In this document: positions 1 through 64,000 of the stretch, piece after piece
Numbering within the stretch: the first letter of the stretch is position 1
Layout of the letters: each line of letters starts with the position of its first letter
Assembly (NCBI RefSeq): GCF_000282475.1
Contig: NZ_AKJF01000075.1
Location: forward strand, 36,633 to 100,632
Origin: Pseudomonas sp. GM78
GTDB lineage: Bacteria; Pseudomonadota; Gammaproteobacteria; Pseudomonadales; Pseudomonadaceae
Direction: 5' to 3'
DNA length: 64,000 nucleotides
Position numbers and translations under genes: made by a program
The notes under the pieces: generated by a model
Told to the model about the DNA's origin: nothing
The model's database searches: none
What the model saw: the letters and a program-made list of their open reading frames with translations, nothing else

Positions 1-2
1 CC

Positions 3-2057
3 CTGGTCGATGTCGGCGACAAACTGCTGGTACTGGCTGAAGAGCTGGTTGAGTCGTGCCTGGCGCGCTACAGCCTGGAAGGTTCGGTCATCGCGACCAC
101 CGCGGGCAAGGCGCTGGAGCTGATCAACTTCCGTCACCCGTTCTACGACCGTCTGTCGCCTGTGTACCTGGCTGACTACGTCGAACTGGGCGCCGGCACC
201 GGCGTGGTTCACTCCGCCCCGGCCTACGGCGTGGACGACTTCGTGACCTGCAAGAAATACGGCATGGTCAACGACGACATCCTCAATCCGGTACAAAGCA
301 ATGGCGTCTACGCGACTTCGCTGGAATTCTTCGGCGGCCAGTTCATCTGGAAGGCCAACCCGGCCATCGTCGACAAGCTGACCGAAGTCGGCGCGCTGCT
401 GCACACCACCATCATCGAACACAGCTACATGCACTGCTGGCGCCACAAGACCCCGCTGATCTACCGCGCGACCGCGCAGTGGTTCATCGGCATGGACAAG
501 CAGCCGACCACTGGCGACACCCTGCGCCAGCGCTCGCTCAAAGCCATCGAAGAGACCCAGTTCGTACCGGCCTGGGGCCAAGCGCGCCTGCACTCGATGA
601 TCGCCAACCGTCCTGACTGGTGCATCTCCCGCCAGCGCAACTGGGGCGTGCCGATCCCGTTCTTCCTGAACAAGGAAAGCGGCGAGCTGCACCCACGCAC
701 CGTCGAGCTGATGGAAGAAGTCGCCAAGCGCGTCGAAGGCGAAGGCATCGAGGCCTGGTTCAAGCTGGACGCCGCCGAATTGCTGGGCGATGAAGCCCCA
801 CAGTACGACAAGATCAGCGACACCCTGGACGTCTGGTTCGATTCGGGCACCACGCACTGGCACGTCCTGCGCGGTTCGCACCCGATGGGCCACGAAAGCG
901 GTCCACGCGCCGACCTGTACCTGGAAGGTTCGGACCAGCACCGCGGCTGGTTCCACTCGTCGCTGCTGACCGGTTGCGCCATCGACAACCACGCTCCGTA
1001 CCGCGAGCTGCTGACACACGGTTTCACCGTTGACGAGTCCGGCCGCAAGATGTCCAAGTCGTTGGGCAACGTCATTGCACCGCAGAAAGTCAACGATACC
1101 TTGGGCGCCGATATCATGCGCCTGTGGGTCGCTTCTACCGACTACTCCGGCGAAATGGCAGTGTCCGAGCAGATCCTGCAGCGCAGTGCGGACGCCTATC
1201 GGCGTATCCGTAACACCGCGCGTTTCCTGCTCTCGAACCTGACCGGTTTCAACCCGGCCACCGACCTGCTGCCGGCCGAAGAAATGCTGGCGCTGGACCG
1301 TTGGGCCGTGGACCGCACCCTGCTGCTGCAACGCGAGCTGCAAGAGCACTACGGTGAATACCGCTTCTGGAACGTTTACTCCAAGATCCACAACTTCTGC
1401 GTGCAGGAGCTGGGCGGTTTCTACCTGGACATCATCAAGGACCGCCAGTACACCACGGGTGCCGACAGCAAGGCCCGTCGTTCGTGCCAGACCGCGCTGT
1501 TCCACATCTCCGAAGCGCTGGTGCGCTGGATCGCCCCGATCCTGGCGTTCACCGCCGACGAGCTGTGGCAATACCTGCCGGGCGAGCGCAACGAGTCCGT
1601 CATGCTCAACACCTGGTACGAAGGCCTGAGCGAACTGCCGGAAGGCTTCGAGCTGGGTCGCGCCTACTGGGACCGCATCATGGAAGTGAAGGTCGCGGTC
1701 AACAAAGAGATGGAAATCCAGCGTGCGGCCAAGGCCGTCGGTGGCAACCTGCAAGCCGAAGTGACGCTGTTCGCCGAAGAGGCGCTGACCGCCGACCTGG
1801 CCAAGCTGAGCAACGAGCTGCGTTTCGTGCTGATCACCTCCACCGCCAGCGTTGCGCCTTTTGTTCAGGCGCCAGCGGACGCGGTGGTCACCGAAGTCAG
1901 CGGCTTGAAGCTGAAAATCGTCAAGTCGGCCTTCGCCAAGTGCGCCCGTTGCTGGCACTGCCGTGAAGACGTCGGCGTGAACCCGGAGCATCCGGAAATC
2001 TGTGGCCGTTGCGTCGACAACATCAGCGGCGCGGGCGAGGTTCGTCATTATGCCTAA
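3..2057 (+). CDS. ileS: Isoleucyl-tRNA synthetase, 3' part (5' end outside window)
   Basis: This is the C-terminal 684 residues of cytoplasmic IleRS, which charges tRNA-Ile with isoleucine and hydrolyses mischarged valine. The open frame runs in from the left window edge. The fragment begins inside the CP1 editing domain (motif [12 protein letters not shown]). It contains the class I KMSKS signature (bases 1047-1061), the anticodon-binding alpha-helical region, and a C-terminal zinc finger with Cys pairs at about 1941-2013 (CARCWHC and ICGRC), as in full-length bacterial IleRS of about 940 residues. The stop codon overlaps the lspA start by 8 bases, so the two are translationally coupled. The ileS-lspA-fkpB-ispH order is standard for Pseudomonas. 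The reading is secure; only the start is missing. Confidence 0.97.
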
Positions 2058-2562
2058 TGCCGCTGGCCGTTTCGGACGGCTGGGCTGGCTCTGGTTGAGC
2101 TTGCTGGTCCTGGTCATCGACCAGGCCAGCAAGTTTTACTTCGAGGGCAGGCTCGAGATGTATCAGCAAATCGTGGTAATCCCCGATTTGTTCAGCTGGA
2201 CCCTGGCCTACAACACCGGCGCGGCCTTTAGCTTCCTGGCCGACAGCTCCGGCTGGCAGCGCTGGCTGTTTGCCCTGATCGCCGTGGTGGTCAGTGCCGT
2301 GCTGGTGGTGTGGCTGAAGCGCCTGGGCCGCAACGAAACCTGGCTGGCCATTGCCTTGGCGCTGGTGCTGGGTGGTGCGCTGGGCAATCTGTACGACCGG
2401 ATCGCCCTTGGCCATGTGATCGATTTCATTCTGGTGCATTGGCAGGATCGCTGGCGCTTCCCGGCGTTCAACGTCGCCGACAGTGCGATTACCGTCGGTG
2501 CCATCATGCTGGCACTGGATATGTTCAAAAGTAAAAAGACCGGAGAAACCGTTCATGACTGA
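2050..2562 (+). CDS. lspA: Lipoprotein signal peptidase (signal peptidase II)
   Basis: Inner-membrane aspartyl protease of 170 residues that cleaves the signal peptide of prolipoproteins after Lgt has added diacylglycerol. Four hydrophobic helices are visible. The catalytic aspartates are D116 in the NLYDR motif and D144 in the FNVADS motif, and the early IDQ motif is also present. The ATG at 2050 was chosen over an upstream in-frame GTG because it gives the family's usual length and the common 8-base overlap with ileS. The gene's 3' end overlaps fkpB by 8 bases. BamD, encoded later in this window, would be one of its substrates. Confidence 0.97.
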
Positions 2563-3007
2563 ACAGGTATTGGCTGAGCAACGCATCGGCCAGAACACGG
2601 AAGTCACCTTGCATTTCGCATTGCGCCTGGAGAACGGCGACACGGTGGACAGCACCTTCGACAAGGCTCCGGCGACCTTCAAGGTCGGTGATGGCAACCT
2701 GTTGCCAGGTTTCGAAGCGGCACTGTTCGGTTTCAAGGCGGGCGACAAGCGTACACTGAGCATCGAGCCGGAAAACGCGTTCGGCCAGCCCAACCCGCAA
2801 AACGTGCAGATCATCCCGCGTTCGCAGTTCCAGGACATGGACCTGTCGCCAGGTTTGCTGGTGATCTTCAACGATGCGGCCAATACTGAATTGCCGGGTG
2901 TGGTCAAAGAATTCGATGACGCGCAAGTGACCATCGACTTCAACCATCCGCTGGCAGGCAAGACGCTGACCTTTGACGTGGAAATCATCTCCGTCAAAGC
3001 GCTGTAA
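2555..3007 (+). CDS. fkpB: FKBP-type peptidyl-prolyl cis-trans isomerase FkpB/SlpA
   Basis: Cytoplasmic FKBP-family prolyl isomerase and chaperone of 150 residues. The N-terminal FKBP half (LRLENGDTVDST, then LLPGFEAALFGFKAGDKRT) is followed by the insert-in-flap domain and the return strand ending TFDVEIISVKAL, as in SlpA/FkpB proteins. The start is the ATG overlapping the lspA stop, which gives the usual family length. It lies between lspA and ispH in the conserved cluster. Known FkpB proteins have modest isomerase activity; a physiological client cannot be read from the sequence. Confidence 0.93.
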   Translation: MTEQVLAEQRIGQNTEVTLHFALRLENGDTVDSTFDKAPATFKVGDGNLLPGFEAALFGFKAGDKRTLSIEPENAFGQPNPQNVQIIPRSQFQDMDLSPGLLVIFNDAANTELPGVVKEFDDAQVTIDFNHPLAGKTLTFDVEIISVKAL

Positions 3008-3025
3008 CTGACCGAATAAGGTCCA

Positions 3026-3117
3026 CTGTGGGAGCGAGCCTGCTCGCGAAAGCGTCATCACATTCAGCATAAATGTCGACTGACACACCGCTTTCGCGGG
3101 CAGGCTCGCTCCCACAG
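3026..3117. repeat. Inverted pair of REP elements (class A)
   Basis: Two near-perfect inverted copies of the Pseudomonas REP core (CTGTGGGAGCGAGCCTGCTC) at 3026-3054 and 3089-3117, separated by about 34 bases (a REPIN-like arrangement). It fills the fkpB-ispH gap. It can fold into a large hairpin and may damp transcription or stabilise the upstream mRNA. Confidence 0.9.
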
Positions 3118-3160
3118 TTTGGTTTTTCATTGTTTTCGCGCGCAAGACACGAGGCACAGC

Positions 3161-4108
3161 ATGCAAATCAAACTCGCCAATCCCCGTGGCTTCTGCGCCG
3201 GTGTGGACCGGGCGATCGAAATCGTCAACCGCGCCCTGGAGGTTTTCGGGCCGCCGATCTATGTGCGCCACGAAGTGGTCCACAACAAGTTTGTCGTCGA
3301 AGACCTGCGTAACCGCGGGGCAGTCTTCGTCGAGGAACTGGACCAGGTGCCGGACGACGTGATCGTTATCTTCAGTGCCCACGGCGTGTCCCAGGCCGTA
3401 CGGACCGAAGCTGCCGGCCGTGGCCTGAAAGTGTTCGACGCCACGTGCCCACTGGTCACCAAGGTGCACATCGAAGTCGCCCGATACAGCCGCGACGGTC
3501 GTGAATGCATCCTCATCGGCCACGCCGGTCATCCGGAAGTCGAAGGCACCATGGGCCAGTACGATGCCAGCAGTGGTGGTGCGATCTATCTGGTCGAAGA
3601 CGAAAAGGATGTTGCCGAACTGCAGGTGCGGAATCCGGAGAAACTGGCGTTCGTCACCCAGACGACCTTGTCCATGGACGATACCAGTCGCGTCATTGAC
3701 GCGCTGCGTACGCGTTTCCCGGCCATTGGCGGCCCGCGCAAGGACGACATCTGCTACGCCACGCAAAACCGCCAGGACGCGGTCAAGCAACTGGCTGACG
3801 AATGCGATGTGGTGCTGGTGGTTGGCAGTCCGAACAGCTCCAACTCCAATCGCCTGCGCGAACTCGCAGAACGCATGTCGACCCCGGCCTACCTGATCGA
3901 TGGTGCCGAGGACCTGGACAAGAGCTGGTTCGACGGTGTCGAGCGGATCGGCATCACCGCAGGCGCTTCCGCACCTGAAGTCCTGGTGCGTGGCGTGATT
4001 CAGCAATTGCAGGCCTGGGGCGCTACCGGTGCCGATGAGTTGGCCGGGCGTGAAGAGAACATCACGTTCTCCATGCCCAAAGAACTGCGGGTCCGTTCGC
4101 TGCTCTGA
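3161..4108 (+). CDS. ispH: 4-hydroxy-3-methylbut-2-enyl diphosphate reductase
   Basis: Iron-sulfur enzyme of 315 residues that performs the last step of the MEP isoprenoid pathway, reducing HMBPP to IPP and DMAPP in the cytoplasm. The three cluster cysteines are C12 (NPRGFCAG), C96 (FDATCPLV) and C198 (DDICYATQ). The substrate-binding HPEVEGT and the SSNSNRL motif are present. The ATG at 3161 matches the family N-terminus [10 protein letters not shown]; the frame remains open upstream only through REP sequence. It is convergent with fimT, whose stop is only 4 bases away. Confidence 0.97.
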
Positions 4109-4112
4109 ACCT

Positions 4113-4625
4113 TCAGGTCGCGCATAACGCCTGCGCGGTCTTCTCGCTGCGCAGGCTGACGCGACCGGTCCGGGCCAGCACCACCTGGTGTTGGCTCTGC
4201 GCCGCGCGTGCCGCGCACACATGCAATGTCCCTGCTTGAAAACCTCCGGACACCGGCTCCCCTAGTGGGCCGAACCGTACGGCAGTCCTGAGATACTGAT
4301 TGCCGAAAATCGCCACGCCCATGCCGCTGCGGCGCTCGACCAGCAGCGGATTGCCGGGGTCCTCGTGCCCCTTGCCGCTGACATCCAGAATGATCCGCCA
4401 GCCCTGGCTCCAGTCGTCGTTTATGCCGTGAACGACGACGGCCTGGCCGCGTGATATCGCTTCGCTTCTTGCACTGCGCAGGCCGCTGGCAAGTGACTTG
4501 GCTGCTTCCTCGCGATGGTTCGATTCTGCAAGCGTTGCGAACGCCGGATTGACCAGCAGAAGAACAATCCCGGCAATCGCGAGTCCCATAAGCAATTCGA
4601 TCAGACTGAAACCTTGCTCACGCAT
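4113..4625 (-). CDS. fimT: GspH/FimT-family minor pseudopilin
   Basis: A 170-residue type IV pilus minor pilin-like protein. It has a short basic leader, a PilD cleavage site (QG|FSLIELLMG, with Glu at mature position 5), one hydrophobic N-terminal helix and a GspH-type globular domain. The ATG at 4625 follows a strong GGGAGG ribosome site, so the longer upstream frame is not needed. It is transcribed away from the fimU operon; the two starts are 68 bases apart, leaving a compact divergent promoter region. FimT proteins elsewhere bind DNA during natural transformation. That role is inferred from the family and not seen here. It could also be an alternative FimU. Confidence 0.85.
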   Translation of the reverse strand: MREQGFSLIELLMGLAIAGIVLLLVNPAFATLAESNHREEAAKSLASGLRSARSEAISRGQAVVVHGINDDWSQGWRIILDVSGKGHEDPGNPLLVERRSGMGVAIFGNQYLRTAVRFGPLGEPVSGGFQAGTLHVCAARAAQSQHQVVLARTGRVSLRSEKTAQALCAT

Positions 4626-4693
4626 GAGATTTTCCTCCCTGGAATGTCCTGGCGTGTGCAAGCAGGTATAGCCGACGGCAGCAGAGGACAACG

Positions 4694-5167
4694 ATGGATC
4701 ATCGTACAAAAGGTTTCACGCTAATCGAGTTGTTGCTTGCGCTGTCGGTCTTCCTGGTCCTGATCACCTTGGCGGTCCCGGCCTTTATCCGTTCGACACA
4801 AGGCACCAGGGCCGACACCGAGATGGGGGATCTGCGGCGTTGCCTCAACTACGCCCGACTGCAAGCCATCGATCGCGGCGAGACCATCCGGATACGACCC
4901 ACGGCGGATGGACGTGTGTGGACAGGGGAGTTGTCGATCTATGAGGGTACGGGGACCCCGGCCAATGTATTGCGGGTTGTTCCAGCGATGAGCAGCGGTG
5001 CAACTCTGACGCTAACCTCGGGAGTGACGGCCATCGATTTCAATAATCTGGGCGGGCTGTCGTCACCCTCCACGGCAGTGGTGATCAGCTATGTGCTCGG
5101 AACGCAAAGCAGGACGCTGAATGTGTGTTTGAACGGACGAATTCTATTGGGTGGAAGTTGCGGATGA
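4694..5167 (+). CDS. fimU: Type IV pilus minor pilin FimU (GspH/FimT family)
   Basis: First gene of the minor pilin operon, 157 residues. The prepilin leader MDHRTKG is followed by FTLIELLLALSVFL, with the conserved Glu5, a hydrophobic helix and a GspH-like C-terminal domain (single Cys residues near the end: RRCL, NVCLNG, GSCG). FimU belongs to the priming complex FimU-PilV-PilW-PilX-PilE that starts pilus assembly and couples to PilY1. It overlaps pilV by 4 bases (ATGA). The symbol rests on position and on the order known from P. aeruginosa. Confidence 0.85.
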   Translation: MDHRTKGFTLIELLLALSVFLVLITLAVPAFIRSTQGTRADTEMGDLRRCLNYARLQAIDRGETIRIRPTADGRVWTGELSIYEGTGTPANVLRVVPAMSSGATLTLTSGVTAIDFNNLGGLSSPSTAVVISYVLGTQSRTLNVCLNGRILLGGSCG

Positions 5168-5613
5168 GGTCAAGGAGCAAGGGGGCCCAGGAGGGCATGA
5201 CGCTGATCGAGGTCCTGGTGGCGTTGCTGATTCTGGGCGTGGCGCTGTTGGGCGCGGCTGCCGTTCAATTGAATGCCTTGAAATACACCGACAGTGCGCG
5301 CATGACCAGCCAGGCCAGTTTTATCGCCTACGACATGCTGGATCGCATTCGCGCCAATGCGGCCGCCGATTACACGGTTACACCGCCGACCTCGGGCAAT
5401 CTCAACGTCGCCCGGGACCAGGACCTCTACGATTTCACCCAGAACATCGTCAATTTCGGTGGCGCCACGGCAACCGGCAGCATCTCCAAGAACCAGCGGG
5501 TGTACACCATCACCATCACCTGGGACGACTCGCGGGCCGCCAACAGCGCCGACTCACTGCGCAGTTTCGTCCTCACCAGTCGCGCGACTGTCGACCCGGT
5601 GGCCAATCCATGA
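5164..5613 (+). CDS. pilV: Type IV pilus modification protein PilV (minor pilin)
   Basis: A 149-residue minor pilin. Leader MRSRSKGAQEG, then MTLIEVLVALLILGVALLG: cleavage after Gly and Glu5 are conserved. The segment AAAVQLNALKYTDSARMTSQA is typical of the PilV N-terminal helix, followed by DMLDRIRAN. The start is the ATG inside the fimU stop (ATGA overlap). The longer upstream frame was rejected because it lies inside fimU. It is predicted to sit in the inner membrane before incorporation at the pilus tip complex. Confidence 0.9.
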   Translation: MRSRSKGAQEGMTLIEVLVALLILGVALLGAAAVQLNALKYTDSARMTSQASFIAYDMLDRIRANAAADYTVTPPTSGNLNVARDQDLYDFTQNIVNFGGATATGSISKNQRVYTITITWDDSRAANSADSLRSFVLTSRATVDPVANP

Positions 5614-6323
5614 GTCGCTGCAATCGCGGCTTCGGCCTGATCGAGTTGCTGATCGCCCTGGCGTTGAGCCTGGTCGTGGTACTGGGTGTGGTGCAGGTGT
5701 TCATCGCCGCGAAAAACACCTACATCAGCCAGAATGCCGCTGCGGCCATGCAGGAGGACGCGCGCTTCGTGCTGAGCAAGATGATCCAGGAAATCCGCAT
5801 GGTCGGCATGTTCGGCTGTCTGGGGACGATCACCGATGCCAGCAAAGAGGGCGACTTCGCTGCCAGCCAGATAACGCCGATCAGTTGGGAAAACACAGGC
5901 CTCAGGTTGACCCTGGTGACAGCGGACGTCGGCAACAATGGCGGGAAGCCCGCCTGGACGGTGGTTTCAGATTGTCGCAGCAGCGCGACGGCTTATACCG
6001 ACTTTCGCGCACCTGCTACGGGGCAACAGGCATTCCCCATCCGGCGCTTGATCTACAGCTTGAAGAACGATCAGCTGATGCTGGGTGTCGGCAGGGAAAA
6101 GCCGCTCGAGCAAGTGCTGGTGGATAACGTCAGTGCCTTCAACGTGAGCTTCGGTCTCGCCAGCTCGGCGTCCGATACGGCGGCTTCCAGTTACAGCAGC
6201 AATCCGTCGGACCCGGCACGCATCCGTAGCGTTCGCCTGAGCCTGACCCTCACCGACCCGAAGAAGCGGGTGAGCGACCAAACCTTCAACGTGGTTGCCG
6301 CTCTGCGCAACCGCCTGCCATGA
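5610..6323 (+). CDS. pilW: Type IV pilus minor pilin PilW
   Basis: A 237-residue minor pilin with leader MSRCNRG, cleavage before FGLIELLIALALSLVVVLG, and a PilW-type ectodomain (AAAMQEDARFVLSKMIQEIRMVGMFGC). It starts in an ATGA overlap with pilV and ends in an ATGA overlap with pilX, so translation is coupled throughout. It is part of the priming subcomplex with FimU, PilV and PilX. The C-terminal segment RIRSVRLSLTLTD is also typical of PilW. Confidence 0.9.
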   Translation: MSRCNRGFGLIELLIALALSLVVVLGVVQVFIAAKNTYISQNAAAAMQEDARFVLSKMIQEIRMVGMFGCLGTITDASKEGDFAASQITPISWENTGLRLTLVTADVGNNGGKPAWTVVSDCRSSATAYTDFRAPATGQQAFPIRRLIYSLKNDQLMLGVGREKPLEQVLVDNVSAFNVSFGLASSASDTAASSYSSNPSDPARIRSVRLSLTLTDPKKRVSDQTFNVVAALRNRLP

Positions 6324-6805
6324 AGGGCGGGTCGATGAGTGTATCCACAGGTTCCCAGCGCGGCATGGCGCTGCTGGTCAGCCTGGTATTCCTGTTGCTG
6401 CTGACGCTGATCGGCATTTCATCGATGCAGAACGCCACGCTGCAGGAAAAAATGGCCGGTAGCCTGGGCTTGCGCAACCAGTCGTTCCAGGCTGCCGAAG
6501 CGGTGCTGCGCGTGGGTGAAAGCGCGGTGCAGCTCGACAGTTATTCGTTGCCAGTGTGCAGCGGCACGACTCGGTGCGCACCGCCTGCCGAATCGGCGAC
6601 CCTCAACACGGCCGGGTTCAATTCCACCTCGGGGGTGACCTGGATCGCGTCCGGCAGCGGCTTCTATGGCGTGCAGAACATAGGCACCACCTCGGGGGCG
6701 GTGAACGTGCCGAGCAATACGTCGGCCACGTTGTACCGGGTGACCGCCGTGGGCATTGCCGGCACTTCGCGCAGCGTGGTGGAAAGCATTTATGCGAAGT
6801 ATTGA
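6320..6805 (+). CDS. pilX: Type IV pilus minor pilin PilX
   Basis: A 161-residue PilX-like protein. After a 15-residue basic leader comes G|MALLVSLVFLLLLTLIGIS. The hydrophobic helix lacks the usual Glu at mature position 5, as is common for PilX/GspK-type tip pilins. The ectodomain begins LQEKMAGSLGLRNQSFQAAE, a PilX hallmark. It overlaps pilW by 4 bases and pilY1 by 14 bases. PilX normally bridges the priming complex and PilY1. Confidence 0.88.
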   Translation: MKGGSMSVSTGSQRGMALLVSLVFLLLLTLIGISSMQNATLQEKMAGSLGLRNQSFQAAEAVLRVGESAVQLDSYSLPVCSGTTRCAPPAESATLNTAGFNSTSGVTWIASGSGFYGVQNIGTTSGAVNVPSNTSATLYRVTAVGIAGTSRSVVESIYAKY

Positions 6806-8744
6806 AAGGTGCGCGCCGCTGTGGAAATTGTTGAGCGGGGTCTTTTGCGCCTTGTTCCTGGCAGCTCCCGCCTTTGCCTTCACGCCTTCGGATTCGCCCT
6901 TGTTGTGCGCCGCCGGCTCTGGCGGCGGTGGTGTCGCCAGCGGCACCCGCTATTTCCAGACTCGTTACGACCCCAAGGACTGGCGCGGCACGATCAACGC
7001 CTACGGTTTCACCGCCAGTGGCACGGTCGATACCGCATCGGTGCTGTGGTCCACCGACACCGCCATCGTGCCGGGCGCTACGGCACCGACCTATCAATCC
7101 TGGAACAACCAGACCCACAGCGCCGTGACACTGGCCTTCGCCAGCTTTTCCGCAGCCCAGCAAGCCGTTCTCAACCAGGGCTTACCCAGCGGTATTACGG
7201 GCAGCGATCTGGTGGAGTGGAGCAAGGGCACCCACAAGGCCGGCCTGAAAGCGCGCAGTGTGTTGCTGGGCGATATCGTCAACTCACCGTTGGTCCTGGC
7301 GGCACCTTCGGATCAAACCGCCTCGGACTGGTCGGGGGACACCAGCTACAGCACCTACCTGGCCACCAAGGCGGCCAATATGAATGCCAGTCTGGTGGTC
7401 AACGCCAACGATGGGTTCGTCAGCGTCATCAATACCGGCAACGGTGCCCGGCGCTATGCCTACATGCCCTCCAGCGTGCTGCCGTCTTTGCGTTACATCG
7501 CCGATACCGCCTACATCAACGGCGCCAGCCACAAATTTCTGGTGGATGGCCAGGTGGGCGTGTTCGATGCTCAGTTGAACAGTGCGTGGAAAACCCTCGC
7601 ACTGGGCGGAACGGGAGCGGGTGGACGAACTTTTTATGCGCTGCAGCTGTTCGACGCGTCGGCGGGGAATGTCATCAAGGCCTTGTGGGAGATCAGCGCA
7701 CCGGCCGCTGCCAGTGCGGCGAACGCTTTCAATGATCTGGGTTATGCCTACGCCCGACCGGAGGTGGCACGCTTGGCGGATGGGCGCTGGGCTGTGTTCA
7801 TTGCCAACGGTTATGGCAGTCACTCAGGGGTGGCGGCGTTGTACGTGGTGGACATTCGTGACGGCAGCCTGATCAGGAAAATCGTGATCGACAGCCGCGA
7901 AACCACTAACGGCCTGTCTTCGGTGAAACTCAAGGTGAACGCGCAGAATGTGGTGCAGGCGGCCTATGGCGGCGACCTCAAGGGACGGCTCTGGAAGTTT
8001 GACCTGAGTGGCGCCACCCCGGACACCTGGGGCCTGGCCTTTGCCGGCAAACCGCTGTTTACCACCGCTGGTGGCGATACCCAGCCGATCACCGCGCAGC
8101 CGTTGCTGGCGGATAATGCCCTGGGTGGCAAGATGGTGTTTTTCGGCAGCGGGAAACTCAACGAGACGGCGGACAAGACCAACAAGGACCTGCAGGCGTT
8201 CTACGCGGTGTGGGACGCGAACGGCGGCTCCGGACAGATCACCACCTCCAGCCTGCAGGCCCAGGCGGTAACCGGGGTGTCGTCGGGAAGTTCGGGGCAG
8301 GTGATCACCACCACCCAGAGCGAGGTGACCTACCCGGCGCAAAAGGGCTGGTACTTGCCACTGGTGTATAACAGCGCGCTGACTGGTGAGCGGGTGGTCA
8401 ACGAGGCCAGCCTGGTGCTCGGACGGATCGTCTTCACCACGGCCAGCGTGGATACCACGGACCCTTGCGCCAGCTTTGGTACCGGCAAACTGGTCGAACT
8501 CGATGCGTTCAGCGGTAAGATGCTCAATTACGCGGTGCTCGACACCAACGGCGACGCAGTGGTCGACAGCACCGACACGCTGTCCAGCGGCGTGGTCTTT
8601 ACCGGCGGGATTCCGACCTTGAACGCCATCGTCAATGGCGCGACGCGCAAGATCGTGAACGATACCAGTGGCGGTATCTCCACGCTGGTGGAAAAATCCG
8701 GCGGCGGCGGGAGCCGCCGCATCATGTGGCGACAAATACAGTAA
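6792..8744 (+). CDS. pilY1: PilY1-type tip adhesin, short form lacking the N-terminal half
   Basis: A 650-residue secreted protein with a signal peptide (MRSIERC... to about AFA-FT at residue 30). It begins almost directly with the PilY1 beta-propeller region (YFQTRYDPKDWRGTINAYGF), followed by GDIVNSPLVLAAP, blades containing WKFDLSG, and a Ca-binding-like loop DTNGDAVVDSTD at residues 584-595. Full-length PilY1 proteins are about 1000-1200 residues with an N-terminal von Willebrand A-like domain. That part is missing, yet the reading frame, signal peptide and start (ATG 6792, overlapping pilX by 14 bases) look intact. It is therefore a natural short form and not a frameshift remnant. The likely role is tip assembly, with a mechanosensing role uncertain. 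Confidence 0.85.
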   Translation: MRSIERCAPLWKLLSGVFCALFLAAPAFAFTPSDSPLLCAAGSGGGGVASGTRYFQTRYDPKDWRGTINAYGFTASGTVDTASVLWSTDTAIVPGATAPTYQSWNNQTHSAVTLAFASFSAAQQAVLNQGLPSGITGSDLVEWSKGTHKAGLKARSVLLGDIVNSPLVLAAPSDQTASDWSGDTSYSTYLATKAANMNASLVVNANDGFVSVINTGNGARRYAYMPSSVLPSLRYIADTAYINGASHKFLVDGQVGVFDAQLNSAWKTLALGGTGAGGRTFYALQLFDASAGNVIKALWEISAPAAASAANAFNDLGYAYARPEVARLADGRWAVFIANGYGSHSGVAALYVVDIRDGSLIRKIVIDSRETTNGLSSVKLKVNAQNVVQAAYGGDLKGRLWKFDLSGATPDTWGLAFAGKPLFTTAGGDTQPITAQPLLADNALGGKMVFFGSGKLNETADKTNKDLQAFYAVWDANGGSGQITTSSLQAQAVTGVSSGSSGQVITTTQSEVTYPAQKGWYLPLVYNSALTGERVVNEASLVLGRIVFTTASVDTTDPCASFGTGKLVELDAFSGKMLNYAVLDTNGDAVVDSTDTLSSGVVFTGGIPTLNAIVNGATRKIVNDTSGGISTLVEKSGGGGSRRIMWRQIQ

Positions 8745-8758
8745 GCGAGAGTTGAGGC

Positions 8759-9160
8759 ATGCACAGATCCAACCGCGGTTTTACCCTGATCGAAATCATG
8801 ATCGTGATTGCGATCATCGGGATTGTCATGACCATCGCTGCGCCGAGCTTCACCGAATATCTCAATAAGGGGCGCCGCACTGAAGTGGCCGGCCTACTCT
8901 CCGAGCAGGCGCAGATCCTCGAACGCCACTATTCGAAGTCCAGCGTCTACTCCAACGCCACCGGCCTTAGCGCCGGCAACGACTACTACAGTATCACGCC
9001 GACCCTGACCGACCAGACGTTCCTGCTGACGGCAATACGCAAAAGCGGGACTGCCATGGCCGCTGACAAGTGTGGTGATTTCACCCTTACCAACACCGGT
9101 GTCAGAAGCATGGTCAATGCTACGGACGGCCTGACCACCAAGGATTGCTGGGGTCGCTGA
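8759..9160 (+). CDS. pilE: Type IV pilus minor pilin PilE
   Basis: A 133-residue minor pilin: leader MHRSNRG, cleavage before FTLIEIMIVIAIIGIVMTIA, Glu5 present, and a C-terminal disulfide region (DKCGDF...KDCWGR). It follows pilY1 by 14 bases with a ribosome site (GTTGAGG) and closes the operon. No pilY2 is present between pilY1 and pilE, unlike P. aeruginosa. PilE connects the minor pilin complex to major pilin. Confidence 0.9.
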   Translation: MHRSNRGFTLIEIMIVIAIIGIVMTIAAPSFTEYLNKGRRTEVAGLLSEQAQILERHYSKSSVYSNATGLSAGNDYYSITPTLTDQTFLLTAIRKSGTAMAADKCGDFTLTNTGVRSMVNATDGLTTKDCWGR

Positions 9161-9215
9161 GTTTCCTTTTCGGGCGTTCTTTGCGCCTCTGTCTATTTAA
9201 CGGTTGGATCTGAAC

Positions 9216-10316
9216 ATGACCAGGCAACAGCAAGTGGTGATCGTCGGTGGTGGGGTAATCGGCCTGCTGACAGCATTCAATCTCGCGTCCCAGGTGCAGA
9301 GTGTGGTGCTGCTGGATCGATCGAACGTCGGCCAGGAGTCGTCCTGGGCGGGCGGTGGCATCGTTTCTCCGCTCTATCCATGGCGCTACAGCCCTGCGGT
9401 GACCGCGCTGGCGCATTGGTCCCAGGATTTTTATCCACAGCTGGGCGAGCGTTTGTTCGCTGCTACCGGGATCGATCCCGAGGTGCATACCACGGGCCTG
9501 TACTGGCTGGACCTGGACGATGAAGCCGAGGCGCTGGCCTGGGCCGCGCGCGAGGGGCGTCCACTGCGGGCTGTGGATATCTCGGCGGCCCACGATGCGG
9601 TGCCGGTGCTCGGTGGCGGTTTTGCCCGAGCGATCTACATGGCTGACGTAGCCAACGTGCGTAACCCGCGGCTGGTGAAATCGCTCAAGGCGGCATTGCA
9701 GGCGCTGGCGAACGTGACGATTCATGAGCAATGCGAAGTCAGCGGGTTTATTCGGCAAGACGAAAAAATAGTCGGTGTGCAGACCTCCACAGGCGCAATC
9801 CATGGCGATCAAGTGGTCTTGACCGCTGGCGCCTGGAGCGGCGATTTACTCAAGAGCCTGGGCCTTGAGTTGCCGGTCGAACCGGTGAAAGGGCAAATGA
9901 TCCTCTACAAGTGCGCAGCGGATTTCCTGCCGAGCATGGTGCTGGCCAAAGGGCGTTATGCGATACCCCGGCGCGATGGGCACATCCTGATTGGCAGCAC
10001 CCTGGAGCATGAAGGCTATGACAAGACGCCGACTGAGTCGGCACTCGAAAGCCTCAAGGCTTCGGCCGTGGAGTTGATTCCGGCGTTGGCGAACGCCGAG
10101 GTGGTGGGGCATTGGGCCGGGTTGCGGCCAGGCTCGCCAGAGGGCATTCCCTACATTGGCCGGGTGCCGGGGTTTGATGGTCTGTGGCTCAATTGCGGGC
10201 ATTACCGCAACGGGTTGGTACTGGCGCCGGCGTCGTGTCAGTTGTTCGCTGATGTGATGTTGGGCAGGGCGCCGATCATCGATCCGGCACCGTATGCGCC
10301 GGCACGGCGGATCTGA
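9216..10316 (+). CDS. thiO: FAD-dependent glycine oxidase ThiO
   Basis: A 366-residue flavoprotein of the DAO family. The N-terminal dinucleotide fold VVIVGGGVIGLLTAFNLAS (residues 7-25) is followed by the QESSWAGGGIVSPLYPWRY segment characteristic of ThiO. The FAD-contacting end is WAGLRPGSPEGIPYIG, then GHYRNGLVLAP. ThiO oxidises glycine to iminoacetate for thiazole synthesis in thiamine formation. The ATG at 9216 was chosen over an upstream frame start 12 bases earlier because it gives the usual MxxxQQVVIVGGG N-terminus. It lies just after pilE, as in P. aeruginosa, and ends before a perfect REP hairpin. Confidence 0.88.
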   Translation: MTRQQQVVIVGGGVIGLLTAFNLASQVQSVVLLDRSNVGQESSWAGGGIVSPLYPWRYSPAVTALAHWSQDFYPQLGERLFAATGIDPEVHTTGLYWLDLDDEAEALAWAAREGRPLRAVDISAAHDAVPVLGGGFARAIYMADVANVRNPRLVKSLKAALQALANVTIHEQCEVSGFIRQDEKIVGVQTSTGAIHGDQVVLTAGAWSGDLLKSLGLELPVEPVKGQMILYKCAADFLPSMVLAKGRYAIPRRDGHILIGSTLEHEGYDKTPTESALESLKASAVELIPALANAEVVGHWAGLRPGSPEGIPYIGRVPGFDGLWLNCGHYRNGLVLAPASCQLFADVMLGRAPIIDPAPYAPARRI

Positions 10317-10325
10317 AGCAAGATC

Positions 10326-10405
10326 AAAAGATCGCAGCCTGCGGCAGCTCCTACAGGAGCAGTACGCATTTCCCCTGTAGGAGCTGCCGCAGGCTGCGAT
10401 CTTTT
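10326..10405. repeat. Perfect 32-bp inverted repeat, REP class B
   Basis: Arms at 10326-10357 and 10374-10405 are exact inverted copies starting AAAAGATCGCAGCCTGCGGC, with a 16-base loop. It sits between the convergent thiO and pilR stops and can act as a bidirectional terminator, since each arm ends in a short T run on its own strand. A related element lies at 39862-39919. Confidence 0.92.
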
Positions 10406-10411
10406 AAGGTT

Positions 10412-11743
10412 TCAATCCAGGCCTAGTTTTTTCAGCCTATAGCGCATCGACCTGAACGACAGATTCAACCGCTGAGCCGCCGCCGTGCGGTTCCAGCGGG
10501 TCTCTTCCAGCGCCTGCAGAAGCAGCTGGCGTTCAACGTTTTCCAGGTACGCCTCCAGGTTATCGATCTGCGTAAGGTCCGGCACGCCCCCTTCGGCGGC
10601 ACAGTTACCCTCGGCCAGGCGCAGGTCGCTGGCCTCGATCTGCTTGTTCTCACATAAGGTGTGAGCCCGTTCGAGCATGTTCTCCAGCTCCCGCACATTG
10701 CCCGGGAAACGGTAGCTTTTCAGGGCGTCGAGGGCATTGGGATGGAGTTTTGCCGCGGGCTGCCCAGTGTCTGCAGCCAGGCGCTTGAGCACATGGCTGG
10801 CCAGCGGCTCGATGTCGTCACGGCGTTCACGCAAAGGTGGAACCCGTAGCTCGATCACGTTCAGGCGGTAATACAGATCCTGGCGAAAGCGTTCGGCCGC
10901 GACTTCGGCACCAAGTTCTTTGTGGGTGGCGCAGAGTATGCGCACATCGACCACTTTCTCCTGTTGCCCGCCGACGCTGCGTACAGCTTTCTCCTGGATC
11001 GCCCGCAGCAGTTTGACTTGCATGGGCAGGGGCAGGTCTGCCACTTCGTCGAGAAACAGGGTGCCGCCGTGTGCCGCCTGGAACAATCCGGGTTTATCCT
11101 CGATGGCGCCGCTGAAGCTGCCTTTTCGATGGCCGAAAAACTCGCTTTCCATCAGCTCCGTTGGAATCGCGCCGCAATTGACCGGCACAAAGGGCTGGTT
11201 GGCCCGTGGTCCTCGCTCATGAATCAGGCGGGCGACCAGTTCCTTGCCACTGCCGGACTCACCACTGATGTACACCGGTGCCTGGCTGCGGGCCAGTTTG
11301 TCGATCTGCTTGCGCAGATTGCGCATGGGCGGCGAGTCGCCCAGCAAGCGGCGATCGATCGCAGTGCCAGGGGCGGGCAGCAGCAAGGCGCTGGTCACCA
11401 GTTCCCGCAGGCGTGTCAGGTCCACCGGTTTGGTCAGGAAATCGAACGCACCGGCCTTCAGCGCATTGATCGCCGTGTCGAGGTTGCCATAGGCCGTGAT
11501 CATGGCCACCGGGACTTGTGGGTAGCGTTGCTGGATGTGCTGCACCAGCTCAAGACCACTGCCGTCCGGCAAGCGCATGTCGGTCAGGCACAGGTCGAAC
11601 GGCTCACGCTGGAGCAGGGCCAGGGCCTCGCCAACGTTACGGGCGCTGTAGGTGTCGAGTTTCATCCGGCCCAGGGTGATTTCCAGGAGTTCTCGGATGT
11701 CCGGTTCGTCGTCGACGATCAGGACTTTTTGCCGTGGGCTCAT
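10412..11743 (-). CDS. pilR: Type IV pilus response regulator PilR (sigma-54 activator)
   Basis: A 443-residue NtrC-family regulator with a receiver domain (phospho-acceptor D55), an AAA+ domain with Walker A GESGSGKE (161-168) and a C-terminal Fis-type helix-turn-helix (RWNRTAAAQRLNLSFRSMRY). The sigma-54-contacting loop, usually GAFTGA, reads GSFSGA here (208-213). It activates pilA from a sigma-54 promoter, and a matching site exists at 38567. ATG 11743 gives the normal N-terminus; the longer frame enters pilS. It is co-transcribed with pilS, 2 bases apart. Confidence 0.95.
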   Translation of the reverse strand: MSPRQKVLIVDDEPDIRELLEITLGRMKLDTYSARNVGEALALLQREPFDLCLTDMRLPDGSGLELVQHIQQRYPQVPVAMITAYGNLDTAINALKAGAFDFLTKPVDLTRLRELVTSALLLPAPGTAIDRRLLGDSPPMRNLRKQIDKLARSQAPVYISGESGSGKELVARLIHERGPRANQPFVPVNCGAIPTELMESEFFGHRKGSFSGAIEDKPGLFQAAHGGTLFLDEVADLPLPMQVKLLRAIQEKAVRSVGGQQEKVVDVRILCATHKELGAEVAAERFRQDLYYRLNVIELRVPPLRERRDDIEPLASHVLKRLAADTGQPAAKLHPNALDALKSYRFPGNVRELENMLERAHTLCENKQIEASDLRLAEGNCAAEGGVPDLTQIDNLEAYLENVERQLLLQALEETRWNRTAAAQRLNLSFRSMRYRLKKLGLD

Positions 11744-11745
11744 GT

Positions 11746-13335
11746 TCAACCTTGTTTGCGTCCGTGGGCAAAGGTGATGCGAAAACAGCCGCCGCCTTGG
11801 CATGGCTTGAAGTCCAGGCGGGCCTGGTTGCTTTCGCACAGCTCACGGGACAGGTAGAGCCCCAGGCCAGTGCCCTTGTGGCTGGTGGTGAAGAAGGGCT
11901 CGAACAATTGCGCCTGATGTTCCTGGGCCACGCCAGGGCCGTCGTCGAGGATTTCGAGGACCGGCAACTGGCTGTCCGGATCGGTAAACAACTCAAGCCA
12001 GACCTGCGCCTGGTCGTGGTCCAGGGCGCTATGGCGCCATGCATTGCGTATCAGATTGTCGAGAATCTGCTCCAGCTGGTTCGGGTCCATCAAGGTCTTG
12101 AAATCACCGGGAGCAATGCGTAGGTGGATCTTATGCTGCTCGCTCGCCTGTTCGCGGGTTGCCGTCACGAACTGTTCCAGCCAGGGCCTCAGATCGAGTC
12201 GTTGGGCCGTGGTTGGCTGGCGGCGGGACAGTTGCAGGACGTTTTCGATAACCCGATTCATGCGCTGAGAGTGGTCTTGAATAATCTGCGTCAGACGTCG
12301 ATCCGCGGCATTCAGTTCCTCCGATTCTCGCAATAGCTGCGCGGCGTGACTGATGGCGCCCAGCGGATTGCGGATTTCATGGGCGATCCCGGCGGTCAGG
12401 CGGCCCAGGGCGGCGAGCTTCAGTTGTTGAGCCTGTTGAGTGATCTGTGCGAGGTCTTCGAGAAAGACCAGGGTCTGGTGATGCGGGCCGGGATCCAGGG
12501 CAATGAAGCTCGGCTGTAGTTCAAGGCCGCTGCTGGCGATCTTCAGGCTTGGCGGGCGCAGCGTCGGGTTGTTGGCCCAAAGTTGCAGGCGCTCGACCAG
12601 GGAAGGGGCGTGTTCGTCGATCCGTCGGCCTTCGAGGCGCTCGCAGCCCAGCAGCGTCAAGGCGCTGTGATTGGCCAGTTGAACGCGCCATTGGTCATCA
12701 AGCACCAGGATGCCCGTGCGCATGCGTTGCAGGATTAATGCATTGAGGGCTTCCAGGCCGACGACCTGGCTGGCTTTCTGTTCCGCCAGGGTTTCGCTGA
12801 CTTCCAGTCGCCGGACCAGGCCTTGCACCAGCAGCGCGGCGGCAAAACACAGGACGCCAAGGGTACCGACCTGCAAATAATCGTTGGGACTGACCTGATG
12901 GCTGACATTCAGCAGGAAACTCGAACCCAGGATGCCCAGTGCGCTGATGGCGGCAATCAGCAGGCCGATGGATTTTCGTAACAAGGTATTGCTGATGGCC
13001 ACCGAGACGATCAGCAAGTTGCCAATGGCGCTGGCCACACCGCCGCCGGCGTAGAACAACCCGCTAAGCAGCAGGACGTCGACCAGTGCCAGGCTGAACA
13101 GCTGCGCCGGGCGGCGGGTGCTCCCGAAGAAGACCGTCAGCAGGATGTTCAGTACCAGATACAAACAGCTGCCACCGCGCAGCAGGTTGTCATTGGCGGA
13201 CGTCAGCAACCGGTTGTCCAGGTTGCTGAAAATCAGCAGCACCAGGGTGATGCCGATGCTTAAACGGTAGAGGTGATAGAGACGCAGCAGCCGCTGGGCC
13301 TGTTTTTCGCCGGGACTGGACGTCTCAGCGATCAC
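11746..13335 (-). CDS. pilS: Sensor histidine kinase PilS
   Basis: A 529-residue membrane sensor kinase partner of PilR, reported in P. aeruginosa to sense PilA in the inner membrane. Six hydrophobic helices lie in the first ~180 residues, followed by a PAS-like region, the H-box AGIAHEIRNPLGAISH, the N-box (LDNLIRNAWRHS) and the G-box LEILDDGPGV...GTGLGLYLSREL. The start is uncertain: GTG 13335 gives the family-like N-terminus VIAETSS, while a TTG at 13356 adds seven residues. Both overlap the upstream PP0621-like gene (by 11 or 32 bases), implying translational coupling. Confidence 0.92.
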   Translation of the reverse strand: MIAETSSPGEKQAQRLLRLYHLYRLSIGITLVLLIFSNLDNRLLTSANDNLLRGGSCLYLVLNILLTVFFGSTRRPAQLFSLALVDVLLLSGLFYAGGGVASAIGNLLIVSVAISNTLLRKSIGLLIAAISALGILGSSFLLNVSHQVSPNDYLQVGTLGVLCFAAALLVQGLVRRLEVSETLAEQKASQVVGLEALNALILQRMRTGILVLDDQWRVQLANHSALTLLGCERLEGRRIDEHAPSLVERLQLWANNPTLRPPSLKIASSGLELQPSFIALDPGPHHQTLVFLEDLAQITQQAQQLKLAALGRLTAGIAHEIRNPLGAISHAAQLLRESEELNAADRRLTQIIQDHSQRMNRVIENVLQLSRRQPTTAQRLDLRPWLEQFVTATREQASEQHKIHLRIAPGDFKTLMDPNQLEQILDNLIRNAWRHSALDHDQAQVWLELFTDPDSQLPVLEILDDGPGVAQEHQAQLFEPFFTTSHKGTGLGLYLSRELCESNQARLDFKPCQGGGCFRITFAHGRKQG

Positions 13336-13558
13336 TTTTGCCGGGGCCTTGCTCAAGGTGAGCCTGGCTGCAATACCACTGTTGTTGAAGGTTCAGTGCG
13401 CGGTCGCGGGGCAGGTGCACGCCGCAATGGGCGCAACGGACCATGGGCGCGGCTTCCAACTCGGCGGAAGACTTGGGCGCGGAAGACTGGCCCTTGAACT
13501 TGCGCCAGAACCAAACAGCGGCGGCAATCACTGCGATCCAGAATAATAAACGAAGCAT
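13325..13558 (-). CDS. PP0621-family small membrane protein
   Basis: A 77-residue protein with one N-terminal transmembrane helix (LLFWIAVIAAAVWFWRKF) and a cytoplasmic tail carrying a possible metal site (CAHCGVH...YCSQAH). It resembles the small Pseudomonas proteins annotated as PP0621 family that lie upstream of pilS. The function is unknown. It overlaps the pilS start, so it is probably the first gene of the pilSR transcript. Confidence 0.75.
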   Translation of the reverse strand: MLRLLFWIAVIAAAVWFWRKFKGQSSAPKSSAELEAAPMVRCAHCGVHLPRDRALNLQQQWYCSQAHLEQGPGKSDR

Positions 13559-13642
13559 GATGAGCTGCTTTATGGCGGATGAATCGCCAGTTTAGCCAAG
13601 GACATGACGGCCGCACAGCGTATTCGCGCCGCATAAAAATGG

Positions 13643-13677
13643 CGCAATAAAAAAGGGAGACTCGAGAGTCTCCCTTT
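13643..13677 (-). terminator. Rho-independent terminator of bamD
   Basis: Perfect stem AAAGGGAGACT / AGTCTCCCTTT (13652-13662 with 13667-13677) and a CGAG loop. On the minus strand it is followed by a TTTTTTATT run, just after the bamD stop. Confidence 0.9.
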
Positions 13678-13694
13678 CTATGCCGCCGGTCGTA

Positions 13695-14717
13695 TCAGTC
13701 GAATACGCCGAAGGTCATGTAGCTGAACCACGAGCGGTCGTCATTGTTGCCTTCCGCTTCGTGTTCCTCTTCCTCGATCACATCGCCATTGCTGTCTTTA
13801 GGCTTGAGCTCGTTCGGAATCGCGTCTTTCGCGTCCTGGAATTGCTTCTGCACGTCCTGGTTGGCGCGGGTTTCTCCCGGTGGCAGCGGCGGACGGGATT
13901 CGATCAGGCCCAGAGTGGCCTTGCTCAGCCACGAACGGTTGTCGGCTTCGGCAACCGATGGCACGAACTGACCGTCCACCAGGCTTGGGTGGTTCGGGTA
14001 GTTGAGCTTCAGGGTTTCGAGGCTGGTGGCCGCCAGGTCGTCCAGGTGCAGGCGCTGGTAGGCCTCGGTCATCACCGCCAGGCCGTCGCCGACTGCAGGG
14101 GTTTCCTGGAAGTTTTCCACCACGTAACGGCCACGGTTCGCGGCGGCCACGTAGGCCTGGCGGGTCAGGTAGTAGTCGGCCACGTGGATTTCGTAGGCTG
14201 CCAGCAGGTTGCGCAGGTAGATCATGCGCTGCTTGGCATCCGGCGAATACCGGCTGTTGGGGAAGCGGCTGGTCAGCTGGGCGAACTCGTTATAGGAGTC
14301 GCGCGCGGCGCCCGGGTCACGCTTGGTCATGTCCAGCGGCAGGAAACGCGAGAGCAGGCCAACGTCCTGGTCGAAAGAAGTCAGGCCCTTGAGGTAGTAG
14401 GCGTAATCGACGTTCGGGTGCTGTGGATGCAGGCGAATGAAGCGCTCGGCAGCCGCCTTGGCAGCTTCCGGTTCGGCGTTCTTGTAGTTGGCGTAAATCA
14501 GCTCAAGCTGAGCCTGATCGGCATAGCGGCCGAACGGATAGCGCGATTCCAGAGCCTTCAGCTTGGCAGTGGCGCTGGTGTAGCTATTATTGTCCAGATC
14601 GGCTTGAGCCTGTTGGTACAACTCGACTTCGCTCAGGTTTTCGTCTACGACTTCCTTCGAAGAGCAAGCAGCGGTCAATGCGAGGATGGCGATCAGCAGC
14701 AGGTGTTTCACTTGCAT
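13695..14717 (-). CDS. bamD: Outer membrane assembly lipoprotein BamD
   Basis: A 340-residue outer membrane lipoprotein, essential partner of BamA in the beta-barrel assembly machine. The signal peptide ends in lipobox LTAAC (lipid-carrying Cys18). TPR-like repeats run through the YfiO domain ([51 protein letters not shown]). The C-terminus has an acidic tail ([11 protein letters not shown]) that ends [14 protein letters not shown] 14717 gives the lipoprotein signal; the upstream frame is not coding. It is divergent from rluD across 151 bases. It was formerly called comL in Pseudomonas. Confidence 0.93.
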
Positions 14718-14868
14718 GGCGGCTTGCGTCCCTATGACGGCCGCTGTCTTGGGCGAGGCCGTCCTGTTATGATGAGCGCCCCGTTGAATAGCCTCGGGGC
14801 AAAAGACGCCGTATTTAACCACAAGCGCGCAGCCGAAACCAAAGGCTGTGCCGACGCCCAGTCCGAGC

Positions 14869-15827
<959 letters not shown>

Positions 15828-15831
<4 letters not shown>

Positions 15832-16553
15832 ATGACTGGCTGATTCCTGACTGGCCCGCGCCGGCCGGGGTCAAAGCCTGTGTGACTACCCGTGCGGGCG
15901 GCGTCAGTGTGGCGCCGTTCGACAGCCTCAATCTCGGCGATCACGTCGACGACAGCCCCGAAGCTGTCGCCGAAAATCGCCGCCGCCTTACCGATTACTT
16001 CTCCATTCGACCGGCCTGGCTGCAGCAGGTCCACGGCATTGTCGTGGCGGATGCCGATCCGAGCCGGGTGGTGACCGCCGATGCCAGCTGGACGGCAACG
16101 CCTGGAATCGCCTGCGCGGCAATGACCGCCGATTGCCTGCCTGCATTGTTTTGTGACCGTGCGGGCACTCGCGTTGCAGCGGCTCATGCCGGTTGGCGCG
16201 GGTTGGCGGCGGGCGTGCTGGAAGCCACGCTCGACACGCTGGCATTGCCACCCGATGAAGTGCTTGTCTGGTTGGGCCCGGCCATTGGCCCGAAAGCGTT
16301 TGAAGTCGGCCCGGAAGTGCGCGAAACATTCGTCGAGCAATTGCCCGAAGCCGCCCAGGCATTCGTGCCAAGTCAAAACGCCGGCAAGTTCATGGCCGAC
16401 ATCTATTCGCTGGCGCGCCTGCGTCTGGCGGCTCGTGGTGTAACGGCTGTCTACGGTGGCGGTTTCTGTACCGTGACCGATCCGCGCTTCTTCTCCTACC
16501 GCCGTAGTCCTCGCACTGGTCGGTTTGCCTCCCTTATCTGGCTTGAACGCTAG
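15828..16553 (+). CDS. pgeF: Peptidoglycan editing factor PgeF (YfiH/DUF152, multicopper-laccase-like)
   Basis: A 241-residue YfiH-family protein. The metal-binding triad is visible: H69 (QQVHG), C103 (TADCLPAL) and H120 (HAGWRGL). In E. coli the family removes L-Ser-containing errors from peptidoglycan precursors; older annotation calls it polyphenol oxidase. Adenosine-phosphorylase activity is also described for homologues. It starts in the rluD stop (ATGA) and is co-transcribed with it. It is followed by the clpB heat-shock promoter. Confidence 0.9.
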
Positions 16554-16583
16554 ACTTGCCTGACCTGCATCAACGCCCCGACG

Positions 16584-16611
16584 CTTGAATCTCCCAGAAT
16601 CGACCACATCT
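16584..16611 (+). promoter_or_regulatory. Sigma-32 heat-shock promoter of clpB
   Basis: CTTGAA at 16584-16589, 14-base spacer, CCACATCT at 16604-16611, against consensus CTTGAA-N13-15-CCCCATNT (one mismatch). It lies about 70 bases before the clpB start, and the ribosome site AAGGAAGGTGA lies just before the ATG. Confidence 0.85.
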
Positions 16612-16683
16612 AAGGTGGTATCTGGCAGGTTTCTTCATTCAGGATGTTTTATAGGTCCGGCCTGCTCAAAAGGAAGGTGACCC

Positions 16684-19248
16684 ATGCGTATAGACCGTTT
16701 AACCAGCAAATTGCAGTTAGCGTTGTCCGATGCCCAATCCCTGGCCGTCGGTCTCGATCATCCGGCCATTGAACCGGCGCATTTGATGCAAGCCCTGCTC
16801 GAACAACAGGGCGGCTCGATCAAGCCCCTGCTGATGCAGGTGGGCTTCGACGTCAACAGCCTGCGTAAAGAGCTGACCAAAGAGCTCGACCAGCTACCGA
16901 AAATCCAGAATCCGACCGGCGACGTGAATATGTCGCAGGACCTGGCGCGCCTGCTCAATCAGGCCGATCGCCTGGCCCAGCAGAAGGGCGACCAGTTCAT
17001 TTCCAGCGAGCTGGTGCTGCTCGCCGCCATGGACGAGAACAGCAAGCTCGGCAAGCTGTTGCTTGGCCAGGGCGTGAGCAAGAAAGCCCTGGAAAACGCA
17101 ATCAACAACCTGCGCGGTGGTGAGGCGGTCAATGACCCCAACCACGAGGAAGCGCGCCAGGCCCTGGACAAATACACCGTCGACCTGACCAAGCGTGCCG
17201 AAGACGGCAAGCTCGATCCGGTGATCGGCCGTGACGATGAAATTCGCCGCACGATCCAGGTGCTGCAACGCCGCACCAAGAACAACCCGGTGCTGATCGG
17301 TGAGCCTGGCGTCGGTAAAACCGCCATCGCCGAAGGCCTGGCCCAGCGCATCATCAATGGCGAAGTGCCCGATGGTCTCAAGGGCAAGCGCCTGCTGTCC
17401 CTGGACATGGGGGCATTGATTGCCGGTGCCAAGTATCGCGGTGAGTTCGAAGAGCGCCTCAAAGCCCTGCTCAATGAGCTGTCGAAGCAGGAAGGGCAGA
17501 TCATTCTGTTCATCGACGAACTGCACACCATGGTCGGCGCCGGTAAAGGCGAGGGCTCGATGGATGCGGGCAATATGCTCAAGCCGGCCTTGGCCCGTGG
17601 TGAGCTGCATTGTGTCGGTGCGACCACGCTCAACGAGTACCGCCAGTACATAGAGAAGGACGCCGCCCTGGAGCGACGCTTCCAGAAAGTGCTGGTGGAC
17701 GAGCCGAGCGAAGAAGACACCATCGCCATCCTGCGTGGCCTGAAAGAGCGCTACGAGGTTCACCACAAGGTGGCGATCACCGACGGCGCGATCATTGCGG
17801 CGGCCAAGCTCAGCCATCGCTATATCACTGACCGGCAATTGCCGGACAAGGCCATCGACCTGATCGACGAGGCCGCCAGCCGCATCCGCATGGAGATCGA
17901 CTCCAAGCCGGAAGTGCTGGATCGCCTGGAGCGTCGCCTGATTCAGCTGAAGGTGGAATCCCAGGCGCTGAAGAAAGAAAGCGACGAAGCAGCCATCAAG
18001 CGCCTGGAAAAACTCCAGGAAGAAATCGCTCGCCTGGAGCGTGAGTACTCGGATCTCGAAGAAATCTGGAACTCGGAAAAAGCCGAGGTACAGGGTTCGG
18101 CGCAGATCCAGCAGAAGATCGAACAGTCTCGCCAGGAGCTGGAAAGCGCTCGCCGCAAAGGCGACCTGAGCCGCATGGCCGAGTTGCAGTACGGGGTGAT
18201 CCCGGATCTGGAGCGCAGCCTGCAAATGGTCGATCAACATGGCAAGCCCGAAAACCAGTTGCTGCGCAGCAAGGTGACTGAAGAGGAAATCGCCGAAGTC
18301 GTGTCGAAATGGACCGGCATTCCCGTGTCGAAGATGCTTGAGGGCGAGCGCGAAAAACTGATGAAGATGGAAAGCCTGTTGCACCAGCGTGTGATCGGCC
18401 AGGACGAAGCGGTGGTGGCCGTTTCCAACGCCGTAAGGCGCTCCCGTGCCGGGTTGTCCGACCCTAATCGCCCGAGCGGCTCGTTCATGTTCCTCGGCCC
18501 GACCGGTGTCGGTAAAACCGAGCTGTGCAAGGCGCTGGCGGAATTCCTCTTTGATACTGAAGAGGCGATGGTGCGAATCGACATGTCCGAGTTCATGGAG
18601 AAACATTCCGTGGCTCGCTTGATCGGTGCGCCACCGGGGTATGTCGGTTATGAAGAGGGCGGTTACCTGACCGAGGCGGTGCGCCGCAAGCCTTACTCGG
18701 TGATCCTCATGGACGAAGTCGAGAAGGCGCACCCGGACGTGTTCAACGTTTTGCTGCAGGTGCTGGAAGATGGTCGCCTGACCGACAGCCATGGCCGTAC
18801 GGTGGACTTCAAGAACACCGTGATTGTCATGACGTCCAACCTGGGCTCGGTGCAGATCCAGGAGCTGGTGGGGGATCGTGAGGGACAGCGCGCAGCGGTG
18901 ATGGATGCGATTTCCAGCCACTTCCGGCCCGAGTTCATCAACCGGGTCGATGAAGTGGTGATCTTCGAGCCATTGGCGCGGGATCAGATCGCTGGCATCA
19001 CCGAGATCCAGTTGGGTCGCCTGCGCAGTCGCCTGACCGAGCGAGAGCTGAAGCTGGAACTGAGCCCGGAGGCCATGGACAAGCTGATCGCGGTCGGTTA
19101 CGACCCGGTGTACGGCGCACGGCCGCTCAAACGAGCGATCCAGCGCTGGATCGAGAACCCGCTGGCGCAGTTGATCCTCTCGGGTCGATTCATGCCGGGC
19201 GATACGGCCCATGGCGTGGTGGAGAACGACGAAATCGTCTTCGTCTGA
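16684..19248 (+). CDS. clpB: ATP-dependent disaggregase ClpB
   Basis: An 854-residue Hsp100 hexameric chaperone that, with DnaK, extracts polypeptides from aggregates. In order: the N-terminal Clp-N repeats (residues 1-150), nucleotide domain 1 with GEPGVGKT (206-213), the coiled-coil M domain (about 405-525, rich in [18 protein letters not shown]), nucleotide domain 2 with GPTGVGKT (605-612), and the C-terminal D2-small domain. It is full length and starts at ATG 16684 after a strong ribosome site. It sits behind a near-perfect sigma-32 promoter and ends in a rho-independent terminator. Confidence 0.98.
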
Positions 19249-19270
19249 TCCCTAACGGCAGCAAAATCGA

Positions 19271-19299
19271 AAAGGCCTCGCATTGCGAGGCCTTTTTTT
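19271..19299 (+). terminator. Rho-independent terminator of clpB
   Basis: Hairpin AAGGCCTCGC-ATT-GCGAGGCCTT followed by a run of T, 22 bases after the clpB stop. Confidence 0.93.
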
Positions 19300-19432
19300 C
19301 ATTCAGGCTGTTGAACTCTAAGGAAAAGGCTTGTAAAGTGCGCCCCGCAGTAAGTCACCCGCCAGGGTTTCTGCTCCCAAGCAGGAATCTAAAATAAGTT
19401 GCAAATCATTAACTTGAATGCAAATTAGGGGG

Positions 19433-19460
19433 TTGACAGAGGTGCTGAAGATTGTAGAAT
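19433..19460 (+). promoter_or_regulatory. Sigma-70 promoter of the tRNA cluster
   Basis: Consensus -35 TTGACA (19433-19438), 16-base spacer and -10 TAGAAT (19455-19460), followed by a GC-rich AGCGCGCCTC discriminator typical of stringently controlled stable-RNA promoters. It starts about 85 bases before tRNA-Asn. The stretch 19300-19432 holds nothing else recognisable. Confidence 0.82.
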
Positions 19461-19548
19461 AGCGCGCCTCAGACACACGAACGCAGCGATGCGAACGGGT
19501 CGAAGAGAACGCAGTAAAGCTACAAAGTTGTAAATTGAAATGTGTAGT

Positions 19549-19624
19549 TCCGTGATAGCTCAGTCGGTAGAGCAAATGACTGTTAATCATTGGGTCCCAG
19601 GTTCGAGTCCTGGTCACGGAGCCA
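19549..19624 (+). tRNA. tRNA-Asn (anticodon GTT)
   Basis: A 76-base cloverleaf: acceptor TCCGTGA/TCACGGA, D-loop AGCTCAGTCGGTAGAGC, anticodon loop CTGTTAA (GTT at 19582-19584), T-arm GGTTCGAGTCC, encoded CCA. First tRNA of the cluster. Confidence 0.97.
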
Positions 19625-19633
19625 ATTTCAAAC

Positions 19634-19710
19634 CGGGGTATAGCGCAGTCCGGTAGCGCGCCTGCTTTGGGAGCAGGATGTCAGGAGTTCGAATCCCCTT
19701 ACCCCGACCA
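19634..19710 (+). tRNA. tRNA-Pro (anticodon TGG), copy 1
   Basis: A 77-base cloverleaf: acceptor CGGGGTA/TACCCCG, anticodon stem CCTGC/GCAGG around loop TTTGGGA, T-arm AGTTCGAATCC, encoded CCA. Identical in sequence to the copy at 19887. Confidence 0.97.
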
Positions 19711-19715
19711 TTTTT

Positions 19716-19791
19716 GGGTCGTTAGCTCAGTTGGTAGAGCAGTTGGCTTTTAACCAATTGGTCGTAGGTTCGAATCCCACACGACCCACCA
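19716..19791 (+). tRNA. tRNA-Lys (anticodon TTT)
   Basis: A 76-base cloverleaf: acceptor GGGTCGT/ACGACCC, D-arm AGCTCAGTTGGTAGAGC, anticodon loop CTTTTAA, T-arm GGTTCGAATCC, encoded CCA. It lies 5 bases after the first tRNA-Pro. Confidence 0.97.
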
Positions 19792-19855
19792 TTTTTGAAA
19801 CCAGTTAACGCTGGAATCGAATCTTAAGATCAGACGCCAAAAGCTCTGTTCGCAG

Positions 19856-19884
19856 AAGGCGCCTTTCAAAGGTGCCTTTTTTTT
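19856..19884 (+). terminator. Terminator between tRNA-Lys and the second tRNA-Pro
   Basis: AAGGCGCCTTT-C-AAAGGTGCCTT stem with a G-T pair and an eight-base T run. It separates the Asn-Pro-Lys unit from the extra tRNA-Pro copy, which begins 2 bases after the T run. Confidence 0.88.
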
Positions 19885-19886
19885 AC

Positions 19887-19963
19887 CGGGGTATAGCGCA
19901 GTCCGGTAGCGCGCCTGCTTTGGGAGCAGGATGTCAGGAGTTCGAATCCCCTTACCCCGACCA
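19887..19963 (+). tRNA. tRNA-Pro (anticodon TGG), copy 2
   Basis: Exact 77-base duplicate of the tRNA-Pro at 19634, with its own terminator downstream. It follows immediately after a strong terminator with no visible promoter of its own, so its expression would depend on read-through. Confidence 0.96.
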
Positions 19964-19967
19964 TACT

Positions 19968-20004
19968 AAAAATCCTCGTATCGAAAGATACGGGGATTTT
20001 TTTT
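19968..20004 (+). terminator. Terminator of the tRNA cluster
   Basis: Stem AAATCCTCGTATC / GATACGGGGATTT with a GAAA tetraloop and an eight-base T run, directly after tRNA-Pro copy 2. Confidence 0.92.
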
Positions 20005-20040
20005 GCCTGCGAAAAACATAAGGGCACTGCTAAAACCAAT

Positions 20041-20128
20041 GTGGGAGCTAGCCTGCTGGCGATTGCGCTATGTCAGTCAACACGATGCTGACTGTTTCGA
20101 CGCTATCGCTAGCAGGCTAGCTCCCACA
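20041..20128. repeat. Inverted pair of REP elements
   Basis: Inverted REP copies (GTGGGAGCTAGCCTGCTGGC and its mirror CTAGCAGGCTAGCTCCCAC) separated by about 40 bases, between the tRNA cluster and the end of ndh. A GCTAGC variant replaces the GCGAGC core of the element at 3026. Confidence 0.88.
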
Positions 20129-20138
20129 GGTTTTTACA

Positions 20139-21437
20139 TCAGTGCAGCTTCAGGCGCGGCTCGGTCCCGCGTCCGATCTTGCTGCCCAGCATCAGCATCG
20201 CCGTGCGGAACGGCCCGTATAGCGCCATCTGGTGCATGCGGTACAGCGACACGTAGAACATCCGCGCCAGCCAGCCTTCCAGCATGACGCTACCGGTCAG
20301 GTTACCCATCAAGTTACCCACAGCCGAAAAACGCGACAGCGAGATCAGCGACCCGTAGTCGGTGTACTTGTACGAAGGCAGAGGCTTGCCTTCAATCCGC
20401 AGTTTCAGCGATTTGGCCAGTAACGAAGCTTGTTGATGCGCAGCCTGGGCGCGCGGCGGCACATTGCGATCAGTGCCCGGTTGCGGGCAAGCCGCGCAGT
20501 CACCGAAGGCGAAGATGTTCTCGTCACGGGTGGTTTGCAGGGTGGGCAGCACTTGCAGTTGATTGATACGGTTGGTTTCCAGGCCGTCGATGTCCTTGAG
20601 GAACCCTGGCGCACGGATCCCGGCGGCCCAGACTTTCAGGCTGGCGTTGATCACTTTGCCATCCGCGGTGATCAGGCTGTCGGTCGTCACCTCGCTGACG
20701 GCGGCGTTGGTCATCACGTTCACCCCGAGTTTTTCCAGGGTCTTGTGCACCGGCCCGCCGATCCGCTCCGGCAGGGCCGGCAACACCCGTGGCCCGGCTT
20801 CGATCAGGGTGATGTGCATGTTTTCCGGTTTGATCCGGTCCAGGCCATAAGCCGCCAGTTCATGGGCGGCGTTATGCAGTTCGGCGGCCAGTTCGACCCC
20901 GGTGGCACCGGCACCGACGATGGCGACGCTGATCTGCTCGACCTTGTCGGTCTGCCCCGCGTGGGCGCGCAGGTAGTGGTTGAGCAATTGCTGATGGAAG
21001 CGCTCGGCCTGCTTGCGGGTGTCCAGGAACAGGCAGTGCTGCGCCGCGCCCAGGGTGCCGAAATCGTTGGTGGTACTGCCGACGGAGATCACCAGCGAGT
21101 CATAAGGCACTTCGCGGGCGGGCACCAGTTCCAGCCCGGCTTCATCATAAGTGGCGGCCAGCTGGATTTTTTTGTTGGCGCGATCAAGCCCGCTCATGCG
21201 CCCCAGCTGGAACTGGAAGTGGTTCCATTTTGCCTGGGCCACATAGTTGAGTTCGTCTTCGGACGAGTTCAGCGACCCGGCCGCGACTTCATGCAGCAGC
21301 GGTTTCCAGATGTGGGTGAGGTTCGCGTCGACCAGCATCACGCTGGCCGTGCCGCGCTTGCCCAGAGTCTTACCCAGACGGGTAGCCAACTCCAGACCGC
21401 CGGCGCCGCCGCCGACAATTACAATACGATGGGACAT
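20139..21437 (-). CDS. ndh: Type II NADH:quinone oxidoreductase
   Basis: A 432-residue peripheral membrane flavoprotein that passes electrons from NADH to quinone without proton pumping. FAD-binding IVIVGGGAGGLELA (residues 4-17) is followed by the second, NADH-binding fold AIVGAGATGVELAAEL, the quinone-side AAHQQASLLAKSL and YKYTDYGSLISLS, and an amphipathic C-terminal membrane anchor. ATG 21437 gives the standard MSHRIVIVGGG start. No terminator apart from the REP pair is visible downstream. Confidence 0.95.
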   Translation of the reverse strand: MSHRIVIVGGGAGGLELATRLGKTLGKRGTASVMLVDANLTHIWKPLLHEVAAGSLNSSEDELNYVAQAKWNHFQFQLGRMSGLDRANKKIQLAATYDEAGLELVPAREVPYDSLVISVGSTTNDFGTLGAAQHCLFLDTRKQAERFHQQLLNHYLRAHAGQTDKVEQISVAIVGAGATGVELAAELHNAAHELAAYGLDRIKPENMHITLIEAGPRVLPALPERIGGPVHKTLEKLGVNVMTNAAVSEVTTDSLITADGKVINASLKVWAAGIRAPGFLKDIDGLETNRINQLQVLPTLQTTRDENIFAFGDCAACPQPGTDRNVPPRAQAAHQQASLLAKSLKLRIEGKPLPSYKYTDYGSLISLSRFSAVGNLMGNLTGSVMLEGWLARMFYVSLYRMHQMALYGPFRTAMLMLGSKIGRGTEPRLKLH

Positions 21438-21497
21438 GGGGATAACTCGCAAGGCTAAAGGAAATCGGTGCAATTACCCGAGCGAGCGCCAGGCAGC

Positions 21498-21671
21498 TCA
21501 TAGCGTCAGGTAACTGATAAAACGGCTCAACAGGCCCAAACCAATGGTCACTGCCAATACCAGCACCAGAAGCATCCACGGCCGGAAAGGCCGGCGCTCG
21601 ACACGGTGTTGGGACAGTTGCAGATACGCTTCGACATGCTTTTGGTCTTCGGGGTTCAGGCGGCTGGTCAT
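21498..21671 (-). CDS. DUF3094 family small membrane protein
   Basis: A 57-residue protein, MTSRLNPEDQKHVEAYLQ at the N-terminus, then a basic ERRPFRPW turn and one transmembrane helix (MLLVLVLAVTIGLGLLS). It matches the short DUF3094 family of pseudomonads by length and the R-P-F-R-P-W segment. The function is unknown. It is 60 bases upstream of ndh on the same strand and probably transcribed with it. Confidence 0.75.
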   Translation of the reverse strand: MTSRLNPEDQKHVEAYLQLSQHRVERRPFRPWMLLVLVLAVTIGLGLLSRFISYLTL

Positions 21672-21722
21672 AAAGGCCTCGTCAGGTAGACGTTGCTGAA
21701 GGTGAAGAAGCTACAGGCAGAC

Positions 21723-22250
21723 TCAACGAACGTTGAACGGAGCATAGCCGCTGTCCGGAACAGGCTCGACGCTCACCTTGTCGTCCAGTCGAATGATGCC
21801 ACTTTGTAACACCCGGGCGGTGATTCCGCCATGTCCGCGCACGGCCTGGAACGTCCCGGGGCCTAGATTGTGTTGCAGGCGTGCGCAGGGCTGGCACCAG
21901 CCGGTGGTTTCGAAAATCGCCTGGCCGATGCGGAAACGCCGGCCCTTGAGGCTGAACAGGTTGATGCCGCTGATAACGAGATTGCGCCGCAGATCTTCAG
22001 GCTTGACCGGTTGATCGTCCGGGCGGCCCATGAGCGAGCTGATCACTGCCAGATGCTCCCACTGGATCAACGTCACCTGCCGCGCATTGCGTACGCCAGG
22101 TCGCGCGCGATCACCAGTCAAGCCGGCCTCCAGTCGCGCTTCCACGGCATCCAGTTCGATCATCGGCACGTGAGGTTCGGGGCGCACGCCGATCCAGCGT
22201 ACGCGGCCGATCTGCGTCACTTGGGCAATCAGTTCCTGCAGTGGGCTCAC
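21723..22250 (-). CDS. MOSC domain-containing protein
   Basis: A 175-residue protein of the MOSC sulfurase-like family: core LEAGLTGDRARPG, QVTLIQWEHL, RRNLVISGINL, and the conserved cysteine in TGWCQPCARL, then GHGGITARVLQSG. MOSC proteins bind a sulfur or molybdenum cofactor through this Cys; some YiiM/YcbX-type members reduce N-hydroxylated compounds. The GTG start at 22250 overlaps the preceding DUF1780 stop (GTGA), so the pair is coupled. The substrate is not identifiable. Confidence 0.8.
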   Translation of the reverse strand: MSPLQELIAQVTQIGRVRWIGVRPEPHVPMIELDAVEARLEAGLTGDRARPGVRNARQVTLIQWEHLAVISSLMGRPDDQPVKPEDLRRNLVISGINLFSLKGRRFRIGQAIFETTGWCQPCARLQHNLGPGTFQAVRGHGGITARVLQSGIIRLDDKVSVEPVPDSGYAPFNVR

Positions 22251-22873
22251 AGGCTGATCCCGACGTCGAACACGATGCTGCGTCCCAGGTTGCTGCGCAG
22301 GAAATCCGGCGCATCGGGATGTGCGAACAACACACGGGCGAAGGTCGGGCCCACCAGCGACAGCGAGCGCCAACCCTGGCGGAGGTATTCGGTGGGCGGC
22401 GGGAAATGGCTGTTGAGGTCCAGCACTTCGCGCTTGAGGCTGGCGAAGGCAATGATGTCCAGCTCACCCAGGTCCATGCCGCGTTCTTTGTAGTTGTGCG
22501 CTTTTTTGCGCAAGGTCGGCGCCAGCCGCAGCAAAAATTCGTTGGCCGGTATGCGCCGGGGCTTGGCCTCGCGCCGGACCAGCTGGCTCAGGGAGAACGC
22601 GCTACGCCGCCGTTGCAATTCGTCGCGCCATTCATCATTGAGGCGCCGGCCCTCGTCGAGGACGAAGAACACCTCGAAACTGGCGTCGCGAAACAACACG
22701 TCCGGCGGTTCTCCTGCCGGGGCGAATTCGTCGGCGCGGTAGGGAATGTTCAGGCCTTGCAGCAGGCGCTGGCAGACCCAACGCTCTCGCTCCCATTTGC
22801 GGGCATTGGACAGGAACGCGTTGGCTTGCTCGGCCGCAATGGTCAGCAGGCGTAAGTAATCTGAGTCATCCAT
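22247..22873 (-). CDS. DUF1780 domain protein (putative nuclease-like fold)
   Basis: A 208-residue cytoplasmic protein starting MDDSDYLRLLTIAAEQANAF, with ERERWVCQRLLQGLNIPY and an acidic/basic core (FEVFFVLDEGRRLNDEWRD). It is recognised as the Pseudomonas DUF1780 family. It is paired with the MOSC gene through a 4-base overlap. A nuclease-like fold is a family-level idea and is not shown by this sequence. The start at 22873 was chosen by family length; the upstream frame extension enters the benK control region. Confidence 0.7.
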   Translation of the reverse strand: MDDSDYLRLLTIAAEQANAFLSNARKWERERWVCQRLLQGLNIPYRADEFAPAGEPPDVLFRDASFEVFFVLDEGRRLNDEWRDELQRRRSAFSLSQLVRREAKPRRIPANEFLLRLAPTLRKKAHNYKERGMDLGELDIIAFASLKREVLDLNSHFPPPTEYLRQGWRSLSLVGPTFARVLFAHPDAPDFLRSNLGRSIVFDVGISL

Positions 22874-22976
22874 AGGCCCAAGCTTAGCGCTCAAATCTGA
22901 TCGCAAAGAAAACAGTTTGTCGCACGGGTGCAAATACCGCTTCGAAATTCCCGCCTGCAACACCTCATGACGCCTC

Positions 22977-23039
22977 TGCACAAAACGGATAGCGATCTGC
23001 GTGATGCGGATATTGACCTGCGTCCGAGCCCTCTAGCAT
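22977..23039 (+). promoter_or_regulatory. Double XylS/BenR-type operator and promoter of benKEF
   Basis: Two direct repeats of TGCA-N6-GGNTA form: TGCA-CAAAAC-GGATA (22977-22991) and TGCG-TGATGC-GGATA (22998-23012), separated by exactly 6 bases as at the Pm promoter of TOL plasmids. After a further 21 bases comes TAGCAT (23034-23039), a -10-like element at the same distance as in Pm. The operator points to activation by an AraC/XylS-type regulator such as BenR, not encoded in this window. Confidence 0.82.
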
Positions 23040-23104
23040 CGGCTGTACGGACGTAAGCCGTATTCCCGATGCTCTTAAAAGAAAAACAACAAGAGATGAA
23101 CGCC

Positions 23105-24472
23105 ATGCGCAAAATCGACGTACACGAGGTTATCGACAAGGCTCGTTTCAACCGCTTTCACTGGATGGTGCTGTTCTGGTGTGCCCTGATCATCATCTTC
23201 GACGGTTACGATCTGGTGATCTACGGCGTGGTTCTGCCGATGTTGATGAAGGAATGGGGGCTCAGTCCCCTGCAAGCGGGCGCACTGGGCAGTTATGCAT
23301 TGTTTGGCATGATGTTCGGCGCGCTGTTCTTCGGCCCGCTGTCGGACAGGATCGGCCGCAAGAAAGCCATCACGATATGCGTGATCCTCTTCAGCGGTTT
23401 CACCGTGCTTAACGGCTTCGCCAGGAACCCCACGGAGTTTGGTATCTGCCGCTTCATTGCCGGCCTGGGCATTGGTGGCGTGATGCCCAATGTCGTGGCG
23501 TTGATGAACGAATACGCGCCGAAAAAGATCCGCAGCACCCTGGTGGCGATCATGTTCAGCGGCTACTCGGTGGGCGGCATGCTGTCCGCCGGGCTGGGCA
23601 TCGTGCTGATCCCGAGCTTCGGCTGGCAGTCGGTGTTCTACGTGGCGATCCTGCCGTTGCTGCTGTTGCCGCTGATCATGTATTTCCTGCCCGAGTCGGT
23701 GGGTTTCATGCTGCGCCAGGGGCGCAATGAGGAAGCCCGCCACATCCTCCAGCGGATTGACCCGGCCTACGTCGCACAGGCTGATGACCAGTTGCACATG
23801 ATTGAAGTGAAGGGCACGGGCACCCCGGTGTTGCAGTTGTTCCGCGAAGGCCGTGCACTGCGTACGCTGATGTTGTGGCTGGCGTTTTTCTGCTGCCTGC
23901 TGATGGTCTACGCCTTGAGTTCCTGGCTGCCGAAACTGATGGCCAACGCCGGCTACAGCCTGGGCTCGAGCCTGTCGTTCCTGCTGGTGCTGAATTTCGG
24001 CGCGATCTTCGGTGCAGTCGGCGGCGGTGTACTGGGTGACAAGCTCAACCTGCCGCGCGTGCTGTCGGTGTTCTTTGCCATGGCGGCAGTGTCGATCACC
24101 CTATTGGGCTTCAACAGCCCGATGCCGGTGTTGTACCTGCTGATCGCCATCGCTGGCGCCACCACCATCGGTTCGCAGATTCTGCTGTACGCCTGCGCCG
24201 CCCAGTTCTACTCCATGAACATTCGGTCCACGGGCCTTGGCTGGGCTTCGGGCATCGGGCGCAACGGTGCGATCGTCGGGCCATTGCTGGGTGGTGCCTT
24301 GCTCGGGATCAGCTTGCCGCTGCAACTGAACTTCATGGCGTTTGCCTTGCCCGGTGCGATTGCCGCCATCGCCATGACGGTGTTCGCCATCAGCAGTCGG
24401 CGCAGTGCCCGACAATCACTATCAGGCGCGCAACAGGGCGCGTCTGGTGGAGCTGTCGGCGAGGCTTCATGA
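23105..24472 (+). CDS. benK: Benzoate/aromatic acid:H+ symporter, MFS AAHS family
   Basis: A 455-residue 12-helix major facilitator of the aromatic acid/H+ symporter family. N-terminus MRKIDVHEVIDKARFNRFHW, then the DGYDLVIYGVVLP signature of helix 1, the DRIGRKKA loop 2-3 motif and RFIAGLGIGGVMPN. It is closest by memory to BenK of P. putida. Starts at 23069 and 23096 are in frame; 23105 was chosen for its AAGAG ribosome site and match to BenK. It overlaps benE by 4 bases. Confidence 0.88.
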   Translation: MRKIDVHEVIDKARFNRFHWMVLFWCALIIIFDGYDLVIYGVVLPMLMKEWGLSPLQAGALGSYALFGMMFGALFFGPLSDRIGRKKAITICVILFSGFTVLNGFARNPTEFGICRFIAGLGIGGVMPNVVALMNEYAPKKIRSTLVAIMFSGYSVGGMLSAGLGIVLIPSFGWQSVFYVAILPLLLLPLIMYFLPESVGFMLRQGRNEEARHILQRIDPAYVAQADDQLHMIEVKGTGTPVLQLFREGRALRTLMLWLAFFCCLLMVYALSSWLPKLMANAGYSLGSSLSFLLVLNFGAIFGAVGGGVLGDKLNLPRVLSVFFAMAAVSITLLGFNSPMPVLYLLIAIAGATTIGSQILLYACAAQFYSMNIRSTGLGWASGIGRNGAIVGPLLGGALLGISLPLQLNFMAFALPGAIAAIAMTVFAISSRRSARQSLSGAQQGASGGAVGEAS

Positions 24473-25686
24473 AGACCTTGATGCGCGACTTTTCCCTGTC
24501 GGCGGCCGTCGCTGGATTCATCGCCACGGTGATTTCCTACGCGGGTCCCCTGGTGATCATTTTCCAGGCCGCCGAGGCTGCGCACCTCTCACGGGAAGTG
24601 CTGTCGTCGTGGGTCTGGGCGATTTCCATCGGCAGCGCCGTGCTCGGCATCGGCCTGAGTTTGCGCTACCGCGTGCCGGTCATCATCGCGTGGTCGGCGC
24701 CCGGTTCGGCGCTGCTGGTGGCGTTGTTGCCAGGGATCTCCCTGCCGGAAGCGGTGGGTGCCTATCTGGTCAGCAGCCTGATCATTTTCCTGGTCGGGGT
24801 CTCGGGGGCGTTTGACCGGATCATCGGCAAGCTGCCGGCAGCGGTGGCGGCGGCGATGCTGGCGGGGATTCTGTTCAGCTTCGGCACCGGGCTGTTCGTC
24901 TCGTTGCAGGGCAAGCCGTTGCTGGTGCTGGCGATGTTTGCCACGTACCTGGTCTGCAAACGGCTGATGCCGCGGTATGCGGTACTGATGGTGCTGCTGG
25001 TGGGCTGCTCGATGGCGTTGCTCGCCGGTGATCTGCATCGCGAGGCGCTGGTCATCGGCTTGGCCACGCCGGCGTGGATCACCCCGGCGTTCAGCCTCAG
25101 CGCAACGCTGAACATCGCCTTGCCGCTGGTGATGGTGACGCTCACCGGCCAGTTCGTTCCCGGCATGGCGGTGTTGCGCGCCAGCGGCTACGCCACGCCA
25201 TCGGGCCCGATTATCGCCAGCAGCGCTTTGGGCACGGCCCTGTTGGCGCCGTTCGGATGCCACGGGCTGAACCTGGCGGCGATTACAGCGGCCATTTGCA
25301 CGGGACGAGAGGCCCACGAAGACCCCGGCAAGCGTTATGTGGCCGGGGTGGTGGGAGGCCTGTGTTACCTGGTGCTGGGGATCTTCGGCGCCACCCTGGT
25401 CTCCCTGTTTTCGGCATTCCCCAAGGAGTTGATCGCGGCCCTCGCCGGATTGGCGCTGTTCGCGGCGATTGCCGGTGCGCTGGCGGGCGCGATGGCGGTG
25501 CCAAGCGATCGCGAAGCCGCACTGGTGACCTTTCTCACCACCGCCTCGGGCATGTCGCTGTTTGGGTTGTCCGCGGCTTTTTGGGGGCTGATTTTCGGCA
25601 TGGTCACCCATTTGATGTTGAACAGCCGTCGCGCCGTTGCTCGCAGTGAGCCCACTGCTGAAGCACTTCTACCTGTCGATCAATAA
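24469..25686 (+). CDS. benE: Benzoate/H+ symporter BenE family transporter
   Basis: A 405-residue inner-membrane protein of the BenE family, with about 12 hydrophobic helices and the sequence [20 protein letters not shown] near the start. The [22 protein letters not shown] and [18 protein letters not shown] regions are family hallmarks. It starts within the benK stop (ATGA) and precedes the porin gene by 17 bases, so it forms one uptake operon with two inner-membrane carriers of different families. Confidence 0.9.
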
Positions 25687-25703
25687 AAATAAGAGAAAAA
25701 ACG

Positions 25704-26972
25704 ATGAAACAGATTCTTCCAACAACCGGTTCAGTGTTGTCCATGGCTGTCGTCTCGGGTTTCTCCACCGGCGCGATAGCCGCCGAGGGCGGTTTCATCG
25801 AAGACACCACGGCCACCTTGCAAGCACGCAATTACTACTTCAGCCGCGACTATTCCGACATCGTCGGGGCCAATCAGCAATCGAAGGCCGAAGAGTGGGC
25901 GCAGGGATTCATCCTCAACGTCAAATCGGGTTATACAAAGGGCACTGTCGGGTTCGGCGTGGATGTGATCGGCCTGCTCGGGCTCAAGCTCGACAGCAGC
26001 CCGGATCGGGTCAATACCGGTTTGCTGCCGGTGCAGGATGACGGGCGGGCGGCGAACGATTACAGCCGTCTGGAGGGCGCCTTGAAGATGCGCTACTCCA
26101 AAACCGAACTGAAAGTGGGGGAGTTGCAACCCAACCTGCCGGTGCTGGTGTTCAGCGATATCCGGCTGCTACCGCCCAGCTATCAGGGGGCGAGCATCAG
26201 CTCCAGCGAGATCAATGGCCTGACGCTGCAGGGCGGGCATTTGAATTCCACCAGCCTGCGCAACGAGGCCGGTGACGAAAAAATGCAGGCCATGCTCGGT
26301 CATGTCCCGCAACGTCAGGTCAGCAGTGACGGCTTCAATTTTGCCGGGGCCGATTACGTCTTCAACGATAAACGCAGCTCGGTCAGCGCCTGGTACGGGC
26401 AACTGGAAGACATCTACAACCAGCGCTTCCTGGGGCTCAAGCACAGCCAGCCGATGGGTGACTGGGTATTGGGGGCCAACCTCGGCTACTTCGATTCGCG
26501 CGAGGACGGCAAAAAACTGCTGGGCAATATCGACAACCAGGCGTTCTTTTCGCTGCTGTCGGCCAAGCGTGGCGGCCACACATTTTATCTCGGCTATCAG
26601 GGCATGTTCGGCGACAGTGCGTTCCCACGGGTGTTCGCCAACATCTCACCGCTGGGCAACGAAGTACCGACCTATGAGTTCGCCTTCACCGATGAACGCT
26701 CCTGGCAGGCGCGTTACGACTATGACTTTGCGGCCCTGGGAGTACCGGGGTTGACCAGCACCGTGCGCTACATCAGCGGCAACAATGTCAATACCGGCAA
26801 GGGGTATGAGGGCAAGGACCGTGAACGTGACCTGGACATCGGCTATGTGCTGCAGAGCGGCAGCCTCAAAGGCCTCGGCATCCGTGTGCGCAATGCGATG
26901 GCGCGGTCCAACTACCGCAGTGACATCGATGAAAACCGCTTGATCCTGAGTTACACCTGGACGCTGCTCTGA
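25704..26972 (+). CDS. benF: BenF-like OprD-family outer membrane porin
   Basis: A 422-residue porin with a ~27-residue signal peptide ending IAAEG, then [21 protein letters not shown], the opening of OprD-family channels. It continues with strand-rich repeats and a C-terminal strand ending [10 protein letters not shown]. Family members such as BenF, OpdK and VanP pass aromatic carboxylates. Position behind benK-benE indicates benzoate-type acids. The exact substrate is inferred from neighbours. It is convergent with the DUF2790 gene. Confidence 0.88.
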
Positions 26973-26985
26973 GTGCCAGGGCGGA

Positions 26986-27228
26986 TCACAGGCTGCTGGT
27001 GCAATCACCGATGACGTTGTAGGTCACGCGGCGTGTCTGGCCCTGATGGTCGACATAGACCATGGTCGCTGGTACAACGCCGCACGCGGTGGCGGTGTCT
27101 GACACAGAAACCACCTTGGCGATGTCCAGCGGCTGGGCCGGGTTGTACAGGACAGCGAGGGGCTCGTTTTCAGCGGCCATGGCCGAGGTGGCGACGAGAG
27201 TCAGAAACAGGCTGATCAAGGTTTTCAT
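26986..27228 (-). CDS. DUF2790 domain small periplasmic protein
   Basis: An 80-residue exported protein: signal peptide MKTLISLFLTLVATSAMA-AENEP, mature part of about 60 residues with two cysteines (ATACGVVP...GDCTSSL) and the MVYVDHQGQTRRVTYNVIG segment that marks the Pseudomonas DUF2790 family. The function is unknown. The frame remains open far upstream on the minus strand inside the LysR gene; the ATG at 27228 starting the signal peptide is the credible start. Its upstream 120-base gap is shared with the divergent LysR regulator. Confidence 0.75.
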   Translation of the reverse strand: MKTLISLFLTLVATSAMAAENEPLAVLYNPAQPLDIAKVVSVSDTATACGVVPATMVYVDHQGQTRRVTYNVIGDCTSSL

Positions 27229-27348
27229 TATGGCGAGCTCCATGTGGATTCGATGGGTAAAGTCTAGTCTTTGCCACCGCTGGATAAAGGGGCGAACGCC
27301 TGATACAGCCTTACATGAAACGTAACAGTCAGCGGCCGAGGGAGGCTT

Positions 27349-28281
27349 ATGGATTTGCTTAACAACTTGCGCGTGTTCGTCCGTGTCGTGGACTGCGCAA
27401 GTTTCACCGCCGCCGCCGACGCGCTGCAATTGTCCACCGCGCAGGTCTCGCGCCTGGTCGCGGACCTGGAGCAGCACGTACAAGCTCGCCTGCTGCAACG
27501 CACCACGCGGCGCTTGAGCCTGACCGAGGCCGGTGAACGATTCCTGCTGCGCAGCCGGCTGATACTCGAAGAAATGGAAGAGGCGACCGCGGAGGCTCGC
27601 GGTGCGCATCTCAAGCCAAGTGGACGGTTGAGGGTGCACAGCATGAACGGCATGGGGGTGCTGATCACGCCGCTGGTTGCCCGCTACAGCGAGCTTTATC
27701 CCGATGTGGTGATCGAGCTGACCCTGTCGCAGCGCAATCCCGATCCGCTGGAGGAAGGTCACGACGTGGTGATTTCGACGGCCCAGGAATTGGCCGATTC
27801 GCAATTGGTCGCCCAGGTCGTCGGGCAGTTTTACAGTGTGCCCTGTGCTTCCCCGCAATACCTGCAACGCCGGGGTGTGCCGGATCATCCGCGGGCGCTG
27901 GACGATCATCAGTGCTTGCGCATGCTCGACCCGCTGTACAGCGATCAGTGGCTGTTTCAGGACGAGGAGGGCGAGCATGCGGTCAGCCCATCCAGGACTT
28001 TTCAGTGCAATGTTGCCGAGTCGATGGTCAAGGCGTCGGAGGCCGGCATGGGCATCAGCCTGATCCCGTTCTACACCGCCACGCGTTCCTTGAGCGACGG
28101 CACCTTGATGCGTTTGCTACCGGACTATCGGCCTCGTCAGCGTAATGTGTATGCGCTGTATCCGTCGCGGCGCTTTCTCGATGCCAAGGTCCGCACTTGG
28201 GTGGACTTTCTCAAGACCGAGCTGCCCAGGCTGTTCGCCGAGCATGAAGCGGTGATCAACGATCCCCTGCATTGGGCGTGA
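27349..28281 (+). CDS. LysR-family transcriptional regulator
   Basis: A 310-residue LysR regulator with an N-terminal winged helix-turn-helix (NLRVFVRVVDCASFTAAADA, residues 6-25, then LSTAQVSRLVADLEQ) and an effector domain of the CrgA/DmlR-like subfamily (LRVHSMNGMGVLITPLV, DVVISTAQEL). Divergent from the DUF2790 gene, so that gene is a candidate target, with autoregulation likely. It is not a BenR-type regulator, so it does not explain the double box before benK. The inducer is unknown. Confidence 0.88.
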   Translation: MDLLNNLRVFVRVVDCASFTAAADALQLSTAQVSRLVADLEQHVQARLLQRTTRRLSLTEAGERFLLRSRLILEEMEEATAEARGAHLKPSGRLRVHSMNGMGVLITPLVARYSELYPDVVIELTLSQRNPDPLEEGHDVVISTAQELADSQLVAQVVGQFYSVPCASPQYLQRRGVPDHPRALDDHQCLRMLDPLYSDQWLFQDEEGEHAVSPSRTFQCNVAESMVKASEAGMGISLIPFYTATRSLSDGTLMRLLPDYRPRQRNVYALYPSRRFLDAKVRTWVDFLKTELPRLFAEHEAVINDPLHWA

Positions 28282-28357
28282 AGTCGAGGGGTCGGCAGAG
28301 GGCGGTGTAGACTGAAGGCCTGTTCTCTATCGGCAAGACAAGGGAGTGTGCCCCGTC

Positions 28358-29047
28358 ATGATCGGCGCCGAGTTGCTGTCACCCGCAACCCTCACGGTGG
28401 GGTGGCTGGTCTATGTGCCGGTGCTGATCTGGGCCGTTGCGCGAGTGTCCTGGGTCGAGCTGTTCAGCGACAGTCGTCGCCAGCATTTGCTGTTCGGCAC
28501 GGTGTTCGCGCTGTTCGCGCTGTGGCTGGTGCGGCGGGATTTCGATACCGGCGTGTCCTATCACTTTATCGGCATGACTGCAGTGACCCTGTTGCTCGAC
28601 TGGCCGCTGGCGATCGTTGGCGCACTGGTGGCGCAAACGGGACTGGTGCTGCTGGGCCGTCAGGACCTTGTGGCCATGGGGGTCAATGGCGCGCTGTTCA
28701 TTTTGTTGCCGGTGTTGATCACCGAATGCTGTGCGATTCTGGTGGAGCGCGCGCAGCCGCGAAATCCCTTCGTGTATATCTTCGTGTCCGGTTTTTTCGC
28801 AGCAGCCCTTACAGCGTTGCTGTGCCTGGGGCTGTCGCTGACGTTGTTGTGGTACGACGAGCGGTTTGCCATGCCTTACTGGCTAGAAGACTTCATCGGC
28901 TACCTGTGGCTGCTCATTTTTCCGGAGGCGTTCATCAACGGCATGGTGGTCAGCGCGCTGGTGGTGTTCTGCCCGGAATGGCTGGAGACCTTCAATCGCA
29001 CGCGTTACCTGTCGGCGCCCTGGAAGGACGACGACCCCAAGTCTTGA
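28358..29047 (+). CDS. Energy-coupling-factor-type ABC transporter permease (CbiM-related)
   Basis: A 229-residue membrane protein with 6-7 hydrophobic helices, of the Pseudomonas group of CbiM-like permeases (MIGAELLSPATLTVGW..., SYHFIGMTAVTLLLDWPLAIV, EAFINGMVVSALVVFCPEWLETFN, ending SAPWKDDD). CbiM/NikM proteins bind Ni or Co as the substrate module. Here the typical N-terminal metal-binding MHIPDG is not present and no ATPase partner lies nearby, so the transport role is uncertain. Start ATG 28358 follows GGGAG; a GTG at 28346 is less likely. Confidence 0.7.
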   Translation: MIGAELLSPATLTVGWLVYVPVLIWAVARVSWVELFSDSRRQHLLFGTVFALFALWLVRRDFDTGVSYHFIGMTAVTLLLDWPLAIVGALVAQTGLVLLGRQDLVAMGVNGALFILLPVLITECCAILVERAQPRNPFVYIFVSGFFAAALTALLCLGLSLTLLWYDERFAMPYWLEDFIGYLWLLIFPEAFINGMVVSALVVFCPEWLETFNRTRYLSAPWKDDDPKS

Positions 29048-29066
29048 TCCCTTCAAGCCCGCCGTT

Positions 29067-29408
29067 TCAATCGATCAACTGATCAATCAGGACCACGTTG
29101 GAATAGATCAGGCTGCCATCGCTCGCCCGGTGTCCGACCAGATGGAACTGACCACGTTCGTAGTGCAGATAGACGCGCATCTTGCAGTCGGACAAGGGGG
29201 CGTAACCCTCAGGCAAGACCAGGTTCAATGTGTCCATGTCGACATCGACCATGATTTCTTTCAGCGCAGGGTTCTTCTGCAGGCGTTCTTCCGCTTCCTC
29301 CAGGCGTAGATGGAGGGGGCCGTCGACGTAAAAATGGATCTCGCCCATCGGTTCGGATGGTTGATTGGGGTTGGGTTTGCACCTGCCTTCGAGCGTCAGG
29401 TTACTCAT
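29067..29408 (-). CDS. Conserved hypothetical protein
   Basis: A 113-residue soluble protein with no signal peptide or transmembrane segment (MSNLTLEGRCKPNPNQPSEP at the N-terminus, RVYLHYERGQFHLVGHRA near the C-terminus). I do not recognise a family. The balanced codon usage and a strong GGAGG-like site (GGAGGTTTCGTC before ATG on the minus strand) support a real gene. It is divergent from the cytochrome oxidase cluster, 181 bases from coxB. Confidence 0.6.
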   Translation of the reverse strand: MSNLTLEGRCKPNPNQPSEPMGEIHFYVDGPLHLRLEEAEERLQKNPALKEIMVDVDMDTLNLVLPEGYAPLSDCKMRVYLHYERGQFHLVGHRASDGSLIYSNVVLIDQLID

Positions 29409-29589
29409 GACGAAACCTCCATCGGGGATGCTGGCGTGCCATTGAGTATAGCCGCCTGCCGGGTCTCGCTTGCCGACCTATACTTTTCACTGGCTTTGCC
29501 TCCTTGGGTGGTAGTTGCCGGCCCTGTCTGGACGTCAGTGGCGATGCTTGCGCGAGGCCTGTGAGCAACAGCAATAGGATGAAGAGAAA

Positions 29590-31038
29590 ATGGCGATAGC
29601 AATTATCTTGATTCTAATCGTTATTGCCTCAGTGCTCTTTCATGTACTAGCGCCCTGGCATGCAGCACCGCCCGCGTCCAACTGGGGATCGATAGACACC
29701 ACACTGTTCATTACCCTGATCATCAGCGGTATATTTTTCATCGCCATTACGGTGTTCATGGCCGTCGCCATAATGCGCTATCGGCATAAGGAAGGTGCCA
29801 GGGCGCATTACCAGCCAGAAAGTAAAAAACTGGAGTTCTGGTTGATTGTCGTGACCTCGATCGGTATTGCCGCCATGTTGGCGCCAGGCCTGGTGGTCTA
29901 CAACGATTTCATCCGGGTGCCGAAAGAGGCTTATGAACTTGAAGTGGTCGCCCAGCAATGGCAGTGGACCTATCGTTTTCCCGGCCAGGACGGCAAGTTG
30001 GGCAAGTCGGATATCAAGTTTGTCGATGCCACCAATCCCCTCGGTGTTGATCCAAAAGACCCCGCCGGGCAGGACGATGTACTTATAAAAAATAATGAAA
30101 TCAGGCTTCCACTTGATAAACCGGTGAAAGTTTTACTGCGTTCCAAGGATGTATTACACAACTTCTACATCCCGCAAATCCGCAGCAAGATGGACATGGT
30201 GCCCGGGATGGTGTCGTACTTTTGGTTTACCCCGACTAAAACCGGGAAATACGAAGTCCTGTGCGCCGAGTTTTGTGGCGTAGGCCATTTCAACATGCGT
30301 GGCCAGATGATCGTGGAGGAGCAGGGCGCTTTCGATCAATGGCTGAGCGACCAGCCGACCTTTGCGCAGACATTGGCCAGCGCTGCCAAGCCCGGTCAGG
30401 ATAGCGTGCTGGAAAAGGGTCGCCAGTTGGTCGAACAATACGGCTGCAGTGCCTGCCATAGCCAGGATGGCAGTGCCCGTCTCGGCCCGGGATGGAAGGG
30501 GCTTTACGGTCGCACTGAACAGTTTGCCGACGGCACCCGTGCGCTGGTCGACGAGGCTTACCTGAAAGAGTCGATCCTCAAGCCGCAGGCCCGTCTGGTA
30601 CAGGGCTACCCGCCGGTGATGGTGGCCTATACTCTCAAGGACGATGAAATGGCTGCTGTCGTTGCCCTGATCAAATCACTGGGCGATGCGCCGCAAGCGT
30701 CGGGACCAGGCGAGGACCAGGTGGCGCAGGGACAACAGCTGGCCCAATCGCTCGGTTGCCTGGCCTGCCACAGTGTCGATGGCAACAAGGGCATCGGCCC
30801 CACTTGGCAGGGCCTGTATGGCTCGACAGTCACCCTCGCCGACGGTACGAGCGTGAAGGCCGATGAGGGCTATCTGAAAGAGTCGGTTCTTGATCCCGGT
30901 GGCAAAATCGTCAAAGGCTATGCGGCCGTCATGCCGGCCTTGAAACCGAGCGACAAGGACCTGGACGCGCTGATCGCCTTTATCAAATCCAAAGCCAATG
31001 CAGACGCCAGCAAGGCGCAACCAGGGAAGTCGCCGTAA
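29590..31038 (+). CDS. coxB: Cytochrome c oxidase subunit II with two C-terminal cytochrome c domains
   Basis: A 482-residue subunit II. Two N-terminal helices (residues 1-20 and 38-62, with another hydrophobic stretch near 80-105) precede the cupredoxin domain with the complete CuA site C225-AEF-C229-GVG-H233-FN-M236. Two tandem monoheme cytochrome c domains follow (CSACH at 286-290, CLACH at 390-394), each with its own downstream Met candidate (PPVMVAY, AAVMPAL). Classic caa3 subunit II has one such domain, so this protein is diheme. It is the first gene of a five-gene oxidase cluster. It accepts electrons from a c-type cytochrome or directly from a bc1 complex. Confidence 0.92.
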   Translation: MAIAIILILIVIASVLFHVLAPWHAAPPASNWGSIDTTLFITLIISGIFFIAITVFMAVAIMRYRHKEGARAHYQPESKKLEFWLIVVTSIGIAAMLAPGLVVYNDFIRVPKEAYELEVVAQQWQWTYRFPGQDGKLGKSDIKFVDATNPLGVDPKDPAGQDDVLIKNNEIRLPLDKPVKVLLRSKDVLHNFYIPQIRSKMDMVPGMVSYFWFTPTKTGKYEVLCAEFCGVGHFNMRGQMIVEEQGAFDQWLSDQPTFAQTLASAAKPGQDSVLEKGRQLVEQYGCSACHSQDGSARLGPGWKGLYGRTEQFADGTRALVDEAYLKESILKPQARLVQGYPPVMVAYTLKDDEMAAVVALIKSLGDAPQASGPGEDQVAQGQQLAQSLGCLACHSVDGNKGIGPTWQGLYGSTVTLADGTSVKADEGYLKESVLDPGGKIVKGYAAVMPALKPSDKDLDALIAFIKSKANADASKAQPGKSP

Positions 31039-31080
31039 ACAGCCAGGAATGCACCGAAACTTCGACAGGAGGATGACGTG

Positions 31081-32856
31081 ATGGCCTATGCGGAGCAAGC
31101 CGAAACAGAAGCACTGCACGAACCCAGGAGCTTCCTGACCAAATACATCTGGAGTCAGGACCACAAGGTCATCGCCGTTCAGTATTCCTTGACGGCGCTG
31201 TTCGTGGGGCTTATCGCCGTGGTGTTGTCCGGCTTGATGCGCATGCAGATTGGCTTCCCCGGCAGTTTGGCGTTCATGGATGCCAGTACTTACTATCAGG
31301 CGATGACCATGCACGGCATGATCATGGTCATTTACTTGCTGACGGCCCTGTTTCTGGGGGGCTTCGGCAACTATCTGATCCCGTTGATGGTGGGCGCCCG
31401 TGACATGGTCTTCCCCTATGTCAACATGCTCAGTTACTGGTTCTACCTGCTGGCGGTAGTGGTGCTGCTCGCCAGCTTCTTTGTCCCTGGCGGCCCCACG
31501 GGTTCGGGCTGGACGCTTTATCCGCCGCAATCGATCAGTCAGGGCACACCAGGAGTCGAGTGGGGCATCGTGCTGATGCTCGTCTCGCTGGCGATCTTTA
31601 TCGTCGCCGCCACCATGGGTGGGTTGAACTACGTCACCACGGTGTTGCAGGCGCGCACGCACGGGATGACTCTATTTCGCATGCCGCTCTCCGTGTGGGG
31701 CATCTTCATGGCCTCGATCATGGCCTTGCTGGCGTTCCCGGCGTTGTTTGTCAGTGCGGTCATGATGCTGTTCGACAAGCTGTTGGGCACCAGTTTCTTC
31801 ATGCCGGCGATGATCTCGCTGGGGCAGCAGCTCGATCACCAGGGTGGCAGCCCGATACTGTTCCAGCACCTGTTCTGGTTCTTCGGCCATCCGGAGGTCT
31901 ACATCGTCGCGCTCCCTGCGTTTGGCCTGGTTTCCGACCTGATCAGCACCCATGCGCGTAAAAACATCTTCGGCTACCGAATGATGGTGTGGGCGATTAT
32001 TGCCATTGGCGTGCTCAGCTTTGTGGTCTGGGCGCACCACATGTATGTCAGCGGCATGAACCCGTACTTTGGCTTTTTCTTTGCCGTCACCACTTTGATT
32101 ATCGCGGTGCCGACTGCACTGAAAGTCTACAACTGGGTGCTGACCCTGTGGCAGGGCGACATCCATCTGACCGTGCCGATGCTGTTTGCCCTGGCCTTTA
32201 TCGTCACTTTCCTGGTGGGCGGCCTGACCGGGTTATTTCTCGGCAATGTGATCGTCGATATTCCGCTCTCGGACACCTATTTCGTCGTTGCCCATTTTCA
32301 TATGGTCATGGGGGTCGCACCGGTATTGGTGGTGTTCGGCGGCATTTACCATTGGTTCCCGAAAGTCACCGGGCGCATGTTCAACGATACCCTGGGCAAG
32401 TTGCATTTCTGGATAACTTTCCTGGGCACCTACGCCATCTTTTTCCCCATGCATTACCTGGGTTTCCAGGGGATGCCTCGTCGGTACTACGCCTATGACA
32501 ACTACGCCTTCATTCCGCAGTCGGCGCATGAGTTGAATGCCTTCATTACCGTGGTCGCATTGATCGTCGGCGTTTCCCAACTGCTGTTCGTGTTCAACAT
32601 GGCCTGGAGTGTATTCAAAGGGAAACCCGCGGGCAGTAACCCCTGGGGCGCGGCCAGTCTGGAGTGGCAAACACCGGACACTCCGCCGAAGCACGGGAAC
32701 TGGGGAGAGAAGTTGCCGGTGGTGCATCGCTGGGCCTATGACTACAGCGTGCCGGGGATAGAGCAGGATTTCGTGCCGCAAACGGTCTCCGCCGAGGAAC
32801 TGGAGCAAATGCGGCAACTCAGTGCCGGCACCAAAATAGCGGACGTCAAGACATGA
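31081..32856 (+). CDS. coxA: Cytochrome c oxidase subunit I (heme-copper oxidase)
   Basis: A 591-residue catalytic subunit with 12 transmembrane helices. Heme and CuB ligands are visible: the early MTMHGMIMV histidine, the cross-linked HPEVY at 270-274, HH at 319-320, and the VAHFHMV pair H405/H407. The Glu of HPEVY places it among A1-type proton-pumping oxidases. The ATG at 31081 follows AGGAGGATGACGTG; a GTG one codon upstream is also possible. It overlaps the next gene by 4 bases. It reduces oxygen to water at the inner membrane. Confidence 0.95.
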   Translation: MAYAEQAETEALHEPRSFLTKYIWSQDHKVIAVQYSLTALFVGLIAVVLSGLMRMQIGFPGSLAFMDASTYYQAMTMHGMIMVIYLLTALFLGGFGNYLIPLMVGARDMVFPYVNMLSYWFYLLAVVVLLASFFVPGGPTGSGWTLYPPQSISQGTPGVEWGIVLMLVSLAIFIVAATMGGLNYVTTVLQARTHGMTLFRMPLSVWGIFMASIMALLAFPALFVSAVMMLFDKLLGTSFFMPAMISLGQQLDHQGGSPILFQHLFWFFGHPEVYIVALPAFGLVSDLISTHARKNIFGYRMMVWAIIAIGVLSFVVWAHHMYVSGMNPYFGFFFAVTTLIIAVPTALKVYNWVLTLWQGDIHLTVPMLFALAFIVTFLVGGLTGLFLGNVIVDIPLSDTYFVVAHFHMVMGVAPVLVVFGGIYHWFPKVTGRMFNDTLGKLHFWITFLGTYAIFFPMHYLGFQGMPRRYYAYDNYAFIPQSAHELNAFITVVALIVGVSQLLFVFNMAWSVFKGKPAGSNPWGAASLEWQTPDTPPKHGNWGEKLPVVHRWAYDYSVPGIEQDFVPQTVSAEELEQMRQLSAGTKIADVKT

Positions 32857-33545
32857 ACAGACTGCTATTGAGAAATGCCGATGGCGCTGACCCTGGCGGC
32901 AGTTGGAATCGCGATCCTGAAGGTGTTCATTCCGCCGAGGGTGCCGATAGAAGCCAGATCGCAAAAACAGGCCTGCGCTTGTTTCTGGCAGTGGTGAGCT
33001 CGTTATTCTTGCTATTTTTACTCGCCTTTATCGCCCGCTCACAAATGGCTGACTGGCGACCGCTGGCAGAACCCATGGCGCCGCTGGCCAATCCATGGCA
33101 GCTGTGGGCGAATTCGGGTTTTCTGGTATCGAGTTGCATCGCACTGCAGTGGTCGCGCATGGCCGCCCGCCGGGCTCGAATGGACGCAACGGCGATTGCT
33201 TTTGTAGTGGGGGGCGGATTTGCCATTGCCTTTCTGGCGGGGCAACTCTGGGTCTGGCAGCAATTTGTGGACTGGGGCTACTTTGTCGCCAGCAATCCGG
33301 CCAACAGTTTCTTCTACCTGTTGACCGGCATGCACGGCCTCCACCTGTTGGGCGGGTTGATTGTCTGGGTCTGGATCATCGCTAAATTCCTGCGTCATGT
33401 GCCTTTGCCGCAACTCAGCGCCAGCATAGAGCTCTGTGCCATCTATTGGCACTACTTGTTGGGTCTTTGGTTCGTGCTGTTCGCGCTGCTGACCAGTACG
33501 CCAGCAACCTATGAAGCCATCGCCAGATTCTGCGGCCTGAGGTGA
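32853..33545 (+). CDS. Cytochrome c oxidase subunit III-type protein (first copy)
   Basis: A 230-residue subunit III-like protein with an unusual hydrophilic N-terminal extension (residues 1-38), then about five helices and the subunit III signature NPANSFFYLLTGMHGLHLLGG followed by AIYWHYLLGLWFVLFALL. It starts in the coxA stop (ATGA). Together with the following gene it makes two subunit III homologues in one cluster. Whether both join the same complex is open. Confidence 0.85.
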   Translation: MNRLLLRNADGADPGGSWNRDPEGVHSAEGADRSQIAKTGLRLFLAVVSSLFLLFLLAFIARSQMADWRPLAEPMAPLANPWQLWANSGFLVSSCIALQWSRMAARRARMDATAIAFVVGGGFAIAFLAGQLWVWQQFVDWGYFVASNPANSFFYLLTGMHGLHLLGGLIVWVWIIAKFLRHVPLPQLSASIELCAIYWHYLLGLWFVLFALLTSTPATYEAIARFCGLR

Positions 33546-33551
33546 AAAACC

Positions 33552-34256
33552 ATGGCATCGCATCCGCAAGCCCCCGTCGAGCCCGATCCAGCCAGACCGC
33601 TGCCTGCACCGGGTTGGCAGGGCATCGCCAGCGACTGGGCCTCGGATAAGGACGCTTTCAAGCAGGTCCACTGGGGCAAGGCGATGATGTGGATATTCCT
33701 GCTCAGCGATACGTTTATTTTCACCTGTTTCCTGACCGGCTACATGTCGGTCCGCATGACCATCACTGACGCGTGGCCGAACCCCAGTGAAGTGTTTGCA
33801 CTGACGATTGGCGGTAAGGAAATCCCGCTTATCCTGATCGCCATCATGACTTTTGTGCTGATCAGCAGCAGCGGCACCATGGCCATGGCGGTCAATTTCG
33901 CCTATCGCCGGGATCGTGCGAAAACCACCGCCCTGATGCTGGCAACCGCGGCCTTGGGGGTGACTTTCGTCGGAATGCAGGCCTTTGAATGGAGCAAGCT
34001 CATTTCAGAAGGGGTGCGCCCTTGGGGTAACCCTATGGGGGCGGCACAATTTGGTGCCAGCTTTTTCATGATTACCGGTTTCCACGGACTGCATGTGTCA
34101 ATCGGCGCCATCTACCTCAGCATTGTGGCGATGAAGGTATTTCGCGGCGATTACGAACGCTCCGGCAACTATCAGAACGTCGAGATAGCCGGGCTTTATT
34201 GGCACTTCGTGGATTTGGTGTGGGTGTTTATTTTTGCTTTCTTCTATTTATGGTAG
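33552..34256 (+). CDS. coxC: Cytochrome c oxidase subunit III (second copy)
   Basis: A 234-residue subunit III with seven hydrophobic helices: KAMMWIFLLSDTFIFTCFLTGY near the start, FFMITGFHGLHVSIGAIYLS, and GLYWHFVDLVWVFIFAFFYLW at the C-terminus. The Glu in AFEWSKLI is the family's conserved membrane carboxylate. It starts 6 bases after the previous subunit III gene and is more canonical than it. Confidence 0.88.
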   Translation: MASHPQAPVEPDPARPLPAPGWQGIASDWASDKDAFKQVHWGKAMMWIFLLSDTFIFTCFLTGYMSVRMTITDAWPNPSEVFALTIGGKEIPLILIAIMTFVLISSSGTMAMAVNFAYRRDRAKTTALMLATAALGVTFVGMQAFEWSKLISEGVRPWGNPMGAAQFGASFFMITGFHGLHVSIGAIYLSIVAMKVFRGDYERSGNYQNVEIAGLYWHFVDLVWVFIFAFFYLW

Positions 34257-34266
34257 AGGAGCGCGG

Positions 34267-34587
34267 ATGATGGCGCATGTTCAAGGTCAGCAACATCCAA
34301 TCAGCCTGTATCTCAAGATCTGGGGACTGTTATTCGTCCTCAGCACCCTGTCGTACCTGGTCGACTATTTCCACTTCCATGGTTATCTCAGGTGGGCCCT
34401 GATTATCACGTTCATGTTGCTGAAGGCTGGCTTGATTGTTTCCATCTTCATGCACATGGCCTGGGAACGCTTGGCCCTGGTGTACGCGATATTGGTGCCA
34501 CCTTTATGTTTGCTGGTGTTGGTCGGACTGATGGCCACCGAGGCAGACTATGTGTTCCTCAGTCGGGTCATTTTCTTTGGCCAATAA
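34267..34587 (+). CDS. Cytochrome c oxidase subunit IV (prokaryotic COX4 type)
   Basis: A 106-residue membrane protein with three helices (IWGLLFVLSTLSYLVDYF, WALIITFMLLKAGLIVSIFMHM, ALVYAILVPPLCLLVLVGLM) and the KAGLIVSIFMHMAWE motif of prokaryotic subunit IV. Two adjacent ATGs (34267, 34270) follow GAGGAG; the first is used here. It is the last gene of the oxidase cluster and is convergent with the 186-residue membrane protein. Confidence 0.85.
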   Translation: MMAHVQGQQHPISLYLKIWGLLFVLSTLSYLVDYFHFHGYLRWALIITFMLLKAGLIVSIFMHMAWERLALVYAILVPPLCLLVLVGLMATEADYVFLSRVIFFGQ

Positions 34588-34619
34588 GCAGCCTTCGGCT
34601 GGCCATCAGTCTTGGGGAG

Positions 34620-35180
34620 CTAACCTGATATCACTCGCTTGAATTGATGCCATTTGTGCTGCCAGGCGACTGTCCAGTGGGGCGCAGCCGTTCCCGTACC
34701 GGCGATTTCCAGCATTGGATGATGGCCGATTACCTGGTCCAGTACCGATTCCTGATTCGGTTCAACATCCACGAAGAAGATGTGCTTGCCCTCTTGTATC
34801 GCTTGCTTGTAATTGCGGAAGTGAGCGTTCGGCACCTGGAAGCCGAAGAAGCCACCTTCCCAGATGCAGAAGCCCAGGATAACGATGGCAAGGAAGATGA
34901 AGGGCATCCAGCCTGCGGCGGATTCGGTCCAGCCCAACCAGTAGGCGCCGCCCAGGACCACTGCGGCGAGTGGGATACCGACCACCGCACCAATCTCACC
35001 AGAGTGAACGGCATCCTGTTCCATTAACGAGGTCACCTCGTGGAGGTGATGTTCTTCAACATCGGCAACCTTTTGACTGAGCACGTGAATTTGTTCGGAA
35101 TTGATGCCACTGGCTTCCAGTTCATTTTCAACGGTTTCAAGATCGTCGAGATTGTCACTGATGTAATAGTGTCGATTCAT
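34620..35180 (-). CDS. Unknown membrane protein with paired DUF1269/GS17M-like segments
   Basis: A 186-residue protein starting MNRHYYISDNLDDLETVENE. Residues 1-35 resemble the small alpha/beta module of general-stress 17M/DUF1269 proteins, a central pair of helices (VVGIPLAAVVLGGAYWLGW, MPFIFLAIVILGFCIWEGG) spans the membrane, and a second soluble module (HIFFVDVEPNQESVLDQVI) follows. It has a strong GGGAGG ribosome site. It sits alone between the oxidase cluster and yacG. The function is not assigned. Confidence 0.65.
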   Translation of the reverse strand: MNRHYYISDNLDDLETVENELEASGINSEQIHVLSQKVADVEEHHLHEVTSLMEQDAVHSGEIGAVVGIPLAAVVLGGAYWLGWTESAAGWMPFIFLAIVILGFCIWEGGFFGFQVPNAHFRNYKQAIQEGKHIFFVDVEPNQESVLDQVIGHHPMLEIAGTGTAAPHWTVAWQHKWHQFKRVISG

Positions 35181-35412
35181 GCCACACCTCCCATCTCGTG
35201 TTGGCGTTGAACCTCCTATGTCCAGCAGCCAATTACCGAGATTGTGCCGTCGGTAACAGTACCCGTGGGGAACGTTGCACATTCATGCAATTCGAGAGAA
35301 GTATAGCATTCGCTAAAATGCTGGATTTTAGGGGGCAAGCCCTGAAAAGCAGCATCAGGGCCTGGCTCGCCGGTTCGATTTCGGTCAAATGCCAGGCCGC
35401 TGATGATCGGAA

Positions 35413-35613
35413 TCAGTGACGCGGGTCGAAATCGCCGCTGAACAATTCGTCCTCGGCATCCGGGGCCACTGGAATCTTGTGCTCTTCCGACGCCCAGGCG
35501 CCCAGGTCGATCAGTTTGCAGCGGTCGGAGCAGAACGGCCGGAATTTGCTCTCGGGGCTCCATTCGACAGGGGCACCGCAGGTTGGGCATTCGACGGTTG
35601 GGGTCTGGCTCAT
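35413..35613 (-). CDS. yacG: DNA gyrase inhibitor YacG, zinc protein
   Basis: A 66-residue zinc-binding protein with C9-x2-C12-x15-C28-x3-C32 and the [20 protein letters not shown] core of YacG. In E. coli it binds GyrB and blocks DNA binding by gyrase. It overlaps the coaE stop by 4 bases and is the last gene of the pilC-pilD-coaE-yacG unit, as in other pseudomonads. Confidence 0.93.
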
Positions 35614-36233
35614 GATTGGCCTCCACGCAAAGTAAGGTAAAAGTGATGCAGGCGTTCGACCTCGCTGTGCAGCCAGGCGAGGTCGCGGTCGTTGACCACC
35701 ACGTCGTCGGCATGGCTTACGCGATCCTGACGGCTGGACTGCGCCTTGAGGATCGCCTGGACCTGCTGTTCGCTGGTCTGGTCACGCCGCAGTGTGCGTT
35801 CGATCTGCAACTGTTCGGGGGCATCGATCACCAAAACCCGTTGGGTCATGGCGTACTGGCCGGACTCGATCAGCAGCGGCGAAACCAGGATCGCGTAAGG
35901 TGATTTTGCCAGCGCCAGGTGATGGGCAATCTCTTCGGCGATCAGCGGATGCAACAAGGCTTCCAGCCAGCGGCGTTGCTCCGGTACTTCGAAGATCAGT
36001 TTGCGCAACGCGGCGCGGTCCAGTTGCCCGTCAGCTTGCAACACGCTGGGACCGAAGTGTTCGGCAATCTTCGCCAGCGCCGGCCGACCCGGTTCCACCA
36101 CCCAGCGAGCGGCATGATCGGCATCGACCGCATGCACGCCCAGGTCGATAAAGTGTTGGGCCGCCGCACTTTTGCCGCTGCCGATGCCGCCGGTCAAGCC
36201 GAGAATCCAGGGTTTTTCCACAGGGGTATTCAT
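35610..36233 (-). CDS. coaE: Dephospho-CoA kinase
   Basis: A 207-residue P-loop kinase that phosphorylates dephospho-CoA in the last step of CoA synthesis. Walker A GGIGSGKS (15-22), [13 protein letters not shown], and the lid segment [11 protein letters not shown] are present. The ATG 36233 overlaps the pilD stop by 4 bases; longer frames upstream belong to a shadow inside pilD. CoA demand links loosely to panB/panC and acs elsewhere in the window. Confidence 0.95.
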
Positions 36234-37102
36234 TTCAGACCGACAAGCTGCCAATAGAAGTCGGTTATTTGACCACCCCAGAGCAAGGCAATCCAGCCGG
36301 CAATGGCCAGATAGGGACCGAAAGGGATAGGTGTGGATGTTTGTGCCTTGCGCAGGCGCAGGTAAATCACGCCGATGATCGCGCCCACCAGGGATGACAA
36401 GGCGATCGTCAGCGGCAGGATCTGCCAACCGCCCCAGGCGCCAAACATCGCCAGCAGCTTGAAGTCGCCATGCCCCATGCCGTCCTTGCCGGTGAGCAGC
36501 TTGAACACCCAGAACACCGTCCACAGCGCCATGTAGCCGGCAATGGCGCCCCACAACGCCTCAGGCAATGGCACGAACAGGTCGAGGCTGTTGACGATCA
36601 GCCCCAGCCACATCAACGGTAGCACCAGTACATCCGGCAGCAGTTGATGCTCGGCGTCGATCAGGCTCATGGCCAGCAAGCCCCAGGTCAGGAGCATCGC
36701 CATGCCGGCTTGCCAGCCGAAACCAAAGTGCCAGGCAATGAACGCCGACAGGAGGGCGCAGGCCAGCTCGGTCAATGGATAGCGTTTGCTGATCGGCGTC
36801 GCGCAGGCCGAACAGCGCCCGCGCAGGAACAGGAAGCTGAACACTGGAATGTTTTCCCAGGCACGAATCCGGTGGCTGCAATGTGGGCACTGGGAGTGCG
36901 GCAGCATCAGATTGTAGGTCGGCAGCGGCGTTTCGCCGGGCAGCCCGAGGATCTCATGGGCCTGCACGCGCCAGTCGCGCTCGAGCATTTTCGGCAGGCG
37001 CCGCACCAGTACATTGAGGAAGCTGCCAACCAGCAGGCCGACCACCCCGGCGATGACGACGAAAGCCAGCGGGAAGTGGGTCAGAATTTCGTTCAAGGGC
37101 AT
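36230..37102 (-). CDS. pilD: Prepilin peptidase/N-methyltransferase PilD
   Basis: A 290-residue inner-membrane aspartyl protease that cleaves and N-methylates all the prepilins encoded in this window. The N-terminal cytoplasmic domain carries zinc Cys pairs C72/C75 and C97/C100. The catalytic aspartates are D149 ([11 protein letters not shown]) and D213 (GHGDFK). Eight hydrophobic helices. ATG 37102 lies 1 base from the pilC stop. It is also needed for type II secretion, so keeping it does not prove that pili are made. Confidence 0.96.
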
Positions 37103-37103
37103 G

Positions 37104-38321
37104 TCAGATCGCTGAGCCGAGTTGGAAGATGGGCAGGTACATCGCGACCACCAGGCCGCCGACAATAACACCCAGCACCACCATGATGAACGGTTCCATG
37201 AGGCTTGTGAGGTTGTCGACCATATTGTCGACCTCGTCCTCGTAGAAACCGGCGACCTTGTCCAGCATGTCGTCGAGGGCGCCAGACTCCTCGCCAATGG
37301 CGGTCATCTGCACGGCCATGTTCGGGAAAACACCGGACGTGCGCATGGAAAAATTCAGCTGCATGCCCGTCGCCACGTCCTGCCGGATGCGCAACACCGC
37401 GCGTTTGAACACGATGTTGCCGGTGGCGCCGGCCACCGACTCCAGGGCTTCGACCAGCGGTACGCCGGCGGCGAAGGTCGTCGACAGCGTGCGGGCGAAA
37501 CGGGCCACCGCGGACTTGTACATCAAGGTACCTGTCAAAGGCAGTTTCAGCAGCCAGGTGTCCATTCGGTCGCGAAAACCTTGTGAGGTTTTCTGGGTGT
37601 GGCGCACAGCCAGAGCAGCCGCAATGAGTGAGCCCAGCAACATCCACCACCACGCTTGCATGAACTGCGACAGGTCGATGACCATCAAGGTGAAGCCCGG
37701 CAATTCAGCACCAAAGCCCTTGAACACCGATTCGAATTGCGGCACCACCTTGATCAGCAGGATGCCGGTCACGATGATCGCGACGCACACGACGATCAGC
37801 GGGTAGGTCATGGCTTTCTTGATCTTCGCCTTGAGGCTTTCGCTTTTTTCCTTGTAGGTCGCCACCCGTTCCAGCAGGGTGTCCAGCGCGCCGGCCTGCT
37901 CCCCGGCGTCCACCAGGTTGCAGTACAACTCATCGAAGTATTGCGGTTTTTTGCGCAGAGCCGCGGCGAAGCTGTTGCCCGCCGCCACTTCCTGTTTCAC
38001 CTCTTCGACCAGCTTGCGCATGGCCGGGTTGTCGAAGCCTTCGCCGATGATGTCGAACGACTGCAACAACGGCACGCCGGCCTTCATCATGGTTGCCATC
38101 TGCCGGGTGAAGAGGGCAATGTCCTGGGCCTTGATGCGTTTGCCCAGATTGAAAATCGACGTGGTTTTCCTGCGCACCTTGCCGGGATTGATGCCTTGCT
38201 TGCGCAATTGCGCCTTGATCAGCGCCGGGTTTTGACCGCTCAACTCGCCCGTCACCTTCGTGCCTTTCCTGTCTGTACCTTCCCAGGTGTACACGCCGGT
38301 TCTTGCTGCCTTGACTGCCAT
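37104..38321 (-). CDS. pilC: Type IV pilus inner-membrane platform protein PilC
   Basis: A 405-residue GspF-family protein with two duplicated cytoplasmic four-helix domains (GVPLLQSFDIIGEGFDNP; GVPLVEALESVAGATGN) and three membrane helices. It is full length. It usually interacts with the PilB extension ATPase, encoded just upstream in P. aeruginosa. No pilB occurs here: upstream of pilC is directly the divergent pilA region. It is the first gene of pilC-pilD-coaE-yacG. Confidence 0.95.
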   Translation of the reverse strand: MAVKAARTGVYTWEGTDRKGTKVTGELSGQNPALIKAQLRKQGINPGKVRRKTTSIFNLGKRIKAQDIALFTRQMATMMKAGVPLLQSFDIIGEGFDNPAMRKLVEEVKQEVAAGNSFAAALRKKPQYFDELYCNLVDAGEQAGALDTLLERVATYKEKSESLKAKIKKAMTYPLIVVCVAIIVTGILLIKVVPQFESVFKGFGAELPGFTLMVIDLSQFMQAWWWMLLGSLIAAALAVRHTQKTSQGFRDRMDTWLLKLPLTGTLMYKSAVARFARTLSTTFAAGVPLVEALESVAGATGNIVFKRAVLRIRQDVATGMQLNFSMRTSGVFPNMAVQMTAIGEESGALDDMLDKVAGFYEDEVDNMVDNLTSLMEPFIMVVLGVIVGGLVVAMYLPIFQLGSAI

Positions 38322-38479
38322 GTTCAGTCCTTGCTGACCCGTTAATAACGCCGTTGCATTGATCGCAACCGACCCTCATAGATCGTGAATGTGCCGATGC
38401 GTTCCTCGGAATACCGGGTACAAGGCATTCAAGACTTATAGCCTAGTCAATCGGTGGAACCAAACCAGCGCTCTTGAGG

Positions 38480-38494
38480 TGACAAAAAGTGTCA
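38480..38494. promoter_or_regulatory. Candidate PilR operator upstream of pilA
   Basis: Perfect inverted repeat TGACA-AAAAG-TGTCA, about 73-87 bases before the sigma-54 -12/-24 element, plus another TGACA at 38529. PilR of P. aeruginosa recognises repeated TGTC motifs in this position range. The binding assignment is inferred. Confidence 0.6.
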
Positions 38495-38566
38495 GATAGT
38501 GCGGTTCCTGGGGGTAAGAAGGGGGGGGTGACAACCGTGCACCCCGCGAACAGGGCGCCACGGGCT

Positions 38567-38582
38567 TGGCATGGGCTGTGCT
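38567..38582 (+). promoter_or_regulatory. Sigma-54 promoter of pilA
   Basis: TGGCATGGGCTGTGCT fits TGGCAC-N5-TTGCA with GG at -24 and GC at -12 in exact spacing (mismatches outside the two essential doublets). It lies 48 bases before the pilA start and would be activated by PilR. Confidence 0.8.
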
Positions 38583-38630
38583 GCAGACGGTGCAGATCAT
38601 GAGATTTCGACTCATGCACGGAGGCTGTCA

Positions 38631-39050
38631 TTGAACAATCAAAAAGGTTTTACCCTGATCGAGTTACTGATAGTGGTGGCGATCATCGGGATTCTGGCGA
38701 CGTTTGCGCTCCCTGCTTACTCCAAGTACCAGGCGCGGGCCAAGGTTACGGCCGGGCTGGCCGAGATTTCAGCGTTGAAGGTGCCGTTTGAAGACCTGAT
38801 GAACCAGGGGACGGACCCGGATCTGGCGCAGGTGGGCGGTTCCGCCAGCACGTCCAACTGCACCATGACCGCAGCGGGCAACGCCGCAGAGGGAACGGGC
38901 ACGATTGGTTGCACCATCCTCAATGCTCCGGCGCAGGTGCTGAATAAAACCATTACCCTGACGCGCTCATTGACTGGCTGGGCGTGCACCACTGGTGTCG
39001 ACCAGCAATACGCGCCGAAAGGCTGCACGGGCGTTGCGCCGCAAGCTTGA
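38631..39050 (+). CDS. pilA: Type IV major pilin PilA
   Basis: A 139-residue pilin with a 6-residue leader (MNNQKG), N-terminal helix [20 protein letters not shown] (Glu5 present), and a C-terminal disulfide loop ([10 protein letters not shown]...KGCTG). The start is a TTG at 38631 preceded by GGAGG with 6-base spacing; no in-frame ATG would give a pilin leader. It is divergent from pilC and ends in a strong terminator. It is polymerised into the pilus fibre. Confidence 0.92.
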
Positions 39051-39070
39051 TCCATTGGTTTATTGCCTGA

Positions 39071-39097
39071 TACCCCGCCGCTGCGGGGTATTTTTTT
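39071..39097 (+). terminator. Rho-independent terminator of pilA
   Basis: Stem TACCCCGC-CGCT-GCGGGGTA followed by seven T residues, 20 bases after the pilA stop. Confidence 0.93.
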
Positions 39098-39199
39098 GCT
39101 CGCTGTTCAGAAACATCGAGTAATTGAGAAAACTTCCAAAAATTCATGGCCTTAGGCCTTCTTCAAAACCCGCAACTTGCATGTCGATAATGTCCAACT

Positions 39200-39214
39200 C
39201 ATGCATTTTGCATG
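39200..39214. promoter_or_regulatory. Palindrome upstream of the BON-domain gene
   Basis: Perfect inverted repeat CATGCA-TTT-TGCATG in an AT-rich stretch that also contains TTTATAAC and TTGATTTATAAG, 146 bases before the gene start. It is a candidate operator with no known binder. The rest of 39098-39359 shows nothing else. Confidence 0.4.
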
Positions 39215-39359
39215 ATTGTGAAAAATGACTGTTTTTATAACTTATTGATTTATAAGAAGTTAATGTTTGTTTCAAAGTTGGCACAGCGTTCGCAATATCC
39301 CTGGTAACCCTGCTGACAGATCACCCAGCAGACTTTCCAGAAAAACAGGAGTTACTCGT

Positions 39360-39713
39360 ATGAAGAAGTTCGCTATTGCTGCCGCTACTGCTACCGCGCT
39401 GACCCTGACCATGGCCAACGCTGCATTTGCCCAGACTCAGGTCACACAAGGCCCGATGATGCTGGCCGCCGGTGAAATGACCGAAGCGAAAGAGGATGTT
39501 TCCGATACCTGGATCACTACCAAAGTTAAATCAGACCTGGTCACCGAGAAAGGCATTCCGGGTACCGATATCAAAGTAGAAACCAACAAAGGTGTTGTGT
39601 CCCTGTCGTCCACTGTTGCGGTAACGGATGCCCAGAAATCCACCGCCGTGGCAATCACCAAGAAAATCAAAGGCGTCAAGGCGGTCTCCGCTGACGGCCT
39701 GAAAGCCGAGTAA
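39360..39713 (+). CDS. BON-domain periplasmic protein
   Basis: A 117-residue exported protein: signal peptide MKKFAIAAATATALTLTMANAAFA, then a single BON domain (SDTWITTKVKSDLVTEKGIPG, VETNKGVVSLSSTVAVTDA, KKIKGVKAVSAD). BON proteins such as OsmY and Kbp associate with membranes under osmotic stress; this is a one-domain version. The upstream frame extension was rejected because the signal peptide begins at ATG 39360 after AACAGGAG. No operon partner. Confidence 0.82.
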   Translation: MKKFAIAAATATALTLTMANAAFAQTQVTQGPMMLAAGEMTEAKEDVSDTWITTKVKSDLVTEKGIPGTDIKVETNKGVVSLSSTVAVTDAQKSTAVAITKKIKGVKAVSADGLKAE

Positions 39714-39861
39714 GGCAAGACTTCTCGCCTGGACTGGGAGAAGGCGCGGCAGGCGGGCTGAGTCATACGCCTGCCGCAACTTAGAAGTTCATGCGACCGG
39801 CCACAAGGACGTGGCCATTACAGGCCCTGGCATTCGTGTCGGGGCCTGTTCTATTCAAAGC

Positions 39862-39919
39862 AAAAGATCGCAGCCTGCGGCAGGTCCTACATCGGAGCTG
39901 CCGCAGGCTGCGATCTTTT
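39862..39919. repeat. REP class B inverted repeat
   Basis: Imperfect inverted repeat of AAAAGATCGCAGCCTGCGGC with a short loop (arms 39862-39889 and 39891-39919), the same family as the perfect element at 10326. It separates the convergent BON and DUF748 genes. The remainder of the 39714-39929 gap carries no clear signal. Confidence 0.85.
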
Positions 39920-39929
39920 GACCTTTAGT

Positions 39930-42905
39930 TCACTCGGCGTCCAGATGCAGTGGCGTAACGACCTTGCCGTCTTTTTCCGCTTCGCCCAACTGGGCATCGA
40001 TGAAGTACACACGGTCGTCGGCAAGCTGACCCTTGTCGACCAGATAATCCTTGATGCTGCTGGCGCGTTCCTGCCCCAGCTCACGCAACAGCACTTCGCT
40101 GGAGCTCCAGTACTGGATCACGTCCGCACGCATTTTCGCGGTGCGTTCTTCCTTGCCCAGGTCTTTCCATTCAGCAGGTGGCTGGACCTTCAGGCGTGTG
40201 CGGTAGATCCCTTCCAGCAGCGGACCTTTCTCGCTGTCTGGCACTTCCAGCAACGCAGCCTTTGCCGGCACCTTGTCGCCACGGCGCTGGAGCATTTTGT
40301 AGTAGTTGTACTGATATTCCCGTTCCAGGCGTTGCTCGGCGATCAGCGGGCCGTCACTGCTCTTGGCGGCGGTGCCTTCGATTTCCAGGCGCAGGGCCGG
40401 ACGTTCCTTGAGGGCTTGGGACAGTTTGACCAGTGCCGCTTCGGCGTCCTTGTTCAACTCGCTCGAGCCCGGGGCGAATGCCACGGTACCCAGGTCTTGC
40501 GAACCGCCACCGGCCACCAGGCCGCCAATGAGCTTGAACGGCGCGGCGGCGGCCTTGACGATCAGGTTGCGCAGGGTCTGCCAGACAATCGGCATCACGC
40601 TGAACTGCGGATTGTTCAGGTCGCCGCTCACCGGCAGTTCGATGGAAATCTTGCCGTCGACATCCTTGAGCAAGGCGATGGCCAGTTTCAGCGGCAGGCT
40701 CACGGCATCCGGGCTGTCGACTTTTTCGCCCAGTTGCAACTGCTCGACCACCACTTTGTTTTCAGCCTTGAGCTGGCCCTTGACGATCACGTAATGCAGA
40801 TCGAGGTTGAGCCGGCCCTTGCGGATGCGATAACCGGCGAATTTGCCGGAGTAGGGGGTCAATGTGGTCAGTTCCACACGTTTGAAGCTGGTGGCGATGT
40901 CGAGGCTGGCCATCGGGTCGAACGGGTTGACCGCGCCCTTGATGGTCACCGGTGCATAGCGGTCAACCTTGCCTTTGATGTCGACACTGGCTGGTTTCGC
41001 CTGGCGGCTGTCGATGGTACCGATCGTACCGTTGAGCTGCTGGATGGCGGTGGCGAAGTTCGGGGTCAGGCTGAAGTCGGCGAAGTTCGCGGAACCGTCG
41101 TTGATGGCAATGCCACCGATATGGATGCCCAGGGGCTTGTCCTTGCTGGCGGCGGGTTTGGCGGCGGCAGGCTTAGCGGCGACAGGCTTGGCGCCAGCGC
41201 CAGTGTCGGCCGGTTGCGGGATCAGCAGGTCATCAATGTTGGTGGTCCGGTCATCGTTGATCATCAAACGCGCATAGGGTTGCAGCAGGTTGATCTTGTC
41301 GATCGAAACGCTGTCGCCGTGTTGGTAGTTCAAGCCTTCGACCACCAACCTTTGCCACTTGAGAAAGTCGCGGGTTTTCAGGGTGTCGAGGGTATGCAGT
41401 TGATCGACCTGGGCACGGCCGGTGACGCTGAGCGCCAGCGGTTCGGTGCTTTTGAGGTTGACCGCCAGGTCGCTGCCGAGCATACCGCTACGCAGTTCCA
41501 GGCGAATGAACGGGCTGATGTAGGACTGGGCGACTCGCAGGTCGATGTCCTTGGTCTGCACGTTGAGCCTGGCGCTGACCGGCGCCAGGTTGACCTCGCC
41601 ATCGGCCGTGAGCCTGCCCTGTTTACCTACGCCGGTGTCGAGCTTGAGAGCGAAGGGCGAGCCATTGAGGCTGTCGAACTTCTGCAAGTCGAGATTTAGC
41701 GGGCTCAGTTCCAGCTCCACCGCAGGCTGCGCTTTGCGGTCCACCAGATGCACTTTGTAATCGCGCAATTGCACATCGTTAAGCAGCACTTGCCAGGGTT
41801 TACCGGGCGCCGCCGGTTCGGGTTTCGGCGAATCGGCGGCCGCCGGGGTGCTCGGCGGTTCGGCGTTGGCCTTGGCTGCCGGTTTGGACGGTTGGCTGGC
41901 GAACAGTTTCTGCCAGTCGAGTTGCCCGTCGGCTTCCAGGGCTGCCCAGGTTTCCAGCTTGTGGCTGCGGATCTTGCCGACCACCACTTGTTGCTTGGCC
42001 AGGTCTACCGTGGTTTCGCTGATGTCCAGACGCTCGAGTTTCGCCAGCGAGCGTCCGTCCGGGGCCTTGATCGCGAAGGGGGCGATACTGACCGCGACGT
42101 TGTTCAGCAGCAGTTCGGTTTGCTTGGCCAGGCTGAGCTTGTAGTCGGTACTGAGGCTGATCACACCGCTTTCGAGGTCCAGTGGCACGGCGTCGCGCAC
42201 ATAGGGCCAAAAAGCCTTCATCTTGCCGTCGGTGATTTTCAGCTTACCTTCGGAAGCAAGCGGAATCAGGCTGAAGTTGCCGGTCCAGTCGATCTGGCCA
42301 CCGTGGGGGCCGATCGCCACCAGCGTCATGTCGGCACTGTCTTCGGGCAGGGTGCTGAGGTTCTTGAGTTCGAAATCGAGTTTGTCGTAGAGGAATTCGA
42401 TGGGTTCGCTGGGGCGTGCATCCTGGAAGTGCAGCGATCCATCCACCAGCTTGATGCGGTCGATGCGCAGCGGGAAAGGCTTGGCGTCAGGATCGGCTGG
42501 CGTCGGTTCGCTGGTCGGTAATTTGAACAAGCCGATCAGGTTGAGTTTCCCGTCCTTTGCGAAGAGCACCTCGGTCTTGGATTTTTCCAGCTCGATATCC
42601 GACAGATGCAGCGCCTTGGTCCAGAGGCTATCCAATTGCAGGTTGGCGTACAGGCGTTCGAAGCCGACCTGCTCCTTGCCGGGCTCGCCGATGTTCAGGC
42701 CCCAAAGGGTCACTTCAAGGCTGAAGGGATTGAGTTCGATGCGCTGGAGTGTGGCGGGCGTTGTCGCGTAGTTGGCCAACTGCTGGTTGACCAGGCGCAA
42801 GGCAATGCCTGGCAAAATCAGAAACCCCAGCAGGCTGTAGAGGGCCAGAGCAGTCAACAAGGCGCCGATGGCGCGAATCAATCCTTTGTACATGTGAGGC
42901 TTCAT
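39930..42905 (-). CDS. DUF748 (AsmA-like) envelope protein
   Basis: A 991-residue protein anchored by an N-terminal helix (GLIRAIGALLTALALYSLLGFLILPGIAL, residues ~8-36), followed by a long periplasmic beta-rich region of AsmA/TamB-related DUF748 type (LNPFSLEVTLWGLNIGEP, repeated LxLDxxxxxL segments), a Pro/Ala/Lys-rich linker near residue 350 and another near 590, and an OmpA-like C-terminal part (VAFAPGSSELNKDAEAALVKL, around residue 820). AsmA-like proteins are thought to carry phospholipids between membranes. ATG 42905 or 42893 are possible starts. Single gene. Confidence 0.8.
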   Translation of the reverse strand: MKPHMYKGLIRAIGALLTALALYSLLGFLILPGIALRLVNQQLANYATTPATLQRIELNPFSLEVTLWGLNIGEPGKEQVGFERLYANLQLDSLWTKALHLSDIELEKSKTEVLFAKDGKLNLIGLFKLPTSEPTPADPDAKPFPLRIDRIKLVDGSLHFQDARPSEPIEFLYDKLDFELKNLSTLPEDSADMTLVAIGPHGGQIDWTGNFSLIPLASEGKLKITDGKMKAFWPYVRDAVPLDLESGVISLSTDYKLSLAKQTELLLNNVAVSIAPFAIKAPDGRSLAKLERLDISETTVDLAKQQVVVGKIRSHKLETWAALEADGQLDWQKLFASQPSKPAAKANAEPPSTPAAADSPKPEPAAPGKPWQVLLNDVQLRDYKVHLVDRKAQPAVELELSPLNLDLQKFDSLNGSPFALKLDTGVGKQGRLTADGEVNLAPVSARLNVQTKDIDLRVAQSYISPFIRLELRSGMLGSDLAVNLKSTEPLALSVTGRAQVDQLHTLDTLKTRDFLKWQRLVVEGLNYQHGDSVSIDKINLLQPYARLMINDDRTTNIDDLLIPQPADTGAGAKPVAAKPAAAKPAASKDKPLGIHIGGIAINDGSANFADFSLTPNFATAIQQLNGTIGTIDSRQAKPASVDIKGKVDRYAPVTIKGAVNPFDPMASLDIATSFKRVELTTLTPYSGKFAGYRIRKGRLNLDLHYVIVKGQLKAENKVVVEQLQLGEKVDSPDAVSLPLKLAIALLKDVDGKISIELPVSGDLNNPQFSVMPIVWQTLRNLIVKAAAAPFKLIGGLVAGGGSQDLGTVAFAPGSSELNKDAEAALVKLSQALKERPALRLEIEGTAAKSSDGPLIAEQRLEREYQYNYYKMLQRRGDKVPAKAALLEVPDSEKGPLLEGIYRTRLKVQPPAEWKDLGKEERTAKMRADVIQYWSSSEVLLRELGQERASSIKDYLVDKGQLADDRVYFIDAQLGEAEKDGKVVTPLHLDAE

Positions 42906-42998
42906 CTGTCTGGATCGGAGTGCCTTGGAGTATGGCACGCGATTTCGGTTCCGAAGTCCTCACATCGAGCAGGATTTATCTGAAAACAACGGCGACTT

Positions 42999-44015
42999 TC
43001 AGAACTGCAGAATCAGGGTTTTCAGGGGCGGCTGCTGGTCCATCGACGGGAAGTCGCCGCCTGGTTTCATGACGGTCCACTCCCGTACCGGCCGGCCGGC
43101 CTTCTCGGCGCAACGCAAGACCTGCTCGCGCCAGTCGTCCATGCTGACTTTTGCCAGGTTGTTGCAGCAGATCAGCACGCCGTTGTCTGCGGTGGTCAGC
43201 AATGCCGGCTTGAGCAGGCTCTGGTAGTCGCGCAGCAGGTCGACGGTGCCAAAAGCACTCTTGGCCCAGGCAGGGGGATCGAGCAGCACCAGGTCGTACT
43301 GGCGCTGCTCCAGGCGTTGATAGCTCGGCAGTTTCTGCCCGCGACGCTGGCTGATGGGCAGGCCGGCCATCTGGCGAATGGCCGGAAAGTAGTCGGACTG
43401 GATGAACTCCATGGTCGGCAACTGCGGGTTGAGCAAGCCATTCTCGCGACCGACCGCCAGGTTGCCTTCGGCAAAGTCCAGGTTGCAAACCTCGCTGGCA
43501 CCACCGGCTGCGGCGCTGAGGCCGACCCCGCAGGTGTAGGCGAACAGGTTCAGCACGCGCTTTTTCCTGCTGTGCTCCTTGACCCAGCCACGGGTGTTGC
43601 GCAGGTCGAGGAACAGCAGTGGATCTTGCCCGGTGTGACGCCCGCGTACCCGGTAATTGAGGCCCCACTCGTGGCCAACCAGGTCTTGCAGCGCGGCTTC
43701 GTCAGCGCGGTAGACGGTGTCTTCACGGTCGATGCGCGAGTTGCCACGGGAGCGGTCGTTGTAGACCAGCAGGGTTTCAAACCCCAGGTGTTGATTGACG
43801 ATTTCGTGCAAGTGCAGCAACGCCTCGCGCTCCAGCGACTGGTGGAAGCTTTGCACCATCAGTTGCGGGCCGTAGCGGTCGATCGTCAGCCCCCCGGCGC
43901 CTTCCTGGCTGCCATGGAACAGGCGATAGCAGTCGGTGCCCTGGCTGTGCAGCTCGGCCAGCAGGCCTTGGCGATATTCAAGGGCGGCGCGCAGCGCCTG
44001 GTTCAAGGATGACAT
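42999..44015 (-). CDS. SAM-dependent 23S rRNA m5C methyltransferase-like (RlmI/RlmK family)
   Basis: A 338-residue class I methyltransferase with an RlmI-type start (HSQGTDCYRLFHGSQEGAGGLTIDRYGPQLM), SAM motif LNLFAYTCGVGLSAAAGGA, the acidic LDFAEGNL, and the DPPAWAKS catalytic segment that precedes a Rossmann-fold end. It is shorter than E. coli RlmI (396) because a full PUA domain is absent. It probably methylates 23S rRNA, but the target nucleotide cannot be decided. Confidence 0.82.
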   Translation of the reverse strand: MSSLNQALRAALEYRQGLLAELHSQGTDCYRLFHGSQEGAGGLTIDRYGPQLMVQSFHQSLEREALLHLHEIVNQHLGFETLLVYNDRSRGNSRIDREDTVYRADEAALQDLVGHEWGLNYRVRGRHTGQDPLLFLDLRNTRGWVKEHSRKKRVLNLFAYTCGVGLSAAAGGASEVCNLDFAEGNLAVGRENGLLNPQLPTMEFIQSDYFPAIRQMAGLPISQRRGQKLPSYQRLEQRQYDLVLLDPPAWAKSAFGTVDLLRDYQSLLKPALLTTADNGVLICCNNLAKVSMDDWREQVLRCAEKAGRPVREWTVMKPGGDFPSMDQQPPLKTLILQF

Positions 44016-44059
44016 GCTGGGCGCCTTGCAGGAGGAATTGGGCGCGGGAGTTTACCAGC

Positions 44060-44083
44060 TTCGCGAGCAGGCTCGCTCCTACA
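44060..44083. repeat. Single REP element overlapping the end of the MpaB-like gene
   Basis: TTCGCGAGCAGGCTCGCTCC plus TAC, a single REP core; the stop codon of the neighbouring minus-strand gene (44079-44081) lies inside it. Confidence 0.7.
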
Positions 44084-44948
44084 ACAGCCCCATTCGCCGT
44101 TTCGCACGATGCACCGAACCATTGCGCACCGCCCAGCGCAGCATCGGCGCACTGCGATTGACGCTGGCGCGGATCAGTTTGCGTTGCAGCGGCCCTTGGC
44201 TCACACCAAGCATGTCACTAGCCCAGTCCGGCAGCAGGTCGATCCCGGCCTGCATCATCAAACCGCCGAAAGGCCTGGCCAGACGACTGGGGGAGGGGGC
44301 GTTCAACAACAGCCGCAGCACTTCACGACTGCGCTCGTCGCACAACAATTGCGGGCGCACGCGCTCGAGATAAGCGGTGATTTCCTGCCGGGAGCGCGGC
44401 ACGTCACGGGCGCCCAGGCGTTCGGCCACCAAGGCGATCTCGGCGTAGTACCGATCCTGGTCGGCCAGGGACAGCTGCGGGTTTCGATAGCGCAAATGCG
44501 CGGCGAGGAAGTTGCTGACCTCGGCCACGTGCACCCAGGTCAGCAGGTCGGGATCGCTGGCGGCGTAGGGCCGGCCATCGGGCGCGGTGCCGGTGACTTG
44601 CAGGTGGATGGTGCGAACTTTCTCGATCAGCCAGTCGGCGTCCTGTTGTGAGCCGAAGGTGGTGCCGGAAATGAATTGCCCGGTGCGGCGCAGGCGACCG
44701 AGCATGTCCTCGCGAAAATTCGAATGGTCCCAGACACCGGCCAGGGCCAGCGGGTGCAGCGCTTGCAACATCAGGGCGCTGATACCGCCGATCAGCATGC
44801 TGCTGAAGTCGCCGTGGACTTGCCAGCTCACCGAATCCGGTCCGAACAACCCGGGGTCGCCCTTGGGATTTTCCAGATCGAGCTTGCCCAGGGACAGACC
44901 GGTCAGGCTCATGATCTGGGTTTCAATGCGGGTACGGATGAATTCCAT
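44079..44948 (-). CDS. DUF2236 / MpaB-family oxygenase-like protein
   Basis: A 289-residue protein of the ER-bound oxygenase MpaB/DUF2236 family: GPDSVSWQVHGDFSSMLIGGISALMLQALHPLALAGVWDHSNF with His residues that could bind heme or iron, GRLRRTGQFISGTTFGS, then a helical C-terminal region. The exact reaction is unknown for bacterial members. Its last codons and stop fall within a single REP element. Start ATG 44948 was preferred for the family N-terminus; an in-frame ATG at 44912 would remove 12 residues. Confidence 0.75.
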   Translation of the reverse strand: MEFIRTRIETQIMSLTGLSLGKLDLENPKGDPGLFGPDSVSWQVHGDFSSMLIGGISALMLQALHPLALAGVWDHSNFREDMLGRLRRTGQFISGTTFGSQQDADWLIEKVRTIHLQVTGTAPDGRPYAASDPDLLTWVHVAEVSNFLAAHLRYRNPQLSLADQDRYYAEIALVAERLGARDVPRSRQEITAYLERVRPQLLCDERSREVLRLLLNAPSPSRLARPFGGLMMQAGIDLLPDWASDMLGVSQGPLQRKLIRASVNRSAPMLRWAVRNGSVHRAKRRMGLL

Positions 44949-44997
44949 GGAGGCTCGTGGCAGAGGGAGGGGCGCGGCCACGGTCGCGCCCTGGGGG

Positions 44998-46935
44998 TTA
45001 TTGATTCAGGCGCTTGTCGATCAAGCCCTGGACCACGCTGGGGTCGGCCAAGGTCGAGGTATCGCCCAGGCTGTCCAGTTCGTTGCAGGCGATCTTGCGC
45101 AGAATGCGCCGCATGATCTTGCCCGAACGGGTTTTCGGCAAGGCCGGCGCCCACTGGATCAGGTCGGGCTTGGCGAAACTGCCGATCTCCTTGCTGACGT
45201 GGGCCAGCAAGGTTTTTTTCAGTTCTTCGTTGGCCTCGACGCCGTTCATGGGGGTGACGAAGGCGTAGATGCCCTGGCCCTTGACGTCATGGGGGTAACC
45301 GACCACGGCGGCTTCGGCGATGCTGTCGTGCAGAACCAGGGCGCTTTCCACTTCGGCGGTGCCGATGCGGTGCCCGGAGACATTGATGACATCGTCGATA
45401 CGCCCGGTGATCCAGTAGTCGCCATCTTCGTCGCGGCGGGCGCCATCGCCGGTGAAATAGTAACCGGGATAGGGCTTGAAGTAGGTGTCGACCATCCGTT
45501 GCGGGTCGCGGTAGACGCTGCGGATCTGCGCCGGCCAGCTTGATTTCAGGGCGAGCACGCCGCTGCCGGCGCCTTTGATTTCCTTGCCATGCTCGTCCAG
45601 CAGCACCGGTTGCACGCCGAACATCGGTTTTGTCGCGCAGCCGGGTTTGATGTGTTGGGCACTGACCAGCGGGCTGAGCATGATGCCGCCGGTTTCGGTC
45701 TGCCACCATGTGTCGACGATCGGGCAACGCTGTTCGCCGACGACATTGAAGTACCACTCCCAGGCTTCCGGATTGATCGGCTCACCGACGGTGCCGAGCA
45801 ATCTGAGGCTGGCGCGGGACGTTTCCTGCAACGGTTCTGCACCTTCGCGCATCAGGGCGCGCAGCGCGGTGGGGGCGGTGTAGAAAATGTTCACCTTGTG
45901 CTTGTCGATCACCTGCCAGAACCGCGAGGTGCTCGGGTAGCTCGGCACGCCTTCGAAGATCAGGGTGGTGGCGCCATTGGCCAGCGGGCCGTAGACGATG
46001 TAGCTGTGACCAGTGACCCAGCCGACATCGGCGGTGCACCAGAACACTTCGCCATCGAGGTAGTCCAGTACATATTTGAAGGTCATTGCCGCTTGCAGCA
46101 AGTAGCCACCCGTGGTGTGCAGCACGCCTTTGGGTTTGCCGGTACTGCCGGAGGTGTAGAGGATGAAGAGCGGGTCTTCGGCGTCCATCGGCTCGGGCGG
46201 GCAGTCGTCGCCGACATCGCGCAGCGCCTGGTGGTACCAGAGGTCGCGGCCCTCGACCCAGTCCACCTGGTTCTGTGTCCGTTCGACCACGACCACGGTG
46301 CTGACATCCGGGCAGCTTTGCAGCGCCTTGTCGACATTGTGCTTGAGCGGCACGAACTTGCCGCCGCGCACGCCTTCATCGGCGGTAATCACTGTGCGGC
46401 AGTCGGCGTCTAGGATCCGGTCGCGAAGCGAATCCGGCGAGAAGCCACCGAACACCACCGAATGCACTGCACCGATGCGCGTGCAGGCGAGCATGGCGTA
46501 GGCCGCTTCAGGGATCATCGGCATGTAGATGCACACCCGGTCGCCTTTCTTCACGCCACGGCTTTTGAGCACGTTGGCCAGGCGGCAGACGTAATGGTGC
46601 AGTTTTTTGTAGGTGATCTGGGTGGATTCGGCAGGATCGTCGCCTTCCCAGATGATCGCGGTCTGATCGCCGCGGGTTGCCAGGTGACGGTCGATGCAGT
46701 TGTAGCTGACGTTCAGCCTGGCGCCGGCAAACCAGTGGGCTTCACCGGTTTTCAGATCGTAGCGCTGGACGGTCTGCCAGGGCGTGCTCCAGTCGAGGAA
46801 GCGGTTGGCCTGTTCGGCCCAGAAGGTGCTGGGGTGCTCGATGGATTCGCGGTAGAGGCGGTGATAGTCGTCTTGACTCAGTTGTGCAGCCCGGCGCACG
46901 GCATCGGCTTTGGGGAACGTGCTGATATCGAACAT
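44998..46935 (-). CDS. acs: Acetyl-CoA synthetase (AMP-forming)
   Basis: A 645-residue cytoplasmic enzyme that converts acetate, ATP and CoA to acetyl-CoA. The ATP loop [12 protein letters not shown], the WWQTETGG core, the hinge [14 protein letters not shown], and the catalytic Lys606 in [11 protein letters not shown] (acetylation switch) are all present, at full length. ATG 46935 follows AAGGA; the longer frame was rejected. In pseudomonads acs is under Crc/Hfq-type catabolite control, so CrcZ is relevant. Confidence 0.96.
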
Positions 46936-46984
46936 GACGGTTCCTTCTTCTTGTTTTGAGGACAAGAGGGGAGCTGCGCGACCC

Positions 46985-47077
46985 TCGTAGGAGCTGGCTT
47001 GCCAGCGAAGACGGTGTATCAGTCAATACTTATGTCGACTGACACACCGCTTTCGCCGGCAAGCCGGGCTCCTACAA
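46985..47077. repeat. Inverted pair of REP-like elements
   Basis: GTAGGAGCTGGCTTGCCAGC and its inverted partner (GCCGGCAAGCCGGGCTCCTAC) separated by about 43 bases, between pgi and acs. Confidence 0.85.
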
Positions 47078-47108
47078 GGTTAGTACCACCCGCAGGATAA
47101 GCGTCAAA

Positions 47109-48773
47109 TCAACCGCGGTGACGCCCGCGGAAGTAATTGATCAAGCCCTGGGTGGACGCGTCGTCAGCCGGGGTTTCCTCGCTGCCGACCAGGCGGTTGT
47201 AGACGCCTTTGCCCAGCTCCTTGCCCAGCTCCACACCCCATTGGTCGAAGGCGTTGATGCCCCAGACCACGCTTTGCACGAACACTTTGTGTTCGTACAT
47301 CGCCACCAGCGCACCCAGGCGCCGCGGGCTGATGCGCTCGACCACCAGGGTGTTGCTCGGACGGTTGCCCGGGATCACCTTGTGCGGTGCGAGTTTATGC
47401 ACTTCTTCTTCGCTCATGCCCTTGTCGCGCAGTTCGGCTTCAGCTTCGGCCAAAGTCTTGCCGAGCATCAACGCCTGGCTTTGCGACAGGCAGTTGGCAT
47501 ACAGCCACTGGTGGTGGTCGGCTACCGGGTTGAAGCTGACGATCGGCACGATGAAGTCGGCCGGGATCAGCTGGGTGCCCTGGTGCAGCAACTGGTGGTA
47601 AGCGTGCTGGCCGTTGCAGCCCACGCCGCCCCAGATCACCGGGCCGGTATCGGTACTTACGGGCGTACCGTCCTGGCGCACGCTCTTGCCATTGGATTCC
47701 ATGTCCAGCTGTTGCAGGTGCTTGGTGATGTTGCGCAGGTAGTGGTCGTACGGCAGGATCGCGTGGCTTTGCGCGCCCCAGAAGTTGCCATACCAGACGC
47801 CGAGCAGGGCCAGCAGCACCGGCATGTTCTGTTCGAACGGGGTGTTGAGGAAGTGCTGGTCCATGGTGTAGGCACCGGACAGCAGTTCCTTGAAGTTCGA
47901 CATGCCGATGGCCAGGGCGATCGGCAGGCCGATGGCCGACCACAGCGAGTAACGCCCGCCCACCCAGTCCCACATCGGGAAGATGTTTTCTTCGCGGATG
48001 CCGAACGCCACGGCGGCAGCGTTGTTGCTCGACACCGCGATGAAGTGGCGATGCAGCTCGGCTTCCGAACCACCCTGTGCCAGGTACCAGGCACGTGCAG
48101 CCTGGGCGTTTTTCAGGGTTTCGAGGGTGTTGAAGGATTTCGACGAGACGATGAACAGGGTGGTCTCGGCGCGCAGTTTCAGCGCCAGTTCATGGAACTC
48201 GCTGCCATCGATGTTCGCCAGGTAGTGGCAGCGCACACCCTTCTGGGCATAGGCCAGCAGGGCTTCGGACACCAGCTCCGGGCCGAGGAAAGAACCGCCG
48301 ATGCCGATGTTGACCACATCAGTGATCGGCTTCTCGGAGTAGCCGCGCCACAGGCCATCATGGATACGGCCCACCAGGTCGGTGATCTGGTTCAGCACCT
48401 TGTGCACTTCAGGCATCACGTTGACGCCGTTGACCGACAGCTTGTCGCCGACCGGACGGCGCAGGGCGGTGTGCAGGGCGGGGCGGCCTTCGGAGGCGTT
48501 GACGATTTCGCCATCGAACAGCGATTTGATCGCGCCCTTGAGGTCGACTTCGTTGGCCAGGCACACCAGCAAGTCGCGGGTCTGGGCGTTGATCAGGTTT
48601 TTCGAATAGTCGAGAAACAGGCCGCAGCTGCTGAGGGTGAATTGGTTAAAACGCTGCGGGTCGGCATTGAAGGCCTCGCGCATGTTGAAATCCTGCATGG
48701 CCTGGCGGTGGTCTTTCAACGCTTGCCAGGCTGGCAGGGCGGTCACGTCGTGGGGGGTGCGGTAATACGCCAT
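47109..48773 (-). CDS. pgi: Glucose-6-phosphate isomerase
   Basis: A 554-residue cytoplasmic isomerase of glucose-6-phosphate and fructose-6-phosphate. Contains [33 protein letters not shown], the catalytic Glu region ([20 protein letters not shown]) and [14 protein letters not shown] (here [14 protein letters not shown]). Full length. ATG 48773 gives the family's [14 protein letters not shown] start. The 221-base gap to panC has no panD. Confidence 0.96.
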
Positions 48774-48994
48774 CGCTGCGGGTTTCCTTTTACTTGAACT
48801 GCCTTTAAGACACTGAAAATACCGGAATGTCCTGACCACTGTCTGGGTGGTACCCGGTTAGCCTGCGTGCACACGATTAAATAGCGCAGGCCGGTAACAG
48901 TAAACCCAGAGCGACGATCTGTCTTGGCTTTGTCGGACCTGCGACCGGTACTTTTTTATACCGGCGCGGTCTCGGGGGATATGTAGGGGGGAAT

Positions 48995-49855
48995 TCAGGC
49001 GGGGGTGTCGAGGTTCAGGTGCAGGTTGTCGATCAGGCGCGTCGTCCCCAGGAACGCCGCTACCAGAATCACCAGGTCCCGATCTTCCGGGTTTGCCGGG
49101 CGCAGGCTCAGGCCATGGCGAATTTCCAGGTAGTCGGGGCGCAGGCCCGCAGCTTCCAGCTGTTGCAGCTTGGTGCGGATCAGGGCCGGGTAATCGCGCT
49201 CGCCTTGCCTGATCGCTTTGGCGATCTCGCTCAGTGTGCGATACACCATCGGTGCCACGGCGCGCTGGTCTTCGGTGAGGAAGCCATTGCGCGACGACAG
49301 TGCCAGGCCATCGGCCGCCCTCACTGTCGGCTCGCCAATGATCTGGATCGGCATGTTCAGGTCATGCACCAGCGCGCGAATGACCGCCAGTTGCTGGAAG
49401 TCTTTCTGGCCGAAAATCGCGAGGTCCGGCTGGACCATGTTGAACAGCTTGCTGACCACCGTTGCCACACCTTCGAAATGCCCCGGACGGCTGGCGCCGC
49501 ACAGGCCTTCGGACAGTTGCGGGACGCTGACACGGGTCTGCCCGGCCATGCCGTCGGGGTACATCTCTTCAACAGTTGGCGCGAACAGCAGGTCGCAGCC
49601 GGCTTCGAGGAGTTTTTCCTGGTCGGCGGCGAGGGTGCGCGGGTATTTGTCGAGGTCTTCGCCAGCACCGAACTGCAGCGGGTTGACGAAAATGCTCGCG
49701 ACCACGAAATCCACCCGTTGGGTGGCCTTGGTGATCAGCGCGACATGACCGCTGTGCAGGTTGCCCATGGTCGGCACGAAGCCGATGCGCTTGCCTTCAC
49801 CGCGGGCACGGGCCACGGCGGCCCGCAGTTCGCGGACGGTTTTGACGGTGTTCAT
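48995..49855 (-). CDS. panC: Pantothenate synthetase
   Basis: A 286-residue enzyme that condenses pantoate with beta-alanine using ATP. The HIGH-type signature is [13 protein letters not shown], followed by [27 protein letters not shown] and the KMSKS-like SSRNGFL. It overlaps panB by 4 bases (ATGA). Its product feeds the CoA pathway ended by coaE. Confidence 0.96.
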
Positions 49856-50652
49856 GCAGAGAATCCATGTTCGATGCCTGGGAAAGTCGCCGCTTTGACT
49901 TCGGAGACATAAGCGCTCAAGGCCGCGTGAATGCTGGTTTGGCCGGTCATGAAGTTTTTCACGAATTTGGGTACGCGACCGGTGATGGACAGGCCCAGCA
50001 TGTCATGCAGGACCAGTACCTGGCCGTCGGTGTGGTAGCCGGCGCCAATCCCGATGACCGGAATGTTCACGGCCTGGGTGATTTCTTCGGCCAGTTCGCT
50101 GGGCACGCATTCGAGCAGCAGCATCGCCGCGCCTGCCTGTTCCAGGGCAATGGCATCGGCACGCATCTGCCGCGCCTGGTTCTCGTTGCGACCCTGGACC
50201 TTGTAGCCGCCGAGGATGTTCACCGATTGCGGGGTCAGGCCCATGTGGGCACAGACCGGAATGCCTCGTTCCGCCAGCAGGCGGATGGAGTCCGCCAGCC
50301 ACAACGCGCCTTCGACCTTGATCATGTGAGCGCCGGCCTGCATCAGCAGGGCGCTGTTGGTCATGGCCTGTTCCGTGGTGGCGTAAGCCATGAAGGGCAA
50401 GTCGGCAAGGATCAAGGCGTCGGTGTTACCGCGCTTGACGGCCGCCACGTGATAAGCCATTTCGGCGGTGGTCACCGGCAGGGTGCTGTCATGACCTTGC
50501 AGAACCATGCCGAGGGAGTCGCCCACCAGCAGCACTTCGACACCGGCCTGGTTGCAGGCGTGGGCGAAGGTCGCGTCATAGCAGGTCAGCATGGTGATTT
50601 TTTCACCTTTGTGCTTGAGACCTTGCAGAGTGGTCAGGGTGATGGCTGGCAT
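49852..50652 (-). CDS. panB: 3-methyl-2-oxobutanoate hydroxymethyltransferase
   Basis: A 266-residue enzyme adding a hydroxymethyl group from methylene-THF to ketoisovalerate. The metal/substrate residues are in [21 protein letters not shown], and [18 protein letters not shown] and [15 protein letters not shown] are all present. It is the first gene of panBC. The upstream 50653-50929 stretch holds only weak signals and no gene. Confidence 0.96.
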
Positions 50653-50929
50653 GAAAAGTTCCTCATTCAGGCGCTGTGGAAACTACTGCGAGTAACGCGC
50701 GTGATTCTTCGTTAAATACAGGCGCACGGTCTTTTGTCGTGCTTTTAAGGCCTGGATTGCGCCCTTGATGCCGTGATGGCGGCAGCGGGACGCCTATAGT
50801 CGTGAGGAGAACGTGGGAAGTCAATTGCGTGTGTTACCGCATTGTTACGTCAGCGGTGTTACCGGGGGTACTGATGCGATTCAGCAGGCTGGGTGGGCTT
50901 ATCACGCAGTTTCTGTCCTGCACGAACCC

Positions 50930-51019
50930 CTGTGGGAGCGAGCCTGCTCGCGATGGCGTATTGACAGTCACCATTGTGGATGAATGCTGGATCGCTATCG
51001 CGAGCAGGCTCGCTCCCAT
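50930..51019. repeat. Inverted pair of REP elements
   Basis: CTGTGGGAGCGAGCCTGCTC at 50930 and its inverted partner ending at 51019, between panB and folK, with a loop of about 40 bases. The same class as the pair at 3026. Confidence 0.88.
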
Positions 51020-51029
51020 AGGGATTGTG

Positions 51030-51515
51030 TCAATTTGTAGCCAGGCGTTCCAGGCCGACGAACGGGCAGGCAGCGAGCAATTCTGCAAGGCTGCGGCCAT
51101 CGGCCAGACGCAGATCAGCGGGTGCCAATTCCGCCAATGGATACAGCACAAAGGCCCGCTCTTGCATGTGGTAATGCGGGACTTTAAGGCGAGGCTCATC
51201 GATCAGGCGGTCACCGAACAGCAGGATGTCGAGATCCAGCGTGCGTGGCCCCCAACGCTCAAGGCGCTCGCGGCCCTGGCCGTTTTCGATTGACTGCAAG
51301 GCGTCCAGCAGCTCAAGCGGTGCCAGCGTGCTGTCGAGAGCGGCAACCGCGTTGGTGTAACGCGGTTGGCCGGGCAGCAACGAGTCGCTTTGATAGAAGG
51401 CCGAAACCCCGACCAGTTCCGATTGCGGCAACTGTGCCAGCGCTTCGATGGCGCTGCGCAGCTGTTCGGCGGGGTCAGCGAGGTTGCTGCCCATGCCGAT
51501 GTAGATGCGTTCCAT
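51030..51515 (-). CDS. folK: 2-amino-4-hydroxy-6-hydroxymethyldihydropteridine pyrophosphokinase
   Basis: A 161-residue folate pathway kinase: YIGMGSNLADPAEQL at the N-terminus and the catalytic WGPRTLDLDILLFG motif with PHYHMQERAFVLYPLAELAP. It begins 3 bases after the pcnB stop and is probably co-transcribed. Full length. Confidence 0.96.
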   Translation of the reverse strand: MERIYIGMGSNLADPAEQLRSAIEALAQLPQSELVGVSAFYQSDSLLPGQPRYTNAVAALDSTLAPLELLDALQSIENGQGRERLERWGPRTLDLDILLFGDRLIDEPRLKVPHYHMQERAFVLYPLAELAPADLRLADGRSLAELLAACPFVGLERLATN

Positions 51516-51518
51516 TCT

Positions 51519-52919
51519 TTATTCGCCCGTGGTGCTCGAAGCGTCCGCTGAGCGCTTGCGCTTGGAGCCGCCGCTGCGGCGACGTTTGCGTGGGGCGCCG
51601 GTGCCGTCGTCCTTGCCACTGAGGTCGCGAATCATGTCGCGACGCTCGCTGTCATTGGCATCCTGATAGTCGGTCCACCATTCGCCCAGGCCATCGGTCT
51701 GCTCGCCGGCGCTTTCGCGTAGCAGCAGGAAGTCGTAACCGGCGCGGAAGCGCGGATTGTCCAGCAGCAGGTCGGCACGTTTGCCGCTGCGCCGTGGCAG
51801 GCGCTCCTGCATGTCCCAGATCTCGCGGATCGGCATGGTGAAGCGTTTCGGGATCGCGATGCGCTGGCACTGCTCGGCAATCAGTTCGTGAGCCGCTTCC
51901 TGCATCGCCGGAATCGGTGGCATGCCACGATCCTGCAGGCGCAATACGCGCGCCGGCAGGGCTGGCCAGAGCAGGGCGGCAAACAGGAACGCCGGGGTCA
52001 CCGGTTTGTTCTGCTTGATGCGCAGGTCGGTGTTGATCAGGGCTTCGCTGATCAGGGTATGGGTGTAGGTCGGGTTGTATTCCAGTGCCTCGGCGCTGGC
52101 CGGGAACAGTGGATCGAACAATTGCAGGTCGACCAGCATTTCAAAGGTGTCTGCGGCGTGGCCGGACAGGAACAGCTTGAGCACTTCTTCAAACAGGCGG
52201 GCCGACGGGATCTCGCGCAGCATGGGTGCCAGCTCGCGGATCGGCGTGGCGCTGTGTTTTTCGATGCCGAAATTCAGCTTGGCGGCAAAACGCACGGCGC
52301 GCAGCATCCGCACCGGATCTTCCTGGTAGCGCTGCTTGGGGTCGCCAATCAAGCGGATCAGTTGGTTGCGAATGTCGTGTACGCCGTTGGCGTAGTCGAG
52401 AATGCGTTCGCTGACCGGGTCGTAATACAGGGCGTTGATGGTGAAGTCGCGGCGTTGCGCGTCTTCTTCCAGGGTCCCGTAGACGTTATCGCGCAGGATG
52501 CGCCCGCTTTCGTTACTCAAGGATTTATTGTGATCTTCCTCTTCGTCGCTTTGCGGGTGATTGGCGCGGAAGGTCGCGACTTCGATGATTTCGCGGCCAA
52601 AGTGGATGTGCACCAGCTTGAACCGGCGGCCGATGATCCGTGCATTACGGAATTCGGCCCGTACCTGTTCGGGCGTGGCGCTGGTGGCGACGTCAAAATC
52701 TTTCGGCGTGATACCGAGCAGCATGTCGCGCACGCAGCCGCCGACCAGATAAGCCTGGTAACCGGCGCCCTGCAGGCGTTCGACGATGTTCACCGCGTAA
52801 CGGCTGAACTGGCCCTTTTGCAGCGAATGTTGACCGCTGTTGAGCACTTCAGGCGTGCTGCGGATGTGTTGCGTACGACGCAGGGGAGTACGGAATGACT
52901 GGAACAGCTTCTTCAGCAT
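51519..52919 (-). CDS. pcnB: Poly(A) polymerase I
   Basis: A 466-residue class II nucleotidyltransferase that adds 3' poly(A) tails to mRNA and promotes decay. The catalytic pair D74 and D76 lies in LVGGCVRDMLLGITPKDFDVATS, followed by RRDFTINALYYDP and DPVRMLRAVRFAAKL. The C-terminal tail is strongly basic (PRKRRRSGGSKRKRS), which binds RNA. The start is ATG 52919 (MLKKLFQSFRTPL); the upstream frame extension enters the CrcZ region. Confidence 0.95.
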   Translation of the reverse strand: MLKKLFQSFRTPLRRTQHIRSTPEVLNSGQHSLQKGQFSRYAVNIVERLQGAGYQAYLVGGCVRDMLLGITPKDFDVATSATPEQVRAEFRNARIIGRRFKLVHIHFGREIIEVATFRANHPQSDEEEDHNKSLSNESGRILRDNVYGTLEEDAQRRDFTINALYYDPVSERILDYANGVHDIRNQLIRLIGDPKQRYQEDPVRMLRAVRFAAKLNFGIEKHSATPIRELAPMLREIPSARLFEEVLKLFLSGHAADTFEMLVDLQLFDPLFPASAEALEYNPTYTHTLISEALINTDLRIKQNKPVTPAFLFAALLWPALPARVLRLQDRGMPPIPAMQEAAHELIAEQCQRIAIPKRFTMPIREIWDMQERLPRRSGKRADLLLDNPRFRAGYDFLLLRESAGEQTDGLGEWWTDYQDANDSERRDMIRDLSGKDDGTGAPRKRRRSGGSKRKRSADASSTTGE

Positions 52920-53059
52920 GGGATGCACTGTTTGAAGGAATGTTCGGCCAAAACGAAGAATGACCGCATGATGGGCGGGGATTCTAGCATTTAGTCGGGG
53001 GATGGTGTAGGACACAGCGGATATGAAGCGTAGGAGCGAGGCGGGGCGGGGCAAATCGC

Positions 53060-53432
53060 AGAAACTACAAGGGGAGCCGAAGCTCCCCAAGAAGTAGTTG
53101 CATGCTCTATTTTTGTTATTGGTTTCGGGCTTCTTGTTTTTGTTGAGTGCCCTTGCCATGAAGCTTTTCCTTCATGACCCTCCCAATCGGGAGCCAAGAG
53201 CAAACGGATTGCTTTGGTCGCTGTGCTGCAGTGATCTTGCGATCCAACCAGTTCAGGCTCTGTCTTAAGACAGTTTTTTGTTGTTCTCGGCCTGGTCGTG
53301 GGGCAAGCCCCAAATACAACGCCTCTCCAAAAGAATCAGTTAGCTGCGCCTCTCGCCGTCTTGTTTTTATTGTGCGTGAGTCGATTCGTCTTATTTTTAT
53401 TGTCTTGTACGTTGCTTGTTATTGTTCTTGTA
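53060..53432 (-). ncRNA. crcZ: CrcZ small regulatory RNA
   Basis: A ~370-base RNA between cbrB and pcnB on their strand. It starts about 12 bases after a sigma-54 promoter and ends in a GGGGAGC-TTCG-GCTCCCC hairpin (53071-53088) followed by TTGTAGTTT. The minus strand has at least five A-rich CA motifs that bind Hfq/Crc: around 53109-53125, 53129-53145, 53274-53288, 53371-53384 and 53415-53430. Titration of Hfq/Crc relieves carbon catabolite repression. Position, length and motifs match known CrcZ; the exact ends are estimated. Confidence 0.9.
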
Positions 53433-53442
53433 CCAAACATAT

Positions 53443-53458
53443 AGCAGGGTGCGTGCCA
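53443..53458 (-). promoter_or_regulatory. Sigma-54 promoter of crcZ
   Basis: On the minus strand TGGCACGCACCCTGCT: GG and GC doublets with the exact -24/-12 spacing. It lies between the cbrB terminator and the CrcZ motif array and is expected to be CbrB-activated. Confidence 0.9.
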
Positions 53459-53516
53459 ACTTTTGCGAACCCCAGTAAAACAAGGGGTTAGGCACGTTGC
53501 CGGGGTAAATGAGGGC

Positions 53517-53552
53517 CAAAAAAAACCGGGGCTTCGTTACCGTAAGCCCCGG
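53517..53552 (-). terminator. Rho-independent terminator of cbrB
   Basis: Nine-pair stem CCGGGGCTT / AAGCCCCGG, with an eight-T run on the minus strand. It separates the cbrB transcript from the independently started crcZ. Confidence 0.93.
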
Positions 53553-53629
53553 CTTCTGTTACGTGAAAAATCTGAGGTAACAGTTTTTTCACAAAATCAT
53601 GTGTTACCCGCACATGAGACAGGTGTGGT

Positions 53630-55069
53630 TCAGCTCTCGCTCGGCACCCCGGTCTTGCGCCGTGGAATGCCCAGGCGCTGACGGCGTTCCCACAGGCACT
53701 TGCGGCTGACCCCGAGTTTGCGCGCCAGCTCGGTTTCGGTCATGTGATCCTGATGCTCGAGCACGAAGTGCTGGAAGTAGTCTTCCAGGGACAGGTCTTC
53801 GGTCGGCTCGTGATTGTTGTTGCTGGCGTTACCGTTGCCCTGTTGTGGGGGCAGGCCGATGAACTCGTCGTCTTCCAGGTCGCCCAGTTCGATGTCGATG
53901 CCCAGCAGCTCGGCGGAAATTTCCGGGCTCTCGCACAGGATGACAGCGCGCTCGACCGCGTTTTCCAGCTCACGAACGTTGCCTGGCCACGAGTAATGAC
54001 GAATGGCTTGCTCGGCGTCCGGGGCGAACTTCAGGTCCGTGCGGTTGATTCGTGCGCTCTGGCGCGCCAGGAAGGCATTGGCGATTTCATTGACGTCTGC
54101 ACCACGCTCACGCAGGGCTGGCAGTTTCAGGGCAATCACGTGGAGACGGTAATACAGGTCTTCACGGAACTGGCCGATCTTCGCCAGGCTCTTGAGGTCG
54201 CGGTGGGTCGCAGCGATCAGGCGCACATCGACTTTCTGCGACTGGACCGAACCCACTCGACGAATTTCGCCTTCCTGCAGCACGCGCAACAGGCGCGCCT
54301 GGGCTTCCAGTGGCAGCTCGCCGATTTCATCGAGGAACAAAGTGCCGCCATCCGCCGCTTCCACAAGGCCGGCACGTCCGGCGCTGGCGCCGGTGAATGC
54401 GCCTTTTTCGTGGCCGAACAGTTCGGATTCGATCAGGCTTTCCGGAATGGCCGCGCAGTTCACCGAAATCATCGGCGCCTTGGCTCGCCTGGAGAGGTTG
54501 TGCAGGGCGCGCGCCACCAGTTCCTTACCGGTGCCGGACTCGCCCTGGATCAGGACATTGGAGTCCGTCGGCGCGACCTTGCGGATCTTGCCATACAGGT
54601 CCTGCATCGGTGGGCACGAGCCGATGATGCCGATTTCACCGTTACTGTTGTCGCTACCGGTTTTGGCCGCGCCATTGGCGACCTTGCCGGCCACCGGTTC
54701 ACCGCTGGCTTGCACCGATTGCCGGTCACGCAGGATGCGCGCGACGGCCTGGAGCATTTCGTCGTGGTCGAAAGGCTTGGCGATGTAATCCACCGCGCCC
54801 ATCTTCATCGAGTCCACCGCCGAGCGCAGGCTGGCATAGCTGGTCATGATCAGCACCGGCGTGCCCTGACCAAGCTTGATCAACTCGGTACCTGGTGCGC
54901 CCGGCAGACGCAGGTCACTGACGATCAGGTCGAACGTGGGAATGGTGAAGCGTTCTTGTGCTTCCTGCACTGAACCGGCTTCGCTGACCTGGTACTGGTT
55001 GCGTTCCAGCAGTCGGCGCAAGGCGGAGCGGATAATGGTTTCGTCTTCGACGATCAAAATGTGCGGCAT
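53630..55069 (-). CDS. cbrB: Response regulator CbrB (sigma-54 activator)
   Basis: A 479-residue NtrC-type regulator. Receiver domain with phospho-acceptor D52; AAA+ domain with GESGTGKE, canonical GAFTGA and [12 protein letters not shown]-terminal Fis helix-turn-helix ([20 protein letters not shown]). Controls carbon/nitrogen balance and directly activates crcZ, whose sigma-54 promoter lies about 170 bases downstream. It is transcribed after cbrA (22 bases apart). Confidence 0.97.
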
Positions 55070-55091
55070 TGATTCGATACTCTCGACGGTC

Positions 55092-58046
55092 TCAGTTCAC
55101 AGCGGACGTCGCTTCGACATGACGCGGTAAGGTCACCCGGATACGGGTACCGCGTTGGCTCTGAACATCAGCCGGGCTGTCGATGGTGATTTGTCCATAA
55201 TGCTCTTCAACGATGGAATAGACCAGTGCAAGGCCCAGACCGGTACCTTCACCCGGGTCCTTGGTGGTGAAGAAGGGTTCGAACAATCGATCCATGATGC
55301 TCGATGGAATGCCGCTGCCTTCGTCTTCCACGATCAGGTCGACCGTGTGTTCGCCGGCTTCGCTCTTGACCCGCACCGCGCTGCCGGGAGGCGAGGCGTC
55401 GCGGGCGTTTGAGAGCAGGTTGATCAATACCTGGGCGAGTCGCTGCGGATCGCCTTCGACCCAGTGATCGGGGTCGCACAGGTTGTAGAACTGCACTTCG
55501 AAATTGCGCCGGTTCAGGGCCAGCAGACCGATGGCGTCCTGGGCCACTTCCGCCAGACAGACGGGCTCGTCGCTGTGCTGGTGGCTGCCGGCATGGGCGA
55601 AGCTCATCAGCGACTGCACGATGCGCGAGACGCGCTTGGTCTGTTCGAGGATCTGCCCGCTGATTTCCTTGAGTTCGCCGTCTTCCTCGCGCTCTTCGCG
55701 CAGGTTCTGCGCCAGGCAGGCGATACCGGTGATCGGGTTGCCGATTTCATGGGCCACCCCCGCGGCCAGACGACCGATGCTGGCCAGACGCTCGGAATGC
55801 ACCAGTTTGTCTTCGAGCATCTGGGTTTCAGTCAGGTCCTCCACCAGTAGAACCAGGCCACTGTTGCCCGGTGCGAGCGGTTCGTCGATCGCCGCCTTGT
55901 GCAGGTTCAGCCAGCGGGTCTGGCCGTCGAGGGCCAGGTGCTGCTTGTGCAAGTGCTCATCCGGAACGTTGATGAAGCCTTGCAGCAGCGCTTTCCACGG
56001 ATCGGCAATGGTGCTCAGGCGCGAACCGACCACACGCTGCGCGGCGATCCCGGTCAATTCCTCCATGGCTTTGTTCCACATGAGGATTTCCTGGTCCTTG
56101 GCCAGCGAGCAGACGCCCATCGGCAACTCCTGCAGGGTTTGGCGGTGATAGCGACGCAGGGCATCGAGTTCGGCGGCCAGGCCGGTCAGGCGCGAATGGT
56201 AGTCCTCGAGGCGACTTTCGATGAAGTGGATGTCCTCGGTGACATAGTTTTCGCCGCCGGCCTTGTAGGGCAGGAACGTCTCGACCATGTCCTGGGCCAC
56301 GCTCGGCCCCATCAGGCCGGACAGGTTGGCTTCGATCCGGTCGCGCAAGCGGCGCAAGGCATACGGCCGACGCTCGTCGAAGGGCAGGTAGAGATCGCGC
56401 AGGGCCTGCTCGACTTCCTTCTGCGCCGCCTTGGCCCCCAGCGGTTTGGCCAGCTGGGTGGCGAATTCCTGTGGCGAGGCGGCGTGCAGTTCCCGGCGTT
56501 GCGGGCGGCGCACGTTGTCCACGGCGCAGGCTTCGGCGGCGCTGGCCTCTTCGGTGCTGGCATTGGTGAACAGCGAGATCAGGGTGAACATCAATACGTT
56601 GGCGGCCAGGGAGGCGATCGCGGCCATGTGCCAACTGGTGTCGTCGAGCACGTAGATCATGTTCAACAACGGTATGTAGAAGCCCTGCAGGTTGCCGACC
56701 AGCGGTAGCAGCATGGTCACCAGCCACACCAGGATCCCCGCCAGCAGTCCGGCGATGAAACCGCGACGGTTGGCGGTCGGCCAATACAGGACCGACAGCA
56801 CGCCCGGCAGGAACTGCAGCGTGGCCACGAAGGCGACGATGCCGAGGTTGGCCAGGTCTTGCTCGGCGCCCAGCAGCAGGTAGAAACCGTAGCCGGCCAT
56901 GATGATGGCGACGATCAGGGCGCGACGGGTCCACTTCAGCCAGCGGTAGATGTTGCCTTCGGCCGGCGGCTGGTACAACGGCAGCACCAAGTGGTTCAGG
57001 GCCATGCCGGACAGGGCCAGGGTGGTGACGATGATCAGGCCGCTGGCGGCGGACAGGCCGCCGACATAGGCCAGCAATGCCAGGGCCTTGCTGTTGGCTG
57101 CGATGCCGATGCCCAGGGTGAAATATTCCGGGTTGGTGGTGGCGCCGAGCTTCAGGCCGGCCCAGAGAATCAGCGGCACCGCCAGGCTCATCAGCAGCAG
57201 GAACAGCGGCAAGCCCCAGCTCGCGCTGACCAGCGAGCGCGGGTTGAGGTTTTCGGTGAAGGTCATGTGGTACATGTGCGGCATGACGATCGCCGAGGCG
57301 AAGAACACCAGCAGCAGCGTGCGCCAGGGGCCTTCCTGCAGTGGCGTGTGCAGCGCGGCCAGGGCGGTCTGGTTTTGCAGCAGCCACAATTCCAGCTGTT
57401 GCGGGCCGTCGAATACGCCATACAGCGCATAGAGACCGACGCCGCCGAGGGCGATCAGCTTGATCACCGACTCGAAGGCAATCGCGAACACCAGGCCTTC
57501 ATGTTTTTCCCGGGTGGCGATATGCCGGGAGCCGAAGAAAATCGTGAACAGCGTGATCAGCGCGCAGAAACTCAACGCCACGCGATGCTGTACCGGCTCG
57601 CGGGTGAGGATGCCGATGGAATCGGCGACCGCCTGGATCTGCAGCGCCAGCAGGGGCAGGACCCCGACCAGCATGAAAATCGTGGTCAGCGCGCCAGCCC
57701 ACGTACTGCGGAAGCGGAACGCGAACAGATCGGCCAGGGACGACAGCTGATAGGTGCGGGTGATCTTCAGGATCGGATACAGCAACACCGGCGCCAGCAG
57801 AAACGCGCCGGAAACCCCCAGGTAGCTGGACAGGAAGCCGTAGCCATACTGATAGGCCAGGCCCACGGTGCCATAAAATGCCCAGGCACTGGCGTAGACC
57901 CCCAGCGACAGGGTGTACGTCAGCGGGTGGCGAATGATCGCCCGCGGGATCATGCCCCGTTCGCTGACCCAGGCCACGCCGAACAGCACCGCCAGGTACG
58001 CGGCGCTGATCAGGATCATCTGGGTCAGGCTAAAGCTCATCGGCAT
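55092..58046 (-). CDS. cbrA: Sensor kinase CbrA fused to an SLC5-type transporter domain
   Basis: A 984-residue membrane sensor. Residues ~1-500 contain about 13 helices with the sodium/solute symporter (SLC5) fold ([39 protein letters not shown]), followed by a STAC-like linker, a PAS domain (about 635-735, [17 protein letters not shown]), the H-box [15 protein letters not shown] with H766, and the HATPase end ([20 protein letters not shown]). In P. putida and P. fluorescens it transports histidine and signals through CbrB. ATG 58046 or 58040 are possible starts; it overlaps cbrX by 17 bases. Confidence 0.96.
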
Positions 58047-58206
58047 CTTTTTGGCTCTGCAGGATGAAGGTCACTACGATCAGGATCAGCCAGAGCAGAT
58101 AAGGGCGATACCAGGCGCCAGTGGCGTCGATCCACCAATCCATGATGGCTGGGGAAAACAGATAAATCCCCACTACCAGGAGCAGGACCAAGCGATAGAT
58201 GTACAT
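58030..58206 (-). CDS. cbrX: CbrX small membrane protein
   Basis: A 58-residue protein with two hydrophobic helices (LVLLLVVGIYLF and PYLLWLILIVVTFIL), starting MYIYRLVL and ending SQKDADEL. It overlaps the cbrA start by 17 bases, so its translation is coupled to CbrA. The position, length and membrane character match the CbrX described upstream of cbrA in other pseudomonads. Confidence 0.88.
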   Translation of the reverse strand: MYIYRLVLLLVVGIYLFSPAIMDWWIDATGAWYRPYLLWLILIVVTFILQSQKDADEL

Positions 58207-58283
58207 CCCGGCCTCTCTTTTTTATGCCCGTGCCCGAAAACGTGCGGCGATGGTAACGGATGGGCGCGCCACTGCAAGCACGA

Positions 58284-59180
58284 TCACTGTAGCTGCGCCT
58301 CGGGCAGGTTCAGTGTGCGCGGGATCGACAGGGCGTCCCAGTGGGCAATGCCCCAGTCCAGCACTTCCCGCGGCGTGGCGTAGGCCAGTTCGGCGCCGGG
58401 CTTTTGTCCCAAGGCGCGCAGGGCTCGCAACAACAACGGTGTAGCCTGGTCTTCGGTCAACGGCGGTGAACGGTAGGATTTGCCGAGCTTGTTGCCATCG
58501 GGTTGGGTAATCAACGGAATGTGCAGGTACCGCGGCTGGCGCAGGCCAAGTAGCTCCTGCAAATAGAGCTGGCGCGGCGTGGAATCGAGCAGGTCGGCAC
58601 CGCGGACGATGTCGGTGATGCCTTGCCAGGCATCGTCCAGCACCACCGCCAATTGATAAGCATAGAGCCCGTCGCGCCGGCGAATCACGAAATCGCCGAC
58701 ATCCCGGCCCAGATGCTGATGGAACTCGCCCTGCACCCGATCGATGAAGTGGTAGTCCAGTTCGGGGACGCGAACACGAATCGCGGCGTCTTCGGTGCCG
58801 TGTCCGGCATTGCGGCACAACCCTGGATAGATGCCGTGGTACGGCTCCAATTGTTTGCGCGAGCAGGTACAGGCGTAGGCCAGGCCTTGGCTGAACAGGC
58901 GATTGAGCACTTCGGCATAGGCTTCGTGGCGGTCGCTCTGGCGCACCATCTGGCCATCCCACTCGAAACCGTAGCTCTCCAGTGCCTTGAGGATCGCGGC
59001 CTGGGCGCCGGGTTCTTCCCGGGGCGGGTCGAGATCTTCCATGCGCATCAGCCAGCGGCCACCCACCGAGCGGGCGTCGAGGTACGAAGCCAATGCGGCG
59101 ACCAGCGAACCGAAGTGCAGGTGACCACTGGGCGTGGGGGCGAAGCGGCCGATGTAGGTGGGGGTGGAGATCGCGGTCAT
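58284..59180 (-). CDS. gluQ: Glutamyl-Q tRNA(Asp) synthetase
   Basis: A 298-residue truncated glutamyl-tRNA synthetase paralogue that attaches glutamate to queuosine in tRNA-Asp. APTPSGHLHFGSLVAAL is the HIGH motif, the zinc site is CTCSRKQLEPYHGIYPGLC, and DGNKLGKS replaces the KMSKS lysine-rich loop. No anticodon-binding domain, as expected. It is separated from cbrX by 77 bases and probably follows dksA transcription. Confidence 0.94.
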   Translation of the reverse strand: MTAISTPTYIGRFAPTPSGHLHFGSLVAALASYLDARSVGGRWLMRMEDLDPPREEPGAQAAILKALESYGFEWDGQMVRQSDRHEAYAEVLNRLFSQGLAYACTCSRKQLEPYHGIYPGLCRNAGHGTEDAAIRVRVPELDYHFIDRVQGEFHQHLGRDVGDFVIRRRDGLYAYQLAVVLDDAWQGITDIVRGADLLDSTPRQLYLQELLGLRQPRYLHIPLITQPDGNKLGKSYRSPPLTEDQATPLLLRALRALGQKPGAELAYATPREVLDWGIAHWDALSIPRTLNLPEAQLQ

Positions 59181-59226
59181 AAGGGGATATCAGGCTGTCC
59201 GATCGTTTGAGTACGGCAGTAGGCCG

Positions 59227-59298
59227 CCATCGCGAGCAAGCTTTGCTCCTACAGTCGATTGTGCCAGTCCTTGTAGGAGCAAAGCTTGCTCGCGATGG
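59227..59298. repeat. Inverted REP-like pair
   Basis: CCATCGCGAGCAAGCTTTGC and its inverted partner (GCAAAGCTTGCTCGCGATGG), separated by about 30 bases, lie between gluQ and dksA. A variant of the class A repeats with AAGCTT at the core. Confidence 0.85.
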
Positions 59299-59342
59299 CA
59301 ATTGCGAAGACTCCACGGATCTCGGCAAATATCAGAAACAAA

Positions 59343-59366
59343 AACGGAGCGTTCGCACGCTCCGTT
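59343..59366 (-). terminator. Rho-independent terminator of dksA
   Basis: Stem AACGGAGCGT / ACGCTCCGTT with a TCGC loop and a TTTTTG tail on the minus strand, just after the dksA stop. Confidence 0.88.
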
Positions 59367-59383
59367 CTTTACTCAAGTCGATA

Positions 59384-59827
59384 TTACTTGCCGACTTGCT
59401 TTTCCTTGATTTCCGCCAGCGTCTTGCAGTCGATGCACAGGTCAGCGGTAGGGCGTGCCTCAAGGCGCTTGACGCCGATCTCGATGCCGCAGGATTCACA
59501 CCAGCCGTATTCTTCGTCTTCGATCAACTGAAGCGTCTTGTCGATCTTCTTGATCAACTTGCGCTCACGATCGCGGGCTCGAAGCTCGAGGGCGAACTCT
59601 TCTTCCTGGCTGGCACGGTCTGCCGGGTCAGGGAAGTTGGCCGCTTCGTCCTTCATGTGGTCCACAGTCTTGTCGACACCTTCCATCAGCTCTTTTTTCC
59701 ACTGATTCAGAACCTTGGTGAAGTGCTTGCGCATGGGCTCGCCCATGTACTCTTCGCCAGCTTTCTGAACATAGGGCTCGAAGCCGCTGATCGCCTGATT
59801 CGCTTGTTGCTTTGCTTGGGTGGACAT
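59384..59827 (-). CDS. dksA: RNA polymerase-binding transcription factor DksA
   Basis: A 147-residue ppGpp co-regulator. A coiled-coil with the acidic tip D67-PAD70-R-A72 enters the RNA polymerase secondary channel, and the C-terminal zinc finger has C110, C113, C131 and C134. It sets the stringent response, including at promoters such as the GC-rich one of the tRNA cluster here. The next gap, 59828-60161 (334 bases), holds the divergent promoters of dksA and the aminotransferase; only a TAGAAT box near 60126 is visible. Confidence 0.97.
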   Translation of the reverse strand: MSTQAKQQANQAISGFEPYVQKAGEEYMGEPMRKHFTKVLNQWKKELMEGVDKTVDHMKDEAANFPDPADRASQEEEFALELRARDRERKLIKKIDKTLQLIEDEEYGWCESCGIEIGVKRLEARPTADLCIDCKTLAEIKEKQVGK

Positions 59828-60161
59828 GAAATAGACCGCCTCTACTCTTGTAATCCATCTGCGCAGGATTGCTCCATCACCGGCACCTGCCGGCCCTGCG
59901 GCTGCAAGCGGGCGAACTTACCAGATCAAATCAGACCGCGCTACTCCCGGATGTCGAGGCCGCGGCCTGCGGTGCTTGCAAATGATGGCAAAGCGTTGCC
60001 TGGTGGCTCTGAAACCCTGCTCAATTAATGATTTTAGTCAAACCCTGAGCACTCGCTCAGCTCGTTTGTACCTGGGTCATAAGGCCTCTGACCGCTTTAG
60101 GTTCTCGCTCGTTCCTGCGCTTGGGTAGAATCGTTTCTTTTTCCCTGTTGAAGGAAGGCCA

Positions 60162-61334
60162 ATGGCTCAGTCCTACAGTGCCCGCAGTCGCGCGATCGAA
60201 CCTTTCCATGTGATGGCGCTGCTGGCGCGGGCCAATGAATTGCAGGCTGCCGGTCACGATGTGATCCACCTGGAAATCGGCGAACCGGACTTCACCACCG
60301 CCGAGCCGATCATCCGCGCCGGGCAGGCCGCGCTGGAAGGGGGCAAAACGCGTTATACCGCCGCCCGCGGAATCCCCGAACTGCGCGAGGCCATTGCGGG
60401 GTTTTATCAGCAGCGCCATGGCTTGAACATCGACCCGCGACGCATCCTCATCACCCCCGGCGGTTCCGGTGCATTGCTGTTGGCCAGTGCCTTGCTGGTC
60501 GATCCGGGCAAACACTGGTTGCTGGCCGACCCGGGTTACCCGTGCAACCGGCACTTCCTGCGCCTGGTGGAAGGTGCCGCGCAGTTGGTCCCGGTAGGGC
60601 CGGAGGTGCGTTATCAGCTGACGCCGGACCTGATTGAGCGGCATTGGGATCACGACAGCGTGGGCGCACTGGTGGCCTCGCCGGCCAACCCGACCGGCAC
60701 GATCCTCACCCGCGACGAGCTGGCGGGGCTGTCCCAGGCCATCAAGCAGCGCCACGGTCACCTGGTGGTGGACGAGATCTACCATGGCCTGACTTACGGC
60801 ACCGATGCGGCCAGCGTGCTTGAAGTCGACGACAGTGCCTTTGTGCTAAATAGTTTTTCCAAGTATTTCGGCATGACCGGCTGGCGTCTTGGCTGGCTGG
60901 TGGCGCCGGACGCGGCGGTGAGTGAGCTGGAGAAACTTGCGCAAAATCTCTACATCAGCGCACCAAGCATGGCCCAGCACGCAGCGTTGGCCTGTTTCGA
61001 GCCGGCCACCATTGCGATTCTGGAAGAGCGCCGCGCCGAATTCTGTCGTCGTCGGGACTATCTGTTGCCTGCCTTGAGAGATCTCGGTTTCGGGATCGCC
61101 GTCGAGCCGGAAGGCGCCTTCTACCTGTACGCCGATATCAGCAAGTTCGGCGGCGATGCCTTCGCGTTCTGCCGTCATTTCCTCGAAACCGAACATGTCG
61201 CGATCACGCCGGGGCTGGATTTCGGCCGGTATCAGGCCGGGCACCACGTGCGCTTTGCCTACACCCAAAATATCGAGCGCTTGCAGGAAGCGGTGGAGCG
61301 TATCGGTCGTGGTCTGCGGAGCTGGCAAGGCTGA
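60162..61334 (+). CDS. Class I/II PLP-dependent aminotransferase
   Basis: A 390-residue PLP aminotransferase of the aspartate-aminotransferase fold. [15 protein letters not shown], the ASPANPTGT substrate-binding stretch, DEIYHGLTY, and the Schiff-base lysine K234 in [15 protein letters not shown] are present, followed by [10 protein letters not shown]. The substrate is not determined by the sequence. The start has a strong GAAGGAAGG ribosome site. It shares its last base with the first base of sfsA. Confidence 0.9.
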
Positions 61335-62047
61335 TGCTTTTTCATCCCCCCCTCGAAGAAGGTCGGCTGATTCGCCGCTACAAGCGTTTTCTCGCAGACA
61401 TCGAAACCGTCGATGGCGAGTTGCTGACCATTCACTGCCCGAACACGGGCTCGATGCTCAATTGCCAGGTCGAAGGCGGGCAGGTCTGGTTCAGTCGCTC
61501 CAATGACCCCAAACGCAAGTTGCCCGGCACTTGGGAAATCGGCGAAACCCCGCAAGGGCGCCTGTTCTGCGTGAATACCGGGCGGGCCAATGGCTTGATC
61601 GAAGAGGCGCTGCGGGCGGGGGTGATCACCGAGTTGAACGGCTTCACCGAGCTGAAACGCGAAGTCGCTTACGGACAGGAAAGCAGTCGCATCGATTTCC
61701 GCCTCGAGTACCCGAGCGGGCCGGCGTACGTGGAAGTCAAAAGCGTCACCCTGGGCTACGACGGCACGCCCGTGGCAGCGTTCCCCGATGCGGTGACCCA
61801 GCGCGGGGCCAAGCATTTGCGCGAACTGGCCCATCTGGCGCGGGACGGGATTCGCGCGGTGCAGTTGTATTGCGTCAATCTCAGCGGTATCGAAGCCGTG
61901 CGTCCGGCAGAAGAAATCGATTCGGCCTACGCACAGGCCTTGCGTGAGGCTGTGGCGTGCGGGGTTGAAGTGCTGGCCTACGGTGTACGCCTGACCCATG
62001 AGGAAATGGTGGTGGACCGGCGTCTGGACGTATTGCTCGGCGGTTAG
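61334..62047 (+). CDS. sfsA: DNA/RNA nuclease SfsA
   Basis: A 237-residue protein of the SfsA family. N-terminal OB-like half ([28 protein letters not shown]) and a nuclease-like half with the catalytic [22 protein letters not shown] motif (Asp, Glu and Lys of the D-ExK type), then [14 protein letters not shown]. The classical role as a sugar fermentation stimulation protein is from E. coli. It starts with the last base of the aminotransferase stop. Confidence 0.93.
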
Positions 62048-62361
62048 AGGCTGACCCAGATGCCTTGTTCATCTTCGCGGCAATCGACCCGGGTCAGCGA
62101 TTGCCCTGCGCAGGGGCCGGCGACACATTCGCCGTCCTCGATCAGGAACAGGGCGCCATGGGTGGCGCACTGGATCAGGCTGTTGCTGGGGTCCAGGAAC
62201 TGGTCTGGGGTCCATTCCAATCCAACGCCACGGTGCGGGCAGCGGTTGATATAGACGTAGACCTGGCCGTCCCGGCGCACAGCGAACAGTTTTTGGCCGT
62301 CGATGTCGAAACCGCGGCTGCTGGCGTCGGCCAGCTCCAGGCCTGTACACAGAAACTTCAT
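62044..62361 (-). CDS. Rieske [2Fe-2S] ferredoxin-like protein
   Basis: A 105-residue Rieske protein with cluster ligands C41 and H43 (INRCPHRG) and C65 and H68 ([10 protein letters not shown]). No signal peptide, so it is a cytoplasmic electron carrier or the ferredoxin of an unidentified oxygenase. It is convergent with sfsA, the two stops overlapping by 4 bases. The partner protein is unknown. Confidence 0.88.
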
Positions 62362-62389
62362 GTTTATCCTCAGGTGCTGATGGCTGACA

Positions 62390-63388
62390 CTAAGTAGATG
62401 ATAATTTTGACGCCCAGCGAATGGAATTAAGAATAGAGGTTTCGAGCGAAATAGATGGGGTCCACCCGAGTAGCTCGCGCGCTATCCTGCTGGATGCATA
62501 ACCACCAATGATGTCCCCTGGCCGGCGGCCGACCACTTCCACAACCAAATCAGATCTTGTTGCCTTTGTGAAGGCAGAGACAAACTCTTTAACCGTAACA
62601 CCTTGCTCAGAGCCCAGATTTATGATGGGAAGACCAAACCTGTTAAGTGGAGCTGGCGAGTTGTGTTTACTAAATATCTCTGCAGCGAGAACATGGGCGT
62701 CCGCAAGGTCACGGACATCCACGAAATCTCTCACGGTCGACCCGTCACGTGTATCCCAGTCGACGCCATTTATTTGAAAAGGCTTATTGACGGTAGCACA
62801 CTGGATCAATGAGTTTAATAGGCTGCTCTTGTTACTCCCTCTAAAGCCAGTTCTTAGTTTGTGGTCGCTTCCGATTGGATTGAAGTATCTAAATATGGCA
62901 AAGTGAAAGTCTCGAGCTTTAGAGATGTCGCTTAAAGCATATTCGAGAAAGTATTTTGATCGGGCATAGGGGCTGGTCGGGTTTGGAGTGGTGTTTTCGT
63001 CGAAGCTATAGGCAACGTCGGAACTGTATAGAGAAGCAGTGCCGCTTAATATTAGCTTGTTGATTCCCAAGTCGATCAAGTGATCGATCATTACAATCGA
63101 TTTTGAAAAATTATTGTCGTAGTAAATATCTGGGTTCAACGTCGACTCCGCCACATCAATCTTCGCGGAGCAGTGTATAACCAATGCGATGTTAGGGTGT
63201 GCGCTCGCAATCTCTGTCAGCAGTGCCTTGTCTGCAATGTCGCCTTGATAGTAGTCAAATGGGGTGTATGGTTTGCAACTTTCTATAGGTTGCTCGTCGA
63301 GAATAATCGGATGATAACCAGCATCAGCCAGAGCAAACGCAATTGTATTTCCGATGTATCCAGCACCGCCAGTAATAAGAATTTTCAT
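62390..63388 (-). CDS. NAD-dependent UDP-sugar epimerase, GalE-like
   Basis: A 332-residue short-chain dehydrogenase of the extended type, with GGAGYIG (7-13), the catalytic Y141-x3-K145 and RYFNPIGSDHKL. It resembles UDP-glucose 4-epimerase, so a role in surface-sugar synthesis is likely. Base composition is clearly lower than the neighbours (one 60-base stretch near 63061 is about 33 percent GC, against about 60-65 percent in housekeeping genes). This suggests lateral acquisition. It has no recognised partner gene in the window. Confidence 0.85.
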   Translation of the reverse strand: MKILITGGAGYIGNTIAFALADAGYHPIILDEQPIESCKPYTPFDYYQGDIADKALLTEIASAHPNIALVIHCSAKIDVAESTLNPDIYYDNNFSKSIVMIDHLIDLGINKLILSGTASLYSSDVAYSFDENTTPNPTSPYARSKYFLEYALSDISKARDFHFAIFRYFNPIGSDHKLRTGFRGSNKSSLLNSLIQCATVNKPFQINGVDWDTRDGSTVRDFVDVRDLADAHVLAAEIFSKHNSPAPLNRFGLPIINLGSEQGVTVKEFVSAFTKATRSDLVVEVVGRRPGDIIGGYASSRIARELLGWTPSISLETSILNSIRWASKLSST

Positions 63389-63955
63389 TTAGTATTCCAG
63401 AAGTTGAATTTAATCCTGTGCGGGCAGCCGAGTTCTTGGTCGTCTGGTATTGCGATGCCCTTGTTTAAAATCTTCTTGCGCGCCGTTACTGTTTACAGGG
63501 GTGCCCTGGTCGCGGCGGCAGCGCAATAATTTTTATTCTGGCACGATTTTATGCGCTCGGACTCAAAAGGCGTTGGCTCTGATAGTTTGCTGTCCGTTAT
63601 AGCTTTAGTATTTTCTATCGACAAGCGGCCAAATGTGAAAAAGTGTTTTTGCTTTTCGGATTCTATTTGATTGTGCATAAGTCCTACATAATAAGTTCCC
63701 ATGCAGTAAATATCCTACGTAAGATCTTAGGGATGCCTGCAGTAACGTCCTACAAGGCCGGGTATTTGGATATCAATGTCGAAGCGCTCATGGCTGGTGC
63801 AGCATCTGGTGCGACTGCTGGCCGGGGCGAACTAGTCATGGTTCGCAGATCTGGTGGTTCGACTGGCCCTGGCGCCAGCTGAGTTGCTGATCGATTCGCC
63901 ACGGCGTTCATTGGTGCGCCGTTTTTTCTGTTTTTGCAGCTCAGGAGGCAGGCTG
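63389..63955. other. Lower-GC region with no convincing gene
   Basis: AT-rich at 63600-63730 (about 37 percent GC near 63601), then GC-rich again from about 63735. Short open frames exist at 63493-63702 (minus, 69 codons) and 63643-63882 (plus, 79 codons, ending LVMVRRSGGSTGPGAS), but neither has a ribosome site or recognised family. They could be remnants of a gene interrupted by an insertion or rearrangement. Confidence 0.5.
63901..63928 (+). terminator. Rho-independent terminator
   Basis: ACGGCG-TTCATTGGTG-CGCCGT followed by TTTTTCTG, after the short plus-strand frame ending at 63882. It suggests that a transcript ends here. Confidence 0.65.
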
Positions 63956-64000
63956 ATGCTGCACGACTTTTCCACAGGCTGTACGGACCGGACACATGGT
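63956..64000 (+). CDS. Possible start of a gene running off the right edge
   Basis: An open frame starts with ATG at 63956 after CAGGAGGCAGGCTG. The 15 codons visible (MLHDFSTGCTDRTHG) allow no family assignment. The GGAGG spacing favours a real start, but the fragment is too short to be sure. Confidence 0.25.
   Translation, partial: MLHDFSTGCTDRTHG

Follow-up and report, generated by a model that had tools for sequence, protein, structure and literature searches.

The window, by which we mean the whole analysed stretch of 64,000 nucleotides from Pseudomonas sp. GM78, contains three consecutive transport genes, benK, benE and benF, preceded by two direct repeats resembling half-sites for the regulators BenR and XylS and by a −10-like hexamer (Table 1). 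BenK scores 427.5 bits against a cut-off of 418.55 for the aromatic acid/H+ symport family TIGR00895, BenE 450.2 against 203.4 bits for TIGR00843 and 516.1 against 27 bits for PF03594, and the porin 515.1 against 25 bits for PF03573 (OprD). An earlier sequence-only reading of this DNA had described two inner-membrane carriers of different families plus a porin, which these scores bear out. The name benF is mainly derived from the place of the gene, because its product is similarly related to several proteins of solved structure, the highest scores being those of the probable porin 4ft6 (417 bits), the BenF-like porin 3jty (386 bits) and the vanillate channel OpdK (385 bits). The three genes had also been described as overlapping, which is correct for benK and benE (4 bases, ATGA) but not for benE and benF, which lie 17 bases apart. 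For benK, start codons at 23069 and 23105 come into question, the latter with the better ribosome binding site as judged by eye. Scans for sigma-70 promoters and for terminators 3′ of benF gave nothing above the level of shuffled sequences.

Table 1. Features of the benK-benE-benF locus, numbered by position in the window.
Feature	Position	Strand	Remark
Distal BenR/XylS-type half-site TGCACAAAACGGATA	22977..22991	+	Pattern match; predicted site
Proximal BenR/XylS-type half-site TGCGTGATGCGGATA	22998..23012	+	Pattern match; predicted site
−10-like element TAGCAT	23034..23039	+	21 bases after proximal box
A-rich Crc/Hfq-type motif (AAnAAnAA, overlapping copies)	23079..23092	+	−26 to −13 of the likely benK start
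benK, aromatic acid/H+ symporter (MFS)	23069..24472	+	TIGR00895; likely true start 23105
benE, benzoate/H+ symporter family	24469..25686	+	TIGR00843 / PF03594
benF, OprD-family outer-membrane channel	25704..26972	+	PF03573

The half-sites conform to two TGCR-N6-GGATA repeats (22977–23012) separated by the 6-base spacer GCGATC. The double half-site, its spacer and the TAGCAT element at a distance of 21 bases had all been recognized before and were recovered at 22977–23039; the distances were rightly equated with those of the TOL Pm promoter, as the record of plasmid pWW0 reads 15-6-15-21, too. The stricter pattern of two TGCA-N6-GGNTA repeats is matched save for one base, the proximal half starting with TGCG, and a TGCA/TGCA scan of the window accordingly returned the benK site with 1 mismatch, besides two further sites with 3. 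This TGCG in the second box, already pointed out by the sequence-only reading, is a conserved trait of related promoters (see below). TOL Pm and the benK promoter thus share two direct TGCN-N6-GGNTA half-sites with a 6-base spacer and a distance of 21 bases between the proximal box and a TA...T element. In contrast, the −10 place reads TAGGCT in TOL Pm and TAGCAT in the window, the proximal box starts with TGCA and TGCG, respectively, and 30 of 67 bases are alike. Moreover, TOL Pm drives the meta-pathway operon, whereas the site in the window precedes a chromosomal uptake operon.

No homologue of BenR, BenABCD, CatA, CatB or CatR was detected in the window above the applied tblastn thresholds (E-value 1e-20, half the length, 45–60% identity), in agreement with the previously noted absence of benABCD, catA and a BenR gene beside the operon. 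In the complete assembly (7.29 Mb, 235 contigs), benR and the uptake operon are located on separate contigs. On contig C53, 13,300 bases long, a LysR-type gene (catR), catB, catA, benR, benA, benB, benC and benD were identified, with benR positioned directly before benABCD. The catabolic genes exceed the cut-offs of their families, with 538 against 335 bits for catB (TIGR02534), 459 against 392 for catA (TIGR02439) and 885 against 781 for benA (TIGR03229), and benB, benC and benD each above their own; the LysR gene stays below the cut-off of every named model (best BenM, 241 against 600), and catR is therefore a name by place. BenR contains AraC-type domains and shares 59% identity with pWW0 XylS over 316 residues, such that the AraC/XylS homologue on which the earlier reading depended is indeed encoded in the genome. 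It has no close paralogue there, as the runner-up reaches 61.9 bits compared with 729.7 bits for the self-match. No homologue of benK, benE or benF was found on C53, which ends 0.9 kb past benD; this terminal part contains a NUDIX gene on the opposite strand.

The search for like boxes, suggested together with that for benR and benABCD, likewise led to C53. Only two perfect TGCR double boxes exist genome-wide, one before benK and one before benA (C53:8613–8648), compared to ca. 0.02 expected from the base composition of the window, for a pattern whose R was chosen after the site had been seen. When up to 2 mismatches are tolerated, 18 double-box sites face 9 in a reversed control, so that the looser sites are largely noise from which the two perfect ones stand out. 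A third site under the looser pattern, with one mismatch to TGCR, is found at C196:30627. The distal box of the benA promoter is identical to that of benK (15 of 15 bases), its proximal box starts with TGCA, and a TAGCAT element follows at equal distance. The genome also encodes one paralogue of BenE (53% identity, C57), adjoining guanine deaminase and xanthine dehydrogenase genes, and, as the nearest BenK relative among many MFS matches, a carrier of 47% identity on C211. Even with 3 mismatches allowed, a double box was not found at the BenE paralogue, and the only site of this kind in the C211 stretch, one with three mismatches, lies inside the carrier gene at chance level (at least one match in 17 of 200 shuffles). 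Both paralogues may share part of the transport work.

The conservation of the arrangement was analysed in 80 loci, the best 80 of 303 confirmed relatives found by a search of named genomes. Sixty-seven of them (L038–L104; PS662 twice) have no BenA homologue in the fetched DNA and are termed orphan, while the other 13 (L105–L117) contain benABCD. Within this set of the best 80 of 303, a full double box is present in 66 of the 67 orphan benK loci; the remaining one, L070, is one base off, its distal box starting with CGCA instead of TGCA, a change also seen in genome G049. A DUF1780 gene is found in the fetched upstream DNA of 62 of the 67, in 44 of them less than 500 bases away as in the window, and benE is missing in 4 by the thresholds used. 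Among 66 different promoter sequences, the window included, variation was lowest throughout the distal box and at the fixed letters of the proximal one, whose inner bases varied more, as did the stretch up to the −10 element. The proximal box starts with TGCG in 61 of 66 orphan promoters and with TGCA in 5, again among the best 80 of 303 relatives. The −10 place of 67 sequences (66 loci and the window) reads TACCCT in 63, TAGCAT in 2, and TACCAT and TAACCT in 1 each, the TAGCAT of the window thus being a rarer form. Three of the 13 ben-cluster loci from the best 80 of 303 (L108, L109, L116) have no box on the scanned strand. The detached uptake layout is old.

A survey of 149 genomes of the genus with TGCN halves revealed 93 double-box sites in 73 genomes, compared to 5 in the reversed control. 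They are distributed over benA (67 sites), benK (14) and other places (12). Since benA was hit 86 times in 84 genomes, some benA genes lack the full pattern. BenK occurs in 57 genomes, 15 of which have the split and 39 the joined arrangement, with 3 (G042, G116, G126) belonging to neither. The two loci of the split genomes reside on different contigs in 12 of the 15, and their distance, readable only in G046, G049 and G128, amounts to 0.6–3.1 Mb. The proximal half in the split genomes is TGCA at benA in 15 of 15 cases (TGCG in 0 of 15) and TGCG at benK in all 14 full matches, G049 being the case with the one-base distal change; at the benA sites of joined genomes TGCG occupies the proximal half once in 26. 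These counts are not independent events because the genomes are related. BenA at least 94% identical was found in 19 genomes, 15 with the orphan operon and 0 with BenK beside benA. The uptake operon appears to be dispensable over evolution, as the other four (G005, G100, G107, G137) have no BenK under the threshold.

An A-rich motif of the Crc/Hfq type, defined as AAnAAnAA within −70 to +16 of the start codon, is present before benK, benF, benR and benA and absent before benE, benB and catA. Among the orphan loci of the best 80 of 303 relatives it occurs in 60 of the 61 with a start found (six of the 67 being left out for want of one); the reverse strand has none. PMC3003667 describes this motif and how Crc targets are predicted with it, at sizeable false-positive rates, and reports P. 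putida benR as a demonstrated Crc target. Because of its position at these four genes and its conservation, catabolite control of the operon is likely.

What has been observed directly is that the sequence elements before benK exist, are rare in the genome, recur in the benA promoter and are conserved, and that the genome has a benR gene. As like boxes precede the uptake and the breakdown genes, one regulator very probably switches on both, and we regard it as highly probable that the benK-benE-benF operon forms a separately placed uptake arm of the BenR regulon on which BenR acts in trans. The following scenario is proposed. BenR would be produced from the cat-benR-benABCD cluster on the other contig, bind, in complex with benzoate, to the two direct half-sites at 22977–23012 and recruit RNA polymerase to the TAGCAT element, in analogy to XylS at TOL Pm. 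The three genes would then be co-transcribed; the porin might pass aromatic acids across the outer and the two symporters across the inner membrane, and BenABCD, likewise under BenR control, would convert the imported acids. The A-rich motifs at the starts of benK and benF probably mediate repression by Crc/Hfq while better carbon sources last. According to PMC1360089, benzoate induction in P. fluorescens is lost upon benR inactivation and the Pben promoter has XylS-type half-sites; benF of P. putida is BenR-regulated according to PMC3827995. Work cited in the latter paper suggests that BenF exports benzoate, which counts against uptake under BenR. The BenR reading is also weakened by the −10 element, as TAGCAT is common to the own benA promoter and the window but not to most orphan promoters (TACCCT).

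The 64 matches to the AraC HTH family in the genome might suggest that the operon is controlled by a different AraC/XylS-type activator, such as the one next to the anthranilate-dioxygenase-like genes on C128. Yet C128 has no double box even with 2 mismatches allowed, and the stretch fetched from it contains no exact half-site and 16 one-mismatch sites compared to 19.9 expected by chance; the P. fluorescens anthranilate promoter is reported to have no XylS-type site (PMC1360089). As BenR is the only strong match among the own regulators and the benA promoter next to benR carries the same box, we consider a different activator highly improbable. Even less credit is given to a decay of the proximal TGCG half-site, with a promoter that would be constitutive or silent. 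TGCG does depart from the TGCA consensus, but 61 of 66 orphan promoters of the best 80 of 303 relatives have retained it while most inner bases vary; it is not rare at benA in the genus survey (14 of 67 distal and 3 of 67 proximal halves) and also occurs in the inducible Pben of P. fluorescens, there with a spacer of 5 (PMC1360089). A BenR-controlled operon whose main cargo is another aromatic acid, which would make benzoate-type uptake a misnomer, is quite unlikely. Such a view could draw on the similar scores of the porin relatives (417, 386 and 385 bits), by which the family gives no unique substrate, and on the occurrence of the BenE family in other settings such as that of the C57 paralogue; on the other hand, BenK and BenE surpass the family cut-offs and all three transport genes lie behind the box of the benzoate regulator.

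The sequence-only reading had further claimed that uptake was split from catabolism while keeping control in trans. Control in trans gained support from benR and the boxed benA on C53, but a split-off from the resident cluster is only partly supported. A block-wise move of the operon out of the resident ben cluster would be compatible with the finding that none of the 15 split genomes (own included) has a BenK, BenE or BenF homologue in the DNA fetched around its benABCD genes, and with related clusters carrying benK, and mostly benE, after benD. However, BenA of the split genomes groups with the chlororaphis-type BenA (support 100/98), its grouping with the type of 2FG and G060 being rejected (p-AU 4.7e-7), whereas for BenK the grouping with the chlororaphis type, i.e. 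with the clusters of the closest BenA, is rejected (p-AU 0.018); these p-values are somewhat generous because the groups were picked after the identities and first trees had been seen. In the best BenK tree the orphan BenK is placed with 2FG and G060, with a support (83/93) below the bar used, while the orphan genes stay together in the BenE and BenF trees and are not placed with 2FG. BenR and BenD of G058, which align in two pieces, were excluded from the protein table. Of the benA promoters compared, the one from strain 2FG, which belongs to another ben lineage, is nearest to the majority sequence of the orphan benK promoters, with 51 of 67 bases compared to 40–46 for 12 others; it matches at 19 of 20 positions from the start of the proximal box to five bases beyond it, and at 32 of 36 over the box part alone, where two other benA promoters reach 31. 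A simple split appears somewhat unlikely on these grounds. As the BenK and BenA trees disagree, the uptake operon may stem from another ben lineage, an origin which the sequence data favour without proving it, perhaps after the genes separating benK from a Pben promoter had been lost.

The sequence-only reading had also suggested that TGCG may tune affinity, a good idea for which the comparison of genomes supports no more than the conservation of TGCG. Both aspects can be combined into the rather speculative and, in our estimate, unlikely scenario of two promoter grades under one activator, with the uptake operon as the remnant of a second, foreign ben cluster. A TGCA proximal half would then precede catabolism and a TGCG half uptake, and the foreign cluster would have lost its catabolic genes, its Pben promoter becoming fused to the carriers. 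If this were true, the weaker proximal half would let uptake rise later or less than breakdown, such that a toxic acid is not imported ahead of its enzymes.

The operon and its partner locus represent a familiar regulon in a rearranged, less usual form. P. putida KT2440 and P. bharatica CSV86 possess BenR-controlled ben clusters with the orders benABCD, benK, catA-II, benE-II, nicP-I and benABCDKcatAbenEF, respectively, as outlined in PMC8711041 and PMC12918735. The regulator (BenR), the dioxygenase genes and the types of transport genes correspond to those of GM78, but the transport genes lie inside the ben cluster there, whereas GM78 has a separate benK-benE-benF operon with its own double box. 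In Ralstonia eutropha JMP134, benK and benE are separately placed and predicted CatM/BenM targets, according to PMC6449761. The carriers are thus located away from the catabolic genes and predicted in the same regulon as in GM78, but the regulator is of the LysR type and the operator different. The literature searched, which lies mostly outside the subscription journals, yielded no separate benK-benE-benF operon with a BenR box, but one may have been published. The locus is a clear example from nature of genes for taking up and degrading one substrate that are located apart but share the box of one activator. Many members of the Pseudomonas fluorescens complex have the split arrangement, and the conserved TGCG/TGCA pair provides ready-made promoters for asking whether operator strength orders uptake and catabolism. 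It may also guide the choice of carriers and promoters in strains engineered to use benzoate or acids derived from lignin.

The box is also present at other uptake genes, as three of the 12 sites found outside benA and benK in the survey precede benF-like genes, those of G071 and G092 beside catR in the ben/cat region and that of G131 elsewhere. One further box sits at a contig end (G073), and seven are unlike ben boxes. The benKEF operon of G126 is preceded by a near-box with one departure, and a box of the same genome lies before an open reading frame that starts BenK-like and ends in a chemoreceptor signalling domain.

By the thresholds used, a benE homologue is absent from four (L085, L089, L096 and L099) of the 67 orphan benK operons, in whose fetched DNA no BenA homologue is present, which suggests that BenE may be dispensable. 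One of the four, L096, belongs to P. fluorescens PS662, a strain carrying a second orphan benK operon (L075) on a separate contig, and the double BenR/XylS-type box is present at both. The benF-like genes of three further fetched loci, L121 (genome G071), L122 (G092) and L118 (G131), are provided with a double box of their own, which makes the porin by itself, as judged from its upstream sequence, a separate candidate target of the same predicted regulator. In genome G126, a perfect double box precedes an ORF with a BenK-like start and a chemoreceptor signalling domain at its end, apparently a deletion or fusion scar by which another gene was placed under the box.

The LysR-type regulator gene adjoining benF in the window may move together with the ben uptake operon, because its 75-78% relatives likewise lie behind benF in L101-L104, where the operon occupies a different place. 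A group of four tRNA genes, a possible integration hot spot, is located ca. 3 kb upstream of benK-benE-benF. The window also holds CrcZ, a small RNA that antagonises Crc/Hfq repression, together with the ben uptake operon and its Crc/Hfq-type motif; this nearness is probably a coincidence.

Features in the window and in the fetched locus L119
Feature	Position	Strand	Basis or remark
Four tRNA genes	window 19549-19960	+	Rfam
LysR-type regulator gene	window 27349-28281	+	next after benF
CrcZ small RNA	window 53038-53431	-	Rfam RF01675, 349.7 bits
ORF behind perfect double box (G126)	L119:1219-2171
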